From Shinisaurus crocodilurus (Eukaryota > Chordata > Lepidosauria > Squamata > Shinisauridae): a stretch of 64,000 nucleotides of DNA. The stretch is taken from the NCBI GenBank assembly GCA_021292165.1, contig CM037879.1, positions 119,353,473 to 119,417,472 on the forward strand. The letters are read 5' to 3'. Below are positions 1-64,000 of this stretch, piece by piece. Within the stretch, counting starts at the first letter, position 1; every line of letters begins with the position of its first letter. The notes under the pieces are model-generated. The model did not search any database. It was given only the letters and a program-made list of their open reading frames with translations, and had not been told where the DNA came from. The translations under genes were made by a program, and so were the position numbers.

Positions 1-208
1 TCCCCTCAGCTCTGCTGTCCCAGGGCAACTGGCAGTTGGAGCTGAGCTGTTAAAGGAATATGAGAGCAAGGCCGGCAAAAGAATAATGAGGAGCACCTCT
101 AACGAAGTGTGAGGCTGGTGTCTATTAGGGTGGGAATAATGAGAGGACACATCCATGCTCAAAACATTGTGAGAGGGTGGGATAGAGATTGTGCTCTATC
201 CACTGGAG

Positions 209-292
209 CAGTGTTCTCCAACCTTGGGTCCCCAGATGTTTTTGGCCTACAACTCCCAGCATGTCCCAGCCAGCTGCACTAGAGCATGAGCT
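209..292 (+). mobile_element. Truncated end of a hAT-like MITE
   Basis: It begins CAGTGTTCTCCAACC and continues through the words CCCCAGATGTTTTTGG and ACAACTCCCAGCATG. The complete element of the same family is at 58,746-59,005. Only the left end is present and no matching right end follows. Bases 1-208 hold nothing I recognise. Confidence 0.6.
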
Positions 293-373
293 GCCCTTGG
301 CCCTTCCCCCGATTCCTATCTCAAATACAATGTAATCTATTCCAAAACTGGGGAGAACTTAAAGCTATTTTTA

Positions 374-407
<34 letters not shown>

Positions 408-420
408 AATAATAATAATA
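374..420. repeat. (AAC)n then (AAT)n microsatellite
   Basis: About ten AAC units run directly into about five AAT units. It adjoins the A-rich 3' side of an antisense LINE fragment, so it may have grown from that LINE's tail. Confidence 0.95.
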
Positions 421-662
421 TCAATTTATAGACCACTTGTCTATATCTAAAAAGACACCTCAAAGCAGTCTACAACATAAAATTTTAAAATACAAAACAA
501 CCGCAGTTAAAACATTTAAAAACAGAAAATACAAAATGTCTTCAGTTAAAAACATCTAAAATCAAAAGATGAACATCCTCAATTAAAACATTGACATCAA
601 AGAACTAACAATCAAACTGGGCAGCACAATCAAGCAAGAACTGGGTGAAAGTTCTTTAACTG
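421..662 (-). mobile_element. L2-like LINE 3' region, antisense, left part
   Basis: Read on the minus strand this is the A/T-rich 3' end of an L2-like LINE, with the typical tail about a calculated width and a box near the 3' end. Its coding part resumes at 1,065-1,245, on the far side of a nested sense LINE fragment. The minus-strand frame can be followed across the gap if the insert is removed. Confidence 0.6.
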
Positions 663-1064
663 GCGCCTACCAGTTGCTTGCCGAGCCGAATTCAAGGTGT
701 TGGTTTTGACCTTTAAAACCCTATACGGCTCTGGTCCAGTTTATCTCAAGGAGCGTCTCCAGCAACACCAAGTGGGCCGCTCAACAAGATCTGCCACGGA
801 TGGCCTTCTCCTTGTCCCTTCAGCCAGAGCAGCTAGACTGGTGGGGACGAGGAAGAGGGCCTTTTCTGTGGCGGCCCCCGTACTGTGGAACTCTCTCCCG
901 AGTGACCTCCGCCATGCCCCCTCTCTGATGAGCTTCCGTCGCTCATTAAAAACCTGGTTGTTCAGGCGGGAATATGGGGTGGGTTAAGATTTTAAAATTT
1001 TTATATTGTTTTAATGTATTTTATTGTATTATGTATTTATTGTGTGTACATCGCCCAGCGCCTA
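663..1064 (+). mobile_element. Nested L2-like LINE fragment (C-terminal RT tail)
   Basis: Codes for the end of an L2-like ORF2: LTFKTLYGSGPVYLKERL, then RKRAFSVAAPVLWNSLPS, then LKTWLFRREYGVG and a stop. It differs at only a handful of positions from the copies at 26,240-26,570 and 63,340-63,660. It is truncated at both ends: it starts in the LHWLPV region and stops inside the 3' UTR, before the terminal AAATAAAT tail. The 7-bp word GCGCCTA occurs at 663-669 and 1,058-1,064, a plausible target duplication. The insert sits in an antisense LINE. Confidence 0.8.
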
Positions 1065-1245
1065 AAACATGCCTCATTCAGTGCCAACCTCATACCAAGG
1101 GGGAAGGCATTTCCACAGAGTGGGTGCTACTACAGAGGCAGCCCGCTTCTCGGTTGCCACCCAGCAGTCTGCAGATGGCAGTCTGCAGGTTGCGGTACAA
1201 CCAGCAAGGTCTCTGATCTTAGCAATCAAACGGTCTAAAATGTAT
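1065..1245 (-). mobile_element. L2-like LINE C-terminus, antisense, right part
   Basis: On the minus strand it reads KRAASVVAPTLWKCLPPWYEV, an eroded form of the usual RRAFSVVAPxLWNSLP motif. It continues 421-662 once the nested fragment at 663-1,064 is removed. Bases 1,246-1,433 hold nothing recognised. Confidence 0.6.
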
Positions 1246-1441
1246 ATTATCCTACTCCAGCAATATTACACCACATGTGTGCAGCCCTGTTGTAACCTGC
1301 AGAGCTTTACAGATGGAGACCGATAAGGGACCCTTTGAGGTTTTTGATACAGCAAGGACTACTCTAATACAGAAGCCTGCTCTGTGTCTGCATTGCCCTC
1401 CCTGTACTGAGGATTTTATACCATCAAAGGATGGTCTAAGC

Positions 1442-2366
1442 CAGTGATGGCGAACCTTTTTGAGCCCGAGTGCCCAAACTGCAACACAAAACCAACTTAT
1501 TTATTTCAAAGCGCCAACACTGCAATTAAACCTGAATACCGAGGTTTTAGTTTTAGAAAAACAACTCATACAGTTGTCCGAACTGATTAACATCTTTTGT
1601 CTTTAAAGAAAAACACAATAACAGAGCTTTCAATGATACAAACAGTTTTTTGTTGGAAAAAAAATCAACTCAAAAAATTATTATAGTACTACATTGTACA
1701 CATAGCCTGAAGAGAATTTATACAAACTTTTTAAATAATTAGGCACATGTATTTTTGGATAAGGGATTCTCAACTTGTAATATGATTATATGCTAGACTG
1801 AAATTGTATGGGGCAAGCTTTACCCCTCCGGGTCCTTTCCCTGCTTCTACAGGTGTCGGATTAGTAAGAGTAAAAGTCAACCTCTACTAGGATGAGCAAG
1901 ATAAACAAGAAAACTAAACGTGCTTAACACATTTTAAACACTTTTATGTCTTGGACAGCAAACACTGCATTAGGTAAAAGTTTGCATTGGGCATGCTTTT
2001 GCACAATTAATGTGTTTTTTGCTATTGCATGCATGCTGATAATTTGTCAAACCTTGGCTCATACTCAGTTAGTTTGAGAGCAACACATGCAGCACACGGG
2101 TCAACTGTTAGGGCTTTACATCCAAGCCATGCTCTGTGCATCATTCTTCAAAATCTTTTAAATGTGATAACAATGTAGAAAAGAATTCTGTAACAGGAAT
2201 TCTAGAATAAAATCATTCTGTTCCACAGTGTGAGAAAGAACAAGATCATTAGTGTTTTGCAGAAGGGGACGGTCTTTTCGCGATCTGGTGACCAATGGCT
2301 CGAGTGCCCACAGAGAGGTCCCTGCGTGCCAGCTGTGACACCCGTGCCATAGGTTCACCATCACTG
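1442..2366. mobile_element. Non-autonomous hAT element, 925 bp, with 8-bp TSD
   Basis: The ends are CAGTGATGGCGAACC and GGTTCACCATCACTG, imperfect terminal inverted repeats of about 15 bp. Perfect 8-bp copies of GTCTAAGC lie at 1,434-1,441 and 2,367-2,374. This is the hAT signature: 8-bp TSD and CAG...CTG ends. No transposase reading frame is visible, and the interior is A/T-rich and non-coding. The family is common in amniote genomes, but its name was not checked. Confidence 0.9.
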
Positions 2367-2465
2367 GTCTAAGCCATATTGCATTATACATTGCTGCAAT
2401 CAATCAACCCTTAAATTTCATAAATACGTACTTCTTGATCAGTAAATTTAAATGGGACTAACAGC

Positions 2466-2555
2466 GCAAGTGTATGCATTTTTACACAGAAGTAACTCCG
2501 ATTGAGTTCAATGAGACTTTCTCCCAGGTAAGTGTTTAGAGGACTGCAGCCTAAA
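2466..2555. repeat. Short palindromic interspersed repeat (about 90 bp)
   Basis: Carries the core AGAAGTAACTCC...TCAATGAGACTT...CTCCCAGG followed by GACTGCAGCC. The same layout is seen at 13,438-13,505 and 16,317-16,395, where the ends are CAATCCTATGC and GCATAGGATTG. This copy is eroded. Confidence 0.5.
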
Positions 2556-2570
2556 TGTTCCTATTGGAAG

Positions 2571-2922
2571 AGTCAGTGATGGCTTCACGTTTTTGGCCCC
2601 TGGGCAAGACATCCTCAGTGAGTGAATCTAACTTCTCACCACCATTGAGGAGCTGCTATTGCTCCTCATCCTCTTTTTCATCATTGCTACCATTTGCTTC
2701 TTGACAGTGAGCAAGTAGGCAGTGGCATCTACTGCTCCTCCTTCTTACCACCATCACTGTTTGGGCCAGTGTGAGAGGCAGGTGAACATGCAGGTTGCCA
2801 TGCCATGGTGAAGAGGAGTACCAACTGCAATGAGCTCTTGCCAGTGGGCCCCTGCTGAGATGTGGGCCCTCGGCAGGTGCCAGACCATGCCTACCCTTGA
2901 CACTGGCCCCTGGAACAGTGTT
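2571..2922 (+). mobile_element. Interspersed repeat family A, copy 1
   Basis: Collinear with the reverse complement of 8,401-8,770. Shared words include GCTGCTATTGCTCCTCAT, GCAGTGGCATCTACTGCTCC and GCCATGCCTACC. The better-preserved copy ends in GGACTGGCTCC / GACACCAGCCCT, which suggests a non-autonomous DNA element; I did not find a secure TSD. It contains no credible gene, and the open frames here are chance. Confidence 0.6.
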
Positions 2923-2995
2923 AATTGTGCTTTGTGTCCAAAAGAAGTCATCCTCTGCTAGCATCTTTCCTACTTTTGTTTTGCTTTTTCTTGTA

Positions 2996-2997
<2 letters not shown>

Positions 2998-3031
<34 letters not shown>
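2998..3031. repeat. (TA)n microsatellite
   Basis: Sixteen or so TA dinucleotides in a row. Bases 3,032-3,351 around it show no other recognisable feature. Confidence 0.95.
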
Positions 3032-3034
<3 letters not shown>

Positions 3035-3351
3035 AAGCTGAAAAATATAAATATGTGTTCTAAACAGGCACTTACATCCCACTGTTACATCAACATGTCT
3101 CTAATTATGTCCTGGAATTTTTAGATTATGTCAGGAAAGCGTTGACAGTTTAATGACAATTGTGAAGCCAGCGGGTGGGAACTTGAGTCAATTTTGTAGG
3201 ATAAATTAAGCCTATGTAAAATGAAATATTCATCAACTATCAAAGCATTTGTTGATTACAATTTTTTCCCCATAGTTTTCTTTGGAAATGCAACATATAA
3301 CTTTAAACTTTTTCCTTCCTAGCAAAAGTTCCTTATCATGTTCTTGGTTGT

Positions 3352-3640
3352 ATTATTTAATTATTCACATTTATATACTGCCTTATATGCTAGAAAGCCA
3401 TTAGAATGGTGCACAATAATTTTAAACAATAAAACAATAAAAAATACAAGAACATTAAAACATTAAACCACAGATTTTAAAAGGCTAAATTGAAAGGATG
3501 TGTCTTCACACCCCTTCTAAAACTCAAGAGAGTGGGTTGGCCAATCGTAGCTCTTGATTCTTGATGGACCACATTGTTTGGGGGAAACAGAGGAGGAAGC
3601 CCTTTCATGATGCCTGACAAACAGGCATGATGATGGTGAC
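3352..3640 (-). mobile_element. L2-like LINE 3' end, antisense
   Basis: Begins with ATTTAATTATTCACATTTATATACTGCC-type sequence, then an A-rich stretch with repeated AAAACA and CATTAAAAC words, then GAAAGGATGTGTCTTCACACC. This is the order seen in other antisense L2-like 3' ends here (for example 13,670-14,078). It has decayed and no frame remains. 3,641-4,013 is unassigned. Confidence 0.5.
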
Positions 3641-4013
3641 CACTTTAAATACAACTATTGATAAAACAATGAAATGTCCTTACATACTACTTATTTACAT
3701 CTGATGTTGTCTCACACTACGTCATAACATTGCATACCTTCAAAAATTTTACTGATAAAATAGGGACATTCATCTATGGTTGCCATATTGTCAGGTTTTG
3801 CCCGGATTCTGGAAATGCCTCCCAGTGCCCATTTGGACCATTAGCTGGCCCAGATTCTTAGGTTTTATTTTTTAAAGCCAGGTCTCTAACCTTTACAGAA
3901 CCAGAGGTATAAAACAAAATGTGTAGGCTATATTCTGCCCAATTGTTTGGTGACAACCCTGCTCCTGTTTTCTATTGGTATAGCCGAGAAGGGAAGTCAG
4001 AGCTAGAACTGAC

Positions 4014-4217
4014 ATAGGGTGGCCACATGTCCTCTTTTACAGAGGACAATCCTCTATTTAAAGAGCTGTCCAATCCAAGAGCTGGGCCTTGAAGTTGCCT
4101 ATCAACAGCACATGGACAGCAGACTGAGCAGGCACACAGGTTTCCTGGTCACAGTCTTCCACACTATGGTGATATACACTGTATTTCTATTTAAATTATA
4201 ATAATTATTTCTAAATT

Positions 4218-4253
<36 letters not shown>

Positions 4254-4312
4254 TTTTTGTATTATTTGGTGATGCATTTCTTCTTTTTTGGCTATTCAAA
4301 AGTGGTCACTCT
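4014..4312. mobile_element. Possible TIR element around an AT microsatellite
   Basis: The left end AGGGTGGCCAC and the right end GTGGTCACTCT are an imperfect inverted pair about 300 bp apart. The adjoining TCCTCTTTTACAGAGGAC is a small hairpin. The flanks do not give a clean target duplication, so the boundaries are tentative. Confidence 0.4.
4220..4250. repeat. (AT)n microsatellite
   Basis: About fifteen uninterrupted AT units, inside the putative TIR element. Confidence 0.95.
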
Positions 4313-6203
4313 ACGTATGAAGGCAGGTGTGATATCCATAGAGACAGGAAAAGTTAGAGTCACAATCCAAGTTTTCGGAAAATAGGATGTCCTGGTTCCT
4401 TTCTAAAATTATTAGTTCTTTCTCACCTGGGAAAGAATTGAGAGCTGCACATAGAATTGAGAAATCCAGGACAGCAGCATGTCCCCCTCCAAATAAAAGG
4501 TAACAGCAAAGACATGTGTTCATGCTCTTTCTAACTCTGGTATTATTTTCTGTTTTTTAAAAGTATGGTGTTTTTTTCTTTAAATAAAAAAAATATTTTA
4601 ACCATTTAAACATTTCCCCTGAAAATGTCAATATCTCCTTATTATCTCCTTATTGGAGTTTGGGGTGTCTGAGAAAATATAGTTTATGACAGCCCTGCAA
4701 TATAGCCTACTCTTAATATTTCACGTTAGAGGTGGGCTGAGGACAACTTAAAGATTTCCAGCCAAAAATTTCCCATACAGGTCATCCTTTAGGTTGCAGC
4801 AGAGGTCAGTCTAGTTCAGTTGCTCCCTCTGACCCTCTCCCAGCCTAAATCTGGCTCTTAAATTGCATTCAGAAGCCTTGTACTGTATTAACCTGGGTGC
4901 AGATTTATTTCATTTTTACACTTTTAAAAACTAAAAAAAGAAAAACGAGCCATTTCCCTCACACAACCAGAGTAAAGGTTGCATAATTGACAAACAATGT
5001 GCATGATATGTAAATCTGCCTGCATCTGGAGAACTGCAATATGGCAATTCTACACTCATGTGCTTGTTCTTGTATGAAGGATCACTGCTTGAACCTCTCT
5101 CCACCATTACACATTGTGGATGGTTCTTCCCCCCATTGCAACCCAAACACATTCATCTGCCATCTGGATTATAAAGGGAAAGGAGATTGGAAGGGAAACA
5201 GGACACTGGCATTGAGCTCATGCATGTGCACTAAATGCATGCATAGCCAAATGTATATGCTCCCTCTCAGAGAGATATGTTCCCTCTCAGTCCTTCTCCG
5301 AGAGAAGGGACTGTTTCATTAACATAAATCACTTGGAGGCTTTAGATTGGAGGAAATGCCTTTATTCTGTTATATGTGTGCTCAACCAGTCTGATTTAGG
5401 CAAGCTGCAGGAAGTGCTTCCTGTTCGAGCACTTCCTATTCCCTTGCTAGAGCCTGAGTCCCTTTACTTAGTTCCATTACTCATGATACAGGGATTGGAA
5501 CTAAAAAAGTTGCAGTGTGTGCATGTGTGCGCACACACTAACAATATTTTAAATAAAGGAATTCTTAAAATCTTTCCCAAAGACAAAATGGGTATAAAGT
5601 AGGGACAGTGGTCTCCCAGTGTTCCAGAAAACAGGGACAGTTGGAATACATGCCATTGGCCAACCTAGGCCAGGAGTATACTATGGTTGGCAGTTGTTCT
5701 CTCCAAGGCCTCAGGCTGAATAGGCTGAAGTAAGCATGCTCAGTGCAGAAGGTAACAGTCAACTGTTCAATAACTCAGCATGAATATTGTTACATAGGTC
5801 TTGATAAGTGCTGAACCTTAGTTGCCCTGAGCCAATCTGTGTTACTTGTATGGGAAAACAGGCCTCCATGTGTGCATCAGAAGGAGTGGATGGCAAAAGC
5901 AGGCTGGAGTGGGGAAAAGATTCATGCAGTAAATTGGTCAACACGTTTGCTGTTCATTGCAAGCACAGAGCCATTGTGAAGCCTAGATTTTGTGCCTCTC
6001 GATCAGTGAAACAGCACGTGCAGAGCTGCTTCTGTTCCTGCTCTTACACTGGATCAGTGTGAGTGTAGTTATGATAAAAATCTAATAAAGATAAAATGAA
6101 AAATGTAAGTGCTAACTTCAGCAGAAATAGGAGTTCTGTTGATATGACATCGTAGCCAGATGTCATTTTGTATAGGGAAGATTTGCTGCTGCTAAGTTAA
6201 CAA
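4313..6203. other. No recognised feature
   Basis: I read both strands and found no conserved coding motif, RNA gene or recognisable repeat. Open frames of 60-90 codons are present but show no family motifs. 4,313-4,560 repeats words such as TCCTGG and GTCCCC and may be decayed repeat DNA. Confidence 0.5.
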
Positions 6204-6205
6204 TA

Positions 6206-6455
6206 CAGTAATACCTTGGATTGCAAGTAACTTGGTTTGAGAGCGTTTTGCAAGACAAGCAAATTTTTAAATATTTATTTATTTATTTTTGACTTGATAT
6301 ACAAGCGACGTCTTGCAATACAAGTACTGTAGTACGGCTTAAATTAAAAAATCTCTGTACAAATTTTTTTGGGGGGTTTCGTTTTGATATAAGAGTGTTT
6401 TGGATTACAAGCACGTTTCCGGAACAAATTATGCTCTCAATCCAAGGCATGACTG
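6206..6455. mobile_element. Tc1/mariner-like MITE, TA target
   Basis: The ends are CAGTAATACCTTGGATTG and CAATCCAAGGCATGACTG, inverted with two mismatches and flanked by TA on both sides (6,204-6,205 and 6,456-6,457). The interior keeps sub-terminal pairs such as TTGCAAGTAAC and GGATTACAAGCAC. A TA duplication and CAGT ends fit a Tc1/mariner/pogo-type non-autonomous element. Confidence 0.75.
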
Positions 6456-6457
6456 TA

Positions 6458-6978
6458 GTTTCAGGGATAAACAGTTAGCCTCCAAAAGTCATTCTAATCA
6501 AGCCCCAAGAAGTTTCATAGCCATTCTTTTCAGTGTTTAAGATTATGATTAAAAAGTAGGTACTCTTCCCATCTGGATAGAAGAGAAGTAGTCTCTGAAG
6601 AGATTTTAACAAACCAATCTTTTTGACATTTTTATAGCCCACCAGAAACTTCCTTGTTCCCCTTGTGATATATCTTTATACCAAGCTGGTAAAACAGATG
6701 AAGTCTATGCTCTGGGATACTTTTGCTTCCACAAGTGCTGGTTTTTCATCTAGTTTCTTCAGTGGTTTTACTATGCAGAAATAAACAAACTTCAAGGAAA
6801 AGGTAATGAAAAAATAGACTCTCAGAAAGGCAATGCAAACCAAATAACTGTTTTTCTCCCTAGGCTATATAGATCTACATTTTATGTATAGGATTTTTTT
6901 TAAAAAAAACTTCAGTTGAATTAAAACATGGAAGAGGCCCTATGCTGAACTATATCTCAAGTCTCTAAAGTATGTACA
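6458..6978. other. No recognised feature
   Basis: A/T-rich sequence without repeat or coding motifs that I can name. Confidence 0.5.
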
Positions 6979-7133
6979 GGCCTGTGGCTTACGCTGGCTC
7001 AGCTTGTCTGAGTGTGGAAAGCTAAGCAGGGTCAAGCCTGGTTGTTACTTGGATGGGAGACCCCTCCTCTAGTTTCCTGCATTGAGCAGGGGGTTGGACT
7101 CGATAGGCTCCTTCCAATTCTATCAGATCTATG
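6979..7133 (+). mobile_element. 5S-rRNA-headed SINE with a CR1-type 3' end
   Basis: The first part matches the internal control region of 5S rRNA: GAAAGCTAAGCAGGGTC, then GCCTGGTT, then ACTTGGATGGGAGACC. From about 7,072 it continues with a CR1 3' end, CTGCATTGAGCAGGGGG then GGACTCGAT and CCTTCCAAT. The same CR1 sequence occurs at 7,655-7,797 without the 5S part. A 5S head on a LINE tail is the design of SINE3-class elements. The first 40 or so bases of 5S are shortened, so this is not a working 5S gene. Confidence 0.7.
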
Positions 7134-7654
7134 AAAGCTATGGTCTGTAATTTGTAGGCCATAATCCTTTCTCTGGCACTCCTCACACAGCTGCACAAAA
7201 ATGCAGAAAGAAGCCCATTTACCTGCCTCATTAGTCTCATATTATAGTATACTGGCCATGGCTGGGCATGTGATTACACATTATGCATACCATCGATCCA
7301 CATCTGTGAATTTGACTACTTTTCTCCTGTTGCTATGTGATAAGAGAACAGCCACCATATACTGAAGCTCAGTCGACATGTTACTTTTGTCATGTGGTAT
7401 AGCTTACCAGTGCCACCCACCATGACATATAGCACTGGTCAACAATAGCAATATACAAAATGGCATATGAACTCTAGGCCATGTAATGTTTGTAACAGAA
7501 TCCATTCCTTGACCCAAGCCAGTGTTCGAGCTTTTCCTGGGATAGTCCCAGAGTGGTCTGTCCCAGAGCTTACACTAGACTGGGAAGGGCAGAGGAATTC
7601 TAGAAGGAAGAACTGGGGATCTTGTTGCTGAATGAAGGGATACAGTGGGCTCTC
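7134..7654. other. No recognised feature
   Basis: No repeat boundary or coding motif recognised between the 5S/CR1 chimera and the CR1 3' end. Confidence 0.5.
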
Positions 7655-7797
7655 CCAATCTGGAGGCATTCAAGGTGCAGCTGTACAGCCATCTGTCAGG
7701 GATGCTTTGACCTGGATTCCTGCATTGAGCAGGGGGTTGGACTCGATGGCCTTGTAGGCCCCTTCCAACTCTACTTTTCTATGATTCTATTATTCTA
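7655..7797 (+). mobile_element. CR1 LINE 3' end
   Basis: Codes for the CR1 ORF2 end (LEAFKVQLYSHLSG), then the 3' UTR with GGTTGGACTCGATGGCCTTG, CCCCTTCCAACTCTA and the hallmark tail CTATGATTCTATT. It is heavily 5'-truncated, as most CR1 copies are. Confidence 0.85.
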
Positions 7798-7884
7798 GTC
7801 TGAACATTAAGCTCTACATCTGCTAAATCCATTCTGAATCATGGTTCTTATTCCTAAGAGTCCCAGGCCTGCCAGCCTTATAAC

Positions 7885-8335
7885 TTGGAGAATGCGACGA
7901 GAAGATGCCAACTCTGCAGGGAGGGTTTTTTAAGTTGACTGCCCAGTAAAGGGTTAAGCTAGACTGTTATAGTCTAGTTAAAGGGCAAAGGCAGAAACCA
8001 AGCTTCTCTGAGAAGTCAGGGAGCAGGGTTCAGTGGAGCAAACCACTTAGTGGTATCAGGGAAGGGAATTCTGGTGGTTGCCTAGCAACAGGTTAGAATT
8101 CCATTCTACCGCTCACTACGTTAGGACATTCTACAGTTAACTGACGTAACTGATGCTTGCTTGGTTTTAAGCAAAGAGACTTGACCTGTGCTTTCCCCTC
8201 CTCACAGAATAAGTAACATTTAAGAAACTGTGCTTACTTACGAAGTCTGCAACCATCAAGCTTGTAGTACCTGAGAAATCTTATGTCACTGTTGTTTACT
8301 TTATAAAGCATCTACTTAGAAACAAGTCCTGCTCC
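7885..8335 (+). mobile_element. Interspersed repeat family B, copy 1
   Basis: Collinear with the reverse complement of 37,695-38,150 over about 450 bp, with shared words GAGAAGATG, CAACTCTGCAGGGAGGG, ACTGTTATAGTCTA, CAAGCTTCTCTGAGAAGTCA and ACTTAGAAACAAGTC. The length and a TTTATAAAG word near the 3' side would suit a solo LTR. I cannot fix the TG/CA ends or a TSD, so the class is open. No coding capacity. Confidence 0.6.
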
Positions 8336-8400
8336 TGTGTGTGCGTGTGTTTGCCTGGGTGACGTCTGCTGCTGCTATTGTGCTCTGCCATCATAACTAA

Positions 8401-8770
8401 GGGCTGGTGTCAAAGGTAGGCATGGCTGGCCAGCTGCCAATAGCCCACACCATAGCAGGGGTCCATAAGAGCCCCCTGGAGTTGCTCCTCCTCTTCATCA
8501 TTACAGCCTGCATGTTCAGCTGCCTCTCACTCTGGCCCAGACAACACTGGTGATGAGAAGGAGGAGGAGGAGCAGTAGATGCCACTGCCTGCTTGCTCGT
8601 TGGCTCTCTGCCTGTCAAGCGAGCAAGAGGTAGCAATGATGAGAAACACAATGAGGAGCAATAGCAGCGGGTGACGATAGTGGTGAGAAAAATAGAATCA
8701 CTGAGGGAGGGTGGCCATTGAGGGTATCTTGCCCAAGGGCCCTCAAATACTGGAGCCAGTCCTGGCCAGC
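8401..8770 (-). mobile_element. Interspersed repeat family A, copy 2
   Basis: Reverse-complement partner of 2,571-2,922, longer and better preserved at the ends (minus strand starts CCAGGACTGGCTCC and ends GACACCAGCCCT). The 133-codon open frame across it is not supported as a gene, because the other copy breaks it. Confidence 0.65.
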
Positions 8771-8812
8771 TCACATGGTTACTTGCTTGCCCACGCAAAG
8801 AGTCATAGCCTA

Positions 8813-9027
8813 TTTTTATTTATTTATTTATTAGATTTATTTATTAGATTTATACCCCGCCTTTTTTCCTGCAAAGAACCCAAGGCGGCTTACATAATCC
8901 TCCTCCTCCTCCTCTTCTCCACTTTATCCTCACAACAACCCTGTGAGGTAAGTTAGGCTGAGAGTCAGTGACTGGCCCAAAGTCACCCAGTGAGTTTCAT
9001 GGCTGAGCGGGGACTAGAACCCGGATC
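8813..9027 (-). mobile_element. MIR-like tRNA/CORE SINE, 5'-truncated
   Basis: On the minus strand: B-box-like GGTTCTAGTCC, then GACTTTGGGCCAGTCACTG, then CTCACAGGGTTGTTGTGAGG, and an L2-type 3' end (CGCCTTGGGTTC, GGCGGGGTATAAATCTAATAAA). It stops just 5' of the B box, so the tRNA A box is missing. The family is present at least five times in the window. Confidence 0.85.
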
Positions 9028-9473
9028 TATTCTCAGCCATATGTGTGTCCATGAGCACAGGGATAAATAGGAGTGTGAACCAGGCTGTAAACAAACATAA
9101 GCTGCAGTAGATATTGGGACTGTGGTAACTTGAAAACTCACTGCCACAGTCGCAGATATCATTGCTGGCTACGTCTGTATACAGCCCCACCCTTACATTT
9201 TTCCACATCAACAACCTTTTTCCTTACTAGCTAAAAGTGCTGAAACTTCTCTTCGGGCTGTTAGTTAATTGCACACAGCTTGAGAAGAAGAGAAACTGAA
9301 TGTTTGTTGCAACCTGCATATCTTGCTGTTTTTTTGTATGCATTTGGTGCTGGCCTGCCAGTAATGGCTGAAACTAATATGGAAATAGTTCACACAACAG
9401 ACAAAGAAAGCATGGGATCACCCATGGTGGCATGAGTAAGGGGCCATGTGGAAGTTCTGTGGTAGGACTGTAT
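9028..9473. other. No recognised feature
   Basis: No repeat or coding motif recognised. Confidence 0.45.
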
Positions 9474-9998
9474 GTTTTGATTTGATTTGTACCCCACCTT
9501 TCTACCAAAAATGGCACACAAGGTGGCATATAAGCACTGATAAAAACAATAATCAAATATATTAAAACATAATTAAAATCTATTAAAATCACAGCAACAG
9601 AGTCAAAACAGCATCCAGCTTAACAGACCCGCTTACACACCAAAGGGCTGCTTGAATAAAGCGGTCTTTGTCTGCTGGTGGAAGGACATCATTGAGGGAG
9701 TGAACCTAGCCTCCCTCAGGAGGGAGTTCCACAGCCAGGGAGCAGCCACCAAGAAGGCCCTCTTTTGCCTTGCCACCAGACGTGCCTCTGAAGGTGGTGG
9801 TGTCAAAAGAAGGGCCTCTCCTGAAGATCTTAAGAACCAGGCAGACTCACATGGGAGAAGGTGGTCTTTCAGGCAGACTGGTCCCAAGTCATATAGAATT
9901 CTGCCTGGAATTTGAATTCTGCCTGGAAATGGACCGGTAGCCAGGGAAGCTGCTGTAAAAAGGAGCTGAACTTTCTGAACAGTTTTCGAAGGGAGCCC
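9474..9998 (-). mobile_element. L2-like LINE ORF2 C-terminus and 3' UTR, antisense
   Basis: The minus strand gives an open stretch with KRAFLVAAPWLWNSLLREARF and FHQQTKTALFKQPFGV, corresponding to the conserved RRAFSVxAPxLWNSLP...FRRxLKTWLF tail. The 3' UTR with the TACCCCACCTTTC-type end lies at 9,474-9,600. It is more diverged than the copies at 26.2 kb and 63.4 kb, so it is an older insertion or subfamily. Confidence 0.75.
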
Positions 9999-10699
9999 CA
10001 AGTACTAAGTTTTTGGTTCTAAAATGTACTGCGTATTTTGGCTCTAACATTTGAAGCCTTAACAAAAAAAAAACATTTGGGGGGCTGGGTCTCTGAACAG
10101 GATGATTTCATAATTTAAGGCCAAGACTACATAACTGTCTCGTGTTCAACAGTGTATTGAGCCTTAATGATTTAAAAACTTTGCTGACATTTTATGAAAA
10201 CTATGTTGTCATTAAAATGCAATTTATATTGCAAGCAAGCATATTTTTGCATCATATGCATTTTGATCAGGAAATTTGTTACTAGAATCAATGAAGATTT
10301 AATGTCATCTCTGTTATTAAGCCCCTTCCACACTCCTGCCTCAGCTCTCTACATATTTAGCATAGGTTTTGCTCACACTGCAAGACGTCTACATTATATA
10401 TCAATTTCACAAGTGTAAATTTGGCCGATAAAGAAGACCAAACAGTGTGCTCAGTAGCACTGATCTTAGCTGTTGATATTAAAATGTTGATAACTCTAGA
10501 CCATTTCTCCAAACTGGTGATCACTGTTCACACAGGGTAAAGCTTTGTATGCACAGAAAAGCTATTTCTGTACTAGATCTCATGGTGTGGCACAAGAAGA
10601 TCCAGTGCTCTCCACATACAGTACATGAACTAGATGCTGTGCATTAGAACTGGATGGGAAAACTGATCCATTGGACCATCTGTACAGTATGTAAACATA
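9999..10699. other. No recognised feature
   Basis: No repeat or coding motif recognised. Confidence 0.45.
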
Positions 10700-10872
10700 G
10701 GCATCAGTGGTAGAGCATATGCTTTACAGGTAGATGTTACAGGTTTACTCTAAATGCTGGGAAAGATTTCTGCCTGAGTTCTTGAAGATCCACTGATGGG
10801 CAGAGTACGGGATATTGGAATAGGTGGACCTATGGCCTCATTTAGTAAATATAAGGCTTCTTTGTATGTTTG
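10700..10872 (+). mobile_element. tRNA-derived SINE (second family), degraded
   Basis: Starts with an A-box-like TCAGTGGTAGAGCATATGC, followed by a decayed B box, then GGGAAAGATTTCTGCCTGAG, GATCCACTG and GGTGGACCTATGG. It ends in TATAAGGCTTCTTTG. Its order matches the reverse complement of 16,520-16,712, a better copy. Confidence 0.65.
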
Positions 10873-10925
10873 CTTATATGTATGCAGTAATCTTGCCTCC
10901 CCTGCCTACGATAGATGAAGGTATA

Positions 10926-11399
10926 CAGTGGCTTGCAGAAGTATTCACCGCCCCCTCTTTGACTTTTCCACATTTTGTTGTGTTACAACTTGGAATTGAA
11001 ATGGATTTATGGTAATTGTCATTGTTACCACTTGATGTATTTTATTTATTTATTTATTTATTTATTATATTTATACCCCGCCTTTTTTCCTGCAAGGAAC
11101 CCAAGGCGGCTTACACAATCCTCCTCCTCCTCTCCATTTTATCCTCACAAGAACCCTGTGAGGTAGGTTAGGCTGAGAGTCAGTGACTGGCCCAAAGTCA
11201 CCCAGTGAGTTTCATGGCTGAGCGGGGACTAGAACCCGGATCTCCTGGGTCCCAGTCCAACACTCTCACCACTACGCCACAACACTGTGAAGGTGCAAAA
11301 TATTTTTATAGTTGCACAAAAGTTAAGTAAACAAAAACAAACTGGCACTTATTGATTGCCAGTCAAAAGGGTGTGTGTGAATACTTCTGCAAGGCACTG
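10926..11399. mobile_element. Tc1-like MITE split by a SINE
   Basis: The ends are CAGTGGCTTGCAGAAGTATTC and, inverted, GAATACTTCTGCAAGGCACTG, with TA at 10,924-10,925 and 11,400-11,401. Next to the left end are CTTTGACTTTTCCACATTTTG and TGTTACAAC, typical of a widespread Tc1-like family in vertebrates. A MIR-like SINE occupies most of the interior, so the original element was only about 230 bp. Confidence 0.8.
11040..11285 (-). mobile_element. MIR-like tRNA/CORE SINE, near full length
   Basis: On the minus strand it has an A box (TGGCGTAGTGG), a B box (GGTTCTAGTCC), the CORE-type segment, and an L2-type tail ending in (ATAA/AAAT)n. This is the most complete copy here and a good reference for the others. 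Confidence 0.9.
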
Positions 11400-11401
11400 T
11401 A

Positions 11402-13437
11402 CATCCCCACATTTCTCATTGTGGATGCAAATATGTATCTACTTCTCATGCCTTTGCTGCTGTGCATGCTTTGCTGCTATGCTTTTCCACACACAGTATT
11501 ATTGTACTCCAAAGTGGCTGACAATGAGAGGGAAAAAGTAGTTAGTGGCTGGCATGGCCATAATTTGAACTCTCAAGAATAACAAATGCTCAGATTCCTA
11601 ACAGTTTTCTCTCCCATGTGTATTTGTGGGAAAGTATTGCTGCCCAACCTGTCTGTCAGCCATGGATCTATTGGGAACTGCTGTCTCATACAAAGCATAG
11701 CCTGATTTGGCTAGAGGTGCGGCACAGATAAGAGGGGCTGGACGGAGAGAGGTGGCAGAGATGAGAAGCATATGGTGAGTTTGCAGAACCATATAGCATG
11801 ATCTGGGTCATGAGCACATGGTATGTCTGTGGGAGCCTAAACAGAAGCAGCCATAGTTTATCCAGGACTTCTCACACTCTTCCTTAGCCTTATACCTCTT
11901 TTGGGCATGACTTTTCAAATGGCATGCCATTTAAAAAATTATGTGTTTTTTGACAAAACATGGCTATGTAAATCTCATGTCACAGGAGTTTAATATTTAA
12001 AGATTTACTTTTTTCTTTTCTTTCTGCTTTTACTGTGAGCCAGAGAACATGCAGTTGCATCAATAAAAATGACTGCTGGGAACAGAATCAGTTTCTGGCA
12101 CAACCAGAATGCATGGCGAGCTGCGAGAGCAGTAGTCAATTGGTTACTATCCAGATTAAATTAATGGTCAGGTCAACCATAATCCAATCCAAACTGATGA
12201 CATGACCATACACAATATTATATCCTAAAACGAGGTGGAGTTTGCCTTCATTCGTTTTCAAAAAGCATATAAAATATCTTCGTGCAGACACAGTTCCGTT
12301 CAAATTGTGGTTTACTAATCACAAGCCAACCTCAAAAATCCATGCTCTCTTCTTCCTCCTCCTCCCCTCTCTGGTGAAATTCCCACTCTCTTTTGATCTG
12401 ATGCCTTATACAGATGTAATGCTCACTCCCTACCAACCATAGCAAATCAGTAACCAGTGTAGGAATGCATAATCTCTTCCCCTCCCATTTTCCCCTCAGT
12501 GTGAATGTTCTCCCTGGCTTCCCTTGTCAGCCCTTAGTTGACTTTTGCATTGATGCCAACCCTAAATTTAATGCTAATCAGGGTTCTCCTGCTCTTCTCC
12601 CACCTCCAGCACTGCCCACACTCCACCGAAATCTGCTCCGGATGGTCGCTCAACTCTCTGAAACAGATCTTGAGGGTGTGCAGAGGGCTGCAGGTGGGAG
12701 GCGGGTGAACTGCCCCCTTCCTTGTTTTGCTCATGGAAAAGGTGTGTTGATGAAAGGGTCTCATTGGATTTCACCCCTGATTACTGTAGGGCACAAGACT
12801 TAGTAACTGTCCTTTAGAAAATTCATCAACTACATGAAACAGGAATTTCTAGATTTGGATTTATTATTTAATACACTTATTCATTTTTTCCCATTATAAG
12901 AAACATTAGACAATATTCTTCAGGAAGGAAAAATACTATCCTCTTTTCTTTTATATTGAGGTCCATTTTACAAGAAAACATATTTGATTGGTAATTAAGG
13001 CAGCTTTAACTGGCTCATAATAGTGTTGTCAGATAAACAACCAAAATTTCCAGCCAAGTTTCATAATATTTGAAAACATAGCCAAGTATGTTTTTTTATT
13101 ACTTGAGATCTCAAATCAAGGGCGGTCAACATATGGTTTATGTGTTATATGGAGATTTAGTCACCGTTGTAAAAAATCTTGGTGTGGGGATCAGAAGGGG
13201 TGTGTTTGTGTGTGTTTTATTACTATGATCCAGCATCGTCAAGGTTGTAATTGGAATGTTTCCTATATACTGAGTTTTGGGTTGCAATCAATGTGGCTGC
13301 AGTGGTCTGTAAGAGTTAAGCTTCCTCACAATGTGCAGAACTGCAGGCAATGTCTCAAGATTCCACTGCAAGATTCTACTGCAACAGAAAGAGAGAGGGG
13401 AAGGGGCAGGGAGAAACATAGTGAGTGTCAGAAATCA
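11402..13437. other. No recognised feature (2 kb)
   Basis: I saw no repeat ends, RNA gene or protein motif on either strand. An open frame of 112 codons at 12,465-12,803 has no recognisable motif and overlaps open frames on the other strand. Confidence 0.45.
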
Positions 13438-13505
13438 TTACACACTTTTAGAAGTAAGTCCCACTGTCAATGGGACTTAGTTCTGAGTATATTTGCATAG
13501 GGTTG
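13438..13505. repeat. Short palindromic interspersed repeat
   Basis: Core AGAAGTAAGTCCCACTG...CAATGGGACTTA...TGCATAGGGTTGCAG. The inner words GTAAGTCCCA and TGGGACTTA are inverted. It belongs with 2,466-2,555 and 16,317-16,395. Confidence 0.5.
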
Positions 13506-13633
13506 CAGCCATAGATACTCTACAAGGCAAGTAAAAATGTGTTTAACGTACATGAATTGTAGGTGAATGGCCTTATTTTCATTGCAGCCTTCAGTCTATT
13601 GACCATCAATGTCAGTAATTTGTTCTCTTAAAG

Positions 13634-14177
13634 CAGCCTTCCCCAACCTGGTGCTTTCCAGATGTTTTATTTATTTAATACATTTTTATACTGCCCAATA
13701 GCCGAAGCTCTCTGGGTGGTTTACAACAGTTAAAACCATAAAATACAATATAATATAAATATAACATTTAAAACTACAGATTAAAAACAAACAGCAGAGC
13801 TAGCAGCAGCAGATACAATAACAGAGTTAAAAACTACAAGATTAAAATGATTAAGATGATTAAAATGATTAAAATGCCTGGGAGAATAGAAAGGTCTTCA
13901 CCTGGTGCCAGAAAGAGTACAATGTAGGCGCTAGGCGAGCCTCTTTGGGGAGCTCATTCCACAACCGGGGTGCCACAGCAGAAAAAGCCCTCCTCCTGGT
14001 AGCCATCTGCCTCACTTCCTTTGGCAGGGGCTACCAGAGAAGGACTGCCGATGAAGATCTTAGTGTCCAGGCAGGTACATGTTTTAGACTTCAGCTCCCA
14101 TCAGCCCAAGCCAGCATGGCCAGTGGTCAGGTATGTTGGGAGTTGCAGCTCCAGATTGAGGAAGGCTGTGCTAAAGT
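13634..14177. mobile_element. hAT-like MITE split by an antisense LINE
   Basis: The left piece is CAGCCTTCCCCAACCTGG...CCAGATG. After the LINE it resumes as GACTTCAGCTCCCATCAGCC and ends near GGGAGTTGCAGCTCCA. The words are those of the common CCCAACCTGGTGCC...CAGATGTTTT...CAACTCCCATCA type of non-autonomous hAT. Confidence 0.6.
13670..14078 (-). mobile_element. L2-like LINE 3' end with 8-bp flanking duplication
   Basis: The minus strand holds the ORF2 C-terminus (RRAFSAVAPRLWNELPKEARL-type, degraded) and 3' UTR. The word ATGTTTTA is present at 13,662-13,669 and 14,079-14,086, exactly bounding the insert, and the host MITE reads through when one copy is removed. Confidence 0.85.
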
Positions 14178-14263
14178 AACACCTATAGCAACATCCTTGT
14201 TATAAACTGCCATTAGCATAGCTAGCTTAAAACTTGATCTAACATGCAACCATATTAAAGATT

Positions 14264-14735
14264 GTGAGGCAGGTTGTGCCCGCAGCTAAGCATGGAGCAG
14301 GGGATGCCAGGCTTCATATAATACATCCAAACTATAGTCAGTGTTGTTGGAAGGCATGTGGTCAGATTAGTTCATACTTTCTTCTTTGGTGGGGATGTTC
14401 AACTGTGCAGGAGGAGTCTTGGAACATGGTTGCTAATTACTGTCAGGAATTTCTCCATGTTAGACCACTGGTAACTATTAAAGCTATGCTTCTTCATCAT
14501 TTTGAACCTAATGACTCTGGGGTCCTGCATAAATATCTTCTTAAGCAATTGTATACAGCTGCAAAGTTATGTATAGCACATAAGGGGGCGTCTCCAAAGC
14601 AACCAACTAAACAGCAGCGGGCTGATAAAATTTGGGAGACTATGATTATGTATAAACTTAATCAGCAAGTGCAAACAAGGAATCCTAATTTTAAGGAAGT
14701 TATTATGCCACCATGGTTTCCATTTATTTCCTAAG
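14264..14735 (+). mobile_element. L1-like LINE ORF2 C-terminal remnant
   Basis: In two frames it encodes a CWKACGQ...LLWWGCSTVQEESWNMV stretch, resembling the C-terminal cysteine/tryptophan region of L1-type ORF2 (CxxC...HxWWxC...FW). It is followed by a basic, lysine-rich tail to a stop near 14,733. Frameshifts are present. It could instead be another L1-group (Tx1-like) element. Confidence 0.5.
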
Positions 14736-14813
14736 TGGAAGCCATTCAAACTTTTGGTCAAATTCCAACTAAGTACAATTGCCTGTATTTTGTTTCTGAC
14801 TGACACATGCATG

Positions 14814-14834
14814 CACACACACACACACACACAC
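14814..14834. repeat. (CA)n microsatellite
   Basis: Ten CA units. 14,835-15,160 shows nothing recognised. Confidence 0.95.
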
Positions 14835-15163
14835 CGTACCTTATATATGCTAAATAACTTTTATTTTCATTCTTTCATTAGATAGTTAGCTTCTGCTTAG
14901 GGTGTTTTACTCTATTGGTGATAGACTAAGAAGGATAATTTGTGGGTTTCTGTGTTTCTGTAGGGCTTCTCTACATAAGGGGTTTAACCCGCCACTTTAC
15001 TGAGGCTTCTTCTTCCATTTTCATTGGGGGAAGAAGAGCGCGTCCTTCCCACAGGGTTTTTCCTTGGGGTTTGTAGTTCTCTGCCTTTCTATATATTCTA
15101 TTAACCAACCAAAAGGTGGTGCTGTGGTATAGCTTCAGTATAGTGGAATTGCGACTTTACAGA

Positions 15164-15573
15164 GGGCCGGTTCACATGACCCAAGCAGCCGGCGGGGGAG
15201 GAACCACGGGGCTGTCCGCGGGGTCCGGCGGGGTGCCCCACACGACCGGCGCCCCGCACGCGTGGGCAGACCCCGCAGTCGCCGCACCGCAGTACGGGCC
15301 TCCCGGCGCTAGGGGGCGGGGCCCCGGGATGCCTAGAGGGGCCATTTGCCCCTACAGGCTGGAACGGCGGGCACTCTGGGGACCCCACGGGACGGCTGCC
15401 CGCTGTTCGCACGGCATGGTGACCACACGCGGTGGGGGCTTACCCCTCTACCGACCATGGTCACTTTGCGTGCGTCCCTCCCGCAGCTGTCTCGCGGGGG
15501 CACCCCCGGTCGGTGTGCACATGACACGGGAACCGCGGGGGACTTGCGGTTCCCGTGTCGTGCGAACAAGCCC
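15164..15573. mobile_element. Small Harbinger-like element, 410 bp, GC-rich
   Basis: The ends are GGGCCGGTTCACATGAC and GTCGTGCGAACAAGCCC (inverted, imperfect), flanked by AGA on both sides. The interior is very GC-rich with many CpG dinucleotides and gives overlapping open frames on both strands, none protein-like. It shares end structure and a 3-bp duplication with 29,079-30,684 and 34,563-36,022. The superfamily is inferred from the 3-bp TSD and G-rich ends. Confidence 0.6.
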
Positions 15574-15627
15574 AGAGGCTTTCATTCTGGTTTGAAATTT
15601 AATACCTAACCTGACTTTCTTCGCTCT

Positions 15628-15737
15628 AAAAAAAACCCTGTGAAAATGGCTGGAAAACACAGGAGAGGCCCTCGCTTAAAAAAACACACCAAACCCCTGT
15701 GAAAATGGCTGGAAAACAAAGGAAAGGAGAGGCCCTG
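15628..15737. repeat. Local direct duplication (about 40-bp unit)
   Basis: CCTGTGAAAATGGCTGGAAAAC followed by GGAGAGGCCCT occurs twice, at about 15,635 and 15,695, separated by an A-rich stretch. No coding meaning seen. 15,741-16,316 has no recognised feature apart from an A-rich tract near 15,880. Confidence 0.75.
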
Positions 15738-16316
15738 GAGGATGATGACATCATAAAAAGGCCCTGCAAACTTCCATGAGTGATAGATCACAAGCACACA
15801 ATAAATGCCTCATGTAGAGAGAGTTTGCTTTATTATTAAATACTTCTTTTTTGTTGCCTTTATTTTTTAAAACTTTATTTAAAAATAAAATAAAATAAAA
15901 ATAAAATGTCAGAAAAAGGGGCGAGAATAGACAATAAGATTAGGTAAGCCAGGCCACATCTTAATTTCTTAATTACATCTTCCAGAAGGATATTGGCATG
16001 GCGGCAGCAAGAGATCAAATACCACAGCAGACTGCTGGTGCAACTGATACCCCCCAATCTGACTTTTGGGAGTATTATGGGGAAGAAGATCAGTTTGGGG
16101 CAGTAGCTGGTTTAGGCTGCTCCTGCCACCTGCTGTGATCCACCAGGGATGAGTGTGGGTACCTGGACCAGAGCTGAGCCATTGTCCCCAAGGTCCCCCC
16201 CACTGCAAGGATGGAGATGCAGAGTGTTTACCACCACCTGTTCCCAGGCTATAGTTTCTGCCCAATGCCCAAGTGCAAGTCAGTCTAGTTGTGACTAAGT
16301 AGTAATGCAAATGACC

Positions 16317-16395
16317 CAATCCTATGCAGATCTACTCAGAAGTAAGTTCCATTGAATTCTATGGGATTTATCCCAGGTAAATGAGCATAGGATTG
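16317..16395. repeat. Short palindromic interspersed repeat, best copy
   Basis: The ends CAATCCTATGC and GCATAGGATTG are a perfect 11-bp inverted pair 79 bp apart. Between them lie AGAAGTAAGTTCCATTGA and ATGGGATTTATCCCAGG. This is the reference for the family's other, eroded copies. Confidence 0.65.
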
Positions 16396-16519
16396 TAGTC
16401 AAAGGAGGAAAAACAAAGAGAAACAAACAAGAACAACAAAACTGTTTACTCTGAAGAAGGCAAAACCCCTGGAATGAAATTACTAATCAAGAGCACACGT
16501 AAAGCCAGCTTTAAATTTA

Positions 16520-16712
16520 GGAACATAGGAAGCTGCCTTATACTGAGTCAGATCATGGGTCCATCTAGCTCAGTATTGTCAACACTGACTGGCAGCGGCT
16601 CTCCAGGGTCCCAGACAGGATTCCTTCCTAGTCCTACCTGGAGATGCCAGGGATTGAACTGGGACGTTCTGTATTCCAAACATGTGCTCTACCTCTGAGC
16701 TGCAGCCTGCAG
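16520..16712 (-). mobile_element. tRNA-derived SINE (second family)
   Basis: Minus strand: A box AGCTCAGAGGTAGAGCA, B box GTTCAATCCC, then GGCATCTCCAGGTAGG, CTGGCAGT and ACTGAGCTAGATGGACC. The 3' end is AAGGCAGCTTCCTATGTTCC. A 5S- or LINE-type body is not present, so the head is tRNA-like. It differs from the MIR-like family in its head, body and tail. Confidence 0.8.
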
Positions 16713-16737
16713 CCCCTTGCCATACTTGAACTCCTGT

Positions 16738-17887
16738 CATCATCATCAGGCGATCACTCGTGACCGAGTAAGATTGTCTTCCGGGATAAAAAGGAGGAGA
16801 TTCTAAAGAAGATTGTGTAGACTCTAGCGATGGGTCCGTAAGTGACTGTGGAGGCCAATTCTAGATCCACACAGCTTCCCACAGTGAGGACACAGGTTAC
16901 CAGATAGAAGATGGTCCTGTAAAGGATTCATTTGACGTGCTTTTCGCTTAGCACGTTTCTCCCTTTCACCTTGCACTCGGCTTCTTCAAAGTCCATGGAA
17001 CCTTTGTGAAAGGCCAACCTCCAGTTAGATCGTTCATGGGCCAGAGCTTCCCAGTTTTCGATGTTTATTGCATTTTTTTAGATTAGCCTTATGAACATCT
17101 TTAAACCTCTTATATTGACCACCGATATTCCGCTTTCCATCCTTGAGTTGCGAGTAAAGTAACTGCTTTGGGAGACGGCAGTCAGGCATTCGAACAACAT
17201 GACCGGTCCACTGAAGTTGGCGTTGAAGGATCATTTTTTCAATGCTAGTAGTCTTTGCTTCTTCCAGTACACTGACATTTGTTCGCCTATCTTCCCAAGT
17301 AATTTGCAGGATTTTCCGGAGGCAACGTTGATGAAACCTTTCAAGGAGGTGGAAGTGACGTTTATAGATAGTCCATGTTTCGCAGGCATACAATAAAGTT
17401 GGTAATACAATGGCTTCATAAACCAGTGTTTTGGTCTTCCTACAAATATCCCGATCCTCGAACACTCTATGTTTCATTCGAGAAAATGCGGCACTTGCAG
17501 AGCTCAGACGATGCTGGATTTCACTGTCGATGTTAGCTGTAACAGAAAGATAGCTGCCAAGATAGAGAAAATGATCGACATTTTCCAGTATTGTCCCGCC
17601 AAGCTGGATAGATGGCATCACCAAAGGATTGGCTTGCACTTGCTGATGAAGCACTTTGGTTTTTTTGATGTTAAGTGAGAGACCAAGTTTTTCGTATGCT
17701 TCTGCAAAAGCATTTAGGATAGTTTGGAGATCATCCTCTGAATGTGCGGAGACCACATTATCATCAGCATACTGAAGTTCCACAACGGAGGTTGTAATTA
17801 CCTTACTTTTTGCTTTCAGCCTGCTGAGATTAAAAAGCTTTCCATCTGTTCGATATATAATTCCCACACCGGTGGGAAGTTTCCCCT
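16738..17887 (-). mobile_element. 5'-truncated LINE with RT and C-terminal CCHH finger
   Basis: Encodes, on the minus strand, the RT from GKLPTGVGIIYRTDG through the catalytic motif LQYADDNVV, the thumb, and the basic C-terminal region. A single-base frameshift in a run of T at about 17,075 breaks the end of the ORF. The 3' terminus is CGCCTGATGATGATG. AACTCCTGT occurs at 16,729-16,737 and 17,903-17,911 as a possible TSD, but about 15 filler bases at the 5' side make this less secure. It is nearly identical to the sense part of the copy at 51,680-53,000. The clade is uncertain (I/Nimb/Vingi-like group). Confidence 0.85.
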
Positions 17888-17911
17888 CCTGTGCTCCCCT
17901 CCAACTCCTGT

Positions 17912-18927
17912 GCAACCATAGTTAAGACTCTAAGGCCGTTTACAAATTCTGAGTGAAGCTCTGAAAAAATGTTTAATCTTAGTAGATGCATATCCCCCCC
18001 CCCGCCCCATGAAGCAGAAGGAGCCTCCACAAGTAGGTTTCTGACCCTGATCCTCTTCAAGGAGGCATTTTGAGGCTGTAGCCCTCTGTGCTGCTAAGTT
18101 GGACTAAATAAATTAAATTAAATAATGATTCAGCACACAGGCATTAAGTCAGCCCACTGAGTTGTGCACTATCCTGAAAGTTGCTGAGCAGCAGAAGGTG
18201 AAGTAATCACTCAGTAATGTCAAGATGAATAAAATAAAAGGCTATCTCATGTTGCAATTGATTTCAATCTGCTGAAATATGCACTATGCATTTTGATTAG
18301 CTTAGCAATGCAACATGCAGTGCTCTTTGGAGGGGGAGCTCTGTTATTTTGTCATTGTTCTTCTTCTAGAAGCCCATCATTCATCACACCCTTTTCTAAT
18401 CTACATTTTATTTCTTTTGATGCGATCAATGTGCACAATAAAGGGTGTTACCTTGCATTTCTGCATTTTGATTGGACTTGTCAATGGTGGGCAAACTCAT
18501 ACAGCCTAGCAGTGTGGCAGGTTAGGAAATATTTTGCTAATGCCATCAATTACATTATTCAATGACCTTTCCCCCTACTTCCCTGACCACTCTACCTTAG
18601 AAAAGATGAGTGCATATTTCAAGATGTCATTCCAACCCATTCTGTTTGTTTTACAGGGCTGTGCAGGACATAAAAATGAAAGATGGTGCCCGATAAAGAA
18701 ATAAACAACTGCACAGTTAATGCCCAAGATGGAGAGCCAATGGTTCCTGCTGCATGATTTCATTGGTGTGCAATAACTGTCAGGGGAAAATAAATAATAA
18801 TTATTAGTCATTTATGGGGACAGCAGGACAATTTAGTGTGTCTGCATCTAAAATATTCATTAGCTGGTAACGTGTTAAGTCTGGCATTTTTTTAAAAAAA
18901 GGTCAAGGTTGTTTGAGTTTCTGAGTA
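17912..18927. other. No recognised feature
   Basis: A short C-run near 17,993 and A/T-rich DNA. No motif recognised. Confidence 0.45.
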
Positions 18928-19444
18928 CAGAAGAAGTGGTCACAATTCAACAGTATGAGGAACATATTATTGTAGACAACAGTGATAACAAGAGAAGTGG
19001 GAGAAATGCTACTTGTAATCTACATATCACCCCAGCTGTTATCCTGTATGTGGTTGGGCTGTTTAAATCTCTTATTATTATGAATGAAGGATGATGATGA
19101 TGATGATGATACCACCAAAGCAAAGGTTTGAAAGGATTCCTGAAGGAAGATAGAAGGAGGATTCCAGAAAAGATATATTTATATTCTGCATGTATATTTA
19201 TTCCAGAAAATGCTGAATGGATACCCCACATGAAAGAACTGAAGAAAGTGGATAAAGATTTTAATTTTCTCCCTGCTTCATAATCCTAGAGTTGGGGGTC
19301 ATCCAGTGAAAATTATTAGCAGTAGATTCATGGAGTCAAAAGAATGTTCCTCATATTGTTGAACTAGCTGTTGCTCGCGGCTTCGCTCGCGTGGATTTTA
19401 GGATTTGGTACAATTGTCCACCCGTTGTCAACTCGCACAAACCA

Positions 19445-20193
19445 AAGACAGGATTTGGAGCTGTTCCCATTAATGTGACTCAACTAATTACTGTAGTTCT
19501 ACATAGAAGCTGTGTCCTGACTGGATGTCCTTGACATTTTGCCAAGATAACACCAGAAAAGAAAAAAACTGTACCAAAATATAATAATATTCATAAAGAC
19601 CTATCTTTTCAGTCGCCACTAAAACAGTGAAGACACTTCAGTTGTTAAAGAATTCTGCAGACTTTTTTACAAGTAAGATATATTTTATATAAAGAAAACA
19701 TATGTCCTTGTTTAAAAAGAAATACTTGATTCTCTTTTTTTTCTTTGTTTTATGAATTTTGATTTCATTTCATACAAACACAAAAACACATATATAACAA
19801 ACAATATACACAATTAAAAAGGACTTCCAATCTTCTCCACAGCTTAAGCAACCACAGTTATTCTTACAACATTCTCCGTTAACAAAACCTCACATTCAGT
19901 TACGGCAAACCAAAAACAAAACCACATTTTAAGAAGAAATACTTGATTCTCATTAATTTTAAGAAAATGTTTTTAAATGATTTCTATTTAGAATATAGAG
20001 AAATTTATTATACAATGAGAATGTATTTTTATTATGTGTTGTCCTCACCATGTGAACTTACTGTATGTAATTTGAACATTTACAGCCCCCTAAGGAAGGC
20101 CTTAGAAAAAAAAACACAGGCCAAAATGCATCGGGCTCCTCTATTCAATAAAGATTTTGTATCCTGAGAACTTAGTTCTCTCCTTTTTTTCGT
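19445..20193. mobile_element. 749-bp insertion with 15-bp TSD inside the Helitron
   Basis: AACTCGCACAAACCA is present at 19,430-19,444 and 20,194-20,208. Removing the insert and one copy restores the OTU frame (YGGLCELTTGGQLYQI). A 15-bp duplication points to a retroposed sequence. It contains an AATAAAG word and CTAAGGAAGGCCTTAG near its right side. I cannot name the family. Confidence 0.7.
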
Positions 20194-20694
20194 AACTCGC
20201 ACAAACCACCATAAGTATGGGTTCGGGACATGTTGTCAAAGTATGCATCGGCACTCGCATAGTTGTTTCCATCACTGTCGTGGGACATTATTTATTTATT
20301 TATTTATTTATTACATTTATACCCTGCCTTTTTTCCTGCAAGGAACACAAGGCGGCTTACATAATCCTCCTCCTCCTCTCCATTTTATCCTTACAACAAC
20401 CCTGTGAGGTAGGTTAGGCTGAGACGAGAGTCAGTGACTGGACCAAAGTCACCCAGTGAGTTTCATGGCTGAGTGGGGACTAGAACCTGGATCTCCCGAG
20501 TCCCAGAATTATAGAGAATTCATCCCAGTTTTCAACGACATGATCAACTATTTGTTCACGTACCTCCCTACCTAGATTTTGACTGCCATACATAACGAAA
20601 GATAGTGCCCAGAATAGGCACGCTCCATCGCCTACAATTGGTACAACTGTGTGTGGTATCATCACACCATTTACATTTAAATTTTCAATTTGCA
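20194..20694 (-). pseudogene. OTU-type cysteine protease fragment (Helitron-borne)
   Basis: The protein begins with a methionine at 20,694 and reads VVPIVGDGACLFWALSFVMYG, the OTU catalytic Asp-Gly-x-Cys block (DGACLF). It continues through VREQIVDHVVENWDEFSI, is interrupted by a SINE, and resumes as MSHDSDGNNYASADAYFDNM and YGGLCEL. OTU proteases cleave ubiquitin-type linkages, and OTU domains are known in proteins encoded by animal Helitrons. The histidine-containing end is not seen. With a SINE and a 749-bp insert in it, it cannot be functional. It is on the same strand as the Helitron, as expected for element-encoded protein. Confidence 0.75.
20289..20507 (-). mobile_element. MIR-like tRNA/CORE SINE inside the OTU fragment
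   Basis: Same family as 11,040-11,285. The minus strand begins CTGGGACTCGGGAGATCC just 5' of the B box, so it is 5'-truncated, and it ends in (AAAT)n. It separates the two halves of the OTU frame. Confidence 0.9.
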
Positions 20695-21499
20695 TTTTGA
20701 ATTTTTTTTTTATGGAGAAGATGAAAAAAAAAAACTAGCCAGGTTTAAACATGAAATGGTTCCCCCCCCCCCTCCTTGAAGGCCTGTGAGAGCTGTATGG
20801 AAAAGATACAGTGTCTCTGGCTGAAAGTGTAACGTTTAGGCTGGGTGCTGGCAGCAGAAATCTTTTCTGACAGAAATATCTGATCTTAAAGAAAAATCAG
20901 GTTAATCCTGAGAGTCTACAGGTGATGAAGAGTGACTGTGCCAAGTTTGGGGTAGATCCATCAAAACGTGATGGAGCCTATGCGACGATGCCCCACAAAC
21001 AACAGTCATTCAGTCAGCCAGTCATTTAAAAAGTTTCCCTCCCTTTTTACCCCCTCAGAGAACATTCTAAATGGCCTAGGGGAGATTTGCATACCTACTC
21101 CTATTGGCCCCTGCAGGAATTCATAGGAACATTCTAAGTGTCGTATGGGCTATTTGCATAACTGCTCCTATTGGCTCCTGCAGCAATTATGAGGTGAGGC
21201 CGATTTGCATAACTTCTCCCCTGTTGTTTTGCCCATAGGAGATATGAGAGTGGGGCGATTTCCCCCTCTTTCCCCTCCCTTAGGGATGGAATTTCAAAAA
21301 ATCCTTCCTTAGTGGGTGTCTACGTCATAAAAACAATGTTCCTTCAAAATTTCACGTTCCTAGATTAAACGGTTTGAGCTGGGCGTTGATCAGTCAGTCA
21401 GTCGGGACTTCTTCTTTTATTTATATAGATTGTGACCACTTCTTCTGCACTCCCTCACAAAATACCAACCAACTAACTGACTGACTGACTGACTTACTT

Positions 21500-21612
21500 A
21501 AATGGAATTTGCTGCCACAAGAGGCTACTAGTTTAGATGGCTTTAAATTGAGACTGAGCAAATTCCTGGATGATAAGTCCATCAACAGCCCTTAGCTATG
21601 ATAACTAAATGA
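21500..21612 (+). mobile_element. CR1/L3-like LINE ORF2 end
   Basis: Reads WNLLPQEATSLDGFKLRLSK and FLDDKSINSP, the typical CR1/L3 ORF2 C-terminus. Short and decayed. The flanking 21,460-21,500 is a (GACT)n run. Confidence 0.6.
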
Positions 21613-21790
21613 AATTTGTGGTAATTTTTTGTTTCAGCTCTAAGTGCTGCTCTGCATTTGACCCAATATATTTAAAGGAATTGACTTTAAATGGGATGCC
21701 TAATTTAAATAGTATTAAGTATTATTATGTGTACTTGGTAGGGGAATTTGTTTAGACGGCTTGTTGGAAGCGTTTTCTATTGTATCTGTA

Positions 21791-21792
21791 GT

Positions 21793-21826
<34 letters not shown>
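21791..21826. repeat. (GT)n microsatellite
   Basis: About seventeen GT units. 21,613-21,790 and 21,827-22,029 hold nothing recognised. Confidence 0.95.
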
Positions 21827-21828
<2 letters not shown>

Positions 21829-22595
21829 TGTTTTAAAGCATTGCACTACCCTAATTTAAACCATAATGGTTTTTTTGAGAACTACTAGACAGGGGCACAA
21901 GACACATGGAGCTGTTTCTGCTCTGTATTTCTTTCTTCTCTGTTTGTTACAATATCTAGTTGCTTCATGCCGTGAATTGCGCTGCTCTCACCTCACATCA
22001 CTGGCTGTCAACAGCAAGGGTGGGATAGCATACATAGCACAATGATCCAGCACCGCCTCTGCTGGAGAAGGCCAAGCCAGGCAAGTAGCCCAGCCTTGCT
22101 GCTTGCTGCTTGCTGCTTGCTGCTGCCTGGGAGGGACTACCTGCACCACTGGTGGAACTGCTGGCTGCCCTTGCAGGACCGGGCCCAGCCAGGAGCCACC
22201 CCGCCCCACCTGCAACTGTGGGGCCATAAAGATCCGGCCCCAGCGGGGGCGGGTCCGCCGCCGCCGGGGTCGCCACCGAAGGGGGTGGCGCAAGGGCGAG
22301 GACCTGTCCCCCTGCTGCTGGGGATATAGGTGGGGCTGGGGTTTTTAAGAGGCCCTTCTTTTTGAAGGGCTTGGGGTTTTAGTGGTTAATTTTAGGGGTG
22401 GGTCTCCCGCCTGATCGGCGGAAGCGAGGGGGCTTGTGCCTCTCCCAGGGAGATGATGGAGGGCAAAATATACCATTGTTGAGCGGCAGGCGCTGGCAGA
22501 ACGCTAGGGGCAGGCCGCGCCGACTAAGGGGGACAAGGGATCGATGCTTAATACCTACCGTATTTTTCGCTCCATAAGACGCACTTAGTTTTTAG

Positions 22596-22945
22596 AGGAA
22601 GAAAACAAGGAAAAAAAGATTCATGTGCAGATTATTGGAAAACTAATGACAAGAGAACAAAATAATATCTCCATACATTTATTTATTTATTAACTGCCTT
22701 TTTAACCCTGCATTTCTTAAAAACAATCCAAAACAGGTTATAAAGAAGAATAAAACACAAATAACAATATCGCTGCGGGGATGGGCGATATTGTAATTTG
22801 AGTTTTATTCTTCTTTATTGTTTTTAAGAAATGCAGGGGTAAAAAAAAGCAGTTAATAAATAAATAAATTTATGGAGATATTATTTTGTTCTATTGCTAT
22901 TAGTTTTCCAGTAATTTGTACATGAATCTTTTTTCCCCTTGTTTT
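22596..22945. repeat. Long palindrome inside the TIR element
   Basis: The arms at about 22,596-22,765 and 22,795-22,945 pair along their whole length: GAGGAAGAAAACAAGG with CCTTGTTTTCTGATAA-side, AAATAATATCTCCATA with TATGGAGATATTATTT, and GCATTTCTTAAAAACAAT with ATTGTTTTTAAGAAATGC. The spacer is about 30 bp around CGCTGCGGGGATGGGCG. It may be a fold-back derivative of one end of the element. Confidence 0.75.
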
Positions 22946-23225
22946 CTGATAACCATTACTGCTTTCACGCAGGCCTACCTGCCTCCTCGCCGGCTTGCGC
23001 TCTCCGCGGCGAGCCGGCCGCGCTGGTCCCGTCGCATCAGTTCTGGCGCGGTGGAAGTGCCGCGATGGGACTCTGCTTCGGCGCGCTGGACCCCCGCGCT
23101 ATGTTTTTGGTGGGGGGAAACCAGGGCAACAGGGCGAAGCAGCCGGATGTGCATTGACTCCAACGGCAGCGGCGCCGCTCAGAAGAGCAAAATCGGGCCG
23201 CCCCCGCCAACGGGATCTGGGCAGA

Positions 23226-23790
23226 TGTGAGGCGGCGGCAAAGTTTTTTTGGGAGCGGGCGGCCTTGTCCCACTCCACGCAGGAGCCCTCCTCTCTTCCG
23301 CCGCCCGCCCGCCCGCGTTCCTGCTGCCGGGTGTGTGTGTGCCACCGCCACGCCGCGGCGGCAAAGTTTTTGGGAGTGCGCAGGAGCCCTCCTCTCTTCT
23401 GTCGCCCACCCGCTCGTGTCCCTGCTGCCCGGGGGGGTGCTGCCGCTGCGGCAAAATTTTTGGGAGCGTGCAGGAGCCCTCCTCTCTTCCACCGCCCGCC
23501 CGCTCGCGTCCCTGCTGCCCAGGGGGAGGGGTGCTGCTGCTGCGCCGCCACGGCAAAGTTTTTGGGAGTGCGCAGGAGCCCTCCTCTCTTCCACTGCCCG
23601 CCTGCTCGCGTCCCTGCTGCCCAGGGGGGGGGGGTGCTGCCGCCGTGCCTCCACAGCAAAGTTTTTGGGAGTGCGCAGGAGCCCTCCTCTCTTCCACCGC
23701 CCGCCCGCTCGCGTCCCTGCTGCAGGGGGGTGGGGTGCCGCTGCCAAGTTTTTTCCCCTGCAGGAGCCCTCCTCTCTTCCACTGGACCAG
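23226..23790. repeat. GC-rich tandem array, 5-6 units of about 90-125 bp
   Basis: Each unit has GGCAAAGTTTTTGGGAGTGC, then GCAGGAGCCCTCCTCTCTTCC, then CCCGCCCGCTCGCGTCCCTG and a variable G-run. Units start near 23,229, 23,357, 23,449, 23,549, 23,655 and (partial) 23,745. The array creates long open frames on both strands in several registers. They are low-complexity by-products, not genes. Confidence 0.85.
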
Positions 23791-23982
23791 TTGGAGGCAC
23801 GCAGAGGAAGGTAGGGGGGAAAATTATTTGTTTTTTTTTTCCAGCATTCACTCAATAAGACGCACAGACATTTCCCCCTCCTTTTTTGGGGGAGAAAAGT
23901 GCGTCTTATGGTGCGAAAAATACGGTATCCCTTGTCCCGGGCCTGCCCAGAGCCAAGGGATAACTGGGGGATGTGTGGCTCC

Positions 23983-24660
23983 TCCCCCCGCCTTGCGTTT
24001 GCTGTTGTGCAATGCCAGGTCCGTTACCCAAAAAACATCTTCCATCCATGACTTGATCCTGGATGAGGGTGCGGACCTGGCATGTATTATGGAAACCTGG
24101 CTGGATGAGGCCGCTGCTCCAACTCTGGTGGCCTTGTGTCCGGCTGGTTTCTTGTATGCCCAGCAGCCAAGGGTTGGGGGACGGGGAGGGGGAGTGGCTG
24201 TTATCTACCGGGAGTCCTTGGTCCTTACCAGACTCCCTCTCCGGGAGACCAAGTTTATTGAGTGCATGTACTGGAGGTTTGGTCCAAAGGGCAGTCTGGG
24301 GATTCTGCTCGTGTACCGTCCACCCCGCTGCACGACAGACTCCCTGGCCGAGGTGCTGGAGGTGGTCTCTGATGTGCGTGTGTTGTCCCCCAGGCTATTG
24401 GTGCTGGGGGACTTCAACGTGCATTCGGGGGCTGCCCTCACGGGGGCACCTCGGGACTTCATGGAGACCATGGCTTCCTGGGAGCTGCACCCTGTATTAA
24501 CTGGACCTACCCATGTAGCCGGTCATGCACTGGACTTGGTTTTTGTTTCTGGAGAGGGGGGAAATGATCTGGAAATCGGGGGTATATCCACCACCCCCTT
24601 GTCATGGTCAGATCACTATCTGGTGGGGTTGGATTTCTCTGTGCCACAACCCCTCTGCAG
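23983..24660 (+). pseudogene. APE-type endonuclease domain of the L2-like LINE
   Basis: The domain starts at LRLLLCNARSVTQKTSSIHD and is open to its end. Signature blocks are METWLDE, GRGGGVAVIYR, LLVYRPPR, the catalytic LLVLGDFNVHSG, and the terminal WSDHYLVGLDF containing the Ser-Asp-His triad end. Endonucleases of this type nick the target DNA so the RT can prime on it. The domain looks intact, but the downstream RT of this copy is broken. The open frame extends upstream into the TIR element; that part is not LINE protein. Confidence 0.8.
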
Positions 24661-24676
24661 GGGTGAGGGACATATT

Positions 24677-24991
24677 AGGATCAAGCAAGCAGGTGGTCGG
24701 CCTCACAGATGAAAGCACCTTGTCCACTTCATCAGAAGGAAGCAGCCGGAACCTATCCCACAAACCGGTCTGCCGTTGGCCTCCTCCCGCTCACTCCCTG
24801 TGTCCACGACGCACGATATCCCACTCCTAATCCGATCGATTTTATCTGCGAAGTGCTTTGCTAAAGCCTCACAGGAGGCTTTAGACTGTTCCAGTGGGTC
24901 CGGAGCGACTGGACCGACCAGACTCCAGACCACTTGGAACAGCCTCCTGGGGCAGCACTCCGCAGACGCAATGGAGGCAGCATAGAAATTC
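24677..24991 (-). repeat. 315-bp inverted copy of 25,322-25,636
   Basis: Every protein stretch read on the plus strand at 25,322-25,636 is found unchanged on the minus strand here, and the two blocks have exactly the same length (315 bp), with a 330-bp spacer. The left boundary follows ...GACATATT and the right boundary precedes CCGCCCTAGG. The LINE's own reading resumes at 24,992 (RPRRLMDPDGFLNTLGELE). So an inverted copy of a downstream segment was placed between the endonuclease and the linker. Confidence 0.9.
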
Positions 24992-26569
24992 CGCCCTAGG
25001 CGTCTTATGGATCCAGATGGATTCCTGAACACGCTTGGGGAATTGGAGCACACAAACGGTAGCTCGGTCGAGACCCTGGTGGACGACTGGAATGCAGCAA
25101 TAACCAGGGCATTAGACCGAGTTGCCCCGAAGCGCCCTCTTCACCTAAACAGAGCTCGCACGGCGCCATGGTTCACTCCGTCGCTGCGAGCTCTGAAACA
25201 AGAGGTGAGAAGGCTAGAGCGCCGATGGCGTAATTCCCGTTCCGAAGACGATCGAACACAGGTTAGTCCTTGGTCCTTAGCCATCTTCAGCCTACCAGGT
25301 GGCGGTGAAGGCAGCAAAAAAGAATTTCTATGCTGCCTCCATTGCGTCTGCGGAGTGCTGCCCCAGGAGGCTGTTCCAAGTGGTCTGGAGTCTGGTCGGT
25401 CCAGTCGCTCCGGACCCACTGGAACAGTCTAAAGCCTCCTGTGAGGCTTTAGCAAAGCACTTCGCAGATAAAATCGATCGGATTAGGAGTGGGATATCGT
25501 GCGTCGTGGACACAGGGAGTGAGCGGGAGGAGGCCAACGGCAGACCGGTTTGTGGGATAGGTTCCGGCTGCTTCCTTCTGATGAAGTGGACAAGGTGCTT
25601 TCATCTGTGAGGCCGACCACCTGCTTGCTTGATCCTTGCCCATCCTGGCTCATCATGAGCTGCAGGGAGAGACTGGGTGAGGGGATCAAGGCGGTGGTGA
25701 ATGCCTCCCTCGAGGAGGGAGTGATGCCATCAGCCCTCAAGGAGGCAGTAATAAGACCACTTCTAAAGAAGCCCTCCTTGGATCCCCAGGATTTAAACAA
25801 CTTTCGCCCAGTCTCCAATTTACCATTTCTGGGCAAGGTGATCGAGCGGATGGTGGGTGCTCAGTTGAAGGCACACTTGGATGAAGCCGATTATTTAGAT
25901 CCTGGTGCTGAATGGGGTACATCTCCCCCTGAAGGACCAGGTCCGCAGCTTGGGGTCATTCTAGACTCCCAGCTGTCCATGGAGGCTCAGGTTGTGGCTG
26001 TGAGCCGGGTGGCGCTGTATCAACTCCATCTGATACGGCAGCTGCGCCCCTACCTTCCTAATCACCTGCTCCCATTAGTGGTTCATTCCTTGGTCTCCTC
26101 TCGCCTAGACTACTGTAATGTGCTCTACGTGGGGTTACCCTTGAAGACGGTTCTGAAGCTACAGCTGGTACAGAACGCGGCGGCTCGCCTGGTTAAAGGC
26201 AGCCGCCGGCGGGATCACATCACGCCAGTGCTGAAGGATTTGCACTGGCTACCAGTTGCTTGCCGAGCCGAATTCAAGGTGTTGGTTTTGACCTTTAAAA
26301 CCCTATACGGCTCCGGTCCAGTCTATCTCAAGGAGCGTCTCCAGCAACACCAAGTGGGCCGCTCAACAAGATCTGCCACGGATGGCCTTCTCCTTGTCCC
26401 TTCAGCCAGAGCAGCTAGACTGGTGGGGACGAGGAAGAGGGCCTTTTCTGTGGTGGCCCCCGTACTGTGGAACTCTCTCCCGAGTAACCTCCGCCATGCC
26501 CCCTCTCTGCTGAGCTTCCGTCGCTCATTAAAAACCTGGTTGTTCAGGCGGGAATATGGGGTGGGTTAA
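24992..26569 (+). pseudogene. L2-like LINE linker and RT with the catalytic core deleted
   Basis: The first part is the linker (DPDGFLNTLGELE, VDDWNAAITRALDRVAPKRP). After a frameshift near 25,270 comes YQVAVKAAKKNFYAASI, and after another near 25,555 the RT fingers with IRPLLKKPSLDPQDLNNFRP and LGKVIERMVG. At about 25,904 the sequence jumps from ADYLDP directly to sequence that normally follows the catalytic YADD block, so the palm motifs are missing. A one-base loss near 25,958 then restores the frame to LGVILDSQLSMEAQV, SRLDYCNVLYVGLPLKTV and the usual C-terminus. It cannot encode a working RT. Confidence 0.8.
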
Positions 26570-26695
26570 AATTTTAAAATTTTTGTATTGTTTTAAATGT
26601 ATTTTATTGTTTTTATTCTATGTACATTGCCCAGGGTGGCCGGTTGCCAGCCAGATGGGCGATAAATAAATATAAATAATAAATAATAAGATATC

Positions 26696-27165
26696 ACGTC
26701 ATATATTGTGAGAGATTACCAGGAAAGAAAGGAGAATGAGCCGTGGAATGGAGACAACTGCGTTTATTTTGTACCATTGAGTTACGGCCTTGATATCCCT
26801 AATATCTCTTCACTTATCTACCCTAAAATTGCACTGCTTACCCTGCTCACTCCCTGCTTTCCTGGTGGGCTGGAGGAGCATTCTGCCCTTCATGGAAGGG
26901 GGAGGAGCCTGTCTACTTTAAAGACTTGGATCTTTCTCCCCTTCATAGTTTGGAAGCTTGGCACCCACCCATCCACCTTGGAGCCAGTATGGGCTGAGCT
27001 GGTTGCCAGTTATGGGTGCCATTTATGAACTTTTGCCCAGCGTAATATGGGTATGCCTGTCTGAGATTAGCCATTTTGATGATTGGGGGGTTTCTCCTAT
27101 GCCATGCTGATCTGGAGCAGAGGCCTGTTTGATGGGTGGTTGCTCTAGACCCCTATAGGTTCCCA
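26696..27165. other. No recognised feature
   Basis: No repeat or coding motif recognised. Confidence 0.45.
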
Positions 27166-27169
27166 ATCT

Positions 27170-27510
27170 TTTTGGGTTGATGGGCACATAAGGAATTTTG
27201 AGAATGTCATGGGTGCTCTCATAAAATGGTTGCCATGGAGTGGGGCTTTCCCATTCATAAAATGGCTGCCATGGCTGGTCACGAAAATACTCAATCCCCA
27301 GAAGGCAACATGATAAGACTAAAAGAAAAGTAACTTGCCAAAGAACATAAATATAAGGCAGAGGTGGGAGCCTGACCTCTAAAACACAAAACCACTCTTA
27401 AATCTTAAGAAATCAAATAAAAATCAAGAGGGCAGGGCACCTGGTGGGCACTAACAAAAGTGCCTGCGGTCACATTGCTGCCCATGGGCCCCACGTTGGA
27501 GACCTCAGCT
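27170..27510. mobile_element. hAT-like non-autonomous element, eroded
   Basis: The left end is GGTTCCCAATCTTTTTGGG...GATGGGCACAT and the right end GGGCCCCACGTTGGAGACC, an inverted pair of the known GGTTCCCAACC...GGTTGGGGACC type. CTATAG flanks both ends (about 27,164 and 27,511). The interior repeats AAAATGG(T/C)TGCCATGG. Confidence 0.55.
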
Positions 27511-28279
27511 ATAGGCAGATTTGGATAGGCAGGTTCACAGGTTCAAGGGAAAGAAAAAAGAAAATTAAATTTGGTGAGCACCATAGCACACTTTTAAGGT
27601 GAAGGGAGGCTTTCTCAGACCTGTTCCTTCCAGGCTGCAAGGCTAGAGAGATAAGGACAACTTCTCTATTGAGTTCTAAAGGCTGGTTCACACTGCTGAG
27701 TTCCCCCACAGGATTGGGTGCATACAGGGACAGCCAGCCCTAGACTATATGGTACTTGAGGTGCAGAATGTCGTTGGCAGCCCCTCCATTTGCTCAGTTT
27801 TTTAATACATTATTTTTTATAGAATGTGTTGTCCATTTCATGCCTTCAATGCACAATTTCCATGCATGATTTATCCCTGTGATATAAAATGATAAATGTG
27901 CACGCTGAGATCTGTAAATCTGTATTTATTCATGAAATCCAAACTGGTCATACTATTTGTCTTAGTGGTTGGACATGTACCGCCAAGCCCAGCATCCCTG
28001 GCGTTGCCTGGGCCGTCTTCCCCTATATTGTGCTTGCAAACACAACTGAGTGGAGAAATGTCAGTGTGTGTGAAGCTGTCTCCGCGCTCACAGCTGGACT
28101 CGGCCCCACAGCTGCAACAGTGTTTGCTGGTTCACTGAGATGGCTGCTAAGTGTACAACCTACTTTCCTAATCTTACTCAACTCAGTGACATACCTGCCC
28201 TGTATACATAATTATGTAGAAAAACTGGATGGTGCAAATTAGATCTAAATTATTATAGAGCTAGAATTCTAACCCTACT
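27511..28279. other. No recognised feature
   Basis: An open frame of 117 codons at 27,889-28,242 has no family motif that I recognise and no splice-site support, so I do not call it a gene. Confidence 0.45.
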
Positions 28280-28400
28280 TATTAGATGTTTAAAACATTT
28301 ATATCCCACCTTTCCTCTGAAGAGCTCAAGGTGGCCAAGAACAAAGATAAACCATCATTTACCCATTTTAAATACCCCTTACATTCTAATACTAAATTTC
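28280..28400 (-). mobile_element. L2-like LINE 3' end, antisense, decayed
   Basis: AACATTTATATCCCACCTTTCC followed by GAGCTCAAGGTGGCC is the inverse of the usual GCCACCTTGAGCTC...GGTGGGATATAAAT LINE end. 28,401-29,078 has nothing recognised apart from a GAAA-rich patch near 28,685. Confidence 0.5.
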
Positions 28401-29078
28401 TAAAACAGCAGCACAAACTCAGGCTATATTTAGATAGGGGGGAATAAAGCAGTGTGAGCTTTCTCCACTCCTTGTTCCATTTGTGTGAAGAGGGAGCTTT
28501 TGTCCCATGATCTGGTGGACCGAAATGCTACACACTTATAACAGAGGATATTCTATTCACTTCCAGGCCTGAGAGAATTCCTACCCCCTTTTCTCCCACC
28601 TGCCCATGTGCTAATGTGTCTGCCAGGATAAACAAGGCCTTGTGTGATCTTTATTTAAACAATAACGACAAGCCAGCCAGAAAGAAAGAGAGGAAGAAAG
28701 AAAGAAAATGAAAAATAAACACAGTTAAAGCTTAAGAGGAAATAGTACCACACAGGGAGAGCAGTGTAATATGCTTTTTATCCATATAACATAAATACAT
28801 TCACAGAACTCCTCCTCAAAGGTGCATTAATTAAATTTGTAAGATATTCCCTTGGAGATGTGTAAACTTGGACCTACTATCATGACTGATGCCAGCAAAG
28901 TACATTTGCTTTTCTTAAAATAGATAAGAAAGGCAAAGTTTTACAGAAAGTGCTTTATTTTTTAAAAAATGTGTAGGCTAAAAGGACTTGTAAACCAAGA
29001 GGGAGTAACCATCAACAGTGATGGAGAGCTATAGGGAAATCACACTTTTCTGTAATGGAGGCTATTTAGTCAGTTACT

Positions 29079-30684
29079 GGCCGTGTTCGCACGTCATGAC
29101 AACACACACTGGCAATAAGCCATGGTGGGTGGGTTGTTGTGCGAACAACTCATGGTGAGCCCCGACAGATGATCAGGCTCCCTGTCAGTTGTCGACCCCC
29201 TCCTCCCCGCTCAGTCCTTCCACGGGAATCCTAGGGGACACTTCAGGAGGAACAAGTCTTTTCTCCCATCCCCGCTGCCGCAAGCTGTTTTGGGCTCCCC
29301 ATGGCTGTTTTTTTCCTTTTAAACTTTTCTCCTTTGGAGATCATGAAAGCTGGCTGTCAAGCTGACTTTCACGAACCTAGTTTTGACAGCTATGAGCAGT
29401 CCCTTCAAAGTGCCCCAGTGGGCATGGAACATTGGAGGCAGGGCCAGTGCAAGGCAGTTTGGTGCCCTAGGCAAGATCAGATATTTAGCGCCCCCCCCCA
29501 CTTGAGCCCTCCCTCCCTCCAGCCCTGTGCCCATTATGAAATAAAAGTCAATTGGCAAACCTCAGCATATTTACGTGGAAGTAAGCCCCATGGAAATGAA
29601 TAGTATCAGCTTTTCAGTAGATTTGGCTGAGCGGTGGCTCAGCTGCTCTGCTTCCCCGGGCTAACCTTCGCCGCCTGGCTCTTGCTGCAGCACCTTGGAG
29701 CCCCCCCCCCATGGCTCTGGCGTCCTCCTTCTTGACAGGTAAGGATGGGCATGGGGATGTTGAGGGCGGGTGTGGGTGGGTCCAGGCAGATGCACATTAT
29801 GCAAGGATTGTCTGTGATAAAGGGGATCTGTAGAACTTCTCCCTCATTTTCACCTTTGGCAACAACAGAGCCTGTATGGGAATTTAAAATGATAAATTCA
29901 TTTTCCATTGTGGACAGAGTGAGGAAAAAGTATTAATTTTTAAATTCTCATACAGGCTCTATTGCCAAATGTCTTCTGTGAGCTGTCAAGAGACACCAAA
30001 GGGGGAGCTGAATAGATTTGGAGTCTTGGCTGGGGCAATGTCCAGGGTAGGTATCTGCTATCCCATGGCGTGAAAGATCACAGTCTTTTTTTTTTTAAAA
30101 AAATTAAAATATTTTTTTGGACACAATTTTGTGCACAAAAAATAAAGATAAAAATGCTGGGCAGCCCCTCCAACGTGCTGCTGGGGCACTTTGAGGGGAC
30201 TGCTCATAGCTGTCAAAATGGGGATCAAGAAAGCTGGCTTGCCAGCTGGCTTTTACAATCTCCAAAGAAAAAAAGTTTAAAAGGGAAAAAGCCGTAGCAA
30301 GCCCCAGATGGCTTACTGTGGGAGCGGGGATGGGGAAAACCTGTGCCAGCTGCCCCCCAAGTGCCACTTGGGCACTTTTGGGCAGCTGGCACTGACACTT
30401 GCCCAGTTGCCCCATGGCAAGAGCAGCAAGGGTTCTTTTGCCACTGTTGCCATGGTGCTCACTAGCTGATTCCCCATACCCAGGATGGGGTTGGTCATCC
30501 AGATTTAGATGACATGACAACCTATCGTGGATGCAGCAACCCCTAGAACAGCCCATGGGTTGTTGTGGTGGCTTGATGCACATGCACAAACCACCCTGGG
30601 GAAATAGGTGAGGGTTTGCATGACACAACAACCCACTGTGGGTAGCAACCCATGATGGGTTGTTGTGTTGTGTGAACCCAGTCA
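29079..30684. mobile_element. Harbinger-like fold-back element, 1.6 kb
   Basis: Starts GGCCGTGTTCGCACGTC and ends GTTGTGTGAACCCAGTC (imperfect inverse), with ACT on both sides. The two ends are inverted copies of each other for about 350 bp: AGCTGGCTGTCAAGC, GACAGCTATGAGCAGTCCC and GATGGGTTGTTGTG recur inverted. The middle (about 29,440-30,110) is different sequence, partly a separate insertion beginning CAGGGCCAGTGCAAGGC. No transposase was seen. Confidence 0.6.
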
Positions 30685-30687
30685 CTG

Positions 30688-31330
30688 AAGGCAACTGGTC
30701 AGAGGTGTTCTAAGCAAGGGTGAAAAGTTGACTTCTTTTGCAATATCCTGTTGTTTTCATGCACTTTTGAAGCATTTGCTTTGATGAAATGACATTGTTT
30801 TTGGCCTAAATTTGGCATGAAGTAAAATGCTAGAATTAATCACTGCAGCTGTGTTTGACTTTAGTGAAGATGAAGCTAGTTCCATTGTGGCTTTAATAGA
30901 TGTAATTGTGTTGGCTTTGAATAGAACAGTGAGTTCACGTTTGATTATTTGACAGACATAGTTTTGTTGCATATAGATGTATTATTAATATCCTATTAAC
31001 TCTCACTGGATACAACACATATCTAGGCCTCATTGTCCTAGGCATTGAGCAGCACACAACTTGGACTCTTTCTTGTTTTGAGGAGAATAACAATCAATAA
31101 GTCAAACAAATGGAAGAGATACCGTATATATATTTCATACTTACTGCACGGAGGTGTGCGTGTCTCAGCACCTGAATACCCTAAGTCCAGTTTTACAATG
31201 GTTCTTCATATTACACAGTCCTGAAGACTATGGAACAATGTTGACCCATTACATAAGCGTGGATTGCAGGATATTCTTTTTAGTTTAATACTTTGGTCTG
31301 CTAGGTATGTGCTGGAAAGGCCATTTACGG
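30688..31330. other. No recognised feature
   Basis: No repeat or coding motif recognised. Confidence 0.45.
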
Positions 31331-31440
31331 CACAATTCTATGCATTTTTGGACAAAAAAGTCCTACAACTCCCAGCATTCCCCAGCCAGCCATGCTGGGA
31401 GTTGTAGGACTTTTTCTGTCTTGAAATGCACAGGATTGTA
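31331..31440. repeat. Palindrome nested in a short palindromic repeat
   Basis: The outer ends ACAATTCTATGCA and TGCACAGGATTGTA resemble the CAATCCTATGC / GCATAGGATTG family. Inside, AAAAAGTCCTACAACTCCCA and its perfect inverse surround a short CCCCAGCCAGCC loop. The inner words (CTACAACTCCCAGCAT) are also in the hAT-like MITE at 58,900-59,005. 31,441-32,547 has nothing recognised. Confidence 0.6.
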
Positions 31441-32547
31441 CCTTTAATGAAGTTGGATCTCATTGGGTTAGGTTCTGTGTGGATTTCCCCTTAAAGATAT
31501 TAGAAAGTCTCTGCAAAATTGTGATTCCTAGATCAACAAGGCTGGGGTTTTCAAACTTTGTATGTTTAGTCCAAATGCAGGGAAGATTACCTTAAAGGAA
31601 TTAAAGAGGCCATAATTAGGAGTATTCAGACACATTAGAAAGGAAAAAAATAAAACTGATTCTAAGATATTGTGTACCTGTTTAATTATGAGAAAATATA
31701 TTAAATAGAATAGGGGCTATCTCTTTTATATCTTATTACCATACAGCACATCAATGACAAAGATTCGATAGAAATAAAAGATCCCATGTTTTGTCTATTA
31801 GTCCAGCCATGAAAGCTTATTGAATGAAAATGACTGTCACTTCTGGTGAGTTTCACCTCTATATACCAAGAGGAGCACTTCTGAAGTTTAAATAAGAGGT
31901 TTGCAATATTTGGTTCACACAAGACAAATGCAAAGCAGTATGAATAACTATACTGCAGGCTTATATGGCTAGTTAAGGTGAATTTGTTTACTCAGGGCCC
32001 AATCCTATGGCCAGCAGATGCTGCCTGGCCGGCCATGGGGTCCCCGCTCCGACTTTGTAAAAGCCCTCCGAAGTTGTAGTGGGGACTCCACCTTCGGAGG
32101 GCCCTCCCTCCTCCCTCGCAGCCAGTGTGGTTGTTTCCATGCTGGGTGCGGCTCCAAAGATGGAAGACTGTCTTGGGAGTAGGCACAAGGAGGTCATTCT
32201 GCGGGCCGGGGAGGGGAGGAAGGAGGCACAGCTGTCCTATGAAGAATCTAGGTGGTGCCTTGGCTTCTCCTCCTTGCGAGGGGGAGAAAACATTTAGACA
32301 GCCGAAATCAGACATCATCAAAATGTTTTGGAGGGGGAGGGCAGCACAGAGGCAATCCTAGCCTCCAGGCTTCTCCCACCTTCCATTGGATGCCCCAATC
32401 CTCCAGATGCCCATAATCCTCCCCTTAGGCTTTTTAAATCTGTGTAATTCCCCCCTCCCAATTCTGATGTTTTAATGAGCTGCTGCCCTGTCTCTCTGGT
32501 GACTTTTCTTGTTTTCCTGTTGTTTTATTGAATTGTGTGCGTGTGCG

Positions 32548-32576
<29 letters not shown>
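32548..32576. repeat. (TA)n microsatellite
   Basis: About fourteen TA units. A short (AATC)n run follows at 32,636-32,659. Confidence 0.95.
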
Positions 32577-32579
<3 letters not shown>

Positions 32580-32779
32580 TTAGCTGCCATGAGTGCTACA
32601 TTTTTAAATGAAAGTCAGGATATATATTATTATCCAAATCAATCAATCAATCAATCAATTAATATTGGTTTGAACCCTAGCTAGACTTCCATGAACACAA
32701 GGACCAGGATCCAGTGGAGGATCCTGCCAGCAGGAGGGAGAAGATGATTTTTCATCATTCTCCCTCCTCCTAAAAGTGC

Positions 32780-33285
32780 AGAAAAGGGCAACTAAATTGA
32801 TCAAGGGTCTGGAGCAACTCCCCTGCTAGTAAAGGTTAGAACATGTGGATTTATTTAGCTTTTTTCTCCCTCTCTCATAATACCAGAACCTGGGATCATC
32901 CCATGAAGCTGATATGGTGGGAAAGTCAGGACAGATAGAAGGAATTACTTCTTCACACAGTGCATAGTTAAACTATGGAATTCACTTCCACAAGATGCAG
33001 TGATGGGCACCAATCTGGATGGCTTTAAAAGGGTATTGGACAAATTCATGGAGGATAAAGCTATCAGTGGCTACTAGTCCTGATGGCTATATGCTACCTC
33101 CAGAATCAGAGGCAGTATGCCTATATACACCAGTTGCTGGGGAACATGGGCGGGAGGGTGCTGTTGCACTCATGCCTTGCTTGTGGGATCCTGTGGGCAG
33201 CTGGTTGGCCACTGTGTCAACAGAATGCTGGACTAGGTGGACCTTTGGTCTGATCCAGCAGGGCTCTTCTTATGTCCTGCATCCC
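32780..33285 (+). mobile_element. CR1/L3-like LINE end and 3' UTR
   Basis: Begins with the CR1-type CAAGGGTCTGGAGCAACTCC...AAAGGTTAGAACATGTGG. The ORF2 end reads NYFFTQCIVKLWNSLPQDAV, then GTNLDGFKRVLDKFMEDKAI and SGY. The 3' UTR contains GCTGGACTAGGTGGACC and TTTGGTCTGATCCAGCAGG, ending near TTCTTATG. Frames are broken, so the copy is old. Confidence 0.7.
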
Positions 33286-33289
33286 TCCC

Positions 33290-34559
33290 CATTCCAGAGG
33301 GTTCCAAAACCATCTAGAACAGATTTGTGGGTGCACACGGGCTGCACAGAGAAGGAGGCATCAGTTAAAGTTGCTTCCACCCTTTGTCTGGCATGAGCTC
33401 CCAATTACTTCCTTCACATGGTGGTGGGCATGCTTGATCATGTACTTGTACCATGCATAGATAGAATACAACATTTTTACTGTGAGATGAAAACAGACTA
33501 ATCATCAGAAGTATGACTTGTTGGAAACTAGTACTGTGAATATAGTAGAGCCATGAAGGGTCAGAACTTGTAAGAAAGATAATCAAATTAGCTACCAGGA
33601 AACTTGACAAGTGTACTCAGCAGTCAATCTCAGTATGCTCGTTTCCTGTTTCAAGTAGACCAAACAACAATAAATAATGCACAAGGGAAGCTAATCTGCA
33701 GCCTGAGTATTTTAATAAATAAAAGGTAACAATTCCATTCAGGTACATGGCTTCTTGCCAATGCTTGTTTGAAAGAGAGCTGCTGTCAGTACACACAAAC
33801 AGTGCCGTGAGCTTTCTGCTGCTTCCTTTTATTTGTGGTTTGTATATATTTTTGGACACAGAAAGCTGTAGGCTTTCATGTCATGAATACCAAACAATAA
33901 TAAAAAGCCCTTCACAAGATGAGAAAAGTCATTGCAAAATGGGAGTAGGGATGGAATCACTGGTAAAGGGGATAATAATTCACAGGCCTGTTTCACAATT
34001 ATGGGCTAATTTCCCTTCCTGTGTCTTTCTAAGTGAAGTGTCCATTTCTACAACAACCATATTCTGCATTTTCAGATTATTTCTCCTTTGGTGACTTTGA
34101 AATAAACTGTACAGGTTTGGCTGCCAGTGTTGTATCTTTGGTGAACTACCGTTTGTCTAAAATTACTTGGTACTTGCATTCCAGGCCTGTCATCGCTGAG
34201 CTAGTTTATTTGTTACATTTTAGGAGGGGGGCAGAATTCTCTCTTTGTTTCACACACATACACACACTTATGAATCCTAGGAGTAATAGGGCAGAGGGCT
34301 TAGCAGATGCAAGAAGAAAGCCATGGATATCGATGGGATATCCACCAGTCATTCCTTCAGGGAAAAGCATGGCACTCATCCTAGATACTGCTTAGGATTG
34401 TCATAGAATCATGGAAAACACACATACACCCTGCTCTGTGATGAATACCTAAAGTCACCCTGACAAAGGTTTGACTAAAGGTTTTACATGACAATATTCA
34501 GAGAATCAAATTGCACAACGTCCCTAGACAGTCTGTCATGCTGAATTGCTCATATAAAC
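33290..34559. other. No recognised feature (1.3 kb)
   Basis: Open frames of up to 125 codons overlap in several frames and carry no recognisable motif. Confidence 0.45.
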
Positions 34560-34562
34560 AAT

Positions 34563-36022
34563 GGGCGGGTTCGCACGACCAGGCAACAATTGTGGTACGT
34601 TACCACGATTGTTTGCTGGATCGCATAAAAAGCAACAACGATGAGCCTGACAGACGATCAGGCTCATCATTGTTTCTTTGCTCCCTCCCCGCCCCTCATT
34701 CCTCCCAGTGATATCCCAGGGTACACCGCGGGGAGTAATGAGGCTCCTCTTTTCGACAGCCGTGATCACGAGCCCATTTCAGCTCGCAGCGGCTGTCAAA
34801 GACTCCCTGTTGTGCAAACAGGGCTCGTGCCCTGAAGCGCGACAAGGAGAGGGGAGCCTCTCGCCTCCTCCTTGAGAGGTCTCCTCTCAGGCAGGAGGCA
34901 GTAGTGCCGGTTCCACTCTCTGCAACTGCTCCGTCAACGGAGCAGCCGTGGAGAGTGGATCACAGCCTCCTGCTGGAGAGGTTTACTCCAGGGTAAATCT
35001 TTCTGCTGCAGGCGGTAACGCAGTCCCCGCCTACAGCAGGGAAACCTCTTCGGCGGCAAAGCAGGGGGGGGCTGCTCCTGTTACTGGTGTGGCCACGCCA
35101 GTGAAAGCAGCAGACTACGCCCACTCCCGGAGAAGGTTGCCCACTGCAGCTGGGCGCTGCGTCCCCAGCTACAGCGGGCAACCTTCTCCAGTGGCGGAGC
35201 AGGGCAGCAGGAAATGCCCCCCACTCTGCCCTTTCCTTTCCCAGGTGAGGAAAGCAAAGGCTGGAGTGGGCGGGTGCTTCCCGCCACCCCCCCCACTATC
35301 CATGAGGTAAACTTCTCCAGCGGAACGGGCAGCGGGAAGCCCCTGCACTCTCCGCCCTTCTCTTTCCCGGGTTTTCCTGGGAAAGCAAAGGGCGGAGAGG
35401 GCGGGCACTTTCCATACTCACCGGGGCAACGGCACCAGTGACTGCAGGAAGCGCCTCCGTCCCTGTGGCTGCTTGGCACATGGAGCAGCTGCGGGGATCA
35501 GAGCATGGCCTCCCCCTGGGAGAAAACCTTTCAGGGAGGAGGCTGTGCTCTGATTCCCACGGCTGCTCAGCATGAAGAGTGGCTGAACGGAGCCGATTGC
35601 CGCCTCCCACTTCTTCTTTCAGAGGTCTACTCTGGAGGAGGAGGCGGGGTGCCCGATCCACTCCGCAGTGGGGGTGGAAGAAGCCTCTGACAGCTGCCTC
35701 CTAGCTCTGTTTGAGCACTTTGGGGGCAGCTGTCAGACTCAGCCATGCCCTGTGGCCAGCCAGCCACTTGGCAAGAGTGGCAATGTCCGGTCTAGCCAAG
35801 CGGCTCGCTTGTTCTATGGCTTGTGCCATGATGGGTCATGTTGTCTGGGTTCGGACAACACGAGAAGCCATCGTGGTACAAACAAACCCAAGAACAGACC
35901 ATTGTGACTTATCGCTGTTCAAAATGATAAGTCACAATGGTGAGTCACAACAACTGGGTTCGAATGCCCGGCGAGCAATGGTGATTCGCCACTGTTGCTT
36001 ATCATGTTGTCTGAACCCAGTC
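34563..36022. mobile_element. Harbinger-like element, 1.46 kb, GC-rich interior
   Basis: Starts GGGCGGGTTCGCACGAC and ends GTTGTCTGAACCCAGTC, with AAT on both sides. The interior contains many inverted GC-rich pairs (GGAGAAGGTTGCC / GGCAACCTTCTCC; GGAAAGGGCAGAG / CTCTGCCCTTTCC; CCTGACAGACGATCAGG). Many overlapping open frames occur on both strands, none protein-like. Confidence 0.6.
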
Positions 36023-36061
36023 AATACCGCTGGGCCTAGTCACAAAAGTTCTCTGGATAGT

Positions 36062-36215
36062 ATTCAATGACATTGCGTTAACATAAACCAGTGCTTGAGC
36101 AATGTAACTAGTGCAACCAGGGAAAGCCGAATTTCAGCAGCAAATCTCAGCTTTCCCCTTTGCACTAGTTATATTGTGCAAACATTGGTTTATCCTAGCA
36201 CAATGTCATTATGTC
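36062..36215. repeat. Palindromic MITE, about 150 bp
   Basis: The arms are about 62 bp: AATGACATTG at the left and CAATGTCATT at the right, with GTAACTAGTGCAA / TTGCACTAGTTAT and GGGAAAGC / GCTTTCCC inside. The loop is about 22 bp. No clear TSD was found. Confidence 0.65.
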
Positions 36216-36334
36216 AGAGGATATGGCTAAACTCACGAGAGCATCAAGAATTTCATTGATCGTTAAACTCCCCAAATATCCAAAGGATCTATAAATCATC
36301 AAACAATTTTAAGATTGAAAAGTCTAGGAAATTT

Positions 36335-36735
36335 TTTAAAAAATCTTCAGCTGGTGCCAAAAAGACCACAGTGTAGGCACAAGGTGAGCCTCTCTGGAGA
36401 AGTCATTCCATAGGTCAGGGATGGGCAACCTGTGGCCCTCCAGATGTTTTAGCCTACTACTCTCATCATCCCTAGCCAGCATAGCCAATGCTGAGGGATC
36501 AGAGGAATTGGAGGACCACAAATTGCCCACCTGGCATAGCTGGTGTGCCACCACTGGAAAGACCCTCTCCCTAGTAGCCACCCATTGTACCCAGTTTGGT
36601 GGGGACACCCAGAGAAGGCCTAAGAAGATGATCTTGTAGTCCAAGTGGGTATATGTGGAAGATGCAATCCTTCAGGTTACCCAGCCCCAGCACTTTGACT
36701 TGGGCCCTGAAACAACTGGAAGCCAGTGCAGATCA
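36335..36735 (-). mobile_element. L2-like LINE ORF2 C-terminus, antisense
   Basis: The minus strand reads WVATRERVFPVVAHQLCQ, then after a MITE LWNDFSREAHLVPTLWSFWH, an eroded RRAFSVVAPxLWNSLPxEVR...FRRxLKT tail. It is 3'-truncated. 36,736-37,420 has nothing recognised apart from a repeated TCTGCCCACTGTC word near 37,110. Confidence 0.65.
36416..36533. mobile_element. Small hAT-like MITE inside the LINE fragment
   Basis: The ends are CAGGGATGGGCAACCTGTGG and CCACAAATTGCCCACCTG (inverted, imperfect). The flanks CCATAGGT and GCATAGCT match at 6 of 8 positions. The LINE reading continues across it. Confidence 0.65.
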
Positions 36736-37424
36736 CACTAATGTGATCGCATTACAGAATCTAATGTGGTGCATATGACCTGCCAGTTGCATCATGCAAG
36801 GGCCCACCACCGCTTGCACACTGGCGATTTAACGCTTCCGGGGCAACCTGAAATGAGTGGAGACGGCAGAGGCAGGTCATCAGAGCTTGCATAAGAGAGC
36901 TCCGCCGACCTGCCTCCTTCCAGAAACAAGCATTTCTGCTCATTTCAGGGCTTCCCCTAGGAAGCACTAAATCTCCCTTGCATAAGCCGTGGGTCCTGCT
37001 TGCACAAAAGACTTGGCAGGACACACTGCTTGTGGAAAGGAAAAAGCAGGGTGGAAAGGAATCAGTGGGGGCGTACACACCTGGTTGGATTTTGCCCACT
37101 GTCTTATTTTGAATTCTGCCCACTGTCCTTGCTGTCCTATTTTGGATCAACTAAAGTTTCCAGGTTGTTTTCAGAAGCAACCCTATGTGCAATGCATAGT
37201 ATTCCAAATGAGAGATGACCAGAGTGAGGATAACTTCAGTAAGGCTTGATGGCAGAACTCAATAGCAGCAGCAGACTTCACCCAACAAACTAGGGATGTG
37301 CGAGGAGTTTGTTCAGGGGCTGAAAATCCAGCGAACTGGCTGGGCTCAACCCCCCCCCCAAACTCTGTTCCGCTTTCCTCCTTCCCCGGCTTGACTTGCG
37401 TTCTCCCAAGTTGAGCTGGGAAAG

Positions 37425-37590
37425 CAACTTCCAGGTTCCTGGCAGGCTGCTTTTTACGTAGAAAATGCCGTAATATATGCAAAAGTGGCCGCAATTTGCG
37501 TAACTTGTGCAAATTGTGGCTGCTTCTTGGCGTATCTTACAGCATTTTCTATGTAAAAAGTGGCCCGCTGGGAACCCGGAAGTCGGTTGA
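37425..37590. repeat. Palindrome with about 55-70-bp arms
   Basis: TTTTTACGTAGAAAATGC at the left pairs with GCATTTTCTATGTAAAAA at the right. Next inwards GCCGCAATTTGCG pairs imperfectly with TGCAAATTGTGGC. Outwards CTTCCAGGTTCCTGG pairs with CTGGGAACCCGGAAG. Probably a fold-back MITE; ends not resolved. Confidence 0.65.
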
Positions 37591-37694
37591 GTGGCTTGGC
37601 ACATGTCCGCTTTTGGCCCAGCTTGGTGGGTGCAGCAGCCGCGTCCACCAAGCTGGAGGCGGGTTGGGTCACTGGCGGATTGCCCTCCTCTACA

Positions 37695-38150
37695 ACAAAC
37701 ACATGCACACACAGACTTGTTTCTAAGTAGAGGCTTTTAAAGTAAATAACAGTAACATAAGATTGCTGAGGTACTATAAGCTTGATGGTTACAGGTTTTA
37801 GTAAGCACGGGTTCTTATATGTCACTCATACTGTGAGATAAGGAAACCCACAGAACATGTCTCTTTGCTAAAACCCTAGCAAGCATCAGTTAACTGTTAG
37901 AATGTCCTAACTGTCAGTGAATGGTAGAATGGAATTCTAAGCTGTCGCTAGGCAACATCCAGAATTCCCTCCCCTGATAAAAACCAAGTGGTTTGCTTCA
38001 CTGAACCCTGCTCCCTGACTTCTCAGAGAAGCTTGGTTTCTGCCTTTGTCCTTTATGTAGACTATAACAGTCTATCTTAATCCTTTACTGGGCAGTCAAC
38101 TTTAAAAAAACCCCTCCCTGCAGAGTTGACATCTTCTCATCACATACTCC
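37695..38150 (-). mobile_element. Interspersed repeat family B, copy 2
   Basis: Reverse-complement partner of 7,885-8,335. Both copies start near GAGAAGATG and end near AGAAACAAGTC followed by a GTGTGTGCRTGTGTTTG run. Both lack coding sequence. Confidence 0.6.
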
Positions 38151-41100
38151 AACAAGGCTGTCTCTGTTCAGACAGGGATGCAGTTGGTATATCAGCATAA
38201 GCTGATATATGGTGCTCCAAGCCAGAGGCCACTTGTGCCTCCAGAGACAAAGCCCACAGGGCAAACAATGCAATTTCATTTCCAAAACAAGACATTAAAC
38301 CTGATTGAAATGGATCTAGAAATGGATTCTATATATAACAGCTTTCATGTGCCTTTGTTACATTTGTTTGTATATGATCAATTCTCCAGCTCTTTGATAT
38401 CTAACCAAAATTTTCGGCTTTCCCAAGGCATTGACATGATGATATAGGCCCTACCTGTGGCTCATCATATGTCAGAGTCTTTCAGGATAGACATTTGAGT
38501 GGGTTTTTGTTGGATAACTTGAGTCACTCCTTGCCATGTGCCCCATTGTTGATATCAGCTGGAAAAAGACAGGGATTAAATTTGGTAATACAATTTCTCC
38601 TATTGATCCTAAAAAAGATAACACCTGCAGAGCTTTCTTTATTGCCATTTAGGCATTGCCAGAAAAGAGAACATGCATCACCAATAAAGAGGACAAGAGA
38701 GGGCAGATTTGCATAATATTTGCATAGGCAAATGTATATGGATAGATGCAAATTTAGAAATAATTACTATAATTTAAATAGAAATATGGTACACCTGACC
38801 ATAGTGGGGAAGCCTGTGACCAGATGACCTGTGTCTGTGTGCCCACTCATTCAGCTGCTGTCCAGGTGCTAAGTGTTGATGGGCAACCTCGGGCCCCTGT
38901 ACTCCCTGGTTTCTTATGGTTCTTTACCTTCAAATAGGTTTTGGACCCAACAACTTTTCAAAGAGAGGACATGAGGATTATCCTCTAACTGGCCTTAATC
39001 TTTCAAATAAAGGATTATACTCTGTAAAGTACAACACTCGGCCACCCTACCTTTAGCAGGAGAAAAATATTACTGGTAAAGTGATGTGTGCACCCAGCCA
39101 TTGTGTAAGGAGGCATGCCTACATTACCCTTCTGTCACCTTTGTTTAAGACAGTCACCAAAATCCCCTGGCTCTCTTGCTCACCTGGATCTAGGATAGCC
39201 AGAGAGATGCAAATTACTACCCATCAACTCCCATCCTTTCCTCACAGTCATATCATGAAGGAAAGAAGAGCCCATTGTCTTCTTTCTTCCCTTAATGTCT
39301 GACACCTAAAAATCCATTTTCCAACATCCATCTTAGAAGATGGAAGGACAGGTTTTGTCTTCAATTTTAGAAGAAGAACTTGCTTTGTTTTATTTTGATT
39401 ACTAAATCCTGAGAGGAAGGATAACAAGAGCAACCCAAATCCATAGATTACACAGAGAGGGAGAGAGGGAAAGAAGAAGACCCCTTCCATCCAGGAGGGA
39501 CCCCTCACACTTTCCTCTCAGATAAGCAACCTCCCTTTTCCTCCTCCCTGTCTCCCCTTCTTTCCCAGAGAAGTAGCTCAACAGAGCTTCCCACCACTTC
39601 ACAAGTCAACAGATATGGAGAGATAAATCTTTGCATTATCTTCTATTTCCCTTCTAAGTGGCCCGTACTCCAATTATTCTCTTTCCTCCCTTTTTCCTGA
39701 TATTCCACCCCATTCCACTCCTTGGCTTTGGCTCTCCCTGTCACTCTTGCCTCTCTATCCACTCCCCCCCCCCCAAATTCCTGCATTTTCTCTAGCCCTC
39801 TCCTCCAAAACCCTCTTACAATCCCCCACAACAGTCTGTTTCTCCGCCATTCAAGTATCCTAGGCTGAAATTTCTATCCCCCCCCCACCTCACTTCCCAC
39901 TTCCCCATAATCAGCCACACACACACTCACACCTCGCTAGGAGTTAAAACTGTACTCTTTGAGGTGCTGCACTTCCATCACCCCTATTTTGAGCACACAC
40001 ACATGATTTTCTAAGCATCCCAGTGCACCTAGTCTCAGTGTTGACTTTAAATGCTTGTTATCTTTAGCCTTCTCAGTGTTAATGTATGGTTCTAATTCCC
40101 CAGATGTATGTATGGTTCTAATTCCCCAGATGTGTGATTTTAATTCATTTTAAATTCTTCTTTAGTAAAACAAAGAATCGTTTTCAAGGACCTCATGATT
40201 GTCTTTGACTCTCTCAGCCTTTGGAGGTATTAAGTTTTCCTAAGAGCCCAGAGTTCAGTGTCAAAAGATCCCTCATGCATGTGTTTGGTTTACAGGTATG
40301 TAAAATACATGTCCATGTAAATTAAAGCATACGTCGTAACAACAGTCTGAAGATGGAACAAGGGATGAGGCTGCAGATACTCAAATTCAGCTCTGTCAGG
40401 TGTTGAGATGGTAGCAAGTTGCACCTTGGATTCTCCCAAGGGCTGCTGGGATGGAGAAATATATAATTTTGGAAAATATAAAAAAGATGGATTTTATATT
40501 TTCAGAAATGTGGGCTCAACCATTGTTTGTCTCTCTCCCCCACCCATCTTGCCTGATGAAGAGTTCTGGAGAACTCAAAAGTTGCATGCTGTTTTGTGAC
40601 CTTTAATTGGTCAAATAAAGTTTTTACCCAGATACGGATTTTGCCATTTTTCTTATGGCCAACACCTTTGTTTTTGTGTAAAAAGTGCATTTGAATCCCC
40701 CCCCCTGCTCCATTTCCCATGTTTCCATGACATATGAATGCTGCTTGGAAAAAGAATTTTAATGTACACTGAAGCCAATGTAGCTGGCCGATATAAAACC
40801 GGATTTCAGCATGCAAAGTGACAACCAACATCCAATGATTTTTTTTAAATTTTCCCTCTCAATTTAAACAGTCTGCAGACACTGTTTTAAAGCTTTGCTA
40901 ACCCGCCCCCAACACATTTTAGTAAGCCCCCTATGGCATCTTTGTATCCTATCCCCACTGGAATTATTTATTTCCATTTCTCTAGTATACATCTTACTGG
41001 TTTTATTTTATTTTTAGCACAATGATTAATAAAAAAAAATATGGTAATGCTTATTTTAATTTATATACCATCCTAAAACTGAATCCCTTCCTTGCTAGGG

Positions 41101-42795
41101 ATCCTTTAATGCATCCTTTGTACATCCTGGCTAAGAAAGCTTAGAAGTCTAGGACACAAAACACATAGAGATATGTGAGACAAGCAAAGCATATTATAAA
41201 TTATAAGAGACAAAGACACAGGGAATGAGTAGAATGGCAGATTTGAAAAAGAACAATGTTACCCACATGGATGAGTTGTCTGCAGATGACAATGAAGACA
41301 AGATAAAAACATAAATCTGACAGCAGCTTAGCCCTGAGGGAAGGGTTGGAAGTAATGGAAGACATTTTGTCTTTATCAGGCCACAAACACAATCAAATTC
41401 TCCAGTGAGTACTGTGCACATTCCAAAGTGAAGAGAGAAAGTGTGAATAATGGCTTTGAAAAATCCTCAACAGCTAATGTTTGAACCATATGCTATACAA
41501 CAGGCACAGTACTAAGTAACTCTGTTGTTGCTATATCCTTTGGTTCCTTAAGAATGTTTTCTAGTAAAGCAGGAGGTGATTACGCAATACTCCATTTTCT
41601 GAAGATTCAAAATAAGCTAGTATTATTAGCAGTGCTTAATTCCTTAAAAGATGCCAAGGCTTATGTCTGTTTTAAAACGCCAGCCTCTGACCTGAGAGCC
41701 CTTCCCCCACACCCAGTCCCTGATATTTGGGGATCTAGTTACTCAGTGGTGAGGGAAATTAACTTTGCACCTGCTCAGAGGCACTTTGATTCCCCTTTTC
41801 TTCATACATCCCAGGAATGAGACCCGATCAGTGCCATGTTTGAGTCCTGGCACAAATTAAATCTATCCACCTTTTCTGTCTCTTACTTGTCTTGGAGCAA
41901 ATTTGGAAGATTATACATGTTATTACAGAATTGAAAATCTATGTGGCTTTCTTTGGCATCTGTGATGAGACCACACATTTCTTACTGGCTCCTGTTCATA
42001 TGGATCTCTGGGAAAGATTAGGAAAAATTCCTTTGATCTTTAGTTCAGGCTATTGGCTATATAGAAATAATACCTGTGCTGTGAGATGCTCCAGTGTTGT
42101 GCTATATACCAAGTTGCCAACAATTTATTTTAATATATTTTAGATGGTTTTAAGTAAACATTTATCTGGTTAAGCATCCAAGAGTTTGTCCGCCAGCTCT
42201 ATACAGGTAATTGTGATGCACTCTTATTTTTCAACGTGAATTCACATTTGATGGACACTTGGGAAAAGATGCCTAAAGGCATATATTAGAATGTATAATG
42301 CATAGCGCTGTGCTGCTGTACTCATCACCTAGCAGAAGGTCACCAGGTACCACATCACTGAAGTTCTGATTGAGCATTCAGTTCAGGATTTCTGTTTAGG
42401 CTGTGATATTTTTTCCCATTTGCATTGTTACATTATGCACAATACAGATTTCACCTTCTACCTTCAAGTACATTTTCCCCATTCCTGAGTATAACATCTA
42501 GTAACAGGGAGCCTGACGAAAAGCCCATTGAATGCTTCTCATAAATCAGGTTTCTATTCTGAATGGGGCCTGTTTATATACATACATTAGGTGTATAATT
42601 CCATGCTATAATACTTTGACAGAACTTTACATACAAAGATCTGGTAATGAAAGCTATAATGTGTACAATTTTAAAAGTTTTCTTAAATTTCTAACTTTGT
42701 GAACAAACCAAGCCACTGGAGAGAGATGAACGTTATTGCCCAAATTTCATTGATGTTAAAATGTAAGTTGAGATTTTACTTTGCTGTAGGTTACT
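38151..42795. other. Mostly unrecognised DNA (4.6 kb)
   Basis: A pyrimidine-rich strand bias runs from about 39,500 to 39,900 (TCCCC and CTTCC words). 40,555-40,640 reads GAAGAGTTCTGGAGAACTC...GGTCAAATAAAG, the end of an interspersed repeat I cannot classify. No gene or RNA motif recognised. 38,930-39,060 may be a decayed repeat. Confidence 0.45.
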
Positions 42796-42796
42796 G

Positions 42797-42866
42797 GCTG
42801 CAATCCTACGCACAATTATCCCAGAATATGCCTCAGAGAAAGTAGGGTTTACCTAGAATTGGGCTG
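42797..42866. repeat. Short palindromic repeat, eroded
   Basis: GGCTGCAATCCTACGCACA at the left fits the GCAATCCTATGCA end of the family at 16,317-16,395. The right side is decayed. Confidence 0.4.
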
Positions 42867-42995
42867 CTGATACTCAACATTTTAATAGTGTGACCCCCAA
42901 AATGTTATTTTGGATATTTTAAATTACTTTGGCCTTGGTAAAATCAGAAGCATTTGACCAAATAATAGCACATTAATATACTTGGCACTTGCAAC

Positions 42996-43206
42996 AAAAT
43001 GTTTATTTATTTACGTACAACATTTACATCTAAGCAGATTCCGGAACGGTGGAAAATAAAAGATAAAAAGAATAAAACACCATGTTAAATGTTTTGTTGT
43101 TGCTGTTGTTTTTTTAAAAACAGAATACCAATAAAACCATGGCTTGTCAACCAAGGAACGCTTGTTGAAATAAATATGTTTTCAGCAGGTGTCTGAACTG
43201 CTAGGG
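42996..43206 (-). mobile_element. L2-like LINE 3' end, antisense, decayed
   Basis: TTTATTTATTTACGTACAACATTTACA followed by an A-rich stretch and TATGTTTTCAGCAGGTGTCTG matches the order of other antisense LINE 3' ends here. Weak. Confidence 0.4.
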
Positions 43207-43480
43207 TAACTAGCCAAAGTGGATTGTTGTGTCGTCTGAACCCACACCACTTCCTGCAGGGTGGCTTATTTTGGGACAACAAGCCACCCTGACAACCCAT
43301 GGCTCATTCTAGGGGTTGTTTGAGCCATGATGGGTTGTTGTGTTGTCCAAACCTGGGATATTTGGCAAGAGCAGCAAAAAACCCTACCGCTCCGCGATCT
43401 TGCCCTTGTTGTCGCCAGTGACAGCCTCTCCACCAATGCCAAGTGGCACTTCAGAGTGACCATCACTGATTTGGCACCCT
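43207..43480. mobile_element. Harbinger-like fragments
   Basis: GTTGTGTCGTCTGAACCC and GATGGGTTGTTGTGTTGTCC are end-type words of the elements at 29,079 and 34,563. Matching opposite ends are missing. A further piece lies at 44,700-45,088, ending GTCGTGCAAACACACCC, with the shared word GATCATCTGTCAGGC. Confidence 0.45.
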
Positions 43481-43606
43481 TTTTAATTTTTGTTCACCAC
43501 TTTTTCTTTTCTTTTACAGAGCTTCAGAAGCGCAATTAGGGTCAGGGGGAGGGTCTTTTCAGTCCCAGAAAATTGTGCAGCTGTGTTTGTCATTTATTAT
43601 TGTTGC

Positions 43607-44289
43607 CAGGGATGTTGAAGAGTCCTTGGTTTCGAGTCATGAGGCGAGTCACGAGTCTTTGGACCCGAGTCTCAAGTCTGAGTCCAAGTCCTTGGTCCAA
43701 AATGGTGACTCACGAGTCACGAGTCACTCCCAAAGCTGACTCCACGAGTCCCTATTAAAATCAATGGGGGGTTTTCCCAACAAAATAAGGCTATTTCAGA
43801 TATGGGGCTTAAATAAATTCTAGGCACAAGTGTGCCTTTTTATTTCAAAACTCTGCCACTGATTTTGGCAAGAACAGACCAGGCAGACAAACCCAAAATA
43901 ACCAGGCAGGCAGAGGAGGCTGGGAACCCCAAAGCAGGCAGGCAGAGGCCTTTGTCTTGGACAATTCAAACTGTGGAACTGTTTAAGAAGAGACCAGGCA
44001 GGCAGAGGAGGCTGGGAACCTCAAACAGGCAGGCAGAGGCAGCCAAACCCAAAATGTCTGAAAGGTTGCATTTTAGGAAAATGATTTTAAAAAATAAACT
44101 TGCTGTACTTCCTAAAACCTATTCATGTTGCATTTGAGGAACATGATTTTGGAACACGAGTCCTTGGTCTCGAGTCCCGAGTCGAGTCTCGAGTCCCATT
44201 AAAAATATTGGGACTCGAGTCTGACTCGAGTCAGAGGGGGGACTCAGTCCGACTCACGAGGAGTCCTGGAGTCCGAGTCCCCATCCCTG
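43607..44289. mobile_element. hAT-like element with GAGTC-repeat ends, 683 bp
   Basis: The ends are CAGGGATG and CATCCCTG, with perfect 8-bp copies of ATTGTTGC at 43,599-43,606 and 44,290-44,297. Both ends (about 140 bp each) consist largely of the 5-mer GAGTC or its inverse GACTC, roughly two dozen in total. The middle has a duplicated AGACCAGGCAGGCAGA-GGAGGCTGGGAACC unit. No transposase is seen. Confidence 0.9.
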
Positions 44290-44315
44290 ATTGTTGCTGG
44301 TGGTCTTTTGCAGGT

Positions 44316-44612
44316 GCATATAGGCTAATTTGTGCACAGTTGCCAGCTGTCAGTTGCCTAGCAGTAACCGCAGCAGTAAGTGCTCCAAAAAGTGTGTGTG
44401 GAAGTTAATGTCTCCCCTTTCTGCAGTAGTTGGGGAAAGTGTTGAAATGGTAGAGGACAGTCAGAACTGTCAGTTCAACACTAAAAAGCCAAAGGATTAC
44501 ATTGTTAAGGGAGTGATATTGTCACCCCCCCTTTTGGTGCAGTTACTTTTGCTGCTCCCCCCCCTTAACTTTTCAATTGACAGCTGGCAACTGTGCACAA
44601 ATAGCCTATATG
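44316..44612. repeat. Inverted repeat, about 40-bp arms
   Basis: GCATATAGGCTAATTTGTGC then ACAGTTGCCAGCTGTC at the left is inverted at 44,574-44,612 (GACAGCTGGCAACTGTGCAC...). The spacer is about 215 bp. It may be the core of another fold-back element. Confidence 0.65.
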
Positions 44613-45094
44613 CAGTCTTGCCTTACCAATTTTCACATATGTTACCTACTGCAATTTCCTCCCTTTGACAGCTGAAACTTACAAGAACATTGACAAGGGA
44701 AGACTACACACATTGCACAGATGTAAGTGTGCACTTGCGCACCTGCGAAAGACTGACAATAATAATATATATATTTTAAATGACGAACACACTTGTGCAA
44801 TTTTCAGGGGGCAAAAAAACCCCATATGACCTAAATTGTGCTTTTTTGAAGCTCCTAAAAATAATTTTTAAAAACATGGGTGAACAAAAAGGGGTAGCAA
44901 TCAGAGTGGGGAGGGGGAGACAAGATGGGTCCTGCCATGAAGGATACTGGGATACCAGCTGGAGTATAGAGACGGAAGGAGGGAGAGAACAATCCATGGT
45001 GAGCCCGATCATCTGTCAGGCACACCGTGGGTTGTTCTGTGAACAAACCACAATGTGTAGCTTATTCACAAGGCGGCTTAGCATGTCGTGCAAA

Positions 45095-45345
45095 CACACC
45101 CAATGTTGATGCCTGCCTGACCTCCAGAGGTAGGGAGTTCCACAGAAAGGGAGCAACCACACTGAAAGCTCTTCTCTGGGTGGACTCCAACTGGACCATA
45201 GGTTCATGCGGAACCACCAGGAGCATGCCATCTGATGACCTCAGTGACCAGGCAGGTTGGTAAGGGAGATGGTGCTCTCTCAAGTATCCTGGTCCCAAGT
45301 TGTTTAGGGCTTTATACAGTAGTAGCAAAACCTTAAATTGTTGCA
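45095..45345 (-). mobile_element. L2-like LINE ORF2 C-terminus, antisense
   Basis: The minus strand reads QFKVLLLLYKALNNLGPGYL, then SLRSSDGMLLVVP and QRRAFSVVAPFLWNSLPLEV. The 3' UTR is missing. It is a different subfamily from the 63-kb copy. 45,346-46,679 shows nothing recognised. Confidence 0.7.
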
Positions 45346-47156
45346 GTGTGTGTGAATCGTTGCTGCCGTTCACTGTTCCAGTCAGTCAGGCCTTCCTTCC
45401 TCCATGATACTCCAACCCATTCCCCCTCCTACCCGGTTTCCTGTCTGCCCCCTCCCCCAATAGTCAGTCTTCATTCTGTGGTCACTGATCACACCCAGTC
45501 CTCATTGGGCAGTTTTTTGGGGAGCTCCCTCCCTTGGGTTTTTTTCCCCTGAAGAATTTTTCTTACCTTGGGATTCCCCCTAAGCATGCTGATTCTTCTT
45601 TCTTATATGTGGATACTGCTGTTTTGGCTACATAAGGAATGACACACACAGTCTGAAACTCAGAAATAGAGGGAATAATGCTGATGATATGCTAACTCAC
45701 ACATGTTATACCATCCTACTGCTGTTACCATACCTCAAGTAAATTTGGTGTAGGATTTTGGGTTTGAATGTGGGAAAACCATGTTCTGCGTTCAATACAA
45801 GGATGAAGTTCCCAGTGTCACCTTGGTCAAGAACTTGTTTCTCAGTTTAATTTCCCTCACACAGTTGTTGTAAGATGAAATGCCCCCATGCATGCTGAAT
45901 AAGCAGAATGTATGTAATAAATGCTATTACCATTACTACTAAGATCCCAAACAGACACAGTTAACAACTTCATCTTTCCCCCCATTTTTACCCTAGAGTA
46001 GGTGCAAGGGATCTAATCTGGATTGGGACCCTAGCATTGGGGTTGGGGGGGGGTTAACTCTTTCCTCTATGCTGTGGTTCTGATTGGTGCCTAATCTAGA
46101 ATAAAACGAAGCAGGTACATCTTAAAGTAATGTCTGTTTTGGCCTTAACACACAATCAAAGTTTATTTTTTTTTTACTTCCTCTAAGGAACTAACTAGAC
46201 ATTATGCACAAATGTGTGTAACAGAGCCCTAATGTGTGTAACAGATGATTTCTCCCCAAAAGAAAAGCAGTTGTCGGAGTTCTTTGAGTGGAGAAGTTGC
46301 TATTTCTATACTCACTTCAAATTGCCTCCTGTAGCTAACTTTTTCTTCCTGGAGGCCTAAGAATGAGTGTTTATCTGTGTTTTGAAGGGCAGGAGCAATT
46401 TGGAATGATGAAACAATGGGCAGGGAAAGGGTTAAACACTCACCACCATCACCACTACCACTTCTCCACTCAAAATCCCCCAAACTGCTTTTTCTTGAAA
46501 ACAAAACAGAGGAAGTCCATTACATGAATTACGTAGTGTGCAAGTTGTAGTAGTTAGCCCTCAAAGGCCAGTCTGCACAGAAAATATTTTGGAGTGAACG
46601 GGGATGTCTGTAGGGCTGTTCATGTTATGCTATATGCATGTACAGAAGTCTGTCTGTATGTGCAGGTGCTTGTGTGAATATGTAAAAATCCAGAGAGCTG
46701 TACGGTCTACAGTCAGGGCCGGATTAAGAGCATTATGGGCCTGGTGCTGAGGATTTTGGTGGGCCTTGTTATGGAAATAAATAAAATGAAGACGCAATTT
46801 TATATTAAAACAAATTAAATATTTTAATTACCATTAAAGTGCCAAAACAGAAACATATTGAAAATATTTCTTTTTTTGTAAACAATAAGCTTGTTAACTC
46901 AATAAAACCTGATGGAAGTGGGCAGTGTCCGTGAAAGCTTATGTCAGAATGAATGTGTTGGTCTTTAGGGTACCACAAGACTCTCTTGTTGTTCTTGCTG
47001 CAATAGACTAACACAGCCCACCCCTTTGGGAATTATGCAGACTGTTAGGCAACAATGTACACGAACCGAGCTCTTACTCAGCTGCCCCCCCCCCCACATG
47101 CTGTATGGAGAGAATCCTATTGACCTGCCTTACAGGGTTGATGTAAGGATTACAAC

Positions 47157-47330
47157 AGGGGTCCTCAAACTTTTTAAACAGGGGGCCAGTTCATTGTCTC
47201 TCAGACTGTTGGGGGACCGGACTATAGTTTTTTTTTTTTTTTTAAAAAGAACGAATGGATCAAGTAAAAAAAAAGGACCTGGGTCATTTTTTTTCACTTG
47301 ATAGGGGTGAATTTTTTTTTCTTAAATGGA
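47157..47330 (+). mobile_element. Fragment starting like a common hAT element
   Basis: CAGGGGTCCTCAAAC followed by GGGGGCCAGTTCATTG and CTCAGACTGTTGGGGG is the start of a widespread hAT family. Its right end was not found. The adjoining 46,900-47,030 contains GAAAGCTTATG...GCAATAGACTAACAC, an unclassified interspersed repeat end. Confidence 0.45.
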
Positions 47331-47417
47331 AAGTTATTATAAATTAATTATAATGTTAACAAATGATTAAATGGAGGATGGAATGTTATTTTGATGGCAA
47401 AAGTGGGTAGAAATTAA

Positions 47418-47785
47418 TGGTTTATTTATTTATTTATTCCATTTATACCCCGCTCTTCAGCCAGAAAAGGCTCTCAGAGCGGTTTACACAGATTACCGGT
47501 AATAATAAGACATTCCCTACCCTCAGGCTCACAATCTAAAGACGTGACACAAAAGGAAAAGGGATTGGGGGGGGGGGGAGGAAGAATGCCAAACATTATA
47601 TTGGTGCCTGAGTTTGGCATTCTTCCTCCTCCCTCCCAATCCCTTTTCCTTTTGTGTCATGTCTTTTAGATTGTGAGCCTGAGGGCAGGGAATGTCTTAT
47701 TATTAATCTGTGTAAGCCGCTCTGAGAGCCTTTTCTGGCTGAAGAGCGGGGTATAAATGCAATAAATAAATAAATAAATAATAAA
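47418..47785. repeat. Two L2-like LINE 3' ends, head to head
   Basis: The antisense copy at 47,418-47,600 is followed by a sense copy at 47,608-47,785. Both contain AGATTGTGAGCCTGAGGG, CGCTCTGAGAGCCTTTTCTGG and GAGCGGGGTATAAAT. Together they make a near-perfect palindrome of about 360 bp with a short loop. Confidence 0.75.
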
Positions 47786-47990
47786 TGATTAAATGGAGGA
47801 TGGAATTTTATTTCGATGGCAAAGTGGGTTTAAAAAATAAGAATGTACTACCTTTTTTGCTGTCTAAAATTGAAATACATTATAAAAGGCTACCTACAAA
47901 TTATAAGCGTGTTTTGCTTTTGTCTGGCTGCTCTGTGTGTGTGAGTGCTTTGTGTGGGGTAAACTGAAATACATTATAAAAGAGTCCCTG

Positions 47991-48132
47991 ACTCTCAGCC
48001 TAACCTACCTCACAGGGTTGTTGTGAGGATAAAATGGAGGAGGAGGAGGAGGACTATGTAAGTCGCCTTGGGTTCCTTGCAGGAAAAAAGGTGGGGTATA
48101 AATATAACAAATAAAATAAATAAATAAAATAA
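47991..48132 (+). mobile_element. MIR-like SINE, 5'-truncated
   Basis: Starts GACTCTCAGCCTAACCTACC, continues CACAGGGTTGTTGTGAGG, and ends GGTGGGGTATAAATATAAC with an AAATAAAATAAA tail. Same family as 11,040-11,285. Confidence 0.8.
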
Positions 48133-48549
48133 ATGTGAAAAGGCAGCAGCGCCTGTATGGGAAACAGGTGGGCAGGCAGGAAAGAGGGCATTCTGAGGGA
48201 AACTGAGGCAGATGCCGGGAAGGAGGGAGAGTACTTTGAAGGAAGCTGAGGCAGAAATGGAAGGAGAAAGGGAATAGAAGGGGGGGACCCACTTTGTGCC
48301 TGCCTGCCTGCCTTTCTTTTTTGCTTGTTTCCCTCGAACTTTGAGGGAAACTGTATGCAAACTTTGAGGGAAACTGAGGCAGGAAGGAAGGTGTTTTGGG
48401 GGAAGCTGAAACAGGAGAAAGAGAACAGAAGTGTCTGCGTGTGAGGGGGGGCATTTTGTGCCAGCCTTGCTTTCCTTTTTGCCTCGGTTTCCCTCAGGGA
48501 AACTGGACAAACATTGAGGGAAACTGAGGCAAAAAGAGAGGGAGACGTA

Positions 48550-49400
48550 AATGGATAAACTTGGAGGGTGGCGGCGAGAAAGGCTCCGGGGCGAGGCGGC
48601 TCTGGGGAGCATGCTCAGGTCCCCCCCCCCGCGTCCAAGCGGAGGAAGAGGAGGAGGAGGAGGAGGAGGGCGTGGCGCGCGCGCACCTCGCGGCAGCCCC
48701 ACCTGGCGAGGAGGAGGACGACGACGCCCCCAGGCATGTCGGGGGCTTCGCGTGCGCCCACCCGCCCAGTTCTCCCCCCGCCTGCTCACCTTGAAGGCGA
48801 CATCGTAGAACTCTCCGCTGTTGCTGAGCGAGGGTCTGCTGGGCAGCGCCACCCCATTGGCGGCGCAGCAGGAGGAGGAGGACACCGCCGCCGCTCTGGC
48901 TGTCCCCTTGGCCCGGGCCGCGCCCCGGCCGCCGGCATCGGCACGTTGCTGGGCGGCGGGCAGGGCGGATGAGGGCGCCGAGGTGCCGCCCTTGCTCTTG
49001 GGGCTCTTCTTGCGGGACATGCTGGCGCGGGCTCGGGCTTGGCTCAGCGCGCCCTCCCGGCCGGCTGCGAGCAGCAGCAGCAGCAGGCGGGCAGCCCCAG
49101 CGCCGGTGGCATCCCTCCGCCCCTGCCCTCTCTCCGCCCCCCGGTCCCGCTCTCGGCCGCCGCCGCTCCGTCCGTGCACCCGGCCCCGGCTGACACTCTG
49201 CGCCTCTCCGCCACTCGGAGCGCCCGAGCCCCGGCCACGGTGCCGAAGGGGCGGGAGGAAGCCAGGCGCCAGCAGCCCCGCCGGCGAGCGGCTCGGAGGC
49301 GGCAGGCCAGGGTGCGCTCACCTGCGAGTAAGAACCCTCCGCTCCGTCTCACTGTGACTTGCTTCCGAGGAGACGTTTGGCCGTAATAAGGAGGACTTAC
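48550..49400 (-). promoter_or_regulatory. CpG-rich block around RAB26 exon 1
   Basis: This stretch is far richer in G, C and CpG than its surroundings and covers the exon, its presumed 5' UTR (49,021 to about 49,400) and the start of the intron. It looks like a CpG-island promoter reading leftwards. No TATA box is evident, as usual for such promoters. CpG retention suggests it is either recent or unmethylated. 48,133-48,550 contains degenerate repeats of GAGGGAAACTGAGGCAG. Promoter activity is inferred, not shown. Confidence 0.6.
48790..49020 (-). CDS. RAB26: RAB26 first coding exon (partial gene)
   Basis: RAB26 is a small GTPase of secretory and synaptic vesicles that links them to exocytosis and autophagy. 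This exon encodes 77 residues: it starts MSRKKSPKSKG, has a low-complexity Ala/Ser-rich middle, and ends RPSLSNSGEFYDVAFK, the N-terminal extension just before the GTPase P-loop exon. The start was chosen because MSRKK.PKSKG is the conserved RAB26 beginning; an upstream in-frame ATG at 49,179 lies in the presumed 5' UTR. A phase-0 donor, AAG|GTGAGC, follows at 48,789. No GTPase motif exon (GDSGVGKTCLL and onwards) was recognised to the left on the minus strand. It lies inside a hAT-like element, so it is probably a transposed gene fragment. RAB37 fits much less well. Confidence 0.85.
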
Positions 49401-50267
49401 TGCGAAGCAAAACGCGCACGGGGTCTGGCTGCACGCTTACGCGCACTTGAACGCTGCAATCCTCACTCATTATCCACAATGAAGTGGAAGAAACGCCTCC
49501 CCCCCCCAAGAAACCACGGAGACTTCTTTCCAAATAAACACGGACAGCAGCGAGTTGTTACTAGCAAGCCTACGAGCACGTACTGAGGAGTAAGTCCGGC
49601 TGAATGCAGCGGGACTTACTTCTGAGTCGACCCGCTGCTCGGGTGCGTTCTTGCGATGCACTTGCAAAAATGCCCGAGGAGGGCTCGAGGTGCTCCAGCT
49701 CGTGAAAAAGGCTTTGAGAAGAAAGGAGGGAGGAGACAGCCGGAGTCGTAACCCTTGTAAATTGCATCTAGGGATGCAACAATTAATTGAAAGCAGATGA
49801 GATTCCTCTCCAATTTGCGGTCACAATTAAGCATTTGCTTTATGGTTTTGCTGGATCTGGACCAAATGAAAGGCAGACTTGGACAGGGAGAGAACACGAT
49901 CCCGTCTTATTTAAAGGTGCAGAACACAATAATAACCTCCAATTATTTGAAAGAAAGAAAAAAGTTTATCCTACCCTTCTTCCAAGGAGCTCAGGACGGT
50001 ATACAGTACACCAGGGGTAGGCAAGCGTTTTGCAGCAGCCCAGTTAGCTCAGAGACAGAGCCTCAGCGTGAGCGTGGGAAATGGCAACCGCTCGGCGTGC
50101 TCGCCTTGCTCCGGCAATGCCCCGCAGGCAGGACAGGTGAGCGACTGGACGACGTCACCTCGGTGACCCTCATTTCCCCCGGCGCCGCGCGTCCCTATTG
50201 GTGGGCCTATTTTTGGGGAGGGGCCTGGAGCTGCCACTCCAATAGCCCCTATCTTAATCCGGCCCTG

Positions 50268-51680
50268 TCTACAGTATCAAAGGCCTTAGCCAAATCGATA
50301 AATGCTATATAAAGGGGTTGATTTTGCTCCCGGCATTTTTCTTGGAGCTGACGTGCAGTAAAAATCATGTCTACTGTCCCTCTAGAGGGGCGGAAACCAT
50401 ATTGAGTTTCAGGGAGGATCTCTTCTGAAATAGATAGAAGACGGTTTGCGAGAATCCTAGCAAATATTTTACCTGCGGTTGCTAAGAGAGAAATGCCCCG
50501 ATAGTTTCCACAGTCTGTTCTATCACCCTTCTTAAAGAGGGTGATAATTATGGCATCCCTGAAGTCTTCTGGGATCTCTTCTCTTATCCAGATTTTTTCG
50601 ATGAGTTTATGAAGATGTTGTACAAGTTCGGGCCCCCTTCTTTAAAGATTTCAGCAGGAATTCCATCTGGTCCACTAGCTTTGTTGTTCTTCATTTGATT
50701 AATGGCTTTTTTTACTTCATCCAAAGTGGGGAGTATTGCAAGTTCCTCTTTAATTTGTTTTTGCGGGATTTGCGAGAAAATCTCATTATCCACCTTAGAT
50801 TTACGATTTAAAAGGTCATAATAATGCTCTTTCCAACGCAGTGCAATAGACTCTTTGTCTTTTAAGAGTTTGGTGCCATCTTTTGATTGTAAAGGGTTTG
50901 TACCATAGGTTTTTGGTCCATAAATGGCCCTTGTGGCCTTAAAAAGCCCTGTGCATCATGAGATTCTGCAAGTTGTTGAATTTCTTCAGCTTTCTTTTTC
51001 CACCAAGCGTTCTTAAGTTCTCTTGTTCTTCTTTGGACCTCAGCCTTTGCGCTAGCGTAGGTTTTTTTCTTGGCAGCGCAGTTAATATCATTTTGCCATA
51101 TTTGGAAGGCTTTCCTTTTTTGGTCAATTATATATTTAATCTCATTATCATTTTCATCAAACCAATCCTGATGTTTCTTAGTTTCATATCCAATAGTTTG
51201 TTCACAAGCTGCAGTAATGGAGGTTTTCAGCTTAGACCAATGGTCCTCAATGTTGTCAGGAGGTTCCGTAGGTAGATGTTCCTTAAGAAGTGATTGAAGA
51301 CGAGTTTGCTTAATAGGATCTTGAAGGACTTGGATGTTCATTTTACGCCTTGGTTTCCTTCCTTGAAGCCTACGTTGGGGAGCAATGTTGATAACCATTG
51401 TGGACCGGATTAGTCGGTGGTCTGTCCAGCAGTTGTCGGCACTCACCATGGCCCTAGTAAGAAGTACATCGCGGCGATCTCTAACACGGACAATTACATA
51501 ATCCAGAAGATGCCAGTGCTTTGACCGTGGGTGCTGCCATGATGTTTTAAACTTATTCTTTTGTTGAAAGAGCGTGTTTGTAATAGTGAGATTATGCTCT
51601 GCACATATAGACAAAAGTAAGAGTCCGTTCGGGTTGCTATTACCAACTCCGTCTTTTCCAATAGTTTCTGGCCAGATGCC
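50268..51680 (-). pseudogene. Inverted 5' part of the CCHH-finger LINE (endonuclease to RT)
   Basis: Read on the minus strand from 51,680. The C-terminal half of an APE endonuclease includes IGKDGVGNSNPNGLLLLSIC, KFKTSWQHPRSKHWHLLDYV (catalytic block) and CWTDHRLIRS (terminal SDH-like His). A linker with KKHQDWFDENDNEIKYII follows, then the RT fingers (NNKASGPDGIPAEIF) and palm motif A (IAFIDLAKAFDTVD). The last 23 bases of this part lie at 46,691-46,713 beyond the hAT insertion. It is broken by a frameshift near 50,620 and elsewhere, so it is not functional. Confidence 0.85.
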
Positions 51681-52941
51681 CCAATAAATTTGTGAATATC
51701 TTGCGACTTCTCCATGACAACATGATGGCAACGGTTTTGGACAACAACGGCTCTCATGGTGCTCCATTTAAAGTGGGATCAGGTGTTAAACAGGGATGTG
51801 TTATCGCCCCAACATTATTTGCCATTTTCATCACCATGGTTTTACATCTTGTCAAGGGGAAACTTCCCACCGGTGTGGGAATTATATATCGAACAGATGG
51901 AAAGCTTTTTAATCTCAGCAGGCTGAAAGCAAAAAGTAAGGTAATTACAACCTCCGTTGTGGAACTTCAGTATGCTGATGATAATGTGGTCTCCGCACAT
52001 TCAGAGGACGATCTCCAAACTATCCTAAATGCTTTTGCAGAAGCATACGAAAAACTTGGTCTCTCACTTAACATCAAAAAACCCAAAGTGCTTCATCAGC
52101 AAGTGCAAGCCAATCCTTTGGTGATGCCATCTATCCAGCTTGGCGGGACAATACCGGAAAATGTAGATCATTTTCTCTATCTTGGCAGCTATCTTTCTGT
52201 TACAGCTAACATCGACAGTGAAATCCAGCATCGTCTGAGCTCCGCAAGTGCCGCATTTTCTCGAATGAAACATAGAGTGTTCGAGGATCGGGATATTTGT
52301 AAGAAGACCAAAACACTGGTTTATGAAGCCATTGTATTACCAACTTTATTGTATGCCTGCGAAACATGGACTATCTATAAACGTCACTTCCACCTCCTTG
52401 AAAGGTTTCATCAACGTTGCCTCCGGAAAATCCTGCAAATTACTTGGGAAGATAGGCGAACAAATGTCAGTGTACTGGAAGAAGCAAAGACTACTAGCAT
52501 TGAAAAAATGATCCTTCAACGCCAACTTCAGTGGACCGGTCATGTTGTTCGAATGCCTGACTGCCGTCTCCCAAAGCAGTTACTTTACTCCCAGCTCAAG
52601 GATGGAAAGCGGAATATCGGTGGTCAATATAAGAGGTTTAAAGATGTTCATAAGGCTAATCTAAAAAAATGCAATATAAACATCGAAAACTGGGAAGCTC
52701 TGGCCCATGAACGATCTAAATGGAGGTTGGCCTTTCACAAAGGTTCCATGGACTTTGAAGAAGCCCGAGTGCAAGGTGAAAGGGAGAAACGTGCTAAGCG
52801 AAAAGCACGTCAAATGAATCCTTTACAGGACCATCTTCTATCTGGTAACCTGTGTCCTCACTGTGGGAAGCTGTGTGGATCTAGAATTGGCCTCCACAGT
52901 CACTTACGGACCCATCGCCAGAGTCTACACAATCTTCTTTA
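51680..52941 (+). pseudogene. Sense 3' part of the CCHH-finger LINE (RT to C-terminus)
   Basis: Open from KFVNILRLLHDNM to the stop. It includes GSGVKQGCVIAPTLFAIF (RT palm), the catalytic ELQYADDNVVSAH, the thumb (TLLYACETWTIYKRHFHLLE), WTGHVVRMPDCRLPKQLLY, a Lys/Arg-rich stretch, and a C-terminal finger CPHCGKLCGSRIGLHSHLRT with CxxC...HxxxxH spacing. The reading frame is intact in this part, but the element lacks a continuous ORF because its 5' half is inverted. The 3' end is CGCCTGATGATG. The LINE clade was not established (I/Nimb/Vingi-like). Confidence 0.85.
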
Positions 52942-53214
52942 GAATTTCCTCCTTTTATCCCGGAAGACAATCTTACTCGGTCACGAGTGATCGCCTGATG
53001 ATGTAAAAATCATATGGTATATGTGTTGATCTTAAAAATCAATATGGAGACTGGTCCGCTTAAAAATGTGGAGTATAAATTGTGCGTACTCCTGGATTCA
53101 CACTGGGTATGATCATCTGCAGTACTCTTGTGTGGCAGGCATGAGCTGTACTCTCTGTGTATGACACACTACTATTGGTGCAAGGTCATCCCATTGGGGA
53201 CAGTTTTATTCTTA

Positions 53215-53370
53215 GTGCATGGCCAAACATGTAAGGCCCTATGTGGCCAGACCCCACTATACTTTATGCAGTGCCTATTCCCATATGAACGTCCCCATTC
53301 CCTCAGGTCTTCAGGTGAGAGACAGGCCTTGATGCCAGGGGTACAGGCAGGGGCAATATACTCAGAATTA
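53215..53370 (+). mobile_element. L2-like LINE ORF2 fragment
   Basis: Reads KALCGQTPLYFMQCLFPYE and RPHSLRSSGERQALMPGVQ, matching KALxGxxPxYLxxxLxPYxPxRxLRSSxxxLL of CR1-group ORF2. 53,371-54,690 has nothing recognised except a (CT)n run at 53,742-53,770. Confidence 0.5.
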
Positions 53371-53738
53371 ATTACTCTTCCGATACCTTAAGCACTAATC
53401 AATTTATTTCATGGAATAGATTCCATTTCACCAGGTGTGTTAACTATTTTGAAAGTTTTGCTGTTCCTGAAATAGGAGTTTGGGGAACACTTTGCGTCAT
53501 CATGGGCAATATAAATCATCATCACGCCTATCCTATATGACCATATATTTCTTCCTTTTGCAGCCATCAAGCTGGTGGCCACCAAAGCATCTTGTGGCAG
53601 TGAAGCCTGTAAGTGAGTGATGTAACTTGCATGTTTCTTTTCTGCCCTAAACCTACTGCCAATCAATTTCACTGAGTGACTGAAACTGAACTACTGAGAG
53701 AATATTTTTTCCTATGCATTCTCTCAACACAATTCATA

Positions 53739-53773
<35 letters not shown>

Positions 53774-54691
53774 TCTCTTTTAGTTATCTTTTTAACACTA
53801 AACTAAAAGGCATCAATGCTTTAGCCTTTTCTAATGTTTAATATAAAAATTCATTTGTCTTCTCTGGACAGGAATGTGCACATCTTCCACTTTCATGGGG
53901 AAGATGCACTCATGCAACCAATTTTCACCATATGCTGTAATGTGTGAAACCACAACTATGTATATTGAGACACAAAAATGAAAAGCTGTAATACTGATGC
54001 AAATCTGGGACTGGTGTGAAGCTAAGAAATTAGCTGAAATATTAAAATTATTCATTTTATTAAAGAGAGGTTATACATGGATTCCAGTAACAACTCGGTC
54101 CTTTAGTTTATCTCTCCTTTCTCACAGGGTAAACAGTCAGGCTATCATATAAAAATATTAGTTGAGATAACAACTGAGCTAAACCTTGAAAATACCATTT
54201 GCATGATAACAATATATTCGTTTGCTTTTAAACAATTACCCCAGGAAAACAAAATATGGTGCTAATGTCTTCCATTTGGAGGCACAGAGAACATCATATC
54301 CTGGAATGCTGACCTATCTCTAGCCATGAATTGCTTAATTATGAATGCATGAGGCATTCATTCACCCAGCAATATTTTCATTTCTGGCATAAGTGTGTAA
54401 CCTAGTAAAGTATAGCCCCCTGCAGGATGCCTGCAGCACAATCCTTTTTGGCCTTGAGGAGCTGCCATAGTGGTTGAGCTTTGTGCGGAGATTCTATGTT
54501 TTTTGTGAGGAGATTCTGAAGGGACAGTGGAGGAGTTGAGAAACAGGGCCCAAGTGTGGGGAAGGGTATTCTACCGAAGCCTAGAGATCCAGAGGGGACA
54601 AGCCCAAGCTGCAACTCCATTACTATGAGGGAGGGGGGATGCTTGTAGATCAAGTTTGAGGATATTTAGGGAAACTTGTCTCCCTGTATCT

Positions 54692-54959
54692 AATTTATTT
54701 ATTTATTTATTATATTTATATATAATATTTTATTTATTTATTATATTTATATTTTTTCCTGCAAGGAACCCAAGGCGGCTTACATAATCCTCCTCCTCCT
54801 CCACTTTATCCTCACAACAACCCTGTGAGGTAGGTTAGGCTGAGAGTCAGTGACTGGCCCAAAGCCACCCAGTGAGTTTCATGGCCGAGCAGGGACTAGA
54901 ACCCGGATCTCCCGAGTCCCAGTCCAACACTCTCACCCACCACTATGGCACATTGGCTC
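54692..54959 (-). mobile_element. MIR-like tRNA/CORE SINE, near full length
   Basis: The minus strand begins in the tRNA head (TGGTGGGTGAGAGTGTTGG), has the B box GGTTCTAGTCC and the core, and ends in an expanded (AAATA)n/TATA tail. Confidence 0.9.
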
Positions 54960-55070
54960 TATGAACCTGTTATCCAGATCTTGTGAGATTTGCTGGAGCC
55001 AATCAGAAGCAGTGTTCGGACAGAAGAAGCAACATTCTGAATGGTGAGATGCTGGTACAAGGCATTCTCT

Positions 55071-55072
<2 letters not shown>

Positions 55073-55104
<32 letters not shown>
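55073..55104. repeat. (AC)n microsatellite
   Basis: About sixteen AC units. Confidence 0.95.
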
Positions 55105-55107
<3 letters not shown>

Positions 55108-55144
55108 GAGACCTCGTGCAGCTGAACTAGGTCTTCTAGTTTGA

Positions 55145-55465
55145 GATCTCTCTTTAAAAACGGGCTTTAAAAACGTGGCTTTTCAGGCGGGAATATGGGG
55201 TGGGTTAGGATTTTTTTTTTTTTAAACCTCTTATATTGTTTTAATTGTGTGCTTCCCAATGTGACATGCTCTTTCAAGAACTACCAGCCCCAGAGTTCCC
55301 TGTACATAGGCAAAAGGGAAGGACAGCTGGTGGGAGGGACAAAGCACCATAATAATTAGGGAGGGACATTGATCCCAGGGATACTGGGAGACAGTGCTGT
55401 TGATTTAGAGCCATATACGGTATATAAACTGCCCAGGGAGCCTTTTGGCTGATGGGCGGTGTAGA
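55145..55465 (+). mobile_element. L2-like LINE 3' end, split
   Basis: TTCAGGCGGGAATATGGGG...TTATATTGTTTTAATTGTG at the left matches the common LINE end. The missing terminus CTGCCCAGGGAGCC...GATGGGCGGTGTAGAAAT appears at 55,428-55,465. About 165 bp of other sequence lies between. The tail has expanded into the (TA)n/(GA)n array that follows. Confidence 0.55.
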
Positions 55466-55470
55466 AATAC

Positions 55471-55520
<50 letters not shown>

Positions 55521-55535
55521 AGAGAGAGAGAGAGA
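55466..55535. repeat. (TA)n(GA)n compound microsatellite
   Basis: Ten or so TA units followed by about thirty GA dinucleotides with one interruption. 55,536-56,399 has nothing recognised. Confidence 0.9.
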
Positions 55536-56409
55536 ACACATCTATTTCCAACACACCACCACCCACCCACCCACCCACCATACTACCATGTCTAGCTAAT
55601 AAAAGAAATCACACAGCCAGAAATGTAGGGAGGTTAAACAAAAGGCGCTAAAAGAAGCATAGGGACACCAATCAATACTCCAGTTTTTCAACACACACAA
55701 GGTCTTTCTGCAGTCTGGCTCAGGTGATACACTAACTAGGACAAACTAAAAAGTTACAAAACAGTCAGCAAGCTTTGCAGGACTTTTCTTCAGACTGGAT
55801 GTTATGTTATACAAAAATAGTAAAAGGGGTGTTTGGGGTCATGGTGCAAAAGCACCAGTGTGGGCCATACTGTAAATTTGGAAATGTAGAAAATGCACTT
55901 TCAGAATTAAAATAGAAACTTTTCTTCCATGAGTTTGTATGAATGGGGTGGGATTGTGGTATGTATGTGCTAGGTGGGTGATGTCACTACAAGTCTGTAT
56001 TTGGGCCCAAAAAATGAAGCTTGGACCTTGTTGAGAAAGAAAAGAGGCTAAGGAAAGAGTGAACAACAACAAAGGTACTATCCAGAGGGGAGAGAAGAGA
56101 ACAGCAGCTGCTAACAGAGCTGCTGAGGCCTATAGCTGCATTCCAGCCCAGGATGTGTGGCCTGCAACTGCAACTCATACCAATAGTTTCCTCTAGGATA
56201 TAGCCCTTAGTATACATATTCTCTATGGCAAGCAACTGAGTTGACGGGATGGTTCCACCAGCTGGTATGCATCATTATTCAACTGGAAGTCTGGAACGTC
56301 AGTTCCACTCTGTCATGACCTATAAAGAGTAGTAAATGCTACCTATGCTCTTTTGCTATTCCCAACCAATTTGTCAAATATCAATTGCCATTCCCTGAGA
56401 ATCTTATTA

Positions 56410-56753
56410 CTAATTGCCACTGGTATTGTCTGGAAATAACAGCTTAGGTAAAGCAATCATTTTGAGTGCATGTATTCTCATTAGGCTTGATAACTTTAAT
56501 ATTCCCCAGTCTTTAAATTCTTGGACTAAACCCATCAACTTAGTATGATTAGTTTGGACAAGATCCATGCTATTAAGTGGAATGTGTACCCCAAGATGTT
56601 TCCACACTCTGTCTAGCCACTGACTGGTACAATGATCTCTGCCTTGGTGTAATTGACTTTAAACCAGACATCCTGCCATACTGTGTGATTAACATCTGCA
56701 GTGGCAATGATAGTAGATCTGTTACATATATTTTTATTTATTTAGGGTGCATC
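56410..56753 (-). mobile_element. L1-like LINE ORF2 segment (after RT)
   Basis: Minus-strand reading WKHLGVHIPLNSMDLVQTNH, then FKDWGILKLSSLMRIHALKM and IALPKLLF, corresponds to the conserved L1 ORF2 block KxLGVxIP...W..L.LS..GRI...KM..LPK.L. It is probably part of the same old L1-like insertion as 57,541-57,812. Confidence 0.65.
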
Positions 56754-57194
56754 CTATGGAGATGAGCATAAGCCTCCAAACTCGGAGGCTCACGCTAATC
56801 CAATGCAGAGTGGGAGGAAAGGCGGAGGCAGTCTTTGCGTCCCTGCTCCTCCTGCTCTGCGTTTTCACTAGAGAGCCATTTTTGGCCACCTAATGATGGC
56901 ATTTCAGAAGGGGAGGGAAGAAGCCTGGAGTAGTTTCAAGATACCTTGTATCCTGGCTGCTCCAGGCTCCTTCCCTCCCTGGCCCCCACCCCCTATAACC
57001 CCTCTCTGAGGTTGCTTTCCTGACTTTGGAGAGAAGCCTGTGCAGTTCTTTCCACTCTGGCTGTGAGGGGGTGGGTGGAGCTCCTATTCCCAGCTCCAAG
57101 ATTGGAGCGAGTCACCGACCTTGGAGCAGGAAATCCAAACTATCCTATGGGCCCTTCAGACAATATCTAGGGGTGTTAGGATCATTCCCTCCTT

Positions 57195-57520
57195 TATAAA
57201 CATTTGTATACCACCTTTTGGCTCTAATTTTTAAATTTTGTTTTCTTCCTCCTCCTCCTCCTCCTCCTCCTCCTCCTCCTCCTCCTCCTCATTATACCAA
57301 CCATTAACAATAGGTTGCAACAATAACTATCAATACACTTAAAAGAGCATTCAGAGCCAAAATGAAACATATAAACAAAAGTGTAACAAGATAAAATTAA
57401 AACACATTAAAAGCCTGGTGGAACAAAAATAATCTCAACTGCCCACCTACAGGACAACATAAAGGATTCCAGAACTGTGCCATTTGCAAACATGCTCACT
57501 TTGTGACAAACTGTTCCTCT
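57195..57520 (-). mobile_element. L2-like LINE 3' end, antisense, with (CTC)n
   Basis: TTTGTATACCACCTTTTGG, a (TCC)n expansion at 57,246-57,290, then an A-rich section and AAAGCCTGGTGGAAC... match the order of antisense LINE 3' ends. 56,754-57,194 is GC-richer DNA starting GGGTGCATCCTATGG and ending ATCCTATGGGCCC, possibly another short element. Confidence 0.45.
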
Positions 57521-57540
57521 TTGTACTATTTGTATGTGGG

Positions 57541-57812
57541 GATCACATTTCATAACTATGTCGAGCTAAAGGCTCAGTAGGGAGAGCAATAGTAGTGGGG
57601 ACAACCCAGTCTAGTCTTTTGTTGGATTTTGAAATCATTAGACCGAAATTGATTGATCTCTTTACATAAGGCCTAGGTGCTTTATACAAAACATCACCTA
57701 CTTTGAAAAAATCCATACTGAACATCATATGTCTTAATAAATTTAATAGACCCTCCAGGCAGTCAAAAGCCTTTTCTGGATTCAGGTATATTATTGCAGA
57801 CACAAAAGGAGA
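57541..57812 (-). pseudogene. L1-like LINE RT fragment
   Basis: The minus strand reads AIIYLNPEKAFDCLEGLLNL, the L1 palm motif A (SxDAEKAFDxV), then FKVGDVLYKAPRPYVK and LPTEPLARH. Motif YADD is missing. The fragment is broken and old. Confidence 0.7.
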
Positions 57813-58289
57813 AAATAAGAGATGAGACACAGGTAATGGGTTGAATTAAGGGCCACATTTACTTAATTCAGGATCTGCAGAGAAGGAAATAAGTGCAGGG
57901 TATGCTAACCTGCTTGCTACAGGCCACTAGCCTGATGTCAATTCAGGCAAGTTATACCCTACCCAGAGAAACGAGTGGGCATAACTAGCCCTCCCCCTGC
58001 TCATAGGCCACGCCATACCCATCTGGGTATGGAGGGTGACCTTCTTGATTCATCCCACCCGGGGCATCCAAGCTCTGGGTGGATGTGACAGGTTAGCCAC
58101 AAAGGCCATCTGTACCCTCCCCACAGGTCCCACAGCCCTGAAAGGCATAGCCAATCTCAGGCATAGCCAATCATCCTAAAAAGTGCCTCAAGGAGCTCAC
58201 CTACCAATGTTTCTTCATAAACCAAGCCACACAACCCACCATAGAAGGGGACAAGGCACTTAGTCCCACTTCTTCCACCTGGAAGAGAT

Positions 58290-59131
58290 TACTTCTCACA
58301 GGCTTCTCTGTAGATCTGAAAGGAACAAGTTATTGCCCATATATGACAGATGGACCCCATCAGCCCTGTACAGTTCAACCCTGCTGTGATGGATATCAGG
58401 GTGAAACACTACCCCCCCCCCCAACAGGGCCTACCTTCCAACGCGAGTCACAGCTCATGGTTGACTTTCTTCCTGGCATGAGCCAGGCACTTAGGGTCAC
58501 CCTCTCCATGCCATACCCTGCGAGGAAGGATGTTTGACCATGATATCATCACTCCTGGCCACTGTTGCCAGATGGAATCAAAATCAGCTCAGGCTTGAAG
58601 CACCAAGGCTTTGCCCTTTATGGCACCTAAATCGTTCCCACCCAAATGAACCAGCAAAACTTGTGGGGGGACCCCCTGAACAAAACTGTCCAACTGTAGG
58701 AAGGAAGCGGTTCCATACAAAGCCCTATTTCCCCAACCACTGGATCAGTGTTCTCCAACCTTGGGTCCCCAGATGTTTTTGTCATGCCCCAGCCAGCTAC
58801 AATCTCTGCCACAGGAGTTATTTCTCTCTTGAAGCAAGCAACTATAGGTGTGCTCAGGATTAGAGCTCTCTGCAACAGTAGACAGGTAAGTCTTTACAGC
58901 AGTGTTCTCCAAGCTTGGGTCCCCAGATGTTTTTGGCCTACAACTCCCAGCATGCTGGGAGTTGTAGGCCAAAAACATCTGGGGACCCAAGCTTGGAGAA
59001 CACTGCGCTGGATGGTAGCAAAATGGCTGAGCCCAAGTTGTGTCCCAGTTGACAGCCTCGCAGCTTGGCAGCCAAGAGCCAATCCAGAAAATGAAGCTGT
59101 GCCCGTAAAGGAAGATTTGCAAATGCCCCAC
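58290..59131 (-). pseudogene. SGNH-type hydrolase of the recombinase element
   Basis: The frame starts near 59,131 with LYGHSFIFW (block I, nucleophile Ser) and GTQLGLSHFATIQ. It is interrupted by a 260-bp MITE and resumes as WLGK, one in-frame stop and WNRFLPTVGQF. Block III follows (VLLVHLGGNDLGAIKGKALV), then MISWSNILPRRVWHGEGDPK and block V DGVHLS near 58,345. SGNH hydrolases cleave esters; their role in these elements is unknown. Stops, frameshifts and the MITE make it non-functional. Confidence 0.75.
58746..59005. mobile_element. hAT-like MITE with a 106-bp perfect palindrome
   Basis: The ends CAGTGTTCTCCAACCTTGGG and the inverse of ...CTTGGAGAACACTG bound the element. The TSDs are CACTGGAT (58,738-58,745) and CGCTGGAT (59,006-59,013), 7 of 8 identical. 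Bases 58,900-59,005 form a perfect palindrome centred on CTCCCAGCATGCTGGGAG. Removing the MITE restores the SGNH frame (FATIQ-WLGK). Confidence 0.85.
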
Positions 59132-59212
59132 TCCTTTTCAATTTGCCAAAGAAAGGAAGGAATGTAAGAGAAGGGGGGGGGGGAAACTAATGAACCAGAT
59201 CTGGCAGGGGCT

Positions 59213-60165
59213 CTAATAGAACTGTGAAAAACTGGAGATCCCCATCTTCCAATCTCTTATATCCCTTTCCCAGAAAAAACCTGTCAAGTATGCTGATGAA
59301 ACTGCCCCAAGAAAAGAAAGTGTCCCACACTTGAGGTGCCCCAGACCCATGCGATGTAAGGCCTTTTTAGATAGCCCCAAATTGAAACTGGGTAAGAGGG
59401 GCACCACTGATGGCGGAACACCTGGTGTGCCACCCCTGATGCTTGCAAACCTAGATGAAGCTTGAACTGGACAAATTTCTAACATCAGTGAAATGGACAA
59501 TGTGATTGCATGGCCCTTACCCCTCTGATCCGCTTTAGAAACCTGAATGCAGATCAAGACCCAGTTCTCCTGGAGACTTACATCCCATCTCTCCAGCACC
59601 ATGTTCAATGTATCATTTTTCGAATGAACCAGGAGCTCACTGATCCTCAGGGCACCAAAGAATGCTGTGAGTGCAGCCACTTGAAAAAGCATTGCTTCGT
59701 AATGGGAATTGCGAAGAACCTTCCATTGATCCTGAAGACCCAGCAACAACTCTGAAGAAATAGGAACCCCTGGATCTGTGGTGGTGGGAACTATTCTGGC
59801 CCATCCGTCCAGCATCCTTCTAACATGAAAATCTGCAGAGGTGTCCATCACACCCCAAACCTTGGATAAGAAGGCTAAATCAGTCATCTTCCCTCTCAAG
59901 GTCTGCATCTACCCTGTATGCATATACCCTGCTGATGTAGATGCAAACAGAATTGCATAAGGTGCTCCACAGGAATGGGCCATGACTGAGGGAGGCTCAC
60001 CTCAGTTCTGAACACAGAGAACTCTCTACCTGTTCTCAAATAAGTTAAATGGGTACTGGGTGTGATGGAAAGCATGCTTGCCTGTTCACCTACCATCTTC
60101 CAAGATCCCACAACGCTTGTATCATTGGGTCCAGATGTTCCCTGGCAGAAGGGGTCAGAAGCCAA
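59213..60165 (-). pseudogene. Tyrosine recombinase of a DIRS/Ngaro-like element
   Basis: The N-terminal part (VSLPQSWPIPVEHLMQFCLH) lies at 59,920-60,000 in one frame. A frameshift near 59,900 leads to LRGKMTDLAFLSKVWGV, FHVRRMLDGWARIV, and the catalytic block I FFGALRISELLVHSK with its Arg near 59,647. VSKADQRGKGHAITL and CPVQ follow. The second active-site block, usually THSFRIGAA, is eroded to GTLSFLGAVSSA, so the His and Arg are lost, and the final Tyr region is not recognisable. Such recombinases integrate circular DNA copies of the element. Not functional. Confidence 0.8.
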
Positions 60166-60244
60166 AAGCGCTGTAACTGGTTTTGTGACAAATGCCGGCG
60201 TGTAAGAAAGAGGATAAATTGTAGCCTAAGCACCTGGTTGTGAA

Positions 60245-60430
60245 AACCCTTACTAACCTCATAATCCAGTAATGGTTTTAAACCATTTAGTTTTAAGTAA
60301 GGGACCTGTGGTAGATTTTTGGGAGGTTCGTTGGAGCACCAAAATATCAGGCTGTTCCTTCAAGAAGGCTTTTGTTATTCTCGTCTGCTTTCCTGGGTGT
60401 CCAAGTCTTTCCCAGCTGAATGTAATAACC
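60245..60430 (-). mobile_element. L1-like LINE endonuclease start
   Basis: The minus strand reads VITFSWERLGHPGKQTRITK, then AFLKEQPDILVLQRTSQKST, resembling the L1 endonuclease beginning VISWNVNGL...KRKxI...LK...DIxxLQETHL. One stop follows, then the recombinase element begins. Confidence 0.55.
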
Positions 60431-61199
60431 CTTAATCTAACCTAAGACCTCATAAGTAATACTTGTCTTTGATAATTGCCTAATGGAATAACCATTGATT
60501 GTGCCATTCTCCATGGCCTAATAAACTGAGACTGGCCCAAGGGAAACAACAGTATGTCATGATGGAGTACTGTTTGCAGGAGTTGGTAAAAAAAAGGGGG
60601 GGGAGAAGAAAAAGAAAAGATGGCTGCCCCCAAAAGTCATGAAGTAGTATCATTCCCATTGGGCTATTCTCAGAGAGGAAGGCCACTGGACTTCTGCTTA
60701 TTGCAGTTCGGACACCACTTGAAACACCAGTAAGGCATTTTTTTGCAGTTAAAAGACTGACTGCAACCCTCTGCTGCCTAGTATTGATTATGGTAAGCCC
60801 CCACCATTTAATCAATGAGTTTTTAAAGGATAAGGAGCCCCTGTCCTCCCCCCCCCCCCGCTGAATACTTTTACTCCTAGATAGCGCATACCTATTGCAA
60901 TTATGCTTCTCAGGCGTGAGTCCATTCTATCCTTTAATGGCCCAGTCCTATGAGCTTGTTCAATTACAGGTACCACTTTTCTAAATTAATTACCTGAGCA
61001 AACCAGCTAGCTATAAAGGATACAGGATTCCCTCCCAAATTTCTCTTCAAATCCTTTAAATATTAAATTGCTCCAGTGGGATCTCTTCTGAAAATCTTTG
61101 ATTTTTCAAGAACAAATCCTATTTATGTTTTTGCAGCCCTTGTATCTTCTCCTCCTAAGTCAGCCCAAGCTCCACTGCTGACTGTTTTTGCTGTCACAT
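60431..61199. other. No recognised feature
   Basis: Expected position of the rest of L1 ORF1, but too decayed to read. A C-run lies at about 60,850. Confidence 0.4.
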
Positions 61200-61560
61200 A
61201 CCGACCGTAATTTATCTCCCATTGCTTTGACTGTGAGTGGGCATTAAAATTCCCTGTAGTTTAGCAGCAGTCAAGTCCTTGTTTGCTTTTATTTCTCCTA
61301 GTAGGTTTCGTATGTCTCTTTTTGTTGCTATCTCTCTCTCCTCCCTGTGATGTTGTTCTGTCAGGTATGGCACCAGTTTCGGACTCAGCAGTACTCTGCT
61401 TCCATTCATGGCCCTCAAATCGTCACTGCTATGATTCAAATACTTTTTGAAGTATTTGGGGCCCCTTTAATTTTTCTTCCATTAGCTTTGTCCATTTTTT
61501 TGCTGCTGATCAACTCTGCCATTATCGTCATTAATATCATGGGGGGGGGGAACTGAACTC
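61200..61560 (-). mobile_element. Possible L1-like ORF1 start
   Basis: The minus strand reads EREIATKRDIRNLLGEIKAN then KDLTAAKLQGI, charged and heptad-like as in L1 ORF1 N-termini. It lies upstream of the endonuclease fragment in the right order and strand. Weak on its own. Confidence 0.4.
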
Positions 61561-62892
61561 ATGGTCTGCCACTTTAATGGCTGATTTGGAACCCAACAGC
61601 CCAGGATTGTTGGGATTTTGTTTTTTTGATGGGGGAGGGCTGGAGTAATTTCTTAAACTGTACATTTAGCTGAATTTTTCCTCTTGCTCCTTCCCTCCTG
61701 TCCTTAGCCCCATTTTATTTAGTTGCCTACTGGTTTTTCCCACTACATTGTGTGGCTGGTGGTCTAGAAGCACTCCATGCTATTTTGGGGTCTTAAAATT
61801 AGTCTCCCTCACCCATATCACAAAGGTTTTGAAACCAGGTCCCATAGTTCCTTCCACAAGGGGTTTGGTAAAGACAGTGGAGTTATATTTCGAGGCTACT
61901 GGAATATGCAGAGTCAAATATCCAGATACTCAGGATATTTTATTTCCTTTATAATTTTTCCACTACTGAAATTTGCAAACTGTTTCAGGGACAAGGTGAG
62001 AATGTTTGAAGCTGAATATATTGTAAATCTTTTTGATGGAGGGATCTTAAACATTTGCTACATTTATGTATAGGCATTTTTGCCATCCAGCTGTTCTGGC
62101 TTGACAAACTGCTCTAAAGGTTTTTTAACACTTTCAGCTGCCTTTATCTCCAACATAATAGACAGGTATGGATTAAAAGTATCTGAAGAAAAAAAAAACC
62201 CCTTCATATTTTACTCTAGATCTTAGGTATGAATAGGGTAGCTTGGGTATGTCTGTTGCTAGCATTCAGACATAATTTCTGCAAAGCATCAACAGTATAC
62301 TGTAGGAATTTGTGTGCAACTTCCCAATTTCTGAAACAGAAATGTCTAGTTATCCTTCTTAAACTCCTTGAGGACAGCCCTAGGTGAGAAAGCTGATGTG
62401 AACGTGCATGGCACAGATCATGCAAAATCCTTCATTATGATACATTTTGGAAACTTCATGGGAAAGTATCAGTTGACACTATGGTTTGGACACTGCAGGG
62501 CAGAGTTGGGGAAGAATGTATTGCCAAGGTTTTGGAGACCAGCTCCAACTCTGTGCATCTTTTGCTTTCTTCTTCTTTTTTAAATTTTATTTAGCTATTG
62601 CATTTCAGGCATCTCTAATCTGCTGTGAAGAAAACCTTCAGTGGGTTGGAAATGCTGTCACCAACAGACAGATATTTTTGAGTATGGGGTTGGATTTATG
62701 AGACAGAGATGAATTAGAATAAAATGTAGCTCCTGGTAATGATTCCAAAGGGATGTTGTGTTTTCAAGTTTCTAGAGAAGACAGCACAGAACCCTATCCT
62801 GTAGCGCCTGAGCACATATTTCCAGAAGGTGGTGCCATGGAGCTGAAAGGCTGTTTCCGGAAAGCTGTAGGCTTTGAGGACTCAGATGCCTG
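61561..62892. other. No recognised feature (1.3 kb)
   Basis: No repeat or coding motif that I can name. Confidence 0.45.
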
Positions 62893-63790
62893 GAGGCAGT
62901 GGCTGGCTGGATGGGAAGGAACATGCTGAAACTGAATCCCAACAAGACCGAGGTACTTCTGGTGGGGGACAAGGGGAGGTTAGGGGATGTTGACCTGGTG
63001 CTGAATGGGGTACATCTCCCCCTGAAGGACCAGGTCCGCAGCTTGGGGGTCATTCTAGACTCCCAGCTGTCCATGGAGGCTCAGGTGGCAGCTGTGAGCT
63101 GGGCGGCGCTGTATCAACTCCATCTGATACGGCAGCTGTGCCCCTACCTTCCTAATCACCTGCTCCCATCAGTGGTTCATGCCTTGGTCTCCTCTCGCCT
63201 AGACTACTGTAATGCACTCTACGTGGGGTTACCCTTGAAGACGGTTCGGAAGCTACAGCTGGTACAGAACGCGGCGGCTCGCCTGGTTAAAGGCAGCCGC
63301 CGGCGGGATCACATCATGCCAGTGCTGAAGGATTTGCACTGGCTACCAGTTGCTTGCCGAGCCGAATTCAAGGTGTTGGTTTTGACCTTTAAAACCCTAT
63401 ACGGCTCCGGTCCAGTCTATCTCAAGGAGCGTCTCCAGCAACACCAGTTGGGCCGCTCAACAAGATCTGCCGCGGATGGCCTTCTTCTTGTCCCTTCAGC
63501 TAGAGCAGCTAGACTGGTGGGGACGAGGAAGAGGGCCTTTTCTGTGGTGGCCCCCGTACTGTGGAACTCTCTCCCGAGTAACCTCCGCCATGCCCCCTCT
63601 GCTGAGCTTCCGTCGCTCGTTAAAAACTTGGTTGTTCAGGCGGGAATATGGGGTGGGTTAAGATTTTAAAATTTTTGTATTGTTTTAAATGTATTTTATT
63701 GTTTTTATTCTATGTACATCGCCCAGGGTGGCCGGTTGCTGGCCAGATGGGCGATAAATAAATATAAAAATATAAATAATAATAATACTT
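62893..63790 (+). mobile_element. L2-like LINE, young 5'-truncated copy
   Basis: Starts inside the RT after the YADD block (WMGRNMLKLNPNKTEVLLVG) and runs openly through LGVILDSQLSMEAQV, SRLDYCNALYVGLPLKTVRK and RRAF-type motifs to HAPSAELPSLVKNL, where a small deletion shifts the frame before the usual LKTWLFRREYGVG. The 3' UTR ends GGGTGGCCGGTTGC then GATGGGCGATAAATAAATA and an A/T tail. It is very close to 25,905-26,690. 63,791-64,000 has nothing recognised. Confidence 0.9.
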
Positions 63791-64000
63791 CATCAAAAAA
63801 GGGTTTTTTTGCAGTAGTAATGCCCATCATGATGGCTTAAACCAGTATGTACCCATAGTGGATATCCATTTGGCACAATACTTCTGATACAGTACTACTC
63901 CAAGGCCATCTAGACTAGCATTGACATAGAGAATGTAAGGCTTACTTAGATCTGAAAAAACAAGCATAGAATCATGAGTCAAGCACTGTATGAGAACATA

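Follow-up and report, generated by a model that had tools for sequence, protein, structure and literature searches.

The window analysed here, a 64,000-nucleotide stretch of Shinisaurus crocodilurus DNA, contains a confirmed non-autonomous hAT-type element of 3,554 bp, in its long form, that carries the promoter region and first exon of the host gene RAB26 (Table 1). We consider it very probable (roughly 93%) that such an element captured the RAB26 DNA, spread, underwent internal deletion and, at the window locus, landed in a LINE. Uptake by a non-autonomous hAT and movement into a LINE had been proposed in the initial annotation and are now supported by the native locus, the capture boundaries and the other genomic copies. 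The element ends, target-site duplications (TSDs), native donor gene, capture boundaries, an empty parent, the copy number and a common downstream junction are all directly observed.

The element and its host LINE

The short terminal inverted repeats are identical over 16 bp and start with CAG (CAGGGCCGGATTAAGA), and a perfect 8-bp duplication, TCTACAGT, lies on both sides of the element, as first reported. hAT ends begin with CAG. In the youngest copy group, the right end has the sequence ...AACA or ...AAAA, and positions 47544-47582, within the imperfect fold-back of the backbone, are missing. Helitrons move by a rolling circle and leave no TSD; a Helitron with a captured promoter is ruled out by the 8-bp duplications. 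Neither the Rfam scan nor the tRNA scan yielded a match in the window.

The unit itself has no transposase domain in a six-frame Pfam scan, which returned one weak unrelated match below the cut-off. Of 7,321 candidate places in the genome, 150 were scored for the hAT dimerisation domain (PF05699), and 13 of these fall within open frames of 838-856 aa. A transposase with the element's ends was not found by this search and the reading of the 3' flanks of four loci. These four loci belong to two autonomous hAT types with other termini at the 3' end; one has only CAGGGCCGG in common with the element.

The element interrupts a young, 5'-inverted LINE 23 bp from the left edge of that LINE, which carries its own 11-bp duplication. 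Once the element and a single copy of its TSD are taken out, the LINE reverse-transcriptase frame closes across the site, as had been claimed, and reads AFIDLAKAFDTVDRTALW; its two best relatives read AFIDLAKAFDTLNRSALW and AFIDLAKAFDTVNRSALW. The reported insertion into a LINE holds, but the leftward LINE sequence spans only 23 bp because the LINE is a 5'-inverted insertion bounded by its own repeat, ATGTAAAAATC. The right copy of ATGTAAAAATC begins exactly where similarity to another LINE copy of the window stops (17887-16744, 98.7% identical to the 3' part of the host LINE). Random pairs of stretches have at least 11 bp in common in 15 of at most 2,000 trials.

Table 1. Features of the RAB26-carrying element and its surroundings (window coordinates)
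Feature	Position	Strand	Basis or remark
Whole non-autonomous hAT-type element, long form	46714..50267	- (RAB26 sense = minus)	Inverted ends and TSD; other sites have same ends, distinct 8-bp TSDs
Left terminal inverted repeat CAGGGCCGGATTAAGA	46714..46729	+	Identical to right end in inverted orientation, 16 bp
Right terminal inverted repeat	50252..50267	-	16 bp, inverted match to left end
8-bp TSD TCTACAGT, left copy	46706..46713	.	Perfect match to right copy
8-bp TSD TCTACAGT, right copy	50268..50275	.	Perfect match to left copy
Parental hAT backbone, left part	46714..48691	.	Joined directly to 49683 in L043, L044, L046, L047 (BLAST) and L045 (reading)
Parental hAT backbone, right part	49684..50267	.	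Short form retains 50163-50267
Imperfect fold-back in backbone	47413..47786	.	Outer arms 83 nt, 94% complementary
Captured RAB26 block, 991 bp	48693..49683	-	Aligned to native RAB26 (L041); absent from parents L043-L047
Captured upstream region, CpG-rich	49021..49683	-	Short form retains just 49021-49163
RAB26 exon 1, coding part, 77 codons	48790..49020	-	ATG 49020-49018; native counterpart in L041
Splice donor GTGAGC	48784..48789	-	Sequence; GT kept in 20/20 rows (19 other copies and window)
Left piece of host LINE	46691..46713	-	23 bp, LINE comparison
Inverted 5' part of host LINE	50268..51690	-	Right limit approximate
3' part of host LINE, RVT_1	51675..53000	+	Pfam RVT_1 E 1.2e-13; left limit approximate
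LINE TSD ATGTAAAAATC, left	46680..46690	.	11-bp repeat
LINE TSD ATGTAAAAATC, right	53001..53011	.	11-bp repeat

Origin and spread of the RAB26 block

The captured block begins 663 bp before the ATG, runs through the 77-codon exon 1 and its splice donor, and extends 97 bp into intron 1. The minus-strand exon is open from MSRKKSPKSKGG to GEFYDVAFK and is followed by GTGAGC, and the CpG observed/expected ratios of the two kilobases between 48 and 50 kb are 0.67 and 0.89, in agreement with the original description of an open exon in CpG-rich DNA. Because this exon is intact and CpG-rich, it might be the gene's own exon 1 lying between hAT pieces, with exons 2 onward to the left. This possibility is close to nil. 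The predicted second RAB26 locus exists in the same genome, on contig C7, where exons 1 and 2 were located, which refutes a native locus in the window. Further RAB26 exons were not found in the window by tblastn with a human RAB26 query, and the block sits in an element with a single TSD pair inside a LINE. The initial annotation had named exons 2 onward just to the left, together with a sole exon 1 in the genome, as the finding that would speak against capture; C7 holds another exon 1.

Alignment of the exon 1 region to native RAB26 yields the sharp capture boundaries that had been anticipated, although the one at 48693 is placed where identity fades and could be misplaced by one or two bases. 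The captured DNA has an identifiable parental gene, as expected of a Pack-TIR, in native RAB26. The native gene differs from the family consensus at 11 of 470 compared sites, the consensus being built without L028 (see below) and dominated by the youngest group.

A parent element free of RAB26 persists in the genome, an observation beyond the view of the initial annotation. Each of the five parental loci read (L043-L047) lacks the block and is continuous at that point, so that an element without the captured DNA, another mark of Pack-TIRs, is present; L043 itself lacks unit positions 560-1587. Sequences 98-100% identical to the right-hand backbone occur at 29 places, and the exon 30-mer lies within 20 kb only at the window and L028, leaving 27 without it nearby. 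The host family is represented by 5,287 left ends (28-mer from 46714, at most two mismatches, whole genome).

Since element DNA flanks the block on both sides, two hAT copies on either side of RAB26 exon 1 could have moved jointly as a composite. Such an event is highly improbable: the window unit has no inner ends at up to three mismatches, in the parents both flanks belong to a single uninterrupted element and the insertion point is clean, and in 7.6 kb around native exon 1 (L041) the unit has no match apart from the captured block and some copies of a SINE-like repeat.

The exon 30-mer occurs at 87 places, namely native RAB26 and 86 element copies, against none for the control, and is thus far more frequent than chance would allow. 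It is unaltered at 74 places and has one mismatch at 11, two at 2 and three at none; all 40 places from a separate genome search list are included. The number of RAB26 copies is therefore at least 86. Both ends and the 8-bp duplication were recovered at 23 of 26 independent sites (22 perfect duplications, one with a single mismatch); at the other three, both ends were not found within the stretch read. Besides the window, 22 independent sites thus have the same element ends, each with its own TSD sequence. Further copies bounded by the 16-bp ends, which the initial annotation proposed to seek, are accordingly numerous, and the 86 copies, with distinct TSDs at the sites examined, document the repeated transposition typical of multicopy Pack-TIRs.

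A shorter form is found in 21 of the 27 copies examined in detail. At ~2.55 kb, it has lost neither end and still includes exon 1 with its donor, preceded by 143 bp of 5' flank; it probably makes up the majority of the at least 86 copies. Right-side deletions are of three kinds (49163/50163, 49229/50176 and 49476/50162). The 27 copies are the window copy, the 19 places ranked next after it in the genome search list, L028, which ranks lower there, and six taken from a protein search; divergences are biased low by the window-similar sampling of the first copies, and the six are biased toward open frames. L034, a further copy, is outside the analysed set, and L015, for which no ends were found, is left out of the element alignment.

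Only the window copy and L028 are undeleted among these 27. L028 lies 92 kb away and duplicates at least 8.4 kb of the window locus, with the same TSD and flanks; further places on the 30-mer list may also be duplications of this kind. Segmental duplication has therefore occurred, but it is very unlikely, as are retrocopying and LINE machinery, to account for the family in general, a reading refuted by the individual TSDs and common ends of the 22 other sites. The upstream and intron DNA in the block also speak against these routes: a processed retrocopy would have no intron and no upstream promoter DNA and is rejected on the 663 bp and 97 bp noted above.

Capture followed by transposition is the explanation we favor. 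A member of the very large non-autonomous hAT-type family would have copied 991 bp of host RAB26 at a short inverted repeat of its own sequence, with no loss of element DNA, perhaps by template switching or gap repair. The chimeric element may then have been mobilised in trans by a hAT transposase, and internal deletions would have produced the ~2.55-kb form. The undeleted long form would have entered the young LINE and later been duplicated along with its surroundings. A single capture event probably underlies all copies, as suggested by the downstream RAB26/element junction common to 20 of 20 rows. The single origin rests on this junction because a tree of 861 bp of backbone, most of whose forks are weakly supported, does not separate 24 RAB26 copies from four parents (three label changes); L043 (392 bp) and L051 (417 bp), for their length, and also L052 and L015 are omitted from it.

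Fate of the captured cassette

Whether the dispersed cassette is active is a separate matter from its history. The element could act as a mobile gene start: some of the 86 or more copies would initiate transcripts in the retained RAB26 flank and splice the exon onward, which we regard as possible but doubtful. If so, a 77-codon phase-0 exon joined to downstream exons would create lineage-specific N-terminal fusions or new tissue control, and this lizard would have a mobile 5' exon spread by cut-and-paste transposition instead of by a Helitron.

It is fairly likely instead that the block is inert cargo that hitch-hikes on efficient hAT ends and is methylated, transcriptionally silent and subject to neutral decay, a reading that does not conflict with the capture history. 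CpG sites in exon 1 deviate from the consensus at 5.2% compared to 1.15% at other sites (4.5-fold), as expected of methylated DNA, and CpG decay in the left backbone is 5.8-fold. A frameshift is present in 5 of 20 exons. This CpG decay and these frameshifts suggest that most copies are probably passive cargo. The family also spreads without RAB26 (5,287 left ends versus 86 RAB26 copies), and 27 of 29 close matches to the right-hand backbone lack the exon nearby. On the other hand, the exon is open in 15 of 20 rows, the donor GT is retained in all 20, and the retained 5' flank has a smaller CpG excess (3.4% versus 2.1%). Moreover, an analogous promoter cassette in bat Helitrons does drive transcripts (PMC4778049).

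Changes in codons 1-30 and 57-78 comprise 12 nonsynonymous and 14 synonymous, compared to a neutral expectation of ~1.5-2.0 to 1 (CpG weighting 5-15); they are too few to show constraint and suggestive at most of selection on exon 1. Among the 120 matches listed of 1,063, no annotated protein joins exon 1 to a non-Ras-type domain. A search of 91 candidates for short element-derived annotated proteins gave 11 matches; of these, the best that spans the whole exon is 60% identical and has Ras domains, and several are short and unnamed.

Relation to known gene-capturing transposons

Plant Pack-TYPE elements belong mostly to superfamilies other than hAT. That TIR transposons capture genes is well established in plants, where Pack-MULEs and Pack-TYPE elements are described as non-autonomous TIR elements that shuffle coding DNA (PMC8903248), and 36% of rice Pack-MULEs are given as multicopy (PMC8277862). 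The RAB26 element differs in its animal host. The animal survey, in the sections drawn on here, reports such capture almost exclusively in single-copy form (Tan et al. 2021; PMC8277862). In the same sections, hAT is the commonest class of Pack-TIRs (208 of 370), only four multicopy cases are counted in reference genomes (given as 1.4%), those described have three or four loci each, and gap filling and fork switching are proposed for capture (PMC8277862). The element hAT-N8_XT, for example, occupies three frog loci, each with a different TSD, and carries 291 bp of the CAPSL 5'UTR (PMC8277862). Like these Pack-TIRs, the RAB26 element is a TIR DNA transposon with copied host gene DNA; unlike them, it has at least 86 copies, holds a promoter region, a whole coding exon and a splice donor, and has its empty parent in the same genome.

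Ssk-FB4 of Drosophila, judged a Pack-MULE and studied in fly populations, is described as having captured a gene with its 5' upstream region and re-transposed it, with one of its four copies tandemly duplicated (PMC8277862). The RAB26 element resembles it in the re-transposed upstream region and in having a copy that was also duplicated, but not in copy number. In bats, HelibatN3 Helitrons captured and amplified the NUBPL promoter, N-terminal codons and splice donor as a mobile 5' exon (PMC4778049). The captured parts and later amplification are alike, whereas HelibatN3 is a Helitron with six NUBPL codons and the RAB26 element has 8-bp TSDs and 77 codons. Set against these systems, one vertebrate genome displays all stages side by side, from the empty parent, intact donor gene and capture joint to the undeleted chimera and its deletion derivatives, together with a recent expansion that has reached at least 86 copies bearing a promoter region, start codon, coding exon and splice donor. 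The mechanism of capture, and the trapping of exons by a mobile promoter, can thereby be tested directly.

Captured exon and its native source

According to the initial annotation, a non-autonomous hAT element had taken up the RAB26 promoter and exon 1 and moved into a LINE. The element has the 16-bp inverted ends and perfect 8-bp duplication described there, and no transposase domain was detected when the unit was scanned against Pfam in six frames. Its exon encodes the RAB26 start in 77 open codons ending with FYDVAFK, and GTGAGC follows the exon. Exon 1 has 22 columns that are invariant (14/14 sequences) in an alignment with 13 RAB26 proteins from snakes, lizards, a turtle, and a bird, and the best match of a RAB26 query in the protein database is RAB26 of the alligator lizard Elgaria multicarinata.

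The second RAB26 locus implied by that annotation exists in the genome (2.19 Gb, 1,490 contigs), away from the window (G000:C4:119353473-119417472); a protein search scoring the best 140 of 785 candidates placed it on contig C7. In L041, the stretch around this gene, exon 1 and its donor are followed ~3.3 kb downstream by exon 2 (MLVGDSGVGKT...). Thus, the native gene retained its own exon 1, and the element holds a copy. As anticipated, aligning the native exon-1 region reveals the capture boundaries, which enclose 663 bp of upstream sequence, the 231-bp exon 1, and the first 97 bp of intron 1. Within the part present in all forms, the native sequence differs from the family consensus by 2.3% overall (upstream 3/143, exon 5/233, intron 3/94).

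Coordinates of the element, its RAB26 source, and associated features
Feature	Position	Strand	Remark
Element	window 46714-50267	RAB26 sense minus	
Captured exon 1	window 49020-48790	-	
Match to native RAB26	window 49683 to about 48693		
Right-hand backbone query	window 49690-50160		
Host LINE, excluding the element	window 46691-53000		young; inverted 5' part twin-priming-like; 11-bp target-site duplication
Second LINE copy	window 17887-16744		
Region matched by L028	window 44508-52889		
L028	G000:C4:119489678-119498068		
Native exon 1	C7, 71641995		protein search
Native exon-2 match	C7, 71645454		protein search
Native last-exon match	C7, 71806462		protein search
L046	G000:C1385:334348-337814		parent hAT copy
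Side observation	window 59213-59908	-	231-aa open frame, no Pfam match; looks tyrosine-recombinase-type (impression only)

Insertion site and element copies

Around the element is a non-LTR LINE that encodes a reverse transcriptase domain and has its best protein relatives in Anolis (75% identical). As annotated, the LINE frame closes when the element is removed, reading AFDTVDRTALW across the site (relatives AFDTLNRSALW and AFDTVNRSALW); it then ends in a stop, as an inverted 5' part of a LINE should at its outer edge. Insertion inside the LINE therefore stands, with the entry point refined to only 23 bp from its left edge. The LINE 3' part is 98.7% identical to a second copy over 1,147 columns, the 5' part is inverted, and an 11-bp repeat, ATGTAAAAATC, bounds the whole, its right copy beginning where the match to the second copy stops. 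The host LINE is thus itself a recent insertion.

A 30-mer from exon 1 (≤3 mismatches) occurs at 87 places in the genome (control 0), with no mismatch at 74, one at 11, two at 2, and three at none. These places include all 40 scored in the exon search. Excluding the native gene leaves 86 element copies on ten large and six small contigs, a count that misses copies deleted at the 30-mer and may include segmental duplicates. Twenty-seven copies were examined (window, L009-L028, and L048-L053), representing 26 independent sites when the window and L028 are counted as one. Both ends and an 8-bp duplication are present at 23 of the 26 (22 perfect, L027 with one mismatch) and were not found at L015, L051, and L052. 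The same downstream RAB26/element junction was matched in 20/20 rows (19 other copies and the window; ≤3 mismatches), which argues for a single capture event.

Only the window copy and L028 are undeleted among the 27. A 49163/50163 deletion is found in 21, and the element is ~2.55 kb in most; L017 has a 49229/50176 deletion, and L020 and L010 a 49476/50162 deletion. The ATG of the short form is ~250 bp away from the end of the element. Divergence from the consensus is 0.4-0.8% in the youngest group (n=12) and 1.4-2.2% in the remaining 8 rows. A further group (L048, L049, L050, L051, and L053) has MSRRKSPKSKGST or MSHRKSPKSKGST in common, along with GEFFY, an in-frame extra Phe codon, and other exon changes. 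L028, 92 kb right of the window copy, has the same target-site duplication and flanks; at least 8.4 kb is duplicated, including the LINE and the element. The two are 97.8% identical (113 mismatches in 8,422 columns), with denser substitutions within the element (2.07%), and represent either a real duplication or one haplotype assembled twice.

Parent element, capture joint, and hAT family

Besides the window and L028, the best 40 of 128 candidates scored with the right-hand backbone query comprise 24 near-full-query loci and 3 partial matches, all at 98-99%, and 11 loci that align over a short stretch at 80-82%. In this set, 29 matches are close, and the exon-1 30-mer occurs within 20 kb of just two of them, the window and L028. 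L043-L047 are the parent element without RAB26: in 5/5, unit position 1978 (window 48691) joins directly to 2970 (window 49683), as determined by BLAST for four loci and by reading the joint sequence for L045. L043 has an additional internal deletion. The parent L046 is adjoined by a gag/integrase-like frame, Copia-type by impression from its translation.

At the joint, the parent sequence CCTCGAGCGAGG forms a hairpin with a 5-bp stem and 2-base loop. In the chimera, CCTCGAGC and GCGAGG are retained, one to each side of the captured block, and the parental sequence is thus preserved without loss. Upstream there is 1 bp of possible microhomology, and downstream about one extra base. Native RAB26 DNA may have been copied into a break at the hairpin, a mechanism that the joint fits.

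The 28-bp left end (≤2 mismatches) occurs 5,287 times in the genome (control 0), defining one non-autonomous hAT family of which RAB26 copies constitute roughly 1.6%. Other captured host genes seem likely in a family of this size. hAT transposase sequence is abundant in the genome: among the best 150 of 7,321 candidates scored, 13 lie in open frames of 838-856 aa. L054-L057 belong to two hAT types that have long transposase frames at many genomic sites, which suggests recently active autonomous hATs. Their inverted 3' ends, defined as the point of divergence between two loci, are CAGTGGCGTAGCG and CAGGGCCGGTGC; both differ from the family's ends, and no transposase partner with matching ends was found among these two types and four loci.

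Potential function and relation to known systems

Judged by its sequence, the RAB26 cassette is equipped for a putative role as a mobile 5' exon. The exon is open in 15/20 copies, and the donor GT is retained in 20/20. In the exon, CpG sites depart from the consensus at 4.5 times the rate of other sites; in the 5' flank, the factor is 1.6. Outside the low-complexity middle, nonsynonymous and synonymous changes number 12:14, against a neutral prediction of ~1.5-2:1, counts too low for a conclusion. The 120 listed of 1,063 RAB26-query matches, from a search covering proteins of ~147-469 aa, all have Ras-type domains and include no fusion protein. The S. crocodilurus genome may be wholly unannotated. 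Eleven short protein matches include no recognizable fusion.

An earlier description of a RAB26-carrying element was not found in titles and abstract openings, a literature with few subscription papers. Tan et al. (PMC8277862) surveyed 100 animal genomes and counted 370 Pack-TIRs, of which 208 are hAT and only four multicopy (frog 3, alligator 1), in addition to the fly family Ssk-FB4. The RAB26-carrying hAT element belongs with these Pack-TIRs, as they are described there. In bats, HelibatN3 has captured the promoter of NUBPL together with six codons and a splice donor, and it drives transcripts (PMC4778049). By analogy, the RAB26 element would work alike, through its captured promoter, codons, and donor.
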